Shown: one piece after another, positions 1 through 43,666 of the stretch | Numbering within the stretch: the stretch's first letter is position 1 | Layout of the letters: the number at the start of each line of letters is the position of its first letter | NCBI RefSeq assembly: GCF_030651595.1 | Contig: NZ_JAUSCH010000050.1 | Coordinates: 1-43,666 of the forward strand | Origin: Candidatus Oleimmundimicrobium sp. | GTDB lineage: Bacteria > Actinomycetota > Aquicultoria > UBA3085 > Oleimmundimicrobiaceae | Direction of reading: 5' to 3' | DNA length: 43,666 bases | Translations under genes and position numbers: made by a program | The notes under the pieces: model-generated | What the model was told of the DNA's origin: nothing | Database searches by the model: none | What the model saw: only the letters and a program-made list of their open reading frames with translations

Positions 1-295
1 AGTTAAATGAAAAGTGAAAAATGTCAGATACTGGTTTCACGAGAAAAGGAAAAAACTACTTGCCTGTTGGCAGACATGGTAATCAAGAATTAAAAAAGTT
101 TTTATCGTCAGACCAGCGCTTGGGATAATCTTTTTAAGAATGTTGTACCATTTTAAATTTTTCTATATCGTTTTTTATTTTTATTTTTAAGTTTTTAATT
201 GAGAAGAATATTGGATAACAGCTCATAGATTGTAGAGCAAAGTTAAGACCATCAGCTATATGTTATCAGCTATATGCCAGATTGGGGTTATTTAA
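1..295. other. Intergenic region upstream of galT
   Basis: AT-rich stretch in which I see no convincing gene, RNA or promoter. Its only structured part is the short direct repeat at 251-276, annotated separately. It may hold the 3' flank of a gene outside the window. Confidence 0.5.
251..276. repeat. Short tandem direct repeat ATCAGCTATATG x2
   Basis: The 12-mer ATCAGCTATATG occurs at 251-262 and again at 265-276. The same words (CAGCTAT, TATGCC, GCCAT) recur in other intergenic gaps of this window, near 24541-24606 and 30707-30780. It therefore looks like a degenerate interspersed repeat rather than a one-off. No function is evident. Confidence 0.6.
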
Positions 296-1345
296 ATGCC
301 TGAATTGCGTCGAGAACCTATTACGGGCCGGTGGGTGGTAATTGCTACTAAGCGCGCAAAAAGGCCGGAGAGCTTTACTCAAAAACAAAGAAAACCGGTG
401 AAGTTGATGGCTAATTGTCCTTTTTGTTATGGTAATGAAGGGATGACTCCATCCGAGGTGTTAGCTTTTCGACCTAAAGGCACTAAGCCCAATAGTTCAG
501 GTTGGAAAGTTCGGGTAGTTCCAAACAAGTTTCCTGCTTTTACAATGAAGAGTGAGTCAGAAATTAAAACGCCTATTGTGCCTACTGAGTTTGAGGATAA
601 GCAAACTGGAAGGCAAAAAGAGTTGGAAATTTACTCTCATAGACCGGCACTGGGAGTTCATGAGGTTATAGTGAGCAGCCCGGATCATGTTAAAAGCCTT
701 GCTCTGTTAACTGAGCAAGAGGTTGAGTTAGTAATAGAAGCTTATTGTTCTCGATTGTTGGATATTAAGAAGGATTCCAGAATCAAACAAGTTCTCATTA
801 TTGTCAATCATGGAGAGGAAGCCGGTACTTCAATCGAGCATCCTCACTCACAACTTTTTGGGATGCCAATAATTCCACCGGTTGTGGCTGAAGAGATAAG
901 TTGCGCCGACCGTTATTTTCGTAAAACAGGGCAGTGCGTATTCTGTAATATCTTAGCCGAAGAGCTAAAAATGGCCGAGAGAATAATAACAGAAAGTGAG
1001 TATTTTTTATCTTTTTCCCCCTATGCATCCAGGCAACCTTTTGAGACTTGGATAGTTCCTAAAAAACACTTGGCCAACTTTGAGCTTATTTCCTTAGCGG
1101 AAAAGAAGGACTTTGCCTCTATATTAAAGAGTACGCTTGGAAAAATCTACAAGGGGCTGGATGATCCCCCTTATAATTTTTATCTTCATACTTCACCGTT
1201 TCAGATGGATGCAAAGAAATTTTACCATTGGCACATTGAAATTTTACCCAAACTTTCCATTCAAGCTGGCTTTGAAATGGGATCGGGGATTATGATAAAT
1301 GTTGTTTCTCCTGAAGAAGCAGCCAAATTTTTAAGAAATTTTTAA
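296..1345 (+). CDS. galT: Galactose-1-phosphate uridylyltransferase (GalT)
   Basis: A 349-residue protein matching GalT of the Leloir pathway, which exchanges UMP between UDP-glucose and galactose-1-phosphate in the cytosol. The active-site motif HPHSQ is at residues 182-186, with the second His as the family's uridylylated nucleophile. Paired Cys motifs CPFC (41-44) and CVFC (214-217) fit the metal sites of this superfamily, and the C-terminal FYHWHIEILP block is the second HIT-like half. Length is normal. The ATG start has a weak GGGG ribosome site 8 bases upstream. No galK or galE is next to it, so it may serve nucleotide-sugar supply rather than galactose catabolism. Related nucleotidyltransferases of the HIT superfamily are the main alternative. 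Confidence 0.9.
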   Translation: MPELRREPITGRWVVIATKRAKRPESFTQKQRKPVKLMANCPFCYGNEGMTPSEVLAFRPKGTKPNSSGWKVRVVPNKFPAFTMKSESEIKTPIVPTEFEDKQTGRQKELEIYSHRPALGVHEVIVSSPDHVKSLALLTEQEVELVIEAYCSRLLDIKKDSRIKQVLIIVNHGEEAGTSIEHPHSQLFGMPIIPPVVAEEISCADRYFRKTGQCVFCNILAEELKMAERIITESEYFLSFSPYASRQPFETWIVPKKHLANFELISLAEKKDFASILKSTLGKIYKGLDDPPYNFYLHTSPFQMDAKKFYHWHIEILPKLSIQAGFEMGSGIMINVVSPEEAAKFLRNF

Positions 1346-1361
1346 GAAATTTGTGAAATTT

Positions 1362-1390
1362 TTAGAAAAGTATAGAGGAATAAGTATAAT
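1362..1390 (+). promoter_or_regulatory. Candidate promoter of the diguanylate cyclase gene
   Basis: TTAGAA at 1362-1367 and a perfect TATAAT at 1385-1390 are 17 bases apart. The predicted transcript start near 1397 leaves a leader of about 70 bases. The -35 box is poor, so the call depends mostly on the -10. Confidence 0.4.
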
Positions 1391-1470
1391 TATGTTTAAT
1401 ATTTATTTAGAAGGTTGTTTATATAAAGTATTTTAGTAAAGTAGAATGTGTAAAAAGGAGGAGGAAATAC

Positions 1471-2328
1471 TTGAAAACAGGAGAGCATCTTGCTAGTGTA
1501 CTTGCAATTTTGGTAAGTTTTGCTTTTGTATCTATATTTATTGGTTTTACAGGTCAGCTTAACCTATATTGGTATCTATATATAATCCCGATATTTATTG
1601 CTGCGATAACTTACAATTTAATTGGTAGCTTGATGGTTGGAATTGCAAGTATAGGAATTTTAGTTTTTTGGTTTTATTCTGGGGTTGGAACTGGTTTGGT
1701 TGAAAACCCCACGGTTCTCGGGTATGAAATGATTACAGGAACATCAATCTTCTTAATTGCTGGTCTAATCTTAGGTTACATCTCCGGTAAGCAAAAAAAG
1801 CAGCAAGCACAACTGGAAAGACTTTCTGTTCGCGATAGATTAACGGGACTTTATAACTACAGTTATTTTGTGGATAGACTGGATGAGGAGATTAAGCGCT
1901 CAAATCGATATGAAACTCCACTTGGGCTGATTATGTTAGATATAGATTATTTTAAAGATTTTAATGATACATTTGGCCACGAAAAAGGCAATAAAGTCTT
2001 AAAAGATATTGCGGAAATTATTAAAGAAAAAGTTAGAGACATTGATATCGTTGCTCGTTATGGTGGCGAGGAATTTGCTGTGTTGCTTCCTTCTGTAGGC
2101 AAGGAAGCCAAGGAGGCCGCGGAAAGAATTCGTAAAGCTGTTGAGATGGCTGAATTTGAAGGGGATGTTGAACAACCCATTGTCAAAAAGACAATCAGTG
2201 CGGGTGTAGCAGTCTATCCAAGAAACGCTAAGGATGATACTGGGTTGGTAGTTAAGGCTGATGAAGCTTTGTATAAAGCAAAAGAGAGCGGGAGAAATCA
2301 GACTTGTGTGTGCGAGCAAAGCAGTTAG
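1471..2328 (+). CDS. Membrane-bound diguanylate cyclase (GGDEF)
   Basis: A 285-residue protein. About four membrane segments (roughly residues 8-26, 33-50, 53-69 and 88-105) form an unassigned membrane input domain, followed by a cytoplasmic GGDEF domain (about 118-280). The active-site loop is GGEEF at 198-202, a functional variant. The inhibitory I-site RxxD (RDID, 189-192) lies exactly five residues upstream, so product feedback by cyclic di-GMP is expected. The start is TTG, preceded by a strong AAGGAGGAGG site. A small unknown gene follows after 21 bases and is probably co-transcribed. It is predicted to make c-di-GMP from two GTP in response to an unknown membrane signal. Confidence 0.93.
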   Translation: MKTGEHLASVLAILVSFAFVSIFIGFTGQLNLYWYLYIIPIFIAAITYNLIGSLMVGIASIGILVFWFYSGVGTGLVENPTVLGYEMITGTSIFLIAGLILGYISGKQKKQQAQLERLSVRDRLTGLYNYSYFVDRLDEEIKRSNRYETPLGLIMLDIDYFKDFNDTFGHEKGNKVLKDIAEIIKEKVRDIDIVARYGGEEFAVLLPSVGKEAKEAAERIRKAVEMAEFEGDVEQPIVKKTISAGVAVYPRNAKDDTGLVVKADEALYKAKESGRNQTCVCEQSS

Positions 2329-2349
2329 TTTTCTTAAGGAGGGTTGTGA

Positions 2350-2604
2350 ATGTATACCGAGAAACAGAAGATTCGGGTTATGATGTGTACCAGTTTATAT
2401 AGAATAGAGGGAGATATGTATATTATCCCCGGGAGCAGAATAACCGATATGTTTAATGTTAAAACTCACGATTTTTTTCCTCTTACAAATGTAAAAGTGA
2501 CGCACTCGGTGGAAGATAAGGTCTTTTACGAAGTGGGTTACGCGGCTATTCACAGGGACTCAGTGCTTTTGGTTTTCCCAATTGAGGGAGAAGAAAAGGA
2601 GTAA
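2350..2604 (+). CDS. Small conserved-type protein of unknown function
   Basis: An 84-residue soluble protein with an AAGGAGGG ribosome site and ATG start, just downstream of the diguanylate cyclase. It is mostly short beta-prone segments with no signal peptide or membrane segment. Visible landmarks are GDMYIIPGSRITDMFN and a C-terminal hydrophobic strand HRDSVLLVFPIEGE, which resembles small beta-barrel proteins of unknown role found beside signalling genes. I do not recognise the family with certainty. The good ribosome site and tight spacing argue that it is a real gene and possibly a partner of the cyclase. Confidence 0.75.
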   Translation: MYTEKQKIRVMMCTSLYRIEGDMYIIPGSRITDMFNVKTHDFFPLTNVKVTHSVEDKVFYEVGYAAIHRDSVLLVFPIEGEEKE

Positions 2605-2714
2605 GGTTATTTAACCCTTTAAAATGGAGGCTTTTTACATAAAATATGCCGGATTTAAATAAAATAGTAGAGTTATTTTATCCAAAGTTCAAAAATTTTT
2701 AGCGGAGGCGGCAA

Positions 2715-3209
2715 TTGTCATTTCGTAGAGCAATTAAATCTGCAATTTTTCTTTTTCTTTTTTGGCTAATACTTACGGGAAATGTTGAATTTTCAAACTT
2801 ATTCCTCGGTTTAGTATGTTCCTTTTTGGTAGTTATTGCTGCCCATGGTCTATTGAAAGAAAACATTGGTTTAGAGGAAACCCCCATAGTTTTAATTAGA
2901 TTTATTTTGTTCATGTTCTGGCTCATAATTGAGATTGCTAAATCTAACATAGATGTGGCGGAAAGGGTATTAAATCCACGTTTACCTATAGAACCGGCCA
3001 TTGTTAAATACTCCTGCCATCTTAAGAATGATGACCATCAGACATTGCTGGGTAACGCAATAACTCTCACGCCGGGCACTTTAACAGTTGATATTGATGA
3101 AAGTGGAGTTTACTATATACATTGCTTGGCCGATAAGCACGCAAAAGATTTGATGGAGCGGAAGTTGGAAGGTATGGTTACGTGGGTTTTTAAAGGAGTG
3201 AAGGGATAA
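2715..3209 (+). CDS. mrpE: Mrp-type Na+/H+ antiporter subunit E (MnhE/MbhA-like)
   Basis: A 164-residue protein with two or three N-terminal membrane helices (about residues 8-65) and a small cytoplasmic alpha/beta domain. The block GNAITLTPGTLTVDID is the family signature of MrpE. It is the first gene of the antiporter operon and corresponds to MbhA in Mbh-type hydrogenase clusters. The start is TTG, chosen because AGCGGAGG lies just upstream. Its TAA overlaps the ATG of the next gene by one base, which points to translational coupling. MrpE is a membrane subunit of the multi-protein complex and does not conduct ions alone. Confidence 0.93.
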   Translation: MSFRRAIKSAIFLFLFWLILTGNVEFSNLFLGLVCSFLVVIAAHGLLKENIGLEETPIVLIRFILFMFWLIIEIAKSNIDVAERVLNPRLPIEPAIVKYSCHLKNDDHQTLLGNAITLTPGTLTVDIDESGVYYIHCLADKHAKDLMERKLEGMVTWVFKGVKG

Positions 3210-3478
3210 TGCAAAACTTTTTTCTCGCGGTTGGTTTAATTTTAATTGCAAACGCCTTTGTTTGCCTTTTTAGAGCAATTGTGGGGCCCACTCTTCCTGA
3301 CAGAATAGTGGCGATTAATATTGTAGGAACAAAGACACTGGTTATTCTCGTGCTCATAGCCCATATCTTTGGCCAACACATGTATATAGATACAGCTTTT
3401 GTCTACGCGTTGCTTAATTTCATCGTAACGGTGGCTGTGGCTAGATATCTTGAAACAGGAGGCCTACCTAGTGCTTGA
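3209..3478 (+). CDS. mrpF: Mrp-type Na+/H+ antiporter subunit F
   Basis: An 89-residue protein made almost entirely of three membrane helices. It carries the family block FRAIVGPTLPDRIVAIN with the conserved GPT-DR turn. It is the second subunit in the E-F-G order and corresponds to MbhB. The start ATG overlaps the mrpE stop (TAATG), with AAAGGAG at 3192-3198. Its end overlaps mrpG by 8 bases. In Mrp complexes E, F and G form a lateral membrane block near the sodium path. Confidence 0.93.
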   Translation: MQNFFLAVGLILIANAFVCLFRAIVGPTLPDRIVAINIVGTKTLVILVLIAHIFGQHMYIDTAFVYALLNFIVTVAVARYLETGGLPSA

Positions 3479-3827
3479 TATCTTAATAAATACTTTAACA
3501 ATTATTTTTTCATGTATCGGAATATTCTTTTTTCTCGTTGGAACTTTGGGTTTAGTTCGTTTACCTGATGTTTATACTCGTCTTCATGCCGGGACAAAAT
3601 GCGATACTTTGGGTGCCGGCTCTATTCTTTTTGCCCTTGCTGTTTATGAGAGATTTTCCGTAAATGGGTTAAAGATGATTGTTTTAGCTTTTTTGGTAAT
3701 GGTGATGAGCTCAACTACGGGTCATGCTATTTCCCGCGCGGCTTATAAGGTCGGGATTATGCCTTGGCGAAAAAAAGTTTCGACAGTTTTTTCTGAAGAG
3801 GAGAGTGAAGATGTTACGTATCCTTGA
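3471..3827 (+). CDS. mrpG: Mrp-type Na+/H+ antiporter subunit G
   Basis: A 118-residue protein with three membrane helices and the MrpG block LVRLPDVYTRLHAGTKCDTLG. I place the start at GTG 3471 rather than the in-frame TTG at 3450, because AGGAGG at 3457-3462 stands 8 bases before the GTG and lies inside the longer reading. This makes the overlap with mrpF 8 bases, as is common for coupled Mrp genes. It corresponds to MbhC. The gene also overlaps the next one by 17 bases. Confidence 0.92.
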   Translation: MLDILINTLTIIFSCIGIFFFLVGTLGLVRLPDVYTRLHAGTKCDTLGAGSILFALAVYERFSVNGLKMIVLAFLVMVMSSTTGHAISRAAYKVGIMPWRKKVSTVFSEEESEDVTYP

Positions 3828-4056
3828 TGCCTTACTTCTCATATTTTTGCTGGTAACCGCAATTGGGGTAGTTCGGACGAAAGATCTACTCGGAGCTGCG
3901 ATTATTTTTTCAGCGTATAGTTTAACCATGGCCATCATTTGGCAACAATTGAGTGCTCCCGATTTAGCTTTGACGGAAGCGGCTGTTGGTGCCGGAGTTA
4001 CCACAGTTTTATTTTTAATTACTATTAGCCGTACGGTGCGGAGGGAAGACGAGTGA
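3811..4056 (+). CDS. MbhD/MrpA C-terminal-like subunit (DUF4040)
   Basis: An 81-residue protein with three membrane helices. It carries the block LGAAIIFSAYSLTMAIIWQQ followed by LSAPDLALTEAAVGAGVT, the signature of the MbhD domain, which in canonical Mrp systems is fused to the C-terminus of MrpA. Here it is a separate gene, as in Mbh hydrogenases. I chose ATG 3811, which has GAAGAGGAG at 3795-3803. An upstream in-frame ATG at 3724 would lie deep in mrpG and lacks a ribosome site. The 3' end overlaps the next gene by four bases (GTGA). Confidence 0.88.
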   Translation: MLRILDALLLIFLLVTAIGVVRTKDLLGAAIIFSAYSLTMAIIWQQLSAPDLALTEAAVGAGVTTVLFLITISRTVRREDE

Positions 4057-4787
4057 AAAAAGGCTTAGCAATATTTGCCCTACTTTTACTTTGGGTTTTA
4101 TTGATATCGACTGTGGTGGTGTTGCCTCCTATGGGGAGCCCTGAAAACCCAACATATACACATATTGTTCCACGTTATCTTGAGAAGGGGGTTGAAGAGG
4201 GAGGCGCTCATAATATAATTACGGGTATTATCTTAAATTACCGGGGATATGACACGATGGGTGAGGTCACGGTAATTTTTACCGCCCTTATGGCCGTTTT
4301 AGCTGTTTTAGGGAGAGAAAACTTTCTTCTTCATACGTCAAAAGCAGAAATGTCAACAGTAGAGAAAAGCATTATAGTTAAATCTGTTGCTCGCTTTTTG
4401 ACACCGTTTATAGTTTTATTTGCTCTCTATATAATTTTTCATGGAGCCGAATCACCGGGTGGAGGATTTCAAGGTGGAGCTATTTTAGGAGCGAGCATCA
4501 TCATCATCACCTTAACTCTTGGCCTTGCTTTTGTAACTAAAAAGTTATCATTGAAGTATCGAGTGTTGTTTGAAAGCGCGGGCCCGCTTGGTTTTTTTAT
4601 CATAGGTATGGTTGGTATACTTTGCGGTCAAAACTTTCTAACTTACTTGCTTCCATGCGTTGCTCTTGCTTATCAAGATTTGGTCCGGCACTTGCTGCTC
4701 ATCATAGTTGAAATAGGTATAGGAGTTGGAGGAGGAGCAATTATAGCATCGATATTTTTTGCGATGGAGAAGGTGGAGAAAGAATGA
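4053..4787 (+). CDS. mrpB: Fused MbhE-MrpB antiporter subunit
   Basis: A 244-residue two-domain membrane protein. The N-terminal part (about 1-90), containing HNIITGIILNYRGYDTMGE, matches MbhE, the last segment of long MrpA proteins. The C-terminal part (about 105-244), with FHGAESPGGGFQGGAI, is the MrpB/MnhB domain. About six membrane helices are visible. GTG start with GAGGGA upstream; GTGA overlap with the previous gene and ATGA overlap with mrpC. A fused MbhE-MrpB is one of several known arrangements of this module. Confidence 0.9.
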   Translation: MKKGLAIFALLLLWVLLISTVVVLPPMGSPENPTYTHIVPRYLEKGVEEGGAHNIITGIILNYRGYDTMGEVTVIFTALMAVLAVLGRENFLLHTSKAEMSTVEKSIIVKSVARFLTPFIVLFALYIIFHGAESPGGGFQGGAILGASIIIITLTLGLAFVTKKLSLKYRVLFESAGPLGFFIIGMVGILCGQNFLTYLLPCVALAYQDLVRHLLLIIVEIGIGVGGGAIIASIFFAMEKVEKE

Positions 4788-5158
4788 GTGTGAGTGAATT
4801 ATTTTATAAGCTTAATGTCAATTTTAATTATGTGGTAGCAGTGACGCTTTTCATAATTGGCCTTTATGCTATGATTTCAAATCCAAACTTAATAAAGAAG
4901 TTCATGGGTTTAAATATCATGGAGACATCGGTGTTTCTTTTTATAGTCTCCAGTGGGGCAATAACCGGGGGGAAAGCGCCTATTATTGGAGAAGGCTTAA
5001 GCTCCGGAACAGTTTTCGTTAACCCCATTCCCCAAGCGCTTATTCTCACGGGGATTGTTGTTGCAATGAGTACGACCGCATTAGCACTTTCTTTAATGAT
5101 TAAACTGTATGAGCAATGTGGAACTTTAAATGCAGATAAAATAAAGGAGTTAAAGTAA
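4784..5158 (+). CDS. mrpC: Mrp-type antiporter subunit C (NuoK-like)
   Basis: A 124-residue protein with three membrane helices, homologous to NuoK of complex I. The family features are the block NPNLIKKFMGLNIMETSVFLF, which carries the conserved membrane Glu in METS, and IVVAMSTTALALSLMIKLYE with the second helix signature. It corresponds to MbhG. The start overlaps the mrpB stop (ATGA) and the stop lies 3 bases before mrpD, so the subunits are tightly coupled. In Mrp it links the antiporter D subunit to the rest of the complex. Confidence 0.93.
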   Translation: MSVSELFYKLNVNFNYVVAVTLFIIGLYAMISNPNLIKKFMGLNIMETSVFLFIVSSGAITGGKAPIIGEGLSSGTVFVNPIPQALILTGIVVAMSTTALALSLMIKLYEQCGTLNADKIKELK

Positions 5159-5161
5159 AAT

Positions 5162-6685
5162 ATGGTGGAATTTTCACGACATTGTCCAGTTCTTATGACG
5201 GTAACGTTTTTAATTGGGGCTGTTCTTACCCCTATAGTTAGCAGATCAAGAAAGAAATTTTCTTTCTGGTGGGCTTTTTTTGTTTCGCTTCTGGGCTTAT
5301 TCTTTTGTTTTTGTGCTGTTTGGAGATTATATACTGTTGGACCGATAAGCTACTGGTTAGGCGGCTGGGAGCCTCCCTATGGCATTGAGGTTTACTTTGA
5401 TTACATTTCCACGATTACCCTTTTAATGACTGCTCTTGGCGTACTTATCATAGTTTATTCTAATAAATATATAAGACACGATATTTCCGAAGAAAAACTC
5501 CCAACGTACTATTCGTTGGTTTTGCTTCTTTTAGGTGGCATGGTCGGATTTTCTGTAACCGGAGATATGTTTAATCTATATGTTTTTCTTGAGATACTTT
5601 CACTCTCCGGCTACGCTCTGGTTGCAATCACCGGAGAAAAATTAACCGCTATGGCAAGTTTTAAATATTTGGTCATTGGAGCAGTGTCATCCCTGTGTGT
5701 TTTGTTTGGAATAGCTTTTCTTTATAATGTAACCGGTAGTTTAAATATGGCTGATATTGCTTTTAGATTGCAACAAACCCAGCCAACTACTACGACATAT
5801 GTGGCTCTGGCTTTATTTATTATTGGGTTTAGTGTCAAAGCAGCTATGTTCCCTCTACATATATGGCTTCCAGATGCTCACGCGCTGGCTCCTTCGTCAG
5901 TTAGCGCTTTGTTGTCGGGTTTGGTAATTAAGGTTGGCATTGTGGGAATCCTGCGAGTTCTTTATTGTGTATACAAGTTGGGTGGGTCCGTTGATTTTAC
6001 TGTTGTAACAAATTTCATGGGTTGGCTTGCAGCAATTACAATATTGGTTGGCGCATTTTTTGCATTTTTCCAGGATGATATCAAGATGATTTTTGCTTAC
6101 TCAAGCATATCCAATATTGGCTACATAATCATGGGGATAAGTCTGGTCTCTTTCTCTCAGCCTGAGAGAGGTTATCTTGGGATGGTTGGTGGCTTAATTC
6201 ATATCTTTAATCACGCGATAATTAAGTCAACATTATTTCTCTGTGCAGGAGCTATAATTTACAAAACGGGTTTTCGTAAATTAAGCGATTTGCGGGGAGT
6301 AGGGAAGAAGATGCCCATCACCTGCGGGGCTTTAACTATTGCGGCTCTTTCAATCGCGGGAATTCCGCCGACGGCAGGGTTTATTTGCAAATGGTATATC
6401 GTTCTTGGGGCTATAGAATTCGGTAGGTTAATTTGGGCGGGGGTCCTATTGGTGGGAGCGTTGTTTGTATTTGGATATTATATTAAGATAGTTAACGCAA
6501 TTTTTTTCAGAGAACCGGTAGAACCAATTACTCAGGTTGACGAAGCTCCTTTAAGTATGCTGATACCAATTGTAATATTGGCAACGGGTTGTTTAATAAT
6601 GGGTGTTTTTGCCTACATACCTTTGAATGTGATAAAGCCGGCTGCGGCAACGATGCTTGGTTTGCCGCCAACATATCTTCCTTGA
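5162..6685 (+). CDS. mrpD: Proton-conducting antiporter subunit D (MrpD/NuoN-like), copy 1
   Basis: A 507-residue protein with about 14 membrane helices, the first of four antiporter-type subunits in this operon. The proton path residues are present: Glu in LYVFLEILSLSGYALV, Lys in FSVKAAMFPLHIWLPDAH, Lys in SALLSGLVIKVG, and the later His-bearing block GGLIHIFNHAIIKSTLFL. Its place directly after mrpC is the MrpD/MbhH position. Length is usual for the family. Expected role: move protons across the membrane in exchange for sodium as part of the complex. Confidence 0.93.
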   Translation: MVEFSRHCPVLMTVTFLIGAVLTPIVSRSRKKFSFWWAFFVSLLGLFFCFCAVWRLYTVGPISYWLGGWEPPYGIEVYFDYISTITLLMTALGVLIIVYSNKYIRHDISEEKLPTYYSLVLLLLGGMVGFSVTGDMFNLYVFLEILSLSGYALVAITGEKLTAMASFKYLVIGAVSSLCVLFGIAFLYNVTGSLNMADIAFRLQQTQPTTTTYVALALFIIGFSVKAAMFPLHIWLPDAHALAPSSVSALLSGLVIKVGIVGILRVLYCVYKLGGSVDFTVVTNFMGWLAAITILVGAFFAFFQDDIKMIFAYSSISNIGYIIMGISLVSFSQPERGYLGMVGGLIHIFNHAIIKSTLFLCAGAIIYKTGFRKLSDLRGVGKKMPITCGALTIAALSIAGIPPTAGFICKWYIVLGAIEFGRLIWAGVLLVGALFVFGYYIKIVNAIFFREPVEPITQVDEAPLSMLIPIVILATGCLIMGVFAYIPLNVIKPAAATMLGLPPTYLP

Positions 6686-6707
6686 AATAAAAAAGGAGAG
6701 TGATGAG

Positions 6708-8198
6708 ATGATTGTTAATGATATCAGGCCTTTAGTTGCTCCGCTAATCTCAATTTTATGTGCTGTTTTGATTCTTTGGCGTGGAGATAATACTTTCTTA
6801 AGGAGATTGTTCAGCATATCGGCTGCTATTATTAAATGGATTATTGTCTTTTCGATGCTTCCGGGTTCATTGGCCGGAAAGATTTATGTAACTGAGCTTA
6901 TTCCTTTTACCCCGGGCATTAGTTTTCTTTTGAGGGTTGATGGTTTAGGCATGTTCTTCGGGATGATATCGTCAACTCTTTGGATTATAACTACTGTGTA
7001 TGCTATAGGTTATATGGAAGGGGAGCACGCACGGAAAAGATTTTTTGCTTTTTTTGCCTTGTGTGTTTCGACTACGATAGGAATAGCTTTTGCGGGAAAT
7101 TTATTTACCCTTTTTGTGTTTTATGAAATGTTGACAGTCTGCACCTATCCGCTGATACTTCACGATGAAACTCCCGAAGCAATGAAGGCGGGTAGAAAGT
7201 ACTTAATATATACGCTCACCGGCGGTTCCTTTATTTTATTTGCAACAGCGATGACCTTTTATTCGGCTGGAACTGTTACCTTTTCTGAGCCGGGTATTCT
7301 TTCAATAAGCACCGGTGTTGGTCTTTTAGCCGCGATATTTGCCATGTTTATGTTGGGGTTTGGTGTAAAAGCGGCAATTATGCCTCTTCATGGTTGGTTG
7401 CCAAGTGCTATGGTTGCGCCTACTCCTGTTAGTGCTTTGTTGCATGCGGTAGCTGTAGTAAAAGCCGGCGTTTTTGGAATTACCAGAATAATTTATAATA
7501 TTTTTGGGGTGTCATTACTAAAAGAGATGGCATTAAAAGGAATGCCTGTGGCAGAATTTTTAATGTGGGCGGCGATGATTACGATTATTTGCGCTTCCTT
7601 GATGGCTTTAATGCAAGATAACCTTAAAAAAAGACTCGCTTATTCTACTATAAGTCAGCTCTCCTATATCGTGCTGGGCGTTTCACTTCTGACTCCAAAC
7701 GGGGCCTTAGGTGGAATTGTGCACATTGCGAACCAGGCATTTATGAAGATAACCATGTTTTTCGCAGCGGGTGCAATTTATAAAAAGACCCATAAAAAAA
7801 ATATAAGCGAGATGCACGGTATAGGACACAAGATGCCTCTAACGATGGCGACCTTTACTATTGCTTCGCTTGGCATGATGGGGCTTCCGCCGACAGCCGG
7901 ATTTATATCTAAATGGTATCTGTGTTTAGGCGCGTTAGACGCCGGTAAAATGGTAGTTGTGGTTGTCTTGTTGGTGAGCTCTTTTTTAAATGCCGCGTAC
8001 TTTTTACCGATTGTTTATCGAGCTTACTTTATGAAGCCTCAAGATGGAAACTTAAAGACAGATGAGGCCCATTGGACTCTTCTTGCGCCATGTGTTATTT
8101 GTGCCCTTTACACTATCGGTTTAGGTTTGTTTGCGGATTTACCATTTGTTCCTTTAGCTTTAGCTCGCGGAGCCGTAATGCAGTTTTTCGGAGTTTAA
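6708..8198 (+). CDS. Proton-conducting antiporter subunit, copy 2 (MrpA/NuoL-like motif)
   Basis: A 496-residue membrane protein, the second antiporter paralogue. Conserved sites: Glu in LFVFYEMLTVCTYPLILHDE, Lys in FGVKAAIMPLHGWLP, and Lys in SALLHAVAVVKAG. The last block, with AMVAPTPVSALLHA before it, is spaced as in MrpA/NuoL rather than MrpD, so this copy may fill the MrpA role. It lacks the long MrpA C-terminus, which is supplied by the separate MbhD and MbhE parts upstream. I start it at ATG 6708, preceded by GGAGAGTGATGAG, not at the in-frame ATG 6657 that overlaps the previous gene. Confidence 0.88.
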   Translation: MIVNDIRPLVAPLISILCAVLILWRGDNTFLRRLFSISAAIIKWIIVFSMLPGSLAGKIYVTELIPFTPGISFLLRVDGLGMFFGMISSTLWIITTVYAIGYMEGEHARKRFFAFFALCVSTTIGIAFAGNLFTLFVFYEMLTVCTYPLILHDETPEAMKAGRKYLIYTLTGGSFILFATAMTFYSAGTVTFSEPGILSISTGVGLLAAIFAMFMLGFGVKAAIMPLHGWLPSAMVAPTPVSALLHAVAVVKAGVFGITRIIYNIFGVSLLKEMALKGMPVAEFLMWAAMITIICASLMALMQDNLKKRLAYSTISQLSYIVLGVSLLTPNGALGGIVHIANQAFMKITMFFAAGAIYKKTHKKNISEMHGIGHKMPLTMATFTIASLGMMGLPPTAGFISKWYLCLGALDAGKMVVVVVLLVSSFLNAAYFLPIVYRAYFMKPQDGNLKTDEAHWTLLAPCVICALYTIGLGLFADLPFVPLALARGAVMQFFGV

Positions 8199-8249
8199 TG
8201 AAAAGATAAGCGAGTTCTTAAGGTATATCTAATTTGGAGGTGTTTTTAA

Positions 8250-9782
8250 ATGTATAAAGAAGTAAGTTCTATCCTTCCGGTTTTAGCCATACTTGTTCCA
8301 ATTCTCTTTGCAACCATTATTTTTCTACTTGGGGAAAAATACAATCGTTGGAGAGGTTGGTTTACGGTTGCAGGCTCTGTAATTACTTTATTTATAATGC
8401 TGTTGATGTTGCCTGGTGCTTTAAATGGGACGATTTTACAAACTCACTTAATGGTGATTGTCCCGGGAATTTGGATGTTTATCAGGGTTGATCAACTGGG
8501 ACTTATCTTAGCAACAAGCGCGGCGATACTTTGGTTTCTGGCAAGTATGCATTCTATTGGTTATATGCGAGGGGCGCATGCTCAAAAAAGATATTTTAGC
8601 TTTTTAATTCTTTGTCTTGGGTGGACTGTAGGAGTTGCAATTTCGGGGAATTTATTTACATACCTTATTTTTTACGAACTATTTTCTATTTCTACATATC
8701 CCCTTATTGTTCACGAGGAAACTCCGGAAGCATTAGCTGCAGGCAAAAAGTATATGATATATATCCTAGTGGGCTCCTCTTTTCTCTTGTTTGCTATAAT
8801 TTATACGTATTTTTTAGCGGGAACATTAACCTTAGCAAAGGCGGGGATACTTTCGCTTACGTACGGCCGCACCCCCCTGCTTATCCTCTTTTGGTGTTAT
8901 ATGCTTGGCTTTGGGGTAAAAGCGGCAGTTATGCCTCTTCATGGTTGGGTTCCTGATGCGCATCCAATAGCGCCAGCTCCTTTTAGCGCGATACTTTCAG
9001 GCATAATGGTTGCGGTGGGTGCTTTTGGAATAATAAGAACTGTTTTGAATGTCTTTGGTTCATCTCTGGTACGAGAATTGGGGACGGGTTTAATAATGGC
9101 CTATATTGTTTCATTTACCATAATTGTTTCATCAATTCTTGCATTAGATCAAGATAATCTGAAACGGCGGTTAGCTTATTCTACTATTGGGCAGATGGGT
9201 TATATTATTCTTGGCACGGTTTTGTTGACAACTTATAGTGTTTGGGGCGGCATGGTTCATATTATAAATCATGCTTTTATGAAGGGCACATTGTTTTTAT
9301 GTGCCGGGACCATCATCAAGCAAACCGGAAAAATGAATGTTAGTGAGATGCGTGGTATTGGCAAAAAACTTCCTTTAACCATGGGGGCGTTTACTGTTGC
9401 CGCACTGGGCATGATAGGGACACCTCCTTTAGTTGGTTTCATAAGCAAATGGTATCTCTGTTTGGGTACCCTGGATGCCGGGGAAGTTGTTTTTGTGATT
9501 GTCTTGCTAATAAGTTCGCTTTTAGGAGCGGCATATTTTCTTCCTATTATTTATACTGCTTTTTTTCAAAAGTCTGATGAGGAATTGCTCGAAAAGGAGC
9601 ATGGCGGTCATAAGGCTGTTGCGGTTAATTCAGAGGGGAAGAAGCAGTTGGAGGCACCGAAGGTTATGCTAATCCCTGTTATTCTCGGGGCTTTAGGTGT
9701 TATTGTTTTTGGGTTGTTTGCGCAGTTGAACGGTTTTCCGCTCTCACTTATAAAGATTAGCACCAGTTTTTTATTGAAGTAA
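8250..9782 (+). CDS. Proton-conducting antiporter subunit, copy 3
   Basis: A 510-residue, about 14-helix paralogue similar to copy 2 along its length. The Glu in YLIFYELFSISTYPLIVHEE and the first channel Lys (Lys224 in FGVKAAVMPLHGW) are kept. The second conserved Lys is replaced: the block reads SAILSGIMVAVG, with Ala255 (GCG at 9012-9014) where copies 1 and 4 have Lys. A charged loop near residues 440-470 (LLEKEHGGHKAVAVNSEGKK) precedes the last helices. ATG start with TTGGAGGTG upstream. It may be a less active or structural antiporter unit. Confidence 0.88.
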   Translation: MYKEVSSILPVLAILVPILFATIIFLLGEKYNRWRGWFTVAGSVITLFIMLLMLPGALNGTILQTHLMVIVPGIWMFIRVDQLGLILATSAAILWFLASMHSIGYMRGAHAQKRYFSFLILCLGWTVGVAISGNLFTYLIFYELFSISTYPLIVHEETPEALAAGKKYMIYILVGSSFLLFAIIYTYFLAGTLTLAKAGILSLTYGRTPLLILFWCYMLGFGVKAAVMPLHGWVPDAHPIAPAPFSAILSGIMVAVGAFGIIRTVLNVFGSSLVRELGTGLIMAYIVSFTIIVSSILALDQDNLKRRLAYSTIGQMGYIILGTVLLTTYSVWGGMVHIINHAFMKGTLFLCAGTIIKQTGKMNVSEMRGIGKKLPLTMGAFTVAALGMIGTPPLVGFISKWYLCLGTLDAGEVVFVIVLLISSLLGAAYFLPIIYTAFFQKSDEELLEKEHGGHKAVAVNSEGKKQLEAPKVMLIPVILGALGVIVFGLFAQLNGFPLSLIKISTSFLLK

Positions 9783-9807
9783 TATTTTTTGATTGAGAGG
9801 TGTTAGA

Positions 9808-10257
9808 TTGTTAAAAAAGTTATTTCCGTTTGTTCTTATAATAGCTCTTATTTTTCTATTCACTGCTGTGGTTTTTGCAAGTTCAGAGGCAGTTAAAACA
9901 CATGACCATGTAGAGGAAGATACTACGGAGCACGTAGAAGAAGGGCATGCAGAAGAAGAGCACCACGGAGTCCCCGTTGCCTATTATGTTCAGTGGTTTT
10001 TCATTTTCGCCATTTTAGGGATGGCTTTCCAATACGCAGTTAAATTTCAAAAGCATGGCCAAAGCGGGAAAGAAGGTTCGTTTGTAGCATATGCAATTGT
10101 TGGAATGGTGTTTTTGGTATTCTTTCTTGGCTATACGATGATGGATTACCATGAACCTTTGTTGCTGGGTTTTTTAAGATTATTCTTGTTATTTATCGGT
10201 GGAGCCTTGGTGACTTTCTATGGTGTTCTTGGTCGACACGATGAAGTCCACCATTAA
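9808..10257 (+). CDS. Small membrane protein with His/Glu-rich external segment
   Basis: A 149-residue protein lodged between two antiporter genes and not recognised as a standard Mrp or Mbh subunit. It begins with a signal-like hydrophobic segment (about residues 3-25, ending VVFA-S). A His/Glu-rich stretch follows (about 28-50, including THDHVEEDTTEHVEEGHAEE), then three membrane helices. If the first segment is cleaved or anchored, the rich stretch lies outside the membrane and could bind divalent metal. I use TTG 9808, which has GAGAGGTG at 9795-9802; an in-frame TTG at 9793 overlaps that site. Likely an accessory subunit; function unknown. Confidence 0.75.
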   Translation: MLKKLFPFVLIIALIFLFTAVVFASSEAVKTHDHVEEDTTEHVEEGHAEEEHHGVPVAYYVQWFFIFAILGMAFQYAVKFQKHGQSGKEGSFVAYAIVGMVFLVFFLGYTMMDYHEPLLLGFLRLFLLFIGGALVTFYGVLGRHDEVHH

Positions 10258-10283
10258 AATTATCTAATTGGAGGATGAAGTTT

Positions 10284-13247
10284 ATGAATTACTTGGAAGT
10301 AGTAATGCCCTTGACAAGCGCGGTGAGTGGTGTTGCTGTTCTTCCATTTTTGGCGTGCCTAACGCCTATAATCGGGGCGCTGGTTACCGGCCTTGTTGGC
10401 AAAAGCGAGAAGTTGCGCAACGCCGCTGCGGTGGTAACGACATTTGTTACTTTTGTGTTGGTTCTTGCCATGTATGGTCCGGTTGTGAACGGTGTTCACA
10501 TTGGAGAGCATTTTTATAAGGGCATAGAATTCAGCATCAAGGGGATTCTGGGAGCAAGTTTTAAGGTTGACCCGGTGAGTTTAATAGTGGCGCTTGTCAC
10601 CTCCTTTCTTTGGTTTCTTTGTTCCATTTACGCGATAAGTTATATGTCTCACGAGCATGCCAGGACAAGATTTGCAATTTTTTCTCTGTTAACTTTGGGT
10701 GTTGATTTGGGAGTTTTGCTTACCAAAGACTTTTTCTCCCTCTTTGTTTTTTTCGAGCTATTAGGGTTCTTCTCCACCATGCTTGTAATTCATGAAGAAG
10801 ATAAAAAGGCTCTGGATGCCGGTAAACTTTACCTGTGGTTCTGTGTTATCTTTGGCCTCGTTCTGTTAACTGGAATTGTTCTTTTATTTGCCTATACCGG
10901 GACCGTGGATATTAAGCCTATGGCAGAACTCCTGGAAAAGACCGTACCCGCTTATATGCGTTATCTCATAACTACACTTATGATTATGGGCTTTGGCGCA
11001 AAGGCGGGAGTATTTTTCCTTCACGTTTGGCTTCCCGAGGCTCATCCCGTTGCACCGACTCCGGCCAGCGCCTTGCTTTCCGGAGTTATGATAAAAGCCG
11101 GTGCTTATGGAATTTTAAGATCGGTAAATACTCTTTATGCTCCGATGGCAACCAAAGTTTCCAATGCTACTGTTATTCATACAGCGGCCCAGTGGACAAC
11201 AAAAACGGGTTTGGGTTATGCGCTCATTTGGCTCGGCGTTATAACTATGTTTTTTGGTGTGGTCAATGCTTTACTCTCGCACAACTGCAAAAGGATGCTC
11301 GCCTATCATAGCGTTTCTCAGATGGGATATATTATCTTTGGCCTTGGTTGTGCCGCCTACTTGGGAGCGGAAGGGGCGATGGGTATGGCGGGCGGTCTTT
11401 ACCATATCGTAAATCACGCTCTTTTTAAGGCATCGCTATTTTTGTGTGTGGGTGCTGTCTATTTTAGGACACGTGAGCTTGACATGTATAAACTGGGTGG
11501 TCTGTGGCGAAATATGCCCTTTGTAGCAGTAGCTTGTCTAATTGCAGTTTTTGGAATTTCGGGTATACCTGGATTTAACGGGTTTGCTAGTAAAACCCTT
11601 CTTCATCATTCTATCTTTGAGGCATGGGAATACTCTGCTGTCTTTTCTCCAATTCATCAACGTGATTCATTCCTTCTTATCGCTGAGGGTTTCTTCATGC
11701 TCACGGCATTTGGCACCTTTTGTTCTAACTTTAAGATGTGGTTGTTTGTTTTTATATGGAAGCAACCTGAACGTTTTAAGGAAGTAAAGCCAGAACCCAT
11801 TTCGATGAGAATTGTATTAGTTATTCTTTCTGCTGTGATTATATTCATTGGTCTAAGGCCCAATTGGATGTTGGAAAAGTTTATAGGACCAGCTCTTGCT
11901 TATTTTGGTTATGATGCTGGCTCTCATGCTTACCATCTTCTCTATAACGTTCATATTACCGAAGGGATTCGCTCGACAATCCCTCTCTTGTATGATCCCG
12001 GAACTTTCTCAATTTTTAGTAACCCGGAGGTGTTACACAACCTTTTGGGCGGCGGAATGGCTGTTTTGGGCGGCGGAATATACTTCGTTTTAGGCTACAG
12101 ATTGGGCTGGTTTCACGTTGAGGTTCCCGAGTGGACTTCGGTTAAGTATTGGTATTTGAAGCTGGCAACTGGATTTCTTGTTCTTCCAAAAAAATTAGGT
12201 ATTTTAAAAGGCCAATTTCGTCGCAGGGTTGCAACATATCTTTTAACAGGCGAAGAGGAGAGACGAAGAGAAGTGGTCTCAAATCTGGAAAATGTTTTGA
12301 ATGAACAAAAAGATAGATTGGAGAAGTTAAAAGCTATTAAAGGTGCCATGTCAAAATTAGACCGTGGAGCAACGAGACTAGATAGGGCCGAACTTTATCG
12401 CTTGAGAAAAGTTTTTAGAATGATTGAGGAGCCCTTAATTAGAAGCGGGAATTTAAATAAGTTAGATTTGGATCTTTTAAGAAGTGCGGTTGGAATAATG
12501 GAAGCTAATCCTAAACAGCTTAGCAAAGAAGATATTTACTGGTTGCGCAAGCTGCTCTTGCTTTCTGAGCGAACCTTAATTAAAGAACACAAATTAGGCG
12601 AAGAGAAATTGATGAGGTTGCAGAAGACCATCCTTAAGTTTCAAGCAGTAAACAGAAGGGTTATTCAGGAAGAACTAGAAAAACTGCATCAAAAAACTGC
12701 TTCAAAGTCCATTTCATTAGAAGAGTTGCTATCAGAAGAGGAGAAACTTCGTAAAGCAGGTTTATCTTCCTTGAATAGATTAAAAGGGATGGCCCCCAAA
12801 GTGGAAGAAATATCTGGCTCTAAAATTTTTCCATTTGAAGAATTGCAAAAAGGGGAAGAACGATTCCATGATATAAGCATGCTTGGTATGAGCAAACTAT
12901 CCAAATTAAGCAGCAAGGCAGAAAATATTATTAGTGAGGAAAGAATGGAGCCAATACTTCAAAAGGCTCTTCTTGAATATAAAAAAGCTCAACTTAGTTA
13001 TAAGATTATGACCGGTAGTATCTTTAAAGAGATATCAAACTGGATACGTCGAATGATTTTAGCGATGATGGTTGTGCTTTCTGAAGAAAGGTTTGGCGGT
13101 ATTGAGCAGGCTATTTATACATCAATGGATATTGAGGATACGAGGAATGCCATCCGTTCCTATACTAGGGATATTGGTTTTAATGTGTTAGTTTTAGTTG
13201 GGATGTTGACATTGCTTTCCATTATGTTGTTGTGGGGGAATATCTAG
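10284..13247 (+). CDS. Large antiporter subunit, copy 4, with cytoplasmic helical insertion
   Basis: A 987-residue protein, roughly twice the family's usual length. Residues about 1-540 are an antiporter domain with the expected Glu (FVFFELLGFFSTMLVIHEE), Lys in FGAKAGVFFLHVWLPEAH and Lys in SALLSGVMIKAG. One more helix pair follows (about 587-637). Residues about 640-920 are hydrophilic and helical with degenerate repeats of 22-25 residues, and a last membrane helix (about 963-985) closes the protein. I start at ATG 10284 because GGAGG at 10270-10274 is 9 bases away; ATG 10275 touches the site. Last gene of the operon. The insertion matches nothing I recognise and may dock the complex to a partner. 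Confidence 0.88.
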   Translation: MNYLEVVMPLTSAVSGVAVLPFLACLTPIIGALVTGLVGKSEKLRNAAAVVTTFVTFVLVLAMYGPVVNGVHIGEHFYKGIEFSIKGILGASFKVDPVSLIVALVTSFLWFLCSIYAISYMSHEHARTRFAIFSLLTLGVDLGVLLTKDFFSLFVFFELLGFFSTMLVIHEEDKKALDAGKLYLWFCVIFGLVLLTGIVLLFAYTGTVDIKPMAELLEKTVPAYMRYLITTLMIMGFGAKAGVFFLHVWLPEAHPVAPTPASALLSGVMIKAGAYGILRSVNTLYAPMATKVSNATVIHTAAQWTTKTGLGYALIWLGVITMFFGVVNALLSHNCKRMLAYHSVSQMGYIIFGLGCAAYLGAEGAMGMAGGLYHIVNHALFKASLFLCVGAVYFRTRELDMYKLGGLWRNMPFVAVACLIAVFGISGIPGFNGFASKTLLHHSIFEAWEYSAVFSPIHQRDSFLLIAEGFFMLTAFGTFCSNFKMWLFVFIWKQPERFKEVKPEPISMRIVLVILSAVIIFIGLRPNWMLEKFIGPALAYFGYDAGSHAYHLLYNVHITEGIRSTIPLLYDPGTFSIFSNPEVLHNLLGGGMAVLGGGIYFVLGYRLGWFHVEVPEWTSVKYWYLKLATGFLVLPKKLGILKGQFRRRVATYLLTGEEERRREVVSNLENVLNEQKDRLEKLKAIKGAMSKLDRGATRLDRAELYRLRKVFRMIEEPLIRSGNLNKLDLDLLRSAVGIMEANPKQLSKEDIYWLRKLLLLSERTLIKEHKLGEEKLMRLQKTILKFQAVNRRVIQEELEKLHQKTASKSISLEELLSEEEKLRKAGLSSLNRLKGMAPKVEEISGSKIFPFEELQKGEERFHDISMLGMSKLSKLSSKAENIISEERMEPILQKALLEYKKAQLSYKIMTGSIFKEISNWIRRMILAMMVVLSEERFGGIEQAIYTSMDIEDTRNAIRSYTRDIGFNVLVLVGMLTLLSIMLLWGNI

Positions 13248-13277
13248 CTTAACGTAACAATCCTATCATCATAAAGG

Positions 13278-13306
13278 TTGACCCAAGAGGCAGTTATCGT
13301 TATATT
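13278..13306 (+). promoter_or_regulatory. Candidate promoter upstream of the ribbon-helix-helix gene
   Basis: TTGACC (13278-13283) and TATATT (13301-13306) are separated by 17 bases, a good vegetative-type promoter. Transcription would start near 13313 and read into the small genes at 13387 and 13676. Confidence 0.6.
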
Positions 13307-13386
13307 AATTATAAGTAATATAAGTTCGAACTAATCCTAACGACAAACATCAGTAGATTTAAAATTCTTCTTGGGAGGAAAGAGTT

Positions 13387-13629
13387 TTGGGAAAAGAAAA
13401 TTATATAAGGGTACCAATAACAATGCCGAATGATATGATAAGTTATCTTGAAGAAAATAGTTTGAAGTCGAAAATTACTGGTGGACATAAACTTGCAAAT
13501 ACTGAGATTGTGAGAGCTGCTATAAACGCAATAAGGGAACTTAATGTAGATTATACGAGCGTTAAAAATGAAGATGATTTGAGGGATAGAATTTTAGAAG
13601 CTCAGGCAAGGTATTTTGCGAAAAAGTAA
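13387..13629 (+). CDS. Small protein, possible ribbon-helix-helix regulator
   Basis: An 80-residue protein starting at TTG with GGAGGAA at 13374-13380. The N-terminal strand NYIRVPITMP followed by two helices, with TEIVRAAINAIRELN in the second, resembles ribbon-helix-helix DNA-binding proteins of the CopG/Arc type. I cannot prove this from sequence alone. It has its own good promoter and lies directly upstream of a Cys-rich small protein on the same strand. No toxin partner is evident, so if it binds DNA it is more likely a lone regulator than an antitoxin. Confidence 0.6.
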   Translation: MGKENYIRVPITMPNDMISYLEENSLKSKITGGHKLANTEIVRAAINAIRELNVDYTSVKNEDDLRDRILEAQARYFAKK

Positions 13630-13675
13630 TAAGGTTTTATAATACTAAAAAAGAATTGTATTTGAGAGGGCGATT

Positions 13676-13846
13676 ATGAAAAATTGTTGGGAATTAAAAG
13701 GTTGTCCCGCAAGTTATTATCTGAATTGTCCGGCATACGCAAAAAGAAAAAGTTGCTGGGAGGAGAGGAACGGTTGCTTGTGCAGGGCTTACTCGAAATG
13801 TGAAAATTGCCCAATTTATATTAAACATAAAGAGGATGTCAAATAG
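13676..13846 (+). CDS. 56-residue cysteine-rich protein with two CWE motifs
   Basis: A short gene with ATG start and GAGAGGG 5 bases upstream. The 56-residue product has ten Cys arranged in two similar halves: CWELKGC with a following CPAY, then CWEERNGC with a following CENCPIY. This Cys-Trp-Glu pattern recalls small 'two-CW'-type Cys-rich modules that elsewhere sit as N- or C-terminal pieces of signalling proteins. Binding of zinc or an iron-sulfur cluster is a reasonable inference. It ends 34 bases before a Rho-independent terminator and is probably co-transcribed with the gene at 13387. Confidence 0.72.
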   Translation: MKNCWELKGCPASYYLNCPAYAKRKSCWEERNGCLCRAYSKCENCPIYIKHKEDVK

Positions 13847-13879
13847 CAAAAAAGGAAGTTTAATAAAAAAATAAATTTT

Positions 13880-13918
13880 AAGGGGAAAATCAAAAATCGA
13901 TTTTCTCCTTAGTTTTTT
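13880..13918 (+). terminator. Rho-independent terminator
   Basis: A 12-base arm at 13880-13891 (AAGGGGAAAATC) pairs with 13899-13910 (GATTTTCTCCTT) with one G-T pair, loop 7 bases, followed by AGTTTTTT. It closes the short operon that starts at 13387. Confidence 0.8.
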
Positions 13919-13932
13919 GGGGGCCGGGGAAA

Positions 13933-15054
13933 ATGAAAATAGATGTTATTACCACTAAAAAAGAGTTTGAGGCCATCAAAGAAAAGTGGGATGCTTTGCT
14001 TGCTAATAGCAGCGGTAGCATATTTCAAACCTGGGAGTGGCAATGGGTGTGGTGGAAACATTACGCTAAAGATAAAAAGTTATTTATATTAGTTGCTACG
14101 GAGAAGGATCTAATTGGCATAGCCCCTTTTTATTTAAGTAGGTCATATTATGGATTACCAATTAAGGTGCTTTCTTTCTTGGGAACCGGCCCTTCTGATT
14201 ATGGGGACTTTATCGTTTTGCCCGGTAAAGAAGAGAAGTTTATTAAAGGGTTATTTAAATATCTTTCCACCACAAACGTGGATTGGGATATTGTAGATTT
14301 ACAACAATTATTGGAAGATTCCCCTTGCATTAATCCTCTTCGAGCATCAATTAAGGAAGGTGGTCTTAATGGTTTAGAGCTTTTTCAGGAGAGCTCCTTT
14401 GCTCTTTTGTTGCCCTCCAGCCGGGATGAGCTCATGGGCACTCTGAGTAAAAAGTTTCGATATAACTTAAATTATTATCCCAGACGTCTTTTTAAACAAT
14501 ACAAAGTTGATAGCTACAATTTAAATGATAGGGCTGATGATATTACTTTTGGAATGAATCTTTTTTTTGATCTTCACCAGAAGAGGTGGCAGAAAAAGAA
14601 ATTGCCAGGACTCTTTTGGAATAAACGGTATCGGGATTTTCATTCCGACATAGCGGCTCTTTTTCACAAAAAAGGATGGTTGGCTTTATATTTTTTAAAA
14701 CTTGATGATGAAATGGCGGCTTCATTATATGGCTTTAAATACAATAATTGCTTTTACTATTATCTTAGTGGGTTCGACCCACGTTGGGAACGCTTCAGCG
14801 TGGGGACGTTTATTGTAAGTGAGGCAATTCGTGATTCAATAACAAAAAAGCTTTCCTGCTTCGACTTTTTAAGAGGTACAGAGGAATATAAGTTAAAATG
14901 GGGGGCAGCCTCTCATAGTAATATGCGGTTTTTGCTCTGCAAAAAAGATGGTTACTTAAAAGGTGCTCCTTTATTATCGCGTCCTATTATGCAATTTTTA
15001 AGTTATGAAACTAAGTTTGCGAGAAAAGCTAAAGAAAGACTAAGAAGATTATAA
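13933..15054 (+). CDS. GNAT-fold acetyltransferase, CelD/BcsL type
   Basis: A 373-residue protein matching the 'acetyltransferase 6' group (CelD/cellulose biosynthesis-like, related to FemAB and BioF2-like GNAT proteins). Typical landmarks are SIFQTWEWQWVWWKHY near residues 28-43, SFLGTGPSDYGDFI near 85-98, and the C-terminal fold with FYYYLSGFDPRWERFSVG and FDFLRGTEEYKLKWG. These proteins acylate cell-surface sugars or lipids, but the substrate here is unknown. It stands between two terminators and so is probably transcribed alone. ATG start with a G-rich site (GGGGCCGGGG) upstream. Confidence 0.85.
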   Translation: MKIDVITTKKEFEAIKEKWDALLANSSGSIFQTWEWQWVWWKHYAKDKKLFILVATEKDLIGIAPFYLSRSYYGLPIKVLSFLGTGPSDYGDFIVLPGKEEKFIKGLFKYLSTTNVDWDIVDLQQLLEDSPCINPLRASIKEGGLNGLELFQESSFALLLPSSRDELMGTLSKKFRYNLNYYPRRLFKQYKVDSYNLNDRADDITFGMNLFFDLHQKRWQKKKLPGLFWNKRYRDFHSDIAALFHKKGWLALYFLKLDDEMAASLYGFKYNNCFYYYLSGFDPRWERFSVGTFIVSEAIRDSITKKLSCFDFLRGTEEYKLKWGAASHSNMRFLLCKKDGYLKGAPLLSRPIMQFLSYETKFARKAKERLRRL

Positions 15055-15059
15055 ATTTT

Positions 15060-15115
15060 AATTTCCCCATTTATTTTTTTTAATTAGGAAATTAAACAGG
15101 GGGAAAATTTTTTTT
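15060..15115 (+). terminator. Probable terminator after the GNAT gene
   Basis: AATTTCCCC at 15060-15068 can pair with GGGG(G)AAAATT at 15099-15109 around a long AT-rich loop, followed by a T-run to 15115. The loop of about 30 bases makes it weaker than the other terminators here. Confidence 0.5.
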
Positions 15116-15180
15116 GGAGAATAATTATTGTAAGGTATATTATATATGTAAAAGAATTAAGAGGATAAAGGGAGATTTTC

Positions 15181-15561
15181 ATGGAAAAAGAAAAGATTCT
15201 TGTTGTGGACGATGAGGTAGATATAGTTAAATTGATTACGCTAAAACTTGCGAACAAGGGTTTTAAGGTTATTGGAGCCGGGGATGGAGAAGAGGCTCTT
15301 AAAAAAGTTGCTGAGGAAAAACCCGATTTAATAATTTTAGATATAAGCATGCCGAAGATGGATGGTTGGGAGGTATGCCAAAAGTTAAAAGCAAACCCCG
15401 AAAGTAAGGATATCCCGATAATAATGTTAACTGCTTTAGGTTATATAGCTGAAGAATTCAAAGGCCTTCAGCTGGGTGCGGTAAAATATCTTAAGAAACC
15501 TTTCGATGCTGATACTTTGATTAAGGCCGTATACCAGGTGTTGGAAGAAAGCAAACATTAA
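15181..15561 (+). CDS. Single-domain response regulator (CheY-like receiver)
   Basis: A 126-residue receiver domain with no output domain. Acidic pocket Asp10-Asp11, phosphoacceptor Asp54 (in LIILDISMPKMDG), Thr84 and Lys106 are all present, so it should be phosphorylated. The short C-terminal tail adds no DNA-binding domain. Possible jobs are a phosphorelay shuttle or control of a protein partner. No kinase is nearby. It converges with the sigma factor gene, with 16 bases between the two stops. ATG start with AAAGGGAG upstream. Confidence 0.93.
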   Translation: MEKEKILVVDDEVDIVKLITLKLANKGFKVIGAGDGEEALKKVAEEKPDLIILDISMPKMDGWEVCQKLKANPESKDIPIIMLTALGYIAEEFKGLQLGAVKYLKKPFDADTLIKAVYQVLEESKH

Positions 15562-15577
15562 ACTTCTGGGTTTCTTC

Positions 15578-16351
15578 TTAAAGCGCGTCCTCTTTACGTA
15601 AATGGCTTAACTGTTCTCGTAATCTCAAAACAGCTTTGGTGCGAATTTGAGACACTCTTGATTCAGAGAGATTTAAAACCTTACTCGCTTTTTTTAACGT
15701 AAATCCGTCATAATAGTAAAGCGCTATAACAATTTGTTCTTGCTCGGTGAGATTTTCAATACTTTTTGCGAGAATATCTTTGATGTCTTTTAGCTCAATA
15801 AAGTCAGATGGACCATCCATCTCATTGTTATTTAACTTGTCTCCGATAGTGATTTTAGAATCCTCATTTTTAGTTACAAAACTCTCCAGTGAGAGCAAAG
15901 ATATTTTACTTACCTCACAAAGTAAATTATTAAAATACTTTATATCCATATTGAGTTCTTCGGCTACCTCATCATTTTTTGGGGCGTGTCCCAAGCGTTT
16001 TTCTACTTTTGTATATGCTTCCATTAATTTCTTTGCTTTTTGTCGGAAAGAGCGAGGGGCATGGTCGCTTATTCTTAATTCATCTATTATGGCCCCTTTT
16101 ATGCGGGGTACAGCATATGTTCCAAATTTAATTCCTCTGTGGTAATCAAATTTTTCTATGGCATCTATTAAGCCAATGATCCCATAACTTATGAGATCAT
16201 CTGTTTCAATATCAGAAGGCAAAGTTTTTCCCATTCGCTCGACTACATATTTGACTAATGGCAAGTATTGAACAATTAATCTTTCGCGGGCCTTCGTGTC
16301 CCCATGTATTTTATATTGCTCCCATTCGCTTTGCGGTTTAAATTTTTCCAC
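15578..16351 (-). CDS. FliA/WhiG-family RNA polymerase sigma factor
   Basis: A 257-residue sigma-70 family factor of the FliA/WhiG/SigD group. Region 2 is at about residues 18-90 (LIVQYLPLVKYVVERMG, then DLISYGIIGLIDAIEKFD). Region 3 is around residues 115-150, and region 4 with a helix-turn-helix near 215-250 includes LNLSESRVSQIRTKAVLRLR. Length and the conserved NMDIKYFNNLL-type linker fit the group. In other bacteria these drive flagellar or sporulation genes; no flagellar genes are in view. GTG start with AGGGAG. A -35/-10 pair lies about 300 bases upstream, so a leader of about 300 bases is expected. Confidence 0.93.
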   Translation of the reverse strand: MEKFKPQSEWEQYKIHGDTKARERLIVQYLPLVKYVVERMGKTLPSDIETDDLISYGIIGLIDAIEKFDYHRGIKFGTYAVPRIKGAIIDELRISDHAPRSFRQKAKKLMEAYTKVEKRLGHAPKNDEVAEELNMDIKYFNNLLCEVSKISLLSLESFVTKNEDSKITIGDKLNNNEMDGPSDFIELKDIKDILAKSIENLTEQEQIVIALYYYDGFTLKKASKVLNLSESRVSQIRTKAVLRLREQLSHLRKEDAL

Positions 16352-16362
16352 TTTATCTCCCT

Positions 16363-16623
16363 TTATTTTACGAGATGTTTTGCATTTAAAACGAAAAGCT
16401 GTGGTTTTATCGCATTTTTTGCCGGTTGATTTAATTTCCCAAGATTTAATAATTCAAAATATTCTTCTATGTTTTCTTTTAGAATTTGCGGGGTTTTAGT
16501 CTTTAATTTGCTTGCCGGTTTGTTTGTTTTTAAGTTTAATTTAAAGAAAAAAGAATCTCTTGTCCCCGGAGTGGGGAAATTTGAAAAGAAAATTAATGGT
16601 AAACTCCATCTTAGGTAGCGAAT
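16363..16623 (-). CDS. Possible small gene with non-standard start ahead of the sigma factor
   Basis: On the minus strand an 86-codon stop-free frame ends at TAA 16365-16363, 11 bases before the sigma start. A perfect AGGAGGT (16639-16633) is followed at 9 bases by ATT (16623) and at 6 bases by ATA (16626). No ATG, GTG or TTG lies in the frame. A separate ATG at 16609 opens another frame that joins this one if one T is removed from a T6 run near 16550. The second half (KENIEEYFELLNLGKLNQPA) looks protein-like, the first less so. It may be a leader protein, a frameshifted remnant or chance. Confidence 0.25.
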   Translation of the reverse strand: MRYLRWSLPLIFFSNFPTPGTRDSFFFKLNLKTNKPASKLKTKTPQILKENIEEYFELLNLGKLNQPAKNAIKPQLFVLNAKHLVK

Positions 16624-16659
16624 TATTTGTATACCTCCTAATCGACCTAGACTATTTTA

Positions 16660-16687
16660 ATATTACCTTAGGCACAAAATATGTCAA
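16660..16687 (-). promoter_or_regulatory. Candidate promoter of the sigma-factor transcript
   Basis: On the minus strand TTGACA (16687-16682) is followed after 16 bases by TAATAT (16665-16660). A perfect -35 and good spacing make this one of the best promoter matches in the window. The transcript would start near 16652 and meet AGGAGGT about 13 bases later. Confidence 0.6.
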
Positions 16688-16747
16688 GAAAATTATGACA
16701 TTACACAAGATGTTGTGGTTTTGCGATACGGATAATAAATTAAAGAA

Positions 16748-16776
16748 TTAACAGAAGCGCTTAAGCTGAATACAAT
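16748..16776 (+). promoter_or_regulatory. Candidate gltX promoter
   Basis: TTAACA at 16748-16753 and TACAAT at 16771-16776 with a 17-base spacer. The predicted start near 16783 gives a leader of about 125 bases before gltX. Confidence 0.55.
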
Positions 16777-16907
16777 AAAATATTAATATTATTTAAGCTA
16801 TGTTATGGTGTTTTGGTGATGTTGCGGCTAAGATATTTAAACAACTCAAAGTAAATGAGCAATAATTGTGTGTTTGTGTAACGATAATTAACTTGAAGGT
16901 GATTGTT

Positions 16908-18368
16908 TTGTTTAAAGAAATACGAGTTCGTTTTGCTCCGAGCCCCACCGGAGTATTGCATATCGGAGGGGCAAGAACTGCCTTATATAATTGGCTTTTT
17001 GCCAGGCATCACGGCGGTAAGTTTATTTTGAGGATGGAAGATACTGATAGAAATCGTTCTACGGAAGAGGCCATCGGTGCAATCGTTTCTTCACTTAAGT
17101 GGCTGGGGCTTGATTGGGACGAAGGTCCTGAAGTTGGGGGGGCATACGGGCCTTATCGACAAACAGAGCGTCTATCTTTTTACAAGGAAGCCCTTAAAAA
17201 ATTGCTTGAGGCAAAGATGGCTTATAGATGTTATTGTAGCCCGGAAGAATTAGAAGAGCGAAGAAAGGCAGCATTAAGGGACGGTAGATCTCCCGGTTAT
17301 GATGGTCGATGCAAAAAGTTTACTGAAAAAGAGCAAAAAGATTATGAAAAGGAAGGGCGAAAATATGCCATCCGCTTTGCTTGTCCCAAAGAGGGAGAGA
17401 CGGTCGTTTCTGATATCATAAGAGGAGATGTTGTTTTTCAGAACAGTGTTTTAGAAGATTTTATTCTGACCAGAGCGAATGGTCTGCCAACATATAACTT
17501 TGCGGCCGTTGTAGATGACGCAACCATGAAGATAACACATATAATTCGGGGGATTGATCATCTATCAAACACACCAAAACAAATCCTTTTGTATGAAGCT
17601 CTTAGTTTACCGCTTCCCGTTTTTGCTCATCTGCCTATGATTTTAGGTTCCGATGGAAAACCTTTAAGTAAACGTCACGGGGCTACATCGGTGGAGGAAT
17701 ATAAGAAAAATGGTTATTTGTCGGAAGCAATACTAAATTACCTTGCTCTTTTAGGTTGGTCTTATGATGAGAAGACGACCATGTTTTCTATTGAAGATTT
17801 AATTGAAAAATTTTCCCTTGAGAAGGTTTCCAAAAATTCTGCTATTTTTGATAATGCCAAGCTTCAATGGATGAACGGATGTTATATTCGTAAATTATCG
17901 GTTGATAAGCTAACGGATTTACTCATTCCAATCTGGGTTGATGCCGGCTTTTTTGCGAAATCCTCTGATTTTGGGATAGAGAGACTTAAAATGATAGCTA
18001 CTTTGGTGCAAGAGCGAATAAAATGTTTAACCGAGGTTTTGGAGCTTACGGATTTCTTCTTTAAAGAGGAGATTGAAGTTGCTCCCAAAGCTGCAGACAA
18101 GGTGTTAAAGAACCCGGAGGCCTTAAAAGTTTTAGAAATTGCGTATGAGAAATTAAAAACACTTGGAAAATTTGATGTTGAAAGCGTGGAAGCTGCTTTG
18201 CGTTCCATCCCCGCGGGACTCGATATTAAACCGAAGTTTGTTTTTCAACCCATACGGGTTGCCGTAACCGGAAAAACGGTAAGCCCGCCGCTTTTTGAGA
18301 CAATTGAAGTGCTTGGGAAGGAAAGGACATTAACCAGGCTCACGGCAGCAATTGGAATTGTGAAGTAA
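16908..18368 (+). CDS. gltX: Glutamyl-tRNA synthetase
   Basis: A 486-residue class I aminoacyl-tRNA synthetase charging tRNA-Glu with glutamate. The HIGH-type motif is FAPSPTGVLHIGGARTALYN at the N-terminus and the KMSKS-type motif is KPLSKRHGATSVEEY. Length is normal and the C-terminal anticodon-binding domain is complete. I start at TTG 16908, with GAAGGTG 7 bases upstream, giving MFKEIRVRFAPSPTG; GTG 16899 overlaps that site. A tRNA-Gln(CUG) gene follows about 93 bases later. If the genome lacks glnS this enzyme would also misacylate tRNA-Gln for the GatCAB amidotransferase; specificity cannot be read from the sequence here. Confidence 0.96.
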   Translation: MFKEIRVRFAPSPTGVLHIGGARTALYNWLFARHHGGKFILRMEDTDRNRSTEEAIGAIVSSLKWLGLDWDEGPEVGGAYGPYRQTERLSFYKEALKKLLEAKMAYRCYCSPEELEERRKAALRDGRSPGYDGRCKKFTEKEQKDYEKEGRKYAIRFACPKEGETVVSDIIRGDVVFQNSVLEDFILTRANGLPTYNFAAVVDDATMKITHIIRGIDHLSNTPKQILLYEALSLPLPVFAHLPMILGSDGKPLSKRHGATSVEEYKKNGYLSEAILNYLALLGWSYDEKTTMFSIEDLIEKFSLEKVSKNSAIFDNAKLQWMNGCYIRKLSVDKLTDLLIPIWVDAGFFAKSSDFGIERLKMIATLVQERIKCLTEVLELTDFFFKEEIEVAPKAADKVLKNPEALKVLEIAYEKLKTLGKFDVESVEAALRSIPAGLDIKPKFVFQPIRVAVTGKTVSPPLFETIEVLGKERTLTRLTAAIGIVK

Positions 18369-18390
18369 TTTGATTTTTAAGAGGTCAGCC

Positions 18391-18419
18391 TTGCTTCTGA
18401 AGTGCTCGTATGTTATAAA
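18391..18419 (+). promoter_or_regulatory. Candidate promoter of tRNA-Gln
   Basis: TTGCTT (18391-18396) and TATAAA (18414-18419) with a 17-base spacer, about 42 bases before the tRNA gene. Confidence 0.5.
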
Positions 18420-18461
18420 TAAACAGGTTTAACCAACGACTAACGGCCAATAACTAATAAA

Positions 18462-18535
18462 TGGGGAGTCGTCTAGTGGTAGGACACGGGACTCTGGATC
18501 CCGTTGCGAGGGTTCGAATCCTTCCTCCCCAGCCA
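18462..18535 (+). tRNA. tRNA-Gln (CTG anticodon)
   Basis: A 74-base cloverleaf. Acceptor arm TGGGGAG pairs with CTCCCCA, discriminator G, and CCA is encoded (18533-18535). The anticodon loop CTCTGGA between CGGGA and TCCCG gives anticodon CTG, reading CAG. The T arm has GGTTCGAATCC. The weak T1-A72 first pair is typical of bacterial tRNA-Gln. Confidence 0.97.
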
Positions 18536-18626
18536 TAAAATCTCAGTAAAAAATAGAACTACTTTATTGTCTTGGTGAAATTTAGCCGGGAAATCCTTTT
18601 AACTCTTTTGTATGAAAAATAGTATT

Positions 18627-19880
18627 TTAGTTTGCGGTTTCTACTGCTTGTACCTCGATGTCAACTTCATTTGGTGCTTTAATAATGAAGGTTATTCCAG
18701 AAGCAATAATGCAAAGAACGGCTGCAATCAGATAAGCCATTGAATAAGAACCGGTGGCATCAACAATTTTTCCCGCAACCATTGAGCCAAATACGCCTCC
18801 AACTCCCCAGGCCGTAAAGACTAAGCCGTAGTTAACACCAAGGTTTTTGGTGCCGAAGTAGTCCGCGGTAACGGCAGGGAATAGAGCCAAATTAGCGCCG
18901 TAGTTAAAGCCAATTAAAGTAGCGGATACGATTAAAAGGATTGATGTGGTTGATATGGCCAAGACTCCCATCATCAGCGCTTGAAATAAAAAAACCAGAA
19001 GCATTGTGTGGGTACGGCCGAGTTTGTCGGAAACACCGCCGGCGATGATTCGGCCAGAAGCGTTACCAACGGCCAAGATGGCAACCAAGAGGAAGCCTAA
19101 ATTAACATCGGGGAGCTGAGCAGCGGAGATTTTTGCCAAGTGGCCAATAATCATAAGGCCGGCAAATGCAGCAAAGGCGTACATTGACCACAGTAAATAA
19201 AATTGAGGGGTTTTGAGCATTTCGTGCCAGTCATATTCGTGTTTTTTAGAGTTGGCTGCAGTTGAAGCTGAAGATATAAGCATACCGGCGGGGGCATATC
19301 CAGCCGGGGGATTATTTAAAAATTGAGATAGTCCAACTGTCGCTACAAAGAAAGCAATACCGAGAATCAAAAAAGTTTGATTGATGCCAAAATTTTTTAA
19401 CAAAGTATTGGTGACAGGAGCAATATATACAGAAGCAAGACCAAACCCACTAACCACTATTCCCGTGATGAGACCCTTTTTGGCTGGTGGAAACCATTTG
19501 ACCGCCGCCGGTGTAGCGGAGGCATATCCAAGGCCAATACCTGTTCCTGCTAAAATTCCGAAACCTAAAATCATTAATGCTATATTTCCCTTTGAGGCAA
19601 AACTGGCAAGAATTAAGCCAAGGCCCGTTAGGGCGCCACCGACGGAGGCGACGAGGCGCGGGCCCAATTTATCCTGAGCGCGGCCGGCAAAAACCATCAT
19701 AATGGCAAAAACACCGCACGCAACCGCATATGGCATAGAAGCGCTGGTAGCAGACCAACCCCAGCTGGTCGTCATTTTTTTGGCGATAACACTCCAAGAA
19801 TATAAAACACCAAGGGCTAAGTTAATTCCGGTACCGGCTAAAACAACAATCCATCCTTGCTTATTAGAACTATTATTCAT
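18627..19880 (-). CDS. OFA-family major facilitator transporter
   Basis: A 417-residue, 12-helix major facilitator protein of the oxalate/formate antiporter (OFA) family. Typical landmarks are ALGVLYSWSVIAKKM in helix 1, AGRAQDKLGPRLVAS in the helix 2-3 loop, GLGYASATPAAVKWFPPAKK near residue 120-140, and the second-half copy GGVSDKLGRTHTMLL. Members move small monocarboxylates or dicarboxylates; the substrate cannot be told from sequence. It is a single gene flanked by tRNA genes, with start ATG and AAGGGG upstream. Confidence 0.9.
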   Translation of the reverse strand: MNNSSNKQGWIVVLAGTGINLALGVLYSWSVIAKKMTTSWGWSATSASMPYAVACGVFAIMMVFAGRAQDKLGPRLVASVGGALTGLGLILASFASKGNIALMILGFGILAGTGIGLGYASATPAAVKWFPPAKKGLITGIVVSGFGLASVYIAPVTNTLLKNFGINQTFLILGIAFFVATVGLSQFLNNPPAGYAPAGMLISSASTAANSKKHEYDWHEMLKTPQFYLLWSMYAFAAFAGLMIIGHLAKISAAQLPDVNLGFLLVAILAVGNASGRIIAGGVSDKLGRTHTMLLVFLFQALMMGVLAISTTSILLIVSATLIGFNYGANLALFPAVTADYFGTKNLGVNYGLVFTAWGVGGVFGSMVAGKIVDATGSYSMAYLIAAVLCIIASGITFIIKAPNEVDIEVQAVETAN

Positions 19881-20237
19881 AAAAATTCCCCTTTTTATCA
19901 GTATAGGTTGATTTAAGATTTGTAAAATAAAGAGAAAGTCATTAAACGGTTTTGATTTAAGGTAAAAGGTCTATTTGCGTTAGCAAGTGGATGATTTTAA
20001 TTAATAGCTCTTGGCTAATTGATAAGTTAAAAATTTTCTATTTAAAGAGTCTTTTGTCTGAAGACAATACTTATGCCGGTAAAATTTTTCAAATTGTGTT
20101 TAATAAAAGGGTAAAATAGGAAAGAGCACAAGGGTAACTTAACTTTGCGGGGAAGGGTTCTTTAAAATAAGCCATGAATTAAAAAAATGGTATTTTAAGA
20201 AGGGAAAGAGCAGAATACATGGATGGGAGGATTTAAT
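19881..20237. other. Intergenic region between divergent transporter and membrane-protein genes
   Basis: About 357 bases, AT-rich. A small inverted repeat (GTCTT...AAGAC near 20049-20065) is visible, but no promoter or RNA convinces me. The minus-strand transporter promoter should lie at the left end; TATACT on the minus strand just upstream of AAGGGG is a weak candidate -10. Confidence 0.45.
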
Positions 20238-20519
20238 TTGAGCGATGGTTATAAGGACTATTTATCCAAAGTCGGTATTTTTTTAAGCGCAACAATCATT
20301 TTTTTTGGGGCATTTGGTATGTTTCAAGCGGCAAAAAGTGGAAGATATAAATCTATTGAAATTTTCTTTACCGACTTATTTTGCCTTTTATTGTTTTTGG
20401 CGGTTTTATTGTTATCTTTAGTAGCTGCCCATTTTTTTAATAAACACACAAAGGAATACGATAGAAAAGAGAAAGAATTGGAAGAAAGTCAAAAGGTTTT
20501 AAAAAAGAAGAAAGACTAA
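20238..20519 (+). CDS. Small two-helix membrane protein with charged C-terminal tail
   Basis: A 93-residue protein with two membrane helices (about residues 10-28 and 43-66) and a Lys/Glu-rich C-terminal helix likely to form a coiled coil in the cytoplasm (about 68-92, KHTKEYDRKEKELEESQKVL). I do not recognise a family. TTG 20238 is preferred because GGGAGG at 20225-20230 is 7 bases upstream; the in-frame ATG 20223 overlaps that site. It stands alone. Confidence 0.65.
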   Translation: MSDGYKDYLSKVGIFLSATIIFFGAFGMFQAAKSGRYKSIEIFFTDLFCLLLFLAVLLLSLVAAHFFNKHTKEYDRKEKELEESQKVLKKKKD

Positions 20520-20550
20520 AGAGGTTTTAAAAGCCCGAATAAGAATGAAG

Positions 20551-20579
20551 TTGTCAATTATTCTTTAAAAAGTTATACT
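20551..20579 (+). promoter_or_regulatory. Candidate promoter of tRNA-Glu
   Basis: TTGTCA (20551-20556) and TATACT (20574-20579), spacer 17 bases, a strong match. The start near 20586 precedes the tRNA by about 70 bases. Confidence 0.6.
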
Positions 20580-20655
20580 TTTCGTTGTAATTTCTTTCAA
20601 GGTGTCATCCCTCCATAAAATTGGGTTAATCTTTGGAAGTAAAAGTGCAGTTAGT

Positions 20656-20732
20656 GGCGCATTCGTCTAGTGGCCTAGGACACCGCCCTCTCAAGGCGGA
20701 GATCACGGGTTCGAGTCCCGTATGCGCTACCA
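20656..20732 (+). tRNA. tRNA-Glu (CTC anticodon)
   Basis: A 77-base cloverleaf. Acceptor GGCGCAT pairs with ATGCGCT (one G-T at the end), discriminator A and encoded CCA (20730-20732). The loop CTCTCAA between CCGCC and GGCGG gives anticodon CTC, reading GAG. T arm GGGTTCGAGTCCC. Confidence 0.96.
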
Positions 20733-20874
20733 TTCTTTCCAAAGCATTGGCTCATGCTTAAGAACTTGAGTTTTTACAAACAAATCCAAAGGCCTCTTTA
20801 TTTTCTCGCTCGTTTAATGTTTTCTGTTATCTTAATAACAATTCTACGTTTCTTAAAAAAGGAGAACGTTTTTA

Positions 20875-21444
20875 ATGATGAAATCAATAACTGTTGAGAT
20901 TGATGGCGTAGGGCCTGTGTTTTTTAAGCGTAGCAGACGGGCTAAACATTTAAATATTTCTATAAGGCCGTTTAAGGGTGTTCGGGTAGCTGTTCCTTAT
21001 AATTTATCCTTTAAAAGAGCTGAGAAGATTGTTTGCTCAAAAGTTCCTTGGATGCAGAAACACCTGAAGAAGATGGAACGGGTGGAGCAGGAGCACATCT
21101 CTTTTCTAAATAGCTCTGTCAATATCGATAGAGTCGAAGCAAAAAAAGTGCTTATCAAGAGGTTAAATGAATTAACAAAGAAGCACGGTTTTACCTATAA
21201 CAAAGTGTTTATTCGGAATCAGAGAACTCGATTGGGCAGTTGTTCTTTTAAAAATAACATTAATCTAAATATGAAGCTGATACTGTTACCGGATGAACTA
21301 ATTGATTACGTAATTTTGCATGAGCTTGTTCATCTAAAAATAAAGAATCACAGTAAAGATTTTTGGAAAGAGCTGGATAAGTTTGTTGGGGACGCGAAAG
21401 CCCTTAGGTCAAAAGTGAAAGAATATCAATTAGGATTAATTTAG
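20875..21444 (+). CDS. YgjP-like zinc metalloprotease family protein (M48/DUF45)
   Basis: A 189-residue protein of the YgjP/DUF45 (WLM-related) family. The zinc motif HELVH is at residues 149-153 with a further His at 159 (HLKIKNHSKDFW). The upstream block RNQRTRLGSCSFKNNINLNMKL is the family signature, here in its usual order before the zinc site. Members are predicted soluble metal-dependent hydrolases, and some are encoded in restriction or stress loci. The context here shows no such link. ATG start (a second ATG follows immediately) with AAAGGAGAA upstream. Confidence 0.88.
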   Translation: MMKSITVEIDGVGPVFFKRSRRAKHLNISIRPFKGVRVAVPYNLSFKRAEKIVCSKVPWMQKHLKKMERVEQEHISFLNSSVNIDRVEAKKVLIKRLNELTKKHGFTYNKVFIRNQRTRLGSCSFKNNINLNMKLILLPDELIDYVILHELVHLKIKNHSKDFWKELDKFVGDAKALRSKVKEYQLGLI

Positions 21445-21492
21445 AAATTATCTCTAGCCAAGAATAAAAAATGAGTATTTACGTATCCCTTC

Positions 21493-21521
21493 TTGTCATA
21501 TCTTTACTGTTCGTTTAAGAT
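21493..21521 (+). promoter_or_regulatory. Promoter giving an apparently leaderless SAM-adenosyltransferase mRNA
   Basis: TTGTCA (21493-21498), 17 bases, TAAGAT (21516-21521). Transcription would begin about 7 bases after the -10, at 21528, the A of the ATG. No ribosome site lies before that ATG. Confidence 0.55.
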
Positions 21522-21527
21522 TTAAAA

Positions 21528-22337
21528 ATGAAGGTATTTATCACTATGACCTCGGATTTTGGTTTTGAAGATGGATGGGTCGGCGTTTGCAAGGGTGTCA
21601 TCTTAAATATAGCGCCGAATGTTCAAATAATTGATATAAGTCATAATATTCCAAGTTTTAGCATCAAAAAAGCTTCTTTTATTTTGTCTTCCAGTCTTTC
21701 CTTTATGCCGTTGGGCATTCATTTGGCAATTGTAGACCCGGGGGTTGGGACTTTAAGACGACCCATTGTTTTGCAAGTTGAACGAGGTGACTATCTGGTT
21801 GGGCCCGATAACGGACTTTTAATTCCCGTCGCGGAAAAATTGGGAGGAATAACTAAGGCAATTGAAATTAAGAACGATGGACACATGAGTAAGTTTATCT
21901 GTTCTACTTTTCAGGCCAGAGATATATTTGCTCCGGTTGCTGGTTATTTAGCTAATGATGTAAAATTAGATGATATTGGGGTTGAAATACCAAAAGATAG
22001 TTTGGTTTCGGCCCTTTGGAAAGAGGCGGCTGTTTCAAAGAAAGGTAAAATTGAGTGTGAGGTTATAGATATAGATAAATTTGGAACGGTTCATTTAAAT
22101 CTTTCCGGAGACAAGTTATCTAAAATGAATATACCTTACGGGAAGGATGCTGAGGTTTCATGGGAAAGGGGAAGTGTTAAATTGCCTTTTTGCCACACTT
22201 TTGGTGATGTTGTGGTTGGGGACCCCTTGGCACTTGTTGACTCAACTAACTACCTAAGCATAGCGGTTAATCAAGGAAATGCTGCCCGTTTTTTTAACTT
22301 AAAAGACGGAGATAAGGTAGCCATTAAAATTTTTTAA
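21528..22337 (+). CDS. SAM hydroxide adenosyltransferase (DUF62/fluorinase-like)
   Basis: A 269-residue protein of the SAM-dependent hydroxide adenosyltransferase family, homologous to fluorinase and chlorinase. Known members split S-adenosylmethionine with water to adenosine and methionine. Family landmarks are MTSDFGFEDGWVGVCKG at the N-terminus, IDISHNIPSFSIKKA, HLAIVDPGVGT and LVGPDNGLL. The C-terminal domain carries the F/Y-rich SAM-binding segment. Length is typical. The gene has its own promoter and seems leaderless. The glycosyltransferase starts just after it, preceded by its own good ribosome site, so the two are probably co-transcribed. Confidence 0.92.
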   Translation: MKVFITMTSDFGFEDGWVGVCKGVILNIAPNVQIIDISHNIPSFSIKKASFILSSSLSFMPLGIHLAIVDPGVGTLRRPIVLQVERGDYLVGPDNGLLIPVAEKLGGITKAIEIKNDGHMSKFICSTFQARDIFAPVAGYLANDVKLDDIGVEIPKDSLVSALWKEAAVSKKGKIECEVIDIDKFGTVHLNLSGDKLSKMNIPYGKDAEVSWERGSVKLPFCHTFGDVVVGDPLALVDSTNYLSIAVNQGNAARFFNLKDGDKVAIKIF

Positions 22338-22348
22338 AGGAGTTGTTT

Positions 22349-23614
22349 ATGAAGCCAGATATTCTTCATGAAGAAATTGGTCTTAAAGTTAAAGAAATAG
22401 ACCGAGCCGATATCATTGTTGGTATTCCGAGTTACAACAACGAAAAAACAATTGAGAATGTCGTAAGAACTGTAGGTAAAGGTCTTTCAACTTATTATCC
22501 AAACCTTAAAGCGGTTATTGTTGATTCTGACGGTGGCTCTAAAGATAAGACATGTGAAATATTTTTAAAGACTCCGGTTCCGGATGGCATCGAGAAGATA
22601 GTTACTCAATACAAGGGGGTACCGGGGAAAGGAAGCGCTTTTAGAACCATTTTTGAAATAGGTGAAAGATTAGGGATAAAGATGTGCCTTGTATTGGATG
22701 CTGATTCGCGAAGCATTACTCCTGAGTGGATAAAAGCTTTAGCTAATCCTATTTACTTGCATAATTATGGTGTTGTAACCCCTTACTATTTAAGGGATAA
22801 ACACGACGCTACTATAACCAATTCGCTTGTTTATCCGCTCACTCAAGCGCTTTACGGCTTAAGAATAAGACAACCAATTGGTGGTGATTTTGGGCTTACC
22901 GGTGGGTTGATTACTGTTCTTAATCACCAAAGGTTATGGGAATACGACACTGATGTTGCCAGGTTTGGAATAGATATCTGGTTAACTACGACAGCTATTA
23001 CTGAGGGGTTTAGGGTTTGTCAAGCATCTCTTGGAGCTAAGGTTCACGATGCCAAAGATCCGGGCAGCGATCTCAGTCCAATGTTTAAACAAGTTGTTGG
23101 AACCCTTTTTAGTTTAATGAAGAAGTATAAAGTGAGGTGGAAGTTAGTAAAGGCAAGCAAAGAAGTTAGGATTATGGGGAAGTTTCACTTTGTTGAGCTT
23201 GAGGAAGTAAAAGTGGCTTTGCCGGAATTAATTGCGAAATTTAAACAAGGGAAAACTCAATACAGAAAAGTATGGAAAAATATACTTTCTAATAAGAACT
23301 ACCGTGATGTAATTAAACTCGCCTACCTTGGTGTTGAAGATTTTAATTTTCCCGCTGATTTGTGGGCAAAGATAGTTTATGATTACGCTGTTGGATATTG
23401 TTTTGATGGAGACAAAGACGAGATATTGATGAGTTTAATTCCTCTCTACTATGGAAGGACGGCAGCCTTTGTTATTGAATCAAGAGCCGTTTCCGAAGAA
23501 CTTGCGGATGCTGTTGTGGAAGGGGTAGCGGGTATTTTTGAGAGAATGAAACCGTATCTTTTAAGAAAATGGTCAAAAGCTGAAAGACAAGCTGACAAAG
23601 AGAGGCTTGGATGA
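22349..23614 (+). CDS. GT-A glycosyltransferase, hexosylglycerate synthase-like
   Basis: A 421-residue inverting-type GT-A fold enzyme. The nucleotide-sugar domain begins with IIVGIPSYNNEKTIENVVRT. The metal motif is DAD in CLVLDADSRSITPEW, followed by QPIGGDFGLTGGL and GIDIWLTTTAITEGFRV. That order and spacing resemble mannosylglycerate and glucosyl-3-phosphoglycerate synthases (GT78/GT81 type), which make compatible solutes. The sugar and acceptor are not provable here. ATG 22349 chosen, with AAAGGAG at 22336-22342. The stop overlaps the HAD gene (ATGA), so the two products probably act together. Confidence 0.8.
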   Translation: MKPDILHEEIGLKVKEIDRADIIVGIPSYNNEKTIENVVRTVGKGLSTYYPNLKAVIVDSDGGSKDKTCEIFLKTPVPDGIEKIVTQYKGVPGKGSAFRTIFEIGERLGIKMCLVLDADSRSITPEWIKALANPIYLHNYGVVTPYYLRDKHDATITNSLVYPLTQALYGLRIRQPIGGDFGLTGGLITVLNHQRLWEYDTDVARFGIDIWLTTTAITEGFRVCQASLGAKVHDAKDPGSDLSPMFKQVVGTLFSLMKKYKVRWKLVKASKEVRIMGKFHFVELEEVKVALPELIAKFKQGKTQYRKVWKNILSNKNYRDVIKLAYLGVEDFNFPADLWAKIVYDYAVGYCFDGDKDEILMSLIPLYYGRTAAFVIESRAVSEELADAVVEGVAGIFERMKPYLLRKWSKAERQADKERLG

Positions 23615-24318
23615 GGCACAAAGCGGTCTTTTTTGATGTTGGTAATACCCTTTTATATCCACATCCCTCGGTTGAGGCGGTTTGTGTCGAGGTGGCGTCC
23701 AGATATGGATACTTGGCAGGTTTAAAAGAGTTTTCAAGAGCTCTATCTGTGGCAGATGGCTATTATCTACAAAGGTATGAAACAGACGATTCTTTTTGGA
23801 TGGATGAAAACAAAGCGGTCTCAATGTGGGTGGATTTCTACGAGTTATTGCTTCGTGAAGTTGATATTGACGGTGATGCTCGGATGATAGCCCAGGCAAT
23901 CTATGATGAATTTGGCAAGACGAAGAGATGGAAACTCTATCCGGATGTTATCACTACTTTTGAGAAGCTTAAATCAAAAGGAATTAAGCTTGGGATAATT
24001 TCGAACTGGGATGGAAGGTTGCCCGAGCTCTGTTTGGAACTGGGCCTTTCCAAATACATGGAATTTATAATTTCTTCGGCGCTTGTAGGAAGAGTTAAGC
24101 CTCAACCAGAGATTTTTAAACTCGGGCTCGAAAAGGTAGGAATTGAGCCGGCAAACGTTGTTCATGTTGGAGATCATTATTATGCCGATATCTTAGGTGC
24201 GAGAAATGCCGGTATTACACCGGTTCTTATCAGTCGCGAGAGCGATTTAAATATCGAAGACTCTAATTGTCTAGTAATCAAAAACTTATTTGAGTTAACT
24301 AAGAGCAATTTATTTTGA
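23611..24318 (+). CDS. HAD-superfamily hydrolase with altered motif I
   Basis: A 235-residue HAD protein with a C1 cap (about residues 18-95). Motif I is VFFDVGNTLLY, so the nucleophile Asp is present but the +2 acid/base Asp of phosphatases is Gly. Motif II is IISNW, and motifs III/IV are KPQPEIF and HVGDHYYADILGARNAG. Family members with DxGNT are poorly characterised and some lack phosphatase activity. The start overlaps the glycosyltransferase stop by ATGA, which suggests one pathway. A phosphatase in hexosylglycerate synthesis is attractive from context but is weakened by the motif change. Confidence 0.88.
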   Translation: MRHKAVFFDVGNTLLYPHPSVEAVCVEVASRYGYLAGLKEFSRALSVADGYYLQRYETDDSFWMDENKAVSMWVDFYELLLREVDIDGDARMIAQAIYDEFGKTKRWKLYPDVITTFEKLKSKGIKLGIISNWDGRLPELCLELGLSKYMEFIISSALVGRVKPQPEIFKLGLEKVGIEPANVVHVGDHYYADILGARNAGITPVLISRESDLNIEDSNCLVIKNLFELTKSNLF

Positions 24319-24415
24319 CAGTTGCAGACAAATCTCACAGCGGTAATTTAAAACAGGGGAGATACTTAGGTGAAAAACATTAACTATCAAACCATCTACC
24401 ATTAACCAAAGTTTT

Positions 24416-24491
24416 GCGCTCGTAGCTCAGTGGATAGAGCACAGGCCTCCGAAGCCTGATGTCGTGGGTTCAAATCCCGTCGAGCGCGCCA
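24416..24491 (+). tRNA. tRNA-Arg (CCG anticodon)
   Basis: A 76-base cloverleaf. Acceptor GCGCTCG pairs with CGAGCGC, discriminator G, encoded CCA (24489-24491). Loop CTCCGAA between CAGGC and GCCTG gives anticodon CCG, reading CGG. T arm GGGTTCAAATCCC. Confidence 0.97.
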
Positions 24492-24857
24492 AACTAGTGT
24501 ATAGCTGTAAACCTTAGATAACTTGGTAACAAACTATCGCTAGATAGCTGATGGCTTATGCTTGCCCGCCTCTGGCAGGGCAGATAGCGTATGGCTGATG
24601 GTTGTTAGAGACATAACGACATAGAAGCCAAGAAACTAAGGAATCAAAATGGTGACTTAGAAACCATGTAGCTACGTAACCAAGAAACTAAGAAACCAAA
24701 TAACTACCGACTTTCCACTAAGAGACTACCGACTGATTGGTAAAAGGGAAGGTTAAAAAATAAAAGTTATAAATATTTACATTACATCATTGCTTGATAT
24801 AGTGCTGCCGGTCTTATAAAAAAATGGAGTTATTTCGGTAAAATTTAAGTTATAATT
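24492..24857. repeat. Intergenic region of degenerate repeats with a GC-rich palindrome
   Basis: No gene is visible. The sequence is made of recurrent words: GATAGC/GGCTGATGG (24541-24602), AAGAAACTAAG plus AATCAAA or AAACCAAA (about 24629-24650 and 24681-24700), and GACTACCGACT twice near 24705-24735. A hairpin at 24563-24582 (TGCCC GCC TCT GGC A GGGCA) interrupts the first block. The same word families occur at 251-276, 30571-30780, 41007-41190 and 43543-43566. Confidence 0.6.
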
Positions 24858-24884
24858 ATGTTAAGAGGTAAGGGGGCGTGGTTC

Positions 24885-25778
24885 ATGGAAGCCCGGTTCT
24901 ATGAAAAGAAGCCGAATAAGAAAGTTAAGTGTTTTCTTTGCCCACACGGATGTCTTATATCTCCTGGCAAGACGGGGACATGCTCCATTAGAAAGAATAT
25001 TGACGGAACTCTTATTGCGTTAACTTACGAACGAATTTCCTCTTGTAGTCTTGATCCTATAGAAAAAAAGCCGCTTTATCACTTTCATCCTAAAACGGTG
25101 ATTTTGTCTTTGGGTAGCATTGGATGTAATTTGGCGTGTCCCTTCTGTCAAAATTGGCAAATTGCCCAACCCCAGGAAGCTTTTCCCGGCGAGGATATGG
25201 AAAAGATTGTTTCCAGGGTGACAGACCCGTTAACTTCCAAACAAGCTGTTGATTTAGCTTTAACTCATCGTCAAAACGGTAATATAGGATTGGCTTATAC
25301 ATATAATGAGCCGTTTGTTTGGTATGAATATATTTATGAAACCGCTAAACTTGCTCATGAAAATGGATTAAAAAACGTTTTGGTAACGAACGGTTATGTT
25401 AATGAAAAACCTCTTAAAAAGCTGCTACCGTATATTGATGCCATGAATATTGATGTTAAAGGATTTTCTGATGAGGTTTACAAAAAACTGGGCGGAAGAC
25501 TTGTGCCAGTGCTAAAAACAGTTGAAATTGCCAGCAAAGAATGTCATGTGGAGTTAACTAATTTAATTGTTCCTAAGCTTAATGATTCCAAAGAGGAAAT
25601 TGAGAAGCTTGTCGAGTGGATAGCAACTAAAGTTGGTGAAGAAACTCCTTTGCATTTTAGCCGTTATTTTCCACATCTTAAATATACAGAGCCGCCTACA
25701 CCTCTTAAGACTGTCAAGATGGCCGAGGAAATTGCACTTAAGAAGTTAAAATATGTTCATCTCGGGAACGTTTATTAG
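24885..25778 (+). CDS. amrS: AmrS-like radical SAM protein (AmmeMemoRadiSam system)
   Basis: A 297-residue radical SAM enzyme of the AmrS (PflA-like) group. An N-terminal Cys cluster (CFLCPHGCLISPGKTGTC) precedes SCSLDPIEKKPLYHFHP, a family signature. The radical SAM motif CxxxCxxC follows as CNLACPFCQNW, with TYNEPFVWYEYIYETAKLA in the middle. In other genomes it pairs with Memo (AmrB) and AMMECR1 (AmrA) proteins; neither is in this window. I prefer ATG 24885, with AAGGGGG 8 bases upstream. ATG 24858 sits immediately beside TATAAT (24851-24856), which could itself be the -10 box of this gene. Confidence 0.9.
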   Translation: MEARFYEKKPNKKVKCFLCPHGCLISPGKTGTCSIRKNIDGTLIALTYERISSCSLDPIEKKPLYHFHPKTVILSLGSIGCNLACPFCQNWQIAQPQEAFPGEDMEKIVSRVTDPLTSKQAVDLALTHRQNGNIGLAYTYNEPFVWYEYIYETAKLAHENGLKNVLVTNGYVNEKPLKKLLPYIDAMNIDVKGFSDEVYKKLGGRLVPVLKTVEIASKECHVELTNLIVPKLNDSKEEIEKLVEWIATKVGEETPLHFSRYFPHLKYTEPPTPLKTVKMAEEIALKKLKYVHLGNVY

Positions 25779-25793
25779 AGGAGGGTGTTTATT

Positions 25794-26666
25794 ATGGATG
25801 ACAGAATTCTTAAAGCTGAGATAGACAGCAAAATTGCTCTCAATGAAGTGGTCAAAAACAGGATAAATGTTGAAGTAAATGGGGGGAAAGTAAGGCTGTT
25901 TGGCGTAGTTAATGAGCTTGAGGAAAAATTAAGGGCTGAAGAGATAGCGGGTGAAATGCCCGGTGTGATTGATGTTGAAAACGATATATCTATTGAGACG
26001 GGCGGGTTTTTATCAGATGAGGAAATTAATAGAGAAATAAGTAAGATTTTAACGAAAGATTCTTATCTTAAAAATAAAGTTGGTGTTGAACGGGTTGCGA
26101 AGGGGGCAGTTTACCTTGGTGGCGAGGTTCCCTCGCTTGATTATAAAAATAGGGCGGAAAATTTAGTTAGCTCTGTTAGAGGAGTTAAGGAAGTAGTTAA
26201 TCAAATTAAGTTTGAAGGGACGGAGGACCTGCCCGATGTGGAATTGACTAATCGGGTAGAAATGGCTCTTCATGAAGATAAAAGAGTGCATGCTAAATAT
26301 ATTGGGGCTTTGGCCAAAAAAGGTAAAGTTGTCCTTAGGGGCTGGGTTGAAACGCGGGGAGAAAAAGACCATATTGAAAAAGTGGTTCGGACGATTCCCG
26401 GCATAAAAAGAGTTGTGAACAAAATACAGGTGGCTGAACTTCCGGTTGGTACAGATGAAATTCTTGAGAGACAAATTTTAATTGTTCTCGAGAAAAGCAA
26501 GAAATTAAATCTTGTAGATGTCAGAGTTTCTGTGGTAAATAAGGTAGTTTATCTGGAGGGTAAAGTAGATACTCCGGAACAGCGGGATAAAGCGGGTAAA
26601 ATTGTCTTTTCTATAAGTGGCGTGAAAGCTATTCACAACAACCTTATTGTGGCGACGCGAAAATAA
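25794..26666 (+). CDS. Cytoplasmic protein with four BON domains
   Basis: A 290-residue protein of four tandem BON domains (about residues 5-68, 77-143, 150-215 and 222-288). Each has the typical pattern KVRLFGVV...IPGVxxVxN near the end of the domain. BON domains bind phospholipids or serve as interaction modules and usually occur in periplasmic or outer-membrane proteins. This one has no signal peptide, so it should be cytoplasmic. It follows amrS by 15 bases with GAGGAGGG at 25778-25785 and ATG 25794. Its stop is one base from the convergent DUF1622 gene. Confidence 0.9.
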   Translation: MDDRILKAEIDSKIALNEVVKNRINVEVNGGKVRLFGVVNELEEKLRAEEIAGEMPGVIDVENDISIETGGFLSDEEINREISKILTKDSYLKNKVGVERVAKGAVYLGGEVPSLDYKNRAENLVSSVRGVKEVVNQIKFEGTEDLPDVELTNRVEMALHEDKRVHAKYIGALAKKGKVVLRGWVETRGEKDHIEKVVRTIPGIKRVVNKIQVAELPVGTDEILERQILIVLEKSKKLNLVDVRVSVVNKVVYLEGKVDTPEQRDKAGKIVFSISGVKAIHNNLIVATRK

Positions 26667-26667
26667 G

Positions 26668-26919
26668 TTAAGAAGTTTTCTCTTCCCAGTGAATAATTAA
26701 TCCCAAAAGGCCTCTTAAAGCAATGATACTTCCCAGCATGACAAGTTCATTCATTGTGCGCACGATAACAGATCTTATTATTTCGGCTGCCATTAAAAAT
26801 TCTAACCCGAAAGCCAGGGTTCTTCTTAAATCCGGGATTGTTTTGGTCCTTTGGAAAATATTTATTGCGAGTTGTACGGCGGCTTTAATGGAACCATAGG
26901 TTACAACAAGTATTCCCAA
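26668..26919 (-). CDS. DUF1622 membrane protein, start uncertain
   Basis: An 83-residue membrane protein with three hydrophobic segments. ALRGLLGLI at the end and LAFGLEFLMAAEIIRSVIV in the middle are characteristic of DUF1622. It should be a bit longer: upstream of the TTG used here the frame continues for 12 codons as RLIVHILEFLGILVV, which looks like the family's start, but it holds no ATG, GTG or TTG, and TAA lies just above it. The likely real start is an ATT near 26940, or the gene is damaged. No ribosome site clearly fits either. Function unknown. Confidence 0.65.
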   Translation of the reverse strand: MGILVVTYGSIKAAVQLAINIFQRTKTIPDLRRTLAFGLEFLMAAEIIRSVIVRTMNELVMLGSIIALRGLLGLIIHWEEKTS

Positions 26920-27046
26920 AAACTCGAGAATGTGAACAATTAAGCGAATGGTATTTTAATTTCTACTTTTGTTCCTCCGGTTTTATTTATTATAAAGCTA
27001 ATATTAATTTCTATATTAAACCATATTAAGCAAAAGTATAGAAGGA

Positions 27047-27075
27047 TTGACGCAAACAACAAACTGGAGTTTAAT
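27047..27075 (+). promoter_or_regulatory. Promoter giving an apparently leaderless mqnB mRNA
   Basis: TTGACG (27047-27052) and TTTAAT (27070-27075), spacer 17. The start would fall at about 27082-27084, on the mqnB ATG. A GGAG at 27066-27069 is too far from that ATG to serve it. Confidence 0.5.
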
Positions 27076-27083
27076 GCCATTAT

Positions 27084-27725
27084 ATGTATCTTATTGTAAG
27101 TTCTACGGAGATAGAGATAGACCAATTAAGAAAGAGCAAAGAGCTTGAGAGAGATTTCAACTTTTTTACCACTAATGTTGGGATGGTGGAAAGTGCAATT
27201 TCGCTCGCAAGATTATTTGCAGAAAAAGAAGTGGGTGGCCTAATTTTATTTGGTGTCGGTGGAGCATATTCAAACACGGGTGTAGATATTCTCGACATAT
27301 GCCTCGCCGAAAAGGAGTACTTTGGTGACCTTGGAGTTGCAATGGGCAACAAGGTGGAATATTTTACTGATGACGCCCTAAAGAACAAGCGCACCTTTAA
27401 TTTAAAAAACAACTTGCTTGATAAAGTTGAGAATAAGTTAAATGTTCTTAAAATACCCCACAAAATTGGCAACTTCGTTACTGTAAATTCTTGCAGTGGA
27501 ACACTTCAAAGAGGAAATTTCTTACGGGATAAATTTAGCGCTATTTGTGAAAACATGGAGGGCGCGGCTGTAGCCCGCGTTTGTGAACTTTACCGTGTGC
27601 CTATGATTGAGCTTCGATGCGTAAGCAATATGGTTGAAGATCGTGACAAGTCAAAGTGGAAATTAAATGAGGCGATAGATAAAGGCACAAGGGTTTTAAA
27701 AAAACTTTTACCTGAGGTGTTTTGA
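27084..27725 (+). CDS. mqnB: Futalosine hydrolase (MqnB)
   Basis: A 213-residue nucleoside hydrolase/phosphorylase-fold protein. It splits futalosine to hypoxanthine and dehypoxanthine futalosine in the futalosine menaquinone route, or 6-amino-6-deoxyfutalosine to adenine in organisms that use MqnE. Visible family landmarks are FGVGGAYSNTGVDILD and CENMEGAAVARVCELYRVP, with SNMVEDRD near the end. Length and the downstream overlap with mqnD support it. It starts at ATG 27084 and seems leaderless. Its TGA overlaps the ATG of mqnD by one base. Confidence 0.92.
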   Translation: MYLIVSSTEIEIDQLRKSKELERDFNFFTTNVGMVESAISLARLFAEKEVGGLILFGVGGAYSNTGVDILDICLAEKEYFGDLGVAMGNKVEYFTDDALKNKRTFNLKNNLLDKVENKLNVLKIPHKIGNFVTVNSCSGTLQRGNFLRDKFSAICENMEGAAVARVCELYRVPMIELRCVSNMVEDRDKSKWKLNEAIDKGTRVLKKLLPEVF

Positions 27726-28555
27726 TGAAACCCATCACAATTGGTTTTTCTACTTGTCCAAACGATACATTCATCTTTTACCCGCTAATGAAGAAAAAGG
27801 TAAATGATTGCGAGTTAAGTTTTGTTGAAACTCTTGCTGATGTTGAAACATTAAATAAAGCCGCTTTTAATTGCAAATTCGACGTTACCAAGCTTTCTTA
27901 CCAGGCATTTGGTCACCTTGTAGATGATTATGTGTTGCTTAGAAGCGGAAGCGCTCTTGGTCGGGGCTGTGGGCCGCTGCTTGTTTCCCATCATTCTCTT
28001 GCGCCAGAAGAACTCATTGATAAAAAAATAGCTATACCTGGTAAGTACACAACCGCTGCTATGCTTTTTAAACTATATAGTAACCAGTGTAAAAATTTAG
28101 TAGAGATGAGTTTTGAGAAGATAATGCCCGCTATAAAAGAAGGAATTGTTGATGCCGGAGTCATAATCCACGAAGGTCGATTTACCTACAAAAAAGAGGG
28201 TTTAGTTAAGGTGGTTGACCTTGGTAACTGGTGGGAGAAAAAAACGGGGTTGCCCATCCCGCTTGGAGGAATTTTTGCCAAAAGGAGCTTGGGAAAAGAA
28301 ACTATCGGAAGAATTGATTCCTGTATTAAAAAAAGCGTTGAATATGCATTTCTACATCGAGAAGAATCAATGGAGTATATAAAAGAGTATGCGCGGGAGC
28401 TTGAAGATGATGTTATCAAGCAACACATAGAGCTTTATGTAAACCGGTTTAGTGTAGACCTTGGGGAAGAAGGAGTCAGAGCTATCAAATATCTGCTAAA
28501 AATGGGCTATGAAAAAAATATATTTAAAACTTACCGCGAGGATTTTATTGTTTAA
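27725..28555 (+). CDS. mqnD: 1,4-dihydroxy-6-naphthoate synthase (MqnD)
   Basis: A 276-residue protein with the solute-binding-like fold of MqnD, which converts cyclic dehypoxanthine futalosine to 1,4-dihydroxy-6-naphthoate. The N-terminal signature FSTCPNDTFIFYPLM and the later GRGCGPLLVS and HEGRFTYKKEGL are typical. ATG 27725 overlaps the mqnB stop, with GAGGTG at 27714-27719. The next genes are convergent. Confidence 0.94.
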   Translation: MKPITIGFSTCPNDTFIFYPLMKKKVNDCELSFVETLADVETLNKAAFNCKFDVTKLSYQAFGHLVDDYVLLRSGSALGRGCGPLLVSHHSLAPEELIDKKIAIPGKYTTAAMLFKLYSNQCKNLVEMSFEKIMPAIKEGIVDAGVIIHEGRFTYKKEGLVKVVDLGNWWEKKTGLPIPLGGIFAKRSLGKETIGRIDSCIKKSVEYAFLHREESMEYIKEYARELEDDVIKQHIELYVNRFSVDLGEEGVRAIKYLLKMGYEKNIFKTYREDFIV

Positions 28556-28664
28556 GACAATTCTGATCGTTCTTTGTTGAAAGTAAAAGTTTTTTATTCT
28601 TCGCAGAAGTCCAAGTTTGAATTTTTAACTTAAAAGCATTGGCTAAGTGAGCATGGACCTGCAA

Positions 28665-29735
28665 TTAATTAAAGGTTTCCAAAATTTCATATCGGGTGTT
28701 CCTTTGGGCCGGGACAAAACCCGCTTTTTTAATCATGTTAATTATCTGGTCCTTTGACATCTTGTAACAGACGCCTGTCGAGGCGACGACGTTTTCTTCT
28801 ATCATTATGCTTCCCAAATCATTTGCCCCGAAGTGAAGGGCGATTTGCCCTATGTCTTTACCTTGGGTAACCCACGAGCCTTGCACGTGCTCAAAATTGT
28901 CCATAAATATTCTGGAAACGGCGAGCATTTTTAGATACTCGACTCCTGATGTTTTCTTTCCCCCTAATTCTGTGTGTCCGGGTTGAAATGTCCAGGGGAT
29001 AAAAGCTCTAAAAACTCCTGTTTTGTCTTGCAGGGCTCTTAAGCGAGAAAGATGCAATATTCTATCCTCAATTGTTTCCAAGCTTCCCATCATCATGGTC
29101 GCTGTTGCTCGAAGACCAATACTGTGGGCTTCTTCCATGACATTAAGCCAAAGCTCGGCCCCAATTTTATTTGGGCTTATCTGATGTCTAATGTGGTCAA
29201 CTAAAATCTCGGCACCTCCACCGGGTAAAGAATCAAGCCCCGCTTTTTTTAACTCTGAAAGAGTTTCTCTTAGTGAAAGTCCTGAGTTTTTAGAGATGTG
29301 AGCAATTTCCGGGGGGGAGAAGGAGTGGATGTGTATCTTGTAATTTGATTTTATAGCTGAAAGTAAATCTGTGTAATAGTCTATTTTTAAGTCGGGATTA
29401 AGCCCTCCTTGTAGCATAATTTGAGTTCCGCCTAACTCCAATGTCTCATCTATCTTTGAAAATATTTCATCTTTGTCGAGAACGTAGGCGTCCGGGTCGG
29501 TTTTTTCTCTATAGAAGGCGCAGAACTTACATTTACTCTCGCATATGTTGGTGTAGTTTATATTTCTATCGATGACAAATGTGACAATGTCTTCGGGGTG
29601 AAATTTTTTGCGCAATTCGTTTGCAGTTTCTCCCAATTGAGTTAGCTCACCTTCTTTTAGTAAGGTAAGTGCCTCATCTTCTGTAATTCTTTTCCCAGAA
29701 AGAGATTTTTTCAAAATATTCTCTGTTGTTTTCAA
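28665..29735 (-). CDS. mqnC: Cyclic dehypoxanthinyl futalosine synthase (MqnC)
   Basis: A 356-residue radical SAM enzyme catalysing the ring closure to cyclic dehypoxanthine futalosine. The iron-sulfur motif is CESKCKFCAF (CxxxCxxC), preceded by NINYTNIC. The conserved ending LGSIMIEENVVASTGV tells MqnC from its paralogue MqnE. Start TTG with GGAGGT upstream. It is the second gene of a minus-strand pair with mqnA, 2-3 bases apart, and very probably translationally coupled to it. Confidence 0.94.
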   Translation of the reverse strand: MKTTENILKKSLSGKRITEDEALTLLKEGELTQLGETANELRKKFHPEDIVTFVIDRNINYTNICESKCKFCAFYREKTDPDAYVLDKDEIFSKIDETLELGGTQIMLQGGLNPDLKIDYYTDLLSAIKSNYKIHIHSFSPPEIAHISKNSGLSLRETLSELKKAGLDSLPGGGAEILVDHIRHQISPNKIGAELWLNVMEEAHSIGLRATATMMMGSLETIEDRILHLSRLRALQDKTGVFRAFIPWTFQPGHTELGGKKTSGVEYLKMLAVSRIFMDNFEHVQGSWVTQGKDIGQIALHFGANDLGSIMIEENVVASTGVCYKMSKDQIINMIKKAGFVPAQRNTRYEILETFN

Positions 29736-29736
29736 T

Positions 29737-30561
29737 TTATACCTCCGCGAATTTGAGTTCCGGCACCTTCTTTAAAAATCCGTGCTCTTTTGCTTTGTTA
29801 AGGAAATATTTAAGCCCTGCTTGATAATTCTCATCGAAAGTAAAGTTTAGTGAAAGGAAATAATCCTTCAAAAAGTCAGCGGTAAATATCTCCCATTTCG
29901 AGGCGGCCAAGGATATTTCGTCGACGTTTCTTAAACTATACTCCATGGATTTTCGAAGGGTGCCATAGACTTCTTTTAAAAGATGGGGATTCTCTTTAGC
30001 GAACTCTTTTCTTGCGCACCAAACTGCATAGACCATTTTTTGGCCAGTTAGGTTTTTCCACTCTTGGCCAAGGTCGAAAACGAAAAAATCTTGAGGATTA
30101 TATAAAGCTCGTAAAGCATCATCGCCAATTAAGAGCGCAGCATCTGCCTCATGTAACATTTGAGGGAGATCAGATGGGCATGTAAAATATTTTGGATTAA
30201 TCTTGTATTTTTCCTTAAGGATTATTTGCACCAGTACCTGTGATGTAGCCGAGGTATTGGTTAAAGCTATCTTCTTTCCGTTTAATTCATTTGGCGGGAC
30301 TTTACTTATTAAAAGGATGCTTTTAACTTCGTCATCTGAGCTTACGGTGAGATTGGGTAATAAGTAAAGTTCATCGTTGTGGCGTGCATATTCCATAGCC
30401 GATATTGGGCTCACATCCAATTTACCATTTATTAACATGCGATTAAGTTCAGTAGGAGTTCCTTTTATGAGCTCCATTCCCAACAGACAGTTGCTGGTAA
30501 CCAATCCATAGTAAAGCGGAAAACAGTTTAAGAATTGAATATGTCCTACTTTTGGCCTCAA
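29737..30561 (-). CDS. mqnA: Chorismate dehydratase (MqnA)
   Basis: A 274-residue protein with the MqnA fold, dehydrating chorismate to 3-enolpyruvoylbenzoate, the first step of the futalosine route. Landmarks are KVGHIQFLNCFPLYYGL at the N-terminus, LDVSPISAMEYARH and LTNTSATSQVLVQI, with LLIGDDALRALY later. TTG start with GAGGTG upstream. It heads the minus-strand mqnA-mqnC pair and is separated from mqnE by a repeat-rich gap. Confidence 0.93.
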   Translation of the reverse strand: MRPKVGHIQFLNCFPLYYGLVTSNCLLGMELIKGTPTELNRMLINGKLDVSPISAMEYARHNDELYLLPNLTVSSDDEVKSILLISKVPPNELNGKKIALTNTSATSQVLVQIILKEKYKINPKYFTCPSDLPQMLHEADAALLIGDDALRALYNPQDFFVFDLGQEWKNLTGQKMVYAVWCARKEFAKENPHLLKEVYGTLRKSMEYSLRNVDEISLAASKWEIFTADFLKDYFLSLNFTFDENYQAGLKYFLNKAKEHGFLKKVPELKFAEV

Positions 30562-30570
30562 TTTTTACAC

Positions 30571-30780
30571 CTCAATTAGTCGATAGTCCGTAGTCAATAG
30601 TCGGGAGCTTGCTCGTTTATTTTCAATTTACGTTTAGTATTTTACTCTTATCCTATATCCTTAATTTGACTTTTGACTAGCAAAGCAGTTGATTTCTGAC
30701 TGTTTTTAGCTATACGCTATAAGCCATTTGCCATCAGCTATCTGCCATAAGCTCCGCCAGCGGCGGACAAACATCAGCTA
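30571..30780. repeat. Degenerate repeat region with perfect 6-bp palindrome
   Basis: Between mqnE and mqnA. Near 30577-30604 the word TAGTC recurs (TAGTCGATAGTCCGTAGTC and on). At 30707-30780 it reads AGCTATACGCTATAAGCC, then CATCAGCTATCTGCC and CATCAGCTA, the same words as at 251-276 and 24541-24602. TCCGCC(AGC)GGCGGA at 30753-30767 is a perfect hairpin embedded in the word array. Confidence 0.55.
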
Positions 30781-30781
30781 T

Positions 30782-31876
30782 TTATTCATACATTTTTACA
30801 ATATTATAAAGCGTATCCCTTTCAACGGGCACTCTTCCCATCTCTTTTATCATTTCTATTAATTCGTTTTTCTCGATAAACTTATCAGTCTGTGCTCCCG
30901 CAGCGTGTGTAATTTTTTCTTCGGTTACAGTCCCATCGATGTCATCAGCGCCAAAGTCTAAAGATAGTTGAGCTACCTTAGGCCCCATCATTATCCAATA
31001 TGCTTTTATGTGATCGAAATTGTCAAGCATTAACCTGGATATGGCGATCATCTTAAGGTTTTCTACAGCTGTTGGTTTTTTTAGATGGGAGAGCTCGGTG
31101 TTCTGGGGGTGAAATGGAAGTGGAATAAAAGCCAGAAACCCGGCTGTTTCATCCTGAAGTTCTCTAATTTTTATCAGATGGTCTACTCTGTCTTCGAGTG
31201 TTTCAATATGACCATAGAGCATGGTGGCGTTGGACTTTAAACCGAGTTTGTGAGCGGCGCGAACTACATTTAACCATTCGTTGGCGGTGGCTTTTTTCGG
31301 GCATATCTGTTTTCTTATTATGGGATTAAAAATTTCAGCTCCGCCTCCGGGCAAGGAATTGACACCAGCTTCTTTTAAAATTTTAAAAATTTCTTCAACG
31401 CTTAACCCTGATATTTTTGAGAAGTAATCGATTTCAACTGCGGTAAATGCTTTGACATGAATATTTGGGAACTCTTTTTTTAAAGCTTTTATAACATTCA
31501 CATAATAATCAAAAGGTTTGTCCGGGTGCAGCCCGCTTACGATGTGAAGTTCTGTTATATCCTTTGGCGCACGTAAGGCAGCATTTATTACTTCTTCAAT
31601 CGACATTGTATAGGCACTGGGGTCGCTTTTATTGCAGCTGAAAGCGCAGAATTTACACCGAGATACACAGATATTTGTGAGGTTGATGTGTTGATTTACG
31701 TTAAAGTAAGCTCTGTTGTTTGTTTTTCTCTCTTTTACATATTTTGCAAGTCTTCCTAAAAATAAAATATCATCGCGGTTAATAAGGTTTATTCCATCTT
31801 CTCTTGTAAGCCGTTTGTTATTTAATATTTTTTCTTGAATGTCAGCTAAATTAAATTTTTTGGTCGCAACTTTCAT
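30782..31876 (-). CDS. mqnE: Aminofutalosine synthase (MqnE)
   Basis: A 364-residue radical SAM enzyme joining SAM to 3-enolpyruvoylbenzoate to give 6-amino-6-deoxyfutalosine. The CxxxCxxC motif is CVSRCKFCAF. HIVSGLHPDKPFDYYV and IDGTVTEEKITHAAGA distinguish it from MqnC. ATG start with GGAGG. MqnE implies the amino-futalosine branch, so MqnB here may cleave adenine directly. It lies divergent to the ubiD-ubiA-ubiX operon. Confidence 0.94.
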   Translation of the reverse strand: MKVATKKFNLADIQEKILNNKRLTREDGINLINRDDILFLGRLAKYVKERKTNNRAYFNVNQHINLTNICVSRCKFCAFSCNKSDPSAYTMSIEEVINAALRAPKDITELHIVSGLHPDKPFDYYVNVIKALKKEFPNIHVKAFTAVEIDYFSKISGLSVEEIFKILKEAGVNSLPGGGAEIFNPIIRKQICPKKATANEWLNVVRAAHKLGLKSNATMLYGHIETLEDRVDHLIKIRELQDETAGFLAFIPLPFHPQNTELSHLKKPTAVENLKMIAISRLMLDNFDHIKAYWIMMGPKVAQLSLDFGADDIDGTVTEEKITHAAGAQTDKFIEKNELIEMIKEMGRVPVERDTLYNIVKMYE

Positions 31877-31911
31877 CTTTCCTCCATTGCTAAACTTATT
31901 TAACAGGTGCT

Positions 31912-31917
31912 ATTATA
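31912..31917 (-). promoter_or_regulatory. Candidate -10 box for mqnE
   Basis: A perfect TATAAT on the minus strand at 31917-31912, about 35 bases before the mqnE start. TTAGAA 16 bases further upstream is a poor -35. Low to moderate support. Confidence 0.35.
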
Positions 31918-31958
31918 TCACAGAGTATTTAATTTCTAATTAATTTGAGGTGAGTTAT

Positions 31959-33404
31959 TTGGCGTTTAAAGACTTGAGAGAATTTGTAGAATTTCTCGAA
32001 AAAAAAGGCGAATTAAAGAGAGTAAAGACGAAGGTAGACCCAGTCTTAGAAATAACTGAAATAACCGATAGGGTATCGAAAAAAAATGGCCCCGCGCTTT
32101 TGTTTGAAAACGTCAAAGGTTCCGATTTTCCCGTTCTTATCAACACATTTGGTTCTTTTGACCGTATGAGCTGGTCTTTAGGGGTAGAGAATCTTGATGA
32201 AATTGCCAATCGGATAAGAAAAATAATGTCCACTAATCTCCCCGGAAATTTAATTGAGAAATTGGGCGCACTTATAAAACTTAAAGATTTTACAAACTAT
32301 ATGCCAAAACTTGTTAAAAAAGCACCTTGCCAAGAAGTAGTTTTAACTGAGAATTTTAGCTTAGAGGACTTTCCCATTCTCAAATGTTGGCCTGGTGATG
32401 CCGGAAAATTTATCACTCTCCCGTTGGTTATAACGAAGGATCCGGTAACAGGCCAGCAAAATATGGGCATGTATCGGATGCAGATTTTTGATGGAAAGAC
32501 AACCGGAATGCATTGGCACATTCATCATGATGGCGCGGAAAATTATCGCAAAGCTATTGAGGCCAAGGATAAGTTTGAAGTTGCAGTTGCTCTGGGGGCG
32601 GATCCGGCAACTATTTATTCAGCCACTGCTCCGCTTCCCAAAGGGATTGACGAGCTGATATTTTCCGGGTTTCTCCGGGAGGAACCGGTGGATATCGTTA
32701 AGTGTAAAACCGTAGATTTAAAGGTCCCGGCTCGTGCGGAAATTATTTTGGAAGGGTATGTAGATTTAAATGAGCTTCGCAGAGAAGGTCCCTTTGGAGA
32801 CCATACCGGTTATTATTCTCTTGCTGACGAATATCCCATTTTTCATATTCAATCTATTACTCACAGGAAAAATCCAATTTATCCCGCAACTATAGTAGGT
32901 AGGCCTCCAATGGAAGATTGTTATTTTGGCAAAGCCACGGAACGAATATTTCTTCCCTTAATTCAGTTAATGTATCCTGAAATAATTGAGATTAATTTGC
33001 CGTTTGAAGGGGTTTTTCATAATTGCGTGATTGTCTCAATCAACAAAAGTTATCCCTTGCACGCTAATAAAATCATGAATGCTATATGGGGTATGGGCCA
33101 AATGATGTTTTCGAAAATGATTGTGGTGGTAGATAAAAATGTGAATGTCCATGATTGCTCTGAAGTTGCCTGGAAGATATTCAATAATGTTGATCCTGAG
33201 AGAGACATAGCTTTTACCAGAGGGCCTTTAGATGTATTGGACCACTCTTCAAATAGTTCGTGTTATGGGTCAAAGATTGGTATTGATGCCACAAAGAAAT
33301 GGAAGGAAGAAGGATATCCCAGAGAGTGGCCGGACGATATCAAAATGGATGATGAAACAAAACGGTTAGTTGATGATAGGTGGTTAAACTACAGCATTGA
33401 ATAA
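31959..33404 (+). CDS. ubiD: UbiD-family decarboxylase of menaquinone synthesis (MqnL-like)
   Basis: A 481-residue prenylated-FMN-dependent decarboxylase expected to remove the carboxyl group of the prenylated naphthoate. Typical landmarks are MAFKDLREFVEFLEKKGEL at the N-terminus, the GMYRMQIFDGKTTGMHWH metal/flavin block, GPFGDHTGYYS with the catalytic-loop acid, and the late VDPERDIAFTRGPLDVLDHS. I start at TTG 31959, with GAGGTGA 6 bases upstream; GTG 31950 overlaps that site. The gene leads an overlapping trio with ubiA and ubiX. Confidence 0.93.
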   Translation: MAFKDLREFVEFLEKKGELKRVKTKVDPVLEITEITDRVSKKNGPALLFENVKGSDFPVLINTFGSFDRMSWSLGVENLDEIANRIRKIMSTNLPGNLIEKLGALIKLKDFTNYMPKLVKKAPCQEVVLTENFSLEDFPILKCWPGDAGKFITLPLVITKDPVTGQQNMGMYRMQIFDGKTTGMHWHIHHDGAENYRKAIEAKDKFEVAVALGADPATIYSATAPLPKGIDELIFSGFLREEPVDIVKCKTVDLKVPARAEIILEGYVDLNELRREGPFGDHTGYYSLADEYPIFHIQSITHRKNPIYPATIVGRPPMEDCYFGKATERIFLPLIQLMYPEIIEINLPFEGVFHNCVIVSINKSYPLHANKIMNAIWGMGQMMFSKMIVVVDKNVNVHDCSEVAWKIFNNVDPERDIAFTRGPLDVLDHSSNSSCYGSKIGIDATKKWKEEGYPREWPDDIKMDDETKRLVDDRWLNYSIE

Positions 33405-34260
33405 GATTGCTATCATATTTAAGATGATAAAATTTGAACACTCAATTTTTGCTCTTCCGTTTGCTTATATGGGAGCGATTTTGGCAGCCGAAGGACTTCC
33501 CACTTTTTGGCAGGTTTTTTGGATAACGGTGGCTATGGTGGGGGCAAGAAGTCTTGCTATGAGTTTAAACCGGTTAATTGACAAAGAGATAGACAAAAAG
33601 AATCCGCGTACCAAAAACAGGGCTTTACCAAAGAAGTTGCTGTCAGAAAAAGATGTTTTAATCTTTAGTTTAATTTCACTGGTCGTTTTTCTTCTCGCTG
33701 TTTATAGTTTAGCTCCACTTTGTCGTTGGCTTTGGCCTTTTATTGTATTGCCTTTTGTAGTTTATCCTTATACTAAGAGATTCACTTGGTATTGTCATCT
33801 TTTTCTGGGCATGTGTTTAGGGCTTGCACCAATTGGAGCGTGGATTGCAATAAAAAATTCTGTTTCTTTAGTCTCTATTTTACTAGGGGTTGCCGTTTGT
33901 TTGTGGGTGGCGGGTTTTGATATTATTTATGCTTGTCAGGATATTCAAATTGATAAGGAACAAAATCTTTATTCAATTCCAGCGAAATTTGGGATAGAAA
34001 AAGCTCTCCGAACTGCGGGAATTTTTCATCTATTTTCTGTTGGGATATTTCTTTTAGTTGGGATTCTGGCAAACCTTGGTTTAATTTACTTTTTTGGTTT
34101 GGGGGTTGTCTCTTTTCTTCTTTTATATGAGAACAGACTGGTATCGCCAGACGACCTTTCCAAACTTAACGCTGCTTTTTTTACAATGAATGGAGTGATA
34201 AGTACCGTTATGTTTGTCTTTACTTTTCTGGATTTTATGGTTAAAGGGGTGGCGATTTGA
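33397..34260 (+). CDS. ubiA: UbiA-family prenyltransferase (MqnP-like)
   Basis: A 287-residue, about nine-helix membrane enzyme that attaches the isoprenoid tail to the naphthoate ring. The first Asp-rich motif is SLNRLIDKEIDKKNPRTKNR (NxxxDxxxD type) and the second is YACQDIQIDKEQNLYSIP. TTG 33397 overlaps the ubiD end by 8 bases; ATG 33424 is another possible start. It stands between the decarboxylase and ubiX, so tail addition and decarboxylation are expected to be coupled in this pathway. Confidence 0.92.
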   Translation: MNKIAIIFKMIKFEHSIFALPFAYMGAILAAEGLPTFWQVFWITVAMVGARSLAMSLNRLIDKEIDKKNPRTKNRALPKKLLSEKDVLIFSLISLVVFLLAVYSLAPLCRWLWPFIVLPFVVYPYTKRFTWYCHLFLGMCLGLAPIGAWIAIKNSVSLVSILLGVAVCLWVAGFDIIYACQDIQIDKEQNLYSIPAKFGIEKALRTAGIFHLFSVGIFLLVGILANLGLIYFFGLGVVSFLLLYENRLVSPDDLSKLNAAFFTMNGVISTVMFVFTFLDFMVKGVAI

Positions 34261-34859
34261 AGTTTATTGTTGGAGTAACCGGAGCAAGTGGAGCTGTCTA
34301 TGCTGAGCGTCTTTTAAGAGAGCTTTTATTAGGCAACCACGAAGTGAAGCTTCTTATTACGGATACGGCAAAAGATATTATGGCGTATGAGCTTGATTTT
34401 AAGTTAAAAGAAAAACAAAATGAGGCGCAGAAACAATTAAGAGAGTGGATGGGGCTTGATTTTGCAGATGAGCGTCTTGAATATATTGAGATTTCTGATT
34501 TAAACTCGTCTATCTGCAGCGGTTCTTACAAAGTTGACGGTATGATTATTATTCCTTGCTCTATGGCAACTTTAGCGGCGGTTAAATCCGGTATGTCATC
34601 AAACCTTTTAGAGAGAGCGGCAGATGTGACTTTAAAAGAGAGACGCCCCTTGATTGTTGTGCCAAGGGAGACTCCACTAAATGAAATTCATTTAAAAAAT
34701 ATGCTTTCTCTGCATAGAGCGGGTGCTTTTATTGTTCCAGCCGTGCCGGGTTTTTACCATCGGCCGGAAAGTATTGATGACTTGGTCTGTTTTGTAGTTG
34801 GCCGAGTTTTTGATGTGCTTGGCTTAGAACACAATCTTTATAGGCGATGGAATACTTAA
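34257..34859 (+). CDS. ubiX: Flavin prenyltransferase (UbiX/MqnM-like)
   Basis: A 200-residue flavoprotein making prenylated FMN for UbiD. The N-terminal FMN loop is VGVTGASGAVYAERLL, with SICSGSYKVDGMIIIPCSMATLAA later and RPLIVVPRETPLNEIHL, all family hallmarks. TTG 34257 overlaps the ubiA stop (TTGA). It ends the quinone operon. Confidence 0.95.
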   Translation: MKFIVGVTGASGAVYAERLLRELLLGNHEVKLLITDTAKDIMAYELDFKLKEKQNEAQKQLREWMGLDFADERLEYIEISDLNSSICSGSYKVDGMIIIPCSMATLAAVKSGMSSNLLERAADVTLKERRPLIVVPRETPLNEIHLKNMLSLHRAGAFIVPAVPGFYHRPESIDDLVCFVVGRVFDVLGLEHNLYRRWNT

Positions 34860-35101
34860 GGAGTTCGCGTGAAACGAGAATTTACTCCAAAAGTTAAACT
34901 GAGACGGGCATTGTAATTTACAGGCGGCATTATAAATGGAAGTTTTTTAGTGTTCTGGAGGAATTATCATTTCTCAAAAGTTTGTTCCTAAAAGATTTTG
35001 TTCTTTGTTTATCAGGCTCCCTTCCAATTTTGTTCTAAATTATAGATAATTTACTTGTTATCTAATTTTACAAAATATAGTACTCTGAATTTTTTCTGGA
35101 G

Positions 35102-36559
35102 TTGGTCCTCATAACAACTAAAAATATATTTGAAAAGTTTAAGGATACTGTTTTAAAGTATAATATGCTTGAATTTGGCGATAAGGTCCTGGTTGCTGTA
35201 TCTGGAGGGCAGGATTCAGTTGCTTCAATTTATTTATTGCTCCAAATTAGAAATTTCTTTAATTTGGATTTGCATGTTTTTCATTTAGACCACATGCTTC
35301 GAGGAGATATTTCAAAGGAAGACGCGCAATTTGTTAAGGCGCTTGCTGAAAAAGAAGGTTTGCCCTCGACGATTTTATCTTTTGATGTGCCGTTGTATGC
35401 TGCTGAAAAAAATCTTTCTGTTGAAGAAGGGGCGCGAGAGGCTCGCTATATGCTTTTTAAAAAAGTAGCCAATGAAATAGGCGCGAATAAGGTAGCATTA
35501 GGCCATACAGTTGATGACCAGGTGGAAACCTTTTTGATGTGTCTTTTAAGAGGAAGCGGGCTTAAAGGGCTAAGGGCCATTCCTCCCGTGAGAGACATCT
35601 TTATTCGTCCTTTAATTGAAATTTCAAGGAGAGAAACGGAAGAATATTGTAGAGCTCAGGGAATTGAATTCAAGGTGGATGCTTCAAATTTTGAGTTCAC
35701 ATATCTTCGCAATAAGATTCGTCACAACTTAATTCCTTATTTGGAAGAATACAATCCAAATCTTAAAGAAACGATTTTGCGGACTATTGAGGTTGTTGGT
35801 GATGATGAGCGATTCTTGGACGAAATTGCTTCAAAGGAATTTAATCGCGTATCTGTAATTAAAGAGGGCTTAATTAAATTTTCACTTGATGATTTAAAGG
35901 CGCTTTCTGTGGCGATAAGGCGCAGAGTATTACGTATGGGAATAGAGATTTTAAAAGGGGACCTTAAGGGAGTTGAGTTTAAACACATAAAAGATTTATT
36001 ATTAGATGCAGAGAAAATGTCCAAACTTAGGCGCGATATTCCGGGGCAAATAGCCATTATTAAAGAGTATAATAATATCATTTTAATAAGACGAGATTTG
36101 CTTGAAAAAAGAGGACATTTTGAGGTTATTCTCAGCGGGCCGGGAAAAATTGAGATACCTGAGTTAAATATTGAGTTTGAAGTATGTATAACGGAAGTAA
36201 AGGGAGATTTATCTTCAGAAAAAGGTATTTTAAAAGATAAATTTTGTTTGACGAAAGGTGAAGCGAACTTAGTTGCAAATTTGGATGCTGATAAAGTACA
36301 CTTTCCTATTCAGGTTCGCAATCATTTACCCGGGGATAAATTTTTTCCGCTTGGTCTGAAAGGTGAAAAGAAGTTGCAGGATTATTTTGTGGACGTAAAG
36401 TTGCCTGAGCGGTTGAGAGATAAGGTTCCCATAATTTTGTCTGAAGGTGAGATAATTTGGGTTGTTGGACATAGAATTGACGATAGATTTAAAGTAACCA
36501 AGGAAACGCAGCGAATTCTTAATATTAAATCTCAGTTTAAAGATAATAATAATTTTTAG
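35102..36559 (+). CDS. tilS: tRNA(Ile)-lysidine synthase (TilS)
   Basis: A 485-residue ATP-dependent enzyme converting C34 of tRNA-Ile(CAU) to lysidine. The PP-loop is SGGQDS at residues 34-39 in VLVAVSGGQDSVASIYLLL. LRNKIRHNLIPYLEEYNPN and the C-terminal FPLGLKGEKKLQDYFVD are characteristic. The start is unclear: TTG 35102 is right after GGAG, and an ATA 9 bases after that site is the only other choice. It heads the tilS-hpt-ftsH set. Confidence 0.93.
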   Translation: MVLITTKNIFEKFKDTVLKYNMLEFGDKVLVAVSGGQDSVASIYLLLQIRNFFNLDLHVFHLDHMLRGDISKEDAQFVKALAEKEGLPSTILSFDVPLYAAEKNLSVEEGAREARYMLFKKVANEIGANKVALGHTVDDQVETFLMCLLRGSGLKGLRAIPPVRDIFIRPLIEISRRETEEYCRAQGIEFKVDASNFEFTYLRNKIRHNLIPYLEEYNPNLKETILRTIEVVGDDERFLDEIASKEFNRVSVIKEGLIKFSLDDLKALSVAIRRRVLRMGIEILKGDLKGVEFKHIKDLLLDAEKMSKLRRDIPGQIAIIKEYNNIILIRRDLLEKRGHFEVILSGPGKIEIPELNIEFEVCITEVKGDLSSEKGILKDKFCLTKGEANLVANLDADKVHFPIQVRNHLPGDKFFPLGLKGEKKLQDYFVDVKLPERLRDKVPIILSEGEIIWVVGHRIDDRFKVTKETQRILNIKSQFKDNNNF

Positions 36560-36567
36560 GAGGAGCA

Positions 36568-37110
36568 ATGGACGAGGACTTGGAACGGATTTTAATTGGT
36601 GAAAAAGAGATAAAGAAGCGCGTAAAAGAGTTAGGGGAAAGTATTTCTAAAGATTATCAAGGCAAAGAACTGGTGCTTGTTGGGATATTGCGAGGAGCGA
36701 TAATTTTTTTAGCTGATTTAGCTCGTGAGATTAATGTGCCAATGAAGGTCGATTTTATGGCTGTTTCAAGTTATGGTTCTTCTACTAAGACATCGGGGGT
36801 TGTCAGGATTTTAAAGGATTTGGATGATGATATTCGAGGGAAAGATGTTCTCATTGTTGAGGATATTGTTGATACGGGGCTTACTCTTAAATATCTTCTT
36901 AAAAATTTAAAATCTCGAAAACCAGCGAGTTTGAAAGTTTGCTCTCTCTTAAAAAAAGAGAACAAACAGCAAATATCTTTAGATATAGATTATTGTGGGT
37001 TTAAAGTTCCAGATAATTTTATTGTAGGGTATGGTTTAGACTGGGACGAGAAGTATCGAAACCTTTCTTGTATCTACGTACTTAAACCTGAGCTCTATAA
37101 TGAGGATTAA
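36568..37110 (+). CDS. hpt: Hypoxanthine phosphoribosyltransferase
   Basis: A 180-residue purine-salvage enzyme. The PRPP loop is DVLIVEDIVDTGLTLKYLL, and GILRGAIIFLADLARE and VGYGLDWDEKYRNL fit the family. ATG start with GGAGGAGC. Its position between tilS and ftsH is the standard bacterial order. It forms IMP or GMP from PRPP. Confidence 0.95.
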   Translation: MDEDLERILIGEKEIKKRVKELGESISKDYQGKELVLVGILRGAIIFLADLAREINVPMKVDFMAVSSYGSSTKTSGVVRILKDLDDDIRGKDVLIVEDIVDTGLTLKYLLKNLKSRKPASLKVCSLLKKENKQQISLDIDYCGFKVPDNFIVGYGLDWDEKYRNLSCIYVLKPELYNED

Positions 37111-37186
37111 TTCCTTAAATTGTTCTCTACCTCAAATTGTGTTACGATTTAAAAGTGAAAAATTTTTATTTTAAGGGGGAAATAAG

Positions 37187-39106
37187 TTGAAAAAGATATT
37201 CAGGAACGCCGGTTTTTACTTCCTGATTATAATTCTTATACTGTTTTTAGCTCAGAATTTTTTGGGGAATCAGCCAGGGCCAAAAGAGTATACTCTCAAT
37301 ACTTTTCTTAAGAAATTGGACTCAGGAGAAGTAAGCAAAGTTCTGATTAAAAACAAGGATCATATAGTCGAAGGAGAATTGAAAAACGGCGAAAAATTCA
37401 CGGTTACTTATGAAGAAAATTACAATATAACCGAAAAATTAATTGACAAAGATGTAAGCACTAAAGTTGACCCACAAAAAGAATCGATGTGGATTATTGC
37501 TCTCATAAATTTGCTTCCCTTTGTGTTAATCATCGGAATTTGGTTGCTTATGATGAATCAAATGCAGGGGGGTGGAAATCGAGTAATGTCCTTTGGTAAG
37601 AGTAGGGCTAAGAGGTTAAACCCTAACCAGCCCAAAGTTACCTTCAAAGATATTGCTGGTGTTGACGAGGCGGTGGAAGAGCTCAAGGAAATTGAAGAAT
37701 ATCTTGCTAACCCATCTAAATTTCAAGCGATGGGGGCCAAGGTACCCAAAGGTGTTCTTCTTTATGGTCCTCCAGGTACAGGGAAAACGCTTTTAGCACG
37801 AGCTGTTGCCGGTGAAGCGAATGTGCCATTCTTTTCAATTAGCGGCTCCGATTTTGTTGAAATGTTTGTTGGAGTTGGTGCCTCAAGAGTAAGAGATCTT
37901 TTTGAGCAAGCTAAAATAAATGCTCCCTCTATTATTTTTATGGATGAGATAGATGCCGTGGGGCGTCATCGAGGAGCTGGTTTGGGCGGAGGACATGATG
38001 AAAGAGAACAGACTCTCAATCAGTTGCTGGTTGAGATGGATGGGTTTGATGTAAAAGATAACGTAATTCTTATTGCGGCAACTAACCGTCCCGATATTCT
38101 TGACCCTGCTCTTTTAAGGCCCGGGCGATTTGATCGTCAAATTGTTGTGGATAGGCCCGATTTGAGAGGTCGTGAGGGAATTCTTAAAATTCATGTAAAA
38201 GGTAAGCCATTGACAAAGGATATCAGCTTAGATGTTCTTGCAAGACGGACGCCCGGATTCACCGGCGCTGATTTAGCTAACATGGTTAATGAAGCCGCGT
38301 TACTTACAGCTCGCCATAATAAGAAGAAAATTGATATGATTGAGCTTGAAGAAGCAATTGATAGGGTTATCGCTGGTCCTGAAAGAAAAACTAGGTTGAT
38401 TAGCGATAAAGAGAAAGAGATTATAGCTTACCATGAAGCTGGGCATGCGTTGGTGGCTCACACTTTACCCAATACGGATCCTGTTCATAAAATATCCATA
38501 ATTTCACGAGGTATGGCGTTGGGTTATACCTTAACCTTGCCTACAGAAGATAAATATTTGGTAAGCAGGTCTGAATTGTTAGATGAGTTGGCTATGTTAC
38601 TGGGTGGTCGGGTTGCCGAGGAAATGTTGTTTGGGGATATTACCACAGGGGCCCAGAATGACTTGGAAAGAACAACTAAAATAGCTCGCAAAATGGTTTG
38701 TGAATATGGGATGAGTGATAAGATTGGACCATTGACTTTAGGTCAAAAACAAGAGCAAGTATTTTTGGGGCGCGACTTTGCTTCTCATACTGATTATAGT
38801 GGTGAAACAGCATATGAAATTGACAAAGAAATAAGACGCATAGTTGATGAGGCATATGAAAAAGCTAGAGAGATACTCACAAAGCACAGGAAAAAACTGG
38901 ACAAAATAGCTCGGGCTTTAGTTAATAAAGAAACTCTTGAAAAAAATGAATTAAAAGACTTACTGGAAGGCAAGAAACGCAAAAGGGTTTCTTCAAAAAT
39001 CAAAAAGAGTGTTAAAAAGGAAGATAAAAAGAACAAAAAACCAGAAACACTTAAGAAAAAGAGAATTATTGATATTCCTGGAAAAATCAGGCCTGTGGAA
39101 AGTTGA
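37187..39106 (+). CDS. ftsH: ATP-dependent zinc metalloprotease FtsH
   Basis: A 639-residue membrane-bound AAA protease. Two membrane segments (about residues 7-24 and 102-124) flank a small external domain. Walker A is GPPGTGKT (194-201) and Walker [10 protein letters not shown] (251-259). The zinc site HEAGH is at 416-420. The C-tail (about 590-632) is very Lys-rich, longer and more basic than in many homologues. TTG start with AAGGGGGAAA. The gene ends just before a 17-bp perfect terminator. Confidence 0.97.
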
Positions 39107-39123
39107 GACTGTTCTTTACTTAC

Positions 39124-39160
39124 ACAAAAGGCCACCCGTTAAAAACGGGTGGCCTTTTGT
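39124..39160 (+). terminator. Strong Rho-independent terminator after ftsH
   Basis: ACAAAAGGCCACCCGTT at 39124-39140 pairs perfectly with AACGGGTGGCCTTTTGT at 39144-39160, loop AAA. The 17-bp stem with its T-rich 3' side separates the ftsH and folE transcription units. Confidence 0.93.
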
Positions 39161-39229
39161 TATTTGGGGCGAATAAGCTATTATATTTGTCATACTAATT
39201 TTAATTTGATGCCTACGGAGGTGGATTGT

Positions 39230-39799
39230 TTGGATAAGGATAAAATTGAGCAAGGGGTACGTCTTATCTTGGAAGGAATTGGTGAAAATTTAAGCAGGGA
39301 AGGATTGAAAGAGACGCCTGCCCGAGTTAGTCGGATGTGTGAGGAAATTTTTTGTGGTATAAATAAAGATCCTTCAAAGGTAATTCAAATAATGTTTTCA
39401 GAAAATCACAACGAGATGGTCTTAGTTAAGGATATTCCCTTATATTCAATTTGTGAACATCATTTGATGCCCTTTATTGGCAGGGCTCATGTTGCGTATA
39501 TTCCAGGAGTAAAAGGAAAAATAACTGGAATTAGCAAATTGGCTAGGGTTGTTGATGTAGTAGCGAAACGTCCTCAGGTCCAAGAGAGATTGACAACAGT
39601 TGTTGCTGATACTCTAGTAAGGATGTTAAATCCTTTAGGGGTTTTTGTTGTTGTAGAAGCCGAACATCTTTGTATGAGTATGAGGGGGGTTCAAAAACCA
39701 GGGGCATTAACCATAACATCTGCAGTAAGAGGGATTTTTCTAACAAATGATGCTTCTCGCCAAGAAGCTTTATCGTTAATTCACGCTAGGAGGGATTAA
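39230..39799 (+). CDS. folE: GTP cyclohydrolase I (FolE)
   Basis: A 189-residue enzyme making dihydroneopterin triphosphate from GTP, the first step of folate synthesis. The zinc Cys/His are in FCEHHLMPF-like [19 protein letters not shown], and the second site is [26 protein letters not shown]-type [12 protein letters not shown] is also conserved. I start at TTG 39230, with GGAGGTG 6 bases upstream. An upstream in-frame ATG at 39149 lies in the terminator stem and is not credible. Confidence 0.95.
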
Positions 39800-39800
39800 A

Positions 39801-41003
39801 TTGTCTTGCAACGCGAGAGTTTTAATCTTAAAAGAATCCGGGGAGATAAAAAAAGCTTTTGAAAAGATAGGCGTAGATCCCATGGGCATAAAGATTATGG
39901 TTTCAAAAGCAATCTTTAGGATTATTAAACTTGAGGGATTAAATGCATGTCAGGCCAATATATTAAAGCAGGAAATGTTAGTTTGTGGTGGCGAAGTAGC
40001 CATCTCTAAAACAGTCTATAGTTTAACGAAAGAACATTCGGATGTTATTTTAATAGGAACAATTACACAGTTTGATAAGCTTTGTAAAAAATTAACCAAT
40101 CAGCCCTTCAATCTGAAGAAAATCTCAAAAGAGATTGATGAGGTTCTTAGAAATTTTGATACAAAGCCGCAAATTATCAAAGCTGGCAAATCTAAACTGG
40201 ATTTAAACGAACGCACTCACCTTATGGGCATTTTAAATATTACACCTGACTCTTTTTCCGATGGAGGCAGTTATTTTAAAACCGAAACAGCCGTTTCTCG
40301 TGGTATTGCAATGGTTGAAGAAGGGGCCGATATTATTGATGTCGGGGGCGAGTCAACTCGTCCGGGAGTAGAATCAGTTAGTTTAGAAGAAGAGTTAAAA
40401 AGGGTAATACCGGTTATAGAAAGATTGGCTTGTGAAATCAATTGTCCAATATCAATTGACACCTATAAATCCGAGGTAGCTAAAAAGGCGTTAGAAGCCG
40501 GAGCGACAATTGTAAATGATATAAGCGGATTTCAAATGGATAAAAATATGCCAAAGCTTGTTGCTAAAACGGGTGTTCCTATAATTATTATGCATATGCA
40601 AGGGACTCCGGAGATGATGCAGAAAAATCCCCACTATGAGTGCGTAATGAGGGAGATAATTTCTTTCTTAAGAGAAAAAGCCGAAGTTGCTTTAAAAGCA
40701 GGTGTCCAAAAAGACAAAATTATCATTGATCCGGGGATTGGTTTTGGTAAGACCAGAGAGCACAATCTTGAGATTATGAGAAAACTCCCGGAGTTAAAAA
40801 ACTTAGGCTATCCAATTTTAATAGGCACTTCTCGAAAATCTTTTATTGGGACAACACTTAATTTGCCCGTTGAAGATAGATTGGAAGGAACGGCTGCGAC
40901 CGTTGCATATTCTATCGTTCAAGGGGCCAATATCATTCGGGTTCACGATGTGAAAGAAATGGTTCGCGTTGCTAAGATGACCGATGCGATGGTTAGAGGA
41001 TAA
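39801..41003 (+). CDS. folP: Dihydropteroate synthase (FolP) with N-terminal extension
   Basis: A 400-residue protein. Residues about 135-400 are a normal dihydropteroate synthase: LMGILNITPDSFSDGG (141-156), IIDVGGESTRPG, ISIDTYKSEVA, IIDPGIGFGKT and GTSRKSFIG. The first 130 residues form an extra domain with ILKQEMLVCGGEVAISK; long DHPS with such a domain are known in some Clostridia and archaea. TTG start with AGGAGGG one base after folE ends. It joins para-aminobenzoate to the pterin. No folB lies before folK. Confidence 0.94.
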   Translation: MSCNARVLILKESGEIKKAFEKIGVDPMGIKIMVSKAIFRIIKLEGLNACQANILKQEMLVCGGEVAISKTVYSLTKEHSDVILIGTITQFDKLCKKLTNQPFNLKKISKEIDEVLRNFDTKPQIIKAGKSKLDLNERTHLMGILNITPDSFSDGGSYFKTETAVSRGIAMVEEGADIIDVGGESTRPGVESVSLEEELKRVIPVIERLACEINCPISIDTYKSEVAKKALEAGATIVNDISGFQMDKNMPKLVAKTGVPIIIMHMQGTPEMMQKNPHYECVMREIISFLREKAEVALKAGVQKDKIIIDPGIGFGKTREHNLEIMRKLPELKNLGYPILIGTSRKSFIGTTLNLPVEDRLEGTAATVAYSIVQGANIIRVHDVKEMVRVAKMTDAMVRG

Positions 41004-41006
41004 TTT

Positions 41007-41190
41007 AGCCGTCAGCCTCCAGCTCTCAGCTTTCAGCAAAACTAAAAATAGAGCAGAATGTTGGAGTATGGGAAAAACTATCCAACCAATAATCCGGCAA
41101 ACCAAACTTTCTAACCACAAATCCATTCTCTGAATTTCAAGTCTTGCACTTTATCCTGGTGGCTGTAAGCTGGTGACTGGTAGCTAATAA
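41007..41190. repeat. Degenerate repeat words between folP and folK
   Basis: CAGCCTCCAGCTCTCAGC with TTTCAGC at 41012-41037, and AAGCTGGTGACTGGTAGCT at 41167-41185. The same words recur at 43543-43566 in reverse orientation (CACCAGTTGTCAGCTACCAGG region). No coding frame for folB is present in this gap. Confidence 0.5.
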
Positions 41191-41203
41191 CAGGGGGTGT
41201 TTA

Positions 41204-41695
41204 ATGGCGAAAGTTTATATTGGGCTTGGTTCAAATATCGGTGACCGGGAAGCTTATTTGCGGGCCGCAATAAGGTTGTTAAAAAAGCACAAAGATATTG
41301 AAGTTAAGAAAGTATCTTCTATATACGAAACGGAACCTGAAAACTATACTGAGCAGAGAAAATTTTACAATCTTGTTTTAGAACTTAAGACTTCGCTTCC
41401 CCCTGATGAGCTGCTTAAAATTTGTAATTTCATTGAAAGTTTACTTAAAAGAAAACGGGAGATTAAGTGGGGTCCAAGGACTATAGATTTAGATATCTTA
41501 TTATATGATGAACTTGAAATTAATGAAGAAAATTTAAAAATTCCTCATTCTCTAATGTGCGAGCGTAGTTTTGTGTTAGTTCCGCTTTTAGAAATTGCTT
41601 CTGATTTAAAACTTTCTTCAGGAGTACCCATAAAGGAATTTTTGGATAAACTTCCTCCTTTTAAAATTAAGCTAATTGGAAGAGTGGAGGAATAA
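41204..41695 (+). CDS. folK: 2-amino-4-hydroxy-6-hydroxymethyldihydropteridine diphosphokinase (FolK)
   Basis: A 163-residue HPPK transferring pyrophosphate from ATP to the pterin alcohol. The signature is KWGPRTIDLDILLYD; YIGLGSNIGDREAYL is at the N-terminus and RSFVLVPLLEIAS near the end. ATG start with AGGGGGTG. Its 3' end contains the -35 box of the panB transcript. Confidence 0.95.
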   Translation: MAKVYIGLGSNIGDREAYLRAAIRLLKKHKDIEVKKVSSIYETEPENYTEQRKFYNLVLELKTSLPPDELLKICNFIESLLKRKREIKWGPRTIDLDILLYDELEINEENLKIPHSLMCERSFVLVPLLEIASDLKLSSGVPIKEFLDKLPPFKIKLIGRVEE

Positions 41696-41705
41696 GTGAT
41701 ATAAT
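41676..41705 (+). promoter_or_regulatory. Promoter of the DUF2520-panB unit
   Basis: TTGGAA (41676-41681) and a perfect TATAAT (41700-41705) with an 18-base spacer, at the end of folK. Transcription would start near 41712 and run through the structured leader. Confidence 0.55.
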
Positions 41706-41745
41706 TTTTCAACATTATGAAATTTTAATAGTTAATGCTTTAAAA

Positions 41746-41826
41746 CCGCTTGGATCCAATGTGACCGGGACGGAAGATGGCAGTAAATTTAAATCTTCTG
41801 CGGGTTAGAAGATTTTTTTATTTTTT
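41746..41826 (+). promoter_or_regulatory. Candidate riboswitch-like attenuator upstream of DUF2520-panB
   Basis: Three mutually exclusive pairings are visible. (1) CCGCTTGG (41746-41753) pairs with CCGGG-A-CGG (41765-41773), eight base pairs with A41770 bulged. (2) CGGAAGAT (41771-41778) pairs with ATCTTCTG (41793-41800), which would be an antiterminator. (3) AAATCTTCT (41791-41799) pairs with AGAAGATTT (41807-41815), followed by a T-rich run to 41826, a terminator. Helix 1 takes the antiterminator's first bases, so binding by a ligand could favour termination. A 'pan' RNA motif with bulged A residues is known before panB-type genes, but I could not align it from memory. Confidence 0.6.
41791..41826 (+). 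terminator. Terminator hairpin within the panB leader
   Basis: Nine-base-pair stem 41791-41799/41807-41815, loop GCGGGTT, T-tract with one A. It lies before the coding start (GTG 41838), so it acts as an attenuator, not an operon end. Confidence 0.8.
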
Positions 41827-41837
41827 GGGGGTAAAAA

Positions 41838-42710
41838 GTGAAAAAAAAGGTTTCTATCATTGGCGCTGGAGTTGTCGGAACGACCGTCGGATATATTTTA
41901 AATACAAAGGGTTATGAGGTAGTGGCCATTGCTGGCAAAAGCCAAGCTTCTCTTGTTAGAGCTCGCTCATATATTAAAGGGTTGATTACTACCAATATTG
42001 TTAAGGCCGCAAGCTTAGGAGATGTAATTTTTATTACCACTCAGGATGACCAGATTGAAAACGTTTGTAAGGAAATTGCTCACAAAAATGGTTTTAAGAC
42101 AGGTGATATGGTTTTGCATATGAGTGGGGCGCTTTCAATAAAAGTGCTCAAAAGCGCGGATGAGGCAGGAGCGTGTATAGCAAGTATTCATCCGATACAA
42201 TCTTTTGCTGACATCGATTTGGCAATAAAACAATTGCCCGGAACTTATTTTGGAGTTACGGCCGGTGATGAGATTTGGCCCTTTGCTTTTGAATTAGTAA
42301 AAGACCTTGGCGGTGAGCCAATTTTAGTAAAAGATGAGGATAAGTCCTTATATCATGCCGCTGCTTGCGTGACTTCAAACTATCTGGTGGCACTTTTACA
42401 TTTTGCTCAGGAAATCTATTCGAGCATCGGAATATCGCAGGAAGTTTCTATTAAGGCCATTTGGCCTCTTGTTGAAGGGACGCTTAAAAATATAAAACAG
42501 AAGGGTACTTCTCAGGCGCTGACCGGGCCAATTGCTCGCGGAGATTTAGGTACTATTGAAAAACATTTATCTTCTATAAAATTGAAGTTGCCTGAGGTTT
42601 TAAGTCTTTATGAGAAATTAGGTAATTATACGGTTGATGTGGCGCTTAAAAAGGGAAGCATAGATGAGAAACAAGCAGACAAAGTTAAACAACTTTTAGA
42701 TAAGGAGTAG
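41838..42710 (+). CDS. Rossmann-like/DUF2520 protein
   Basis: A 290-residue two-domain protein. The N-terminal NAD(P)-binding fold has SIIGAGVVGTTVGYIL, and the C-terminal DUF2520 domain has YHAAACVTSNYLVALLHFAQ and PLVEGTLKNIKQKGTSQALTGPIARGD. The fold resembles 3-hydroxyacid and ketopantoate-type dehydrogenases, and it sits just upstream of panB in this operon, so a role as the ketopantoate reductase of pantothenate synthesis is a reasonable guess. The same gene is found at this place in many Actinomycetota. GTG start with TTGGGGGT upstream. Confidence 0.87.
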   Translation: MKKKVSIIGAGVVGTTVGYILNTKGYEVVAIAGKSQASLVRARSYIKGLITTNIVKAASLGDVIFITTQDDQIENVCKEIAHKNGFKTGDMVLHMSGALSIKVLKSADEAGACIASIHPIQSFADIDLAIKQLPGTYFGVTAGDEIWPFAFELVKDLGGEPILVKDEDKSLYHAAACVTSNYLVALLHFAQEIYSSIGISQEVSIKAIWPLVEGTLKNIKQKGTSQALTGPIARGDLGTIEKHLSSIKLKLPEVLSLYEKLGNYTVDVALKKGSIDEKQADKVKQLLDKE

Positions 42711-42713
42711 AAG

Positions 42714-43517
42714 ATGAGAGAAAAAATTACCGTTACCAAACTTGTAGAAATAAAACAAAGGGGCGAAAAAATTACCATGCTAACTGCCTACGATTATTTG
42801 ACCGCGAAACTTTTAGATGAAATGGGTGTGGATTTAATTTTAGTCGGCGATTCTTTGGGAATGGTTGTTCTTGGATACGAAAACACCTTGGCTGTTACCA
42901 TGGATGACATGATTCATCATACTAAGGCGGTTGCAAGGGGCGTTAAATCGAGCATGGTCGTTGGCGATATGCCTTTTATGTCATACCAAATAAATGCAGA
43001 CAAAGCTCTTAAAAACGCCGGGAGATTTTTGCAAGAGGCTGGTGCTCAAGCGGTAAAACTTGAGGGCGGTGAAGAGGTGGCGGATAAGGTTGATAAAATT
43101 GTTAAGGCCGGAATTCCCGTGATGGGACACCTTGGGCTTACTCCTCAATCGGTACATCAGATGGGTGGTTTTAAGGTTCAGGGCAAAGAGGATAAACAAA
43201 AGAAAAAATTACTTAAAGATGCAAAAATTCTTGAGGAAGCAGGTGCTTTTTCAATTGTATTGGAGTGTGTTCCCAAAGAACTTGCGGCAGATATTACCAA
43301 AGCGGTTTCGATTCCTATTATTGGGATTGGGGCCGGATGTGAATGTGACGGGCAAGTTTTAGTTACTCAAGATATTTTGGGAATGTATGATAAATTTGTG
43401 CCGAAGTTTGTTAAACAGTACGCGAAATTAAACAGTGAGATGAAGAAAGCGGTATCCGACTACATCTCGGAAGTGAAAACGGGTAAATTCCCCTCCGAAG
43501 AGCATGAATTTCATTAG
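42714..43517 (+). CDS. panB: 3-methyl-2-oxobutanoate hydroxymethyltransferase (PanB)
   Basis: A 267-residue TIM-barrel enzyme forming ketopantoate from 2-oxoisovalerate and methylenetetrahydrofolate. Visible are [39 protein letters not shown] with metal Asp, [10 protein letters not shown] and [20 protein letters not shown]. Length is normal. It starts 3 bases after the DUF2520 stop. panC and panD do not follow within the window. The folate genes upstream supply its cofactor. Confidence 0.96.
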
Positions 43518-43666
43518 TAAAAGAAAGGGTAAAGGGGAAAAAGTCACCAGTTGTCAGCTACCAGGAAAAACAAACGATGTATGAATAAAAATCTGGCAAG
43601 TGGTAAAGAGTAAAAAACAAAAATAGTACAAAAGCATTTTTAATTTTATATTATAGTTTTTCATTC
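43518..43666. other. Intergenic end of window
   Basis: AT-rich, with the repeat word cluster at 43543-43566 and no gene or terminator that I can support. Confidence 0.5.

Follow-up and report, generated by a model that had tools for sequence, protein, structure and literature searches.

The junction between a folate gene cluster and a pantothenate operon in Candidatus Oleimmundimicrobium sp. raises the question of what kind of RNA occupies the short leader between them, and whether it controls the genes behind it. The window, that is, the whole stretch of 43,666 nucleotides analysed here, is contig C50 of a 1.63-Mb source genome, of a genus placed by the NCBI taxonomy under Actinomycetota, class Ca. 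Aquicultoria. A sequence-only reading of the leader had proposed an attenuator-like element, either a new class or a kin of the pan RNA in a lineage from which none had been reported. The pan motif was described in 2010 in Chloroflexi, Firmicutes and delta-Proteobacteria (Weinberg et al. 2010, PMC2864571); its published context consists of pan genes only, and a dimeric protein-binding motif was proposed because most copies are tandem (PMC2864571). The literature searched names neither a ligand nor a binding protein for pan RNA, nor a mechanism, and the later papers found there present pan solely as an annotated leader.

Operon and promoter

The window carries folE-folP-folK, the leader, a Rossmann-like/DUF2520 gene and panB, after which the contig ends. 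The upstream neighbour folK (41204–41695, plus strand; TIGR01498, 146.6 bits) is conserved, and the genes behind the leader encode a PanG-like ketopantoate reductase with Rossmann-like and DUF2520 domains (41838–42710, plus strand; PF10728, 127 bits; PF10727, 61 bits) and PanB (42714–43517, plus strand; TIGR00222, 376 bits against a cutoff of 207.6). DUF2520 proteins of this kind are interpreted as PanG ketopantoate reductases, following Miller 2013 as cited in PMC4572677. The first gene is preceded by the ribosome-binding site GGGGG (41827–41831) and opens with GTG at 41838 (together 41827–41840, plus strand), and its product is 79% identical to the DUF2520 protein of the nearest named relative, Candidatus Oleimmundimicrobium americanum (L014), with an Actinomycetes MAG (L015) also close. 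Positions 43198–43666 overlap the end of contig C27 of the same assembly (L073) at 96% identity with a 7-base tandem difference (TTGTCAG), the assembly break being probably due to strain variation; C27 then continues with panC, panD, nadA and a nadB-like gene. Across both contigs the operon reads panG-panB-panC-panD-nadA-nadB, and the leader thus has the pan-operon position of RF01749, with panG-panB in the window and panC-panD on the overlapping contig. Further upstream, FolP (39801–41003) has about 130 additional N-terminal residues ahead of the pterin-binding domain, as do class relatives.

A promoter at 41676–41705 (plus strand), spanning the folK stop codon, consists of TTGGAA, an 18-nt spacer and the extended -10 element TGATATAAT (41697–41705), with 10 of 12 consensus matches; the TATAAT named by the sequence-only reading lies within it at 41700–41705. 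A promoter scan of the leader gave a score no better than chance. The extended -10 is kept at the same place in four family relatives (G001–G004), as TGNTATAAT or TGNTATATT, and a similar TGNTATACT was seen by eye in the leaders of G010, G012 and G024.

Identity of the leader hairpin

The helix at 41746–41773 (plus strand) is formed by CCG/CGG, the bulged A41770, CUUGG/CCGGG, the bulged A41754, UC/GA and a 6-nt loop, so that the bulged-A helix had been placed correctly but holds two bulged As rather than one. This succession of 3 bp, bulged A, 5 bp, bulged A and 2 bp defines the pan motif. In a direct Rfam scan of the leader, the covariance-model check suggested with the original proposal, RF01749 matched with 34.2 bits (E 3.2e-4; next-best family 0.26), 2 bits short of its gathering score of 36.2 bits, which is a curation threshold and not a biological feature; the shortfall probably arises because the Rfam model covers two hairpins and the window holds only the second one. 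No second geometry match with a plausible stem was found in 41401–41880, and the tandem pair, stated for 'most' pan copies, is not strictly defining. At gathering thresholds, the whole window yielded three tRNAs and nothing else; a sodium riboswitch match at 41803–41839 (17.9 bits against a threshold of 40.5) was attributed to chance, as were other weak Rfam matches.

When both strands are counted, the window holds the 3-A-5-A-2 geometry 19 times, for the most part in A/T-rich stretches, and the geometry alone is therefore no evidence. Short A/T-rich repeats at 1325–1370 (AAATTTTTAAG) give overlapping hairpin-like matches. The folding energy of the leader is likewise unremarkable (z = -1.5 and z = -1.4), so that single-sequence folding proves nothing and the case rests on comparison with relatives.

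Distribution in Ca. Aquicultoria and beyond

A family model, R1, built from ten leaders, found one good site in the source genome (48.9 bits, E 6.9e-10), a second site on contig C84 (14.6 bits, E 2.5) being taken as chance. Sites at E<=1.1e-6 were found in 11 of 36 Ca. Aquicultoria genomes from five families, together with a twelfth site bearing a long loop insertion; ten of these built the model, and the independent finds are G012 and the twelfth site only. The typical position in the class is between folK and panG(DUF2520)-panB-panC-panD, with folK upstream in 10 of the 11 genomes. The genes behind the leader vary: panG-panB-panC-panD-nadA-nadB in G001, panG-panB-panC-panD-nadB-nadC in G004, panB-panC-panD in G011, panB-panC-panD-nadB-nadC in G016 and panG-panB-panC-nadB-nadC in G010, where panC, panD, nadB and nadC of relatives were identified by eye on the basis of N-terminal sequence; PF02445 confirmed NadA in 10 of 10 genomes searched. 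The leader of G003 (L021) has additional sequence between terminator and panG that is missing from other close family members.

Two class relatives exceed the RF01749 gathering score at the same place, with 50 and 45.3 bits, and show the classical tandem form, in which a first hairpin repeats the geometry (UGGUGGUGAUC/GACACCAACCA in G020, from the geometry scan; recognised by eye and with one mismatch in G011). Single hairpins nevertheless predominate over the tandem form in Ca. Aquicultoria. The leader of the window thus resembles RF01749 in its stem with two conserved bulged As ahead of panB/panC/panD operons, and departs from it in having one hairpin, in panG (DUF2520) as the first gene, in its sub-threshold score and in its lineage, Actinomycetota being absent from the 2010 list. 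Taken together, these comparisons support a single-hairpin pan RNA, as the first of the two original proposals had it, and speak against a new class.

The near complete genomes G006, G007 and G009 are without panB and panC, also without the pan hairpin, and are probably pantothenate auxotrophs; in G005, G030 and G031, panB is present with no clear pan hairpin ahead of it. Elsewhere in Actinomycetota (396 genomes), R1 gave weak matches only (E 2e-4 to 1e-2), the best two outside the class (G233 and G042) having no panB nearby and being taken as background. A hairpin pattern scan of viral contigs gave at least 120 matches, taken as chance, and no panB relatives were found in viral contigs. Thermomicrobium and Parabacteroides plasmid panB regions, considered as possible outgroups, leave little or no space for a leader.

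A more distant comparison is offered by a pan leader on an Enterococcus faecium plasmid (L078:1232-1313; RF01749, 41.7 bits), which precedes the same panG-panB-panC-panD order as in the window lineage and shares the 3-A-5-A-2 geometry (AAGCUCAUAUC/GAAUGGGACUU), but has few stem letters in common with the window, no obvious terminator, and a start codon close behind. This plasmid is conjugative and carries the whole panG-panB-panC-panD operon with its pan RNA leader, and panB is found on more than 100 Enterococcus plasmid records.

Covariation of the pan helix

Covariation among the leaders of relatives, which the sequence-only reading had named as a test, was found for the pan helix in both sets examined. 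Among ten leaders, 100% of cells are paired and three pairs are changed on both sides, a result matched by 0/500 and 1/500 shuffles. With the hairpin of the Enterococcus faecium plasmid, a Firmicutes member above the Rfam threshold, and the first hairpin of each of G011 and G020 added, the set holds 12 distinct hairpins; loops, which vary in length and sequence among relatives, were removed so that rows align ungapped, and the geometry itself dictated the layout of the three added rows, whose loci the Rfam model had found beforehand. Here 99.2% of cells are paired and 10 of 10 pairs are doubly compensated (0/500 shuffles), with slid controls far lower, so that the same stem as in RF01749 covaries in either set. 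All ten pairs covary and the only invariant columns are A41754 and A41770. The closest genomes keep GGGACGGAAGATGG (G003 reads GAGACGG...), and farther out only GRGACGG is kept, with G010 as the exception.

Terminator and antiterminator

Behind the pan hairpin lies an intrinsic terminator (stem 41791–41815, T-rich run to 41826, plus strand), which a simple terminator scan missed on account of the A/U-rich stem; in 12 of 12 leaders the pan hairpin is followed by another hairpin with a T-rich tail, whose stem is weak in G012. The candidate antiterminator (41771–41800, plus strand) pairs 41771–41778 with 41793–41800 through eight pairs, one of them G-U. Both structures are found as predicted by the sequence-only reading, the terminator in the minimum-energy fold, but its further claim that only one structure can form at a time does not hold: pan helix and terminator are both formed in that fold without overlap, and only the antiterminator excludes both, competing in the window with the whole terminator and only three basal pairs of the pan helix. 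In growing-chain folding, antiterminator and pan helix are near-equal at 41806 (-14.7 versus -13.8 kcal/mol), and at 41820 pan helix plus terminator lead by 1.8 kcal/mol (-18.2 versus -16.4 kcal/mol); near-equality until the 3' arm of the terminator appears would suit a switch tipped to termination by a bound effector.

Among the relatives, the pan 3' strand and its flanking bases are complementary to the 5' arm or loop of the terminator (unbroken Watson-Crick runs of 11 pairs in G011, 10 in G016 and 8 in G010), in a register that varies from family to family. Since purines abound in pan 3' strands and pyrimidines in terminator arms, some complementarity is generic, and native combinations were compared with swapped ones. 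With arms from an automatic terminator finder the swap test was null (24397/40320), the automatic limits being too short and the 11-bp match of G011 lost. With arms set by eye, the longest Watson-Crick run was reached in 109/40320 permutations and the energy in 1784/40320; with a fixed rule-based 54-nt window, the corresponding figures were 63/40320 for the longest run and 641/40320 for duplex energy. Compared with shuffled arms, those of G004, G016 and G020 were not better. Native thus exceeds swapped complementarity in two of three test definitions, which lends the predicted antiterminator pairing moderate support, no higher because the arm definition was changed after the null result.

Mechanism and alternative explanations

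A pan hairpin of conserved geometry stands ahead of the pan operon with a terminator behind it, and it is rather probable that this single-hairpin pan RNA controls panG-panB-panC-panD-nadA-nadB by transcription attenuation, in keeping with the attenuator-like leader first proposed: the predicted structures are present, and relatives carry the pan hairpin at the same place with a terminator-like hairpin behind it. RNA polymerase would start from the extended -10 promoter, where folK ends, and make the pan hairpin first. When pantothenate, CoA or a related signal is plentiful, a putative effector, for which a protein is a likelier candidate than a small molecule, would grip the hairpin through the two bulged As; its 3' strand would then be unavailable, the terminator would form, and transcription would stop ahead of panG. 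When no effector is bound, the pan 3' strand may instead form the antiterminator with the terminator's 5' arm, and the operon would be read. The direction, in which the bound state is off, is inferred from the antiterminator competition. In terminator/antiterminator leaders in general, PyrR-type attenuators being one example, terminator and antiterminator exclude each other and an upstream hairpin decides; the leader of the window would be alike, with an exclusive terminator and candidate antiterminator and an upstream hairpin proposed to decide.

That a chance hairpin merely precedes an ordinary terminator, with no regulation, would agree with the weak folding z-scores and the chance-level promoter scan; R1 E values of 7e-10 to 1e-6 in 11 genomes, the conserved neighbours and the double compensation of all pairs argue against it, and it is refuted by the covariation, leaving it a negligible probability. 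It is also quite unlikely that the hairpin acts on translation or mRNA stability, as a site where a protein binds or the RNA is processed, with the terminator merely trimming read-through from the fol operon. The position of the terminator between folK and panG, with an own promoter upstream of the hairpin, would fit such a role, as would the Enterococcus plasmid leader, which has no evident terminator and a start codon soon after the pan match; yet the promoter lies upstream of the terminator too, so that an unconditional terminator would silence the pan operon as well, and in the second and third swap tests the terminator arm matches the pan strand of its own leader better than swapped ones, which speaks against such a role.

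An explanation that retains the same terminator logic, and which we regard as unlikely, takes the hairpin for the aptamer of a true riboswitch, with pantothenate, pantoate, CoA or a precursor as its directly bound ligand. The place ahead of biosynthesis genes and the terminator-type expression platform are as expected of a riboswitch, and CoA riboswitches are missing among known classes, CoA being named among the ligands without one (PMC9971707). The element measures only 28 nt, with a variable loop and two unpaired As that never change, which is small for a metabolite aptamer; the discoverers of pan preferred a protein-binding motif of dimeric form (PMC2864571), and most genomes here make do with one hairpin. 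The predominance of single hairpins in the class also implies that the RNA here can do without a dimeric arrangement.

Pan leaders ahead of NAD genes

In G012 and G024, sister species of one genus, a pan hairpin with terminator directly follows folK (L051, G012:C11:87617-87652, minus strand; L024, G024:C45:1806-1841, minus strand) and the leader stands ahead of nadA-nadB(-nadC), with no pan gene in the operon. In both genomes nadA is single-copy and the pan genes are found at another locus, which in G024 has a second pan leader ahead of it; the contig of G012 begins too near panG to show a leader there. One locus of G024 (L056, G024:C23:11125-11182, minus strand) has the hairpin ahead of panG-panB-panC-panD, with core pairs and both As retained and a long loop insertion that can fold into its own hairpin. 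The leaders ahead of nadA in the two species are 93.8% identical, against 85–86% at the third codon positions of neighbouring genes, a mild sign, from one comparison only, that they may be under constraint.

These cases raise the possibility, advanced here tentatively, that pan RNA in this class jointly controls the synthesis of pantothenate and of NAD: the undivided operon runs on from the pan genes into nadA-nadB, and where it has split, in G012 and G024, a pan leader stands before nadA. Provided that the nad copy is functional, whatever is sensed has to fit either pathway; candidates include an adenylated cofactor or the supply of aspartate, which is consumed by both PanD and NadB. Were joint control true, one hairpin would be enough, weakening the need for a dimeric binder.

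The pan RNA, found beside vitamin B5 genes, has been an orphan since 2010, and the leaders described here extend it to a lineage outside the 2010 description in a single-hairpin, terminator-linked form that likely acts by attenuation. The two-hairpin Rfam model misses this form at its cutoff, and pan RNA is thus probably under-counted. Leaders with one hairpin, a terminator and a candidate antiterminator provide a compact, testable system that predicts the direction of control, and a pan leader ahead of nadABC, in one genus, would narrow the hunt for the signal.
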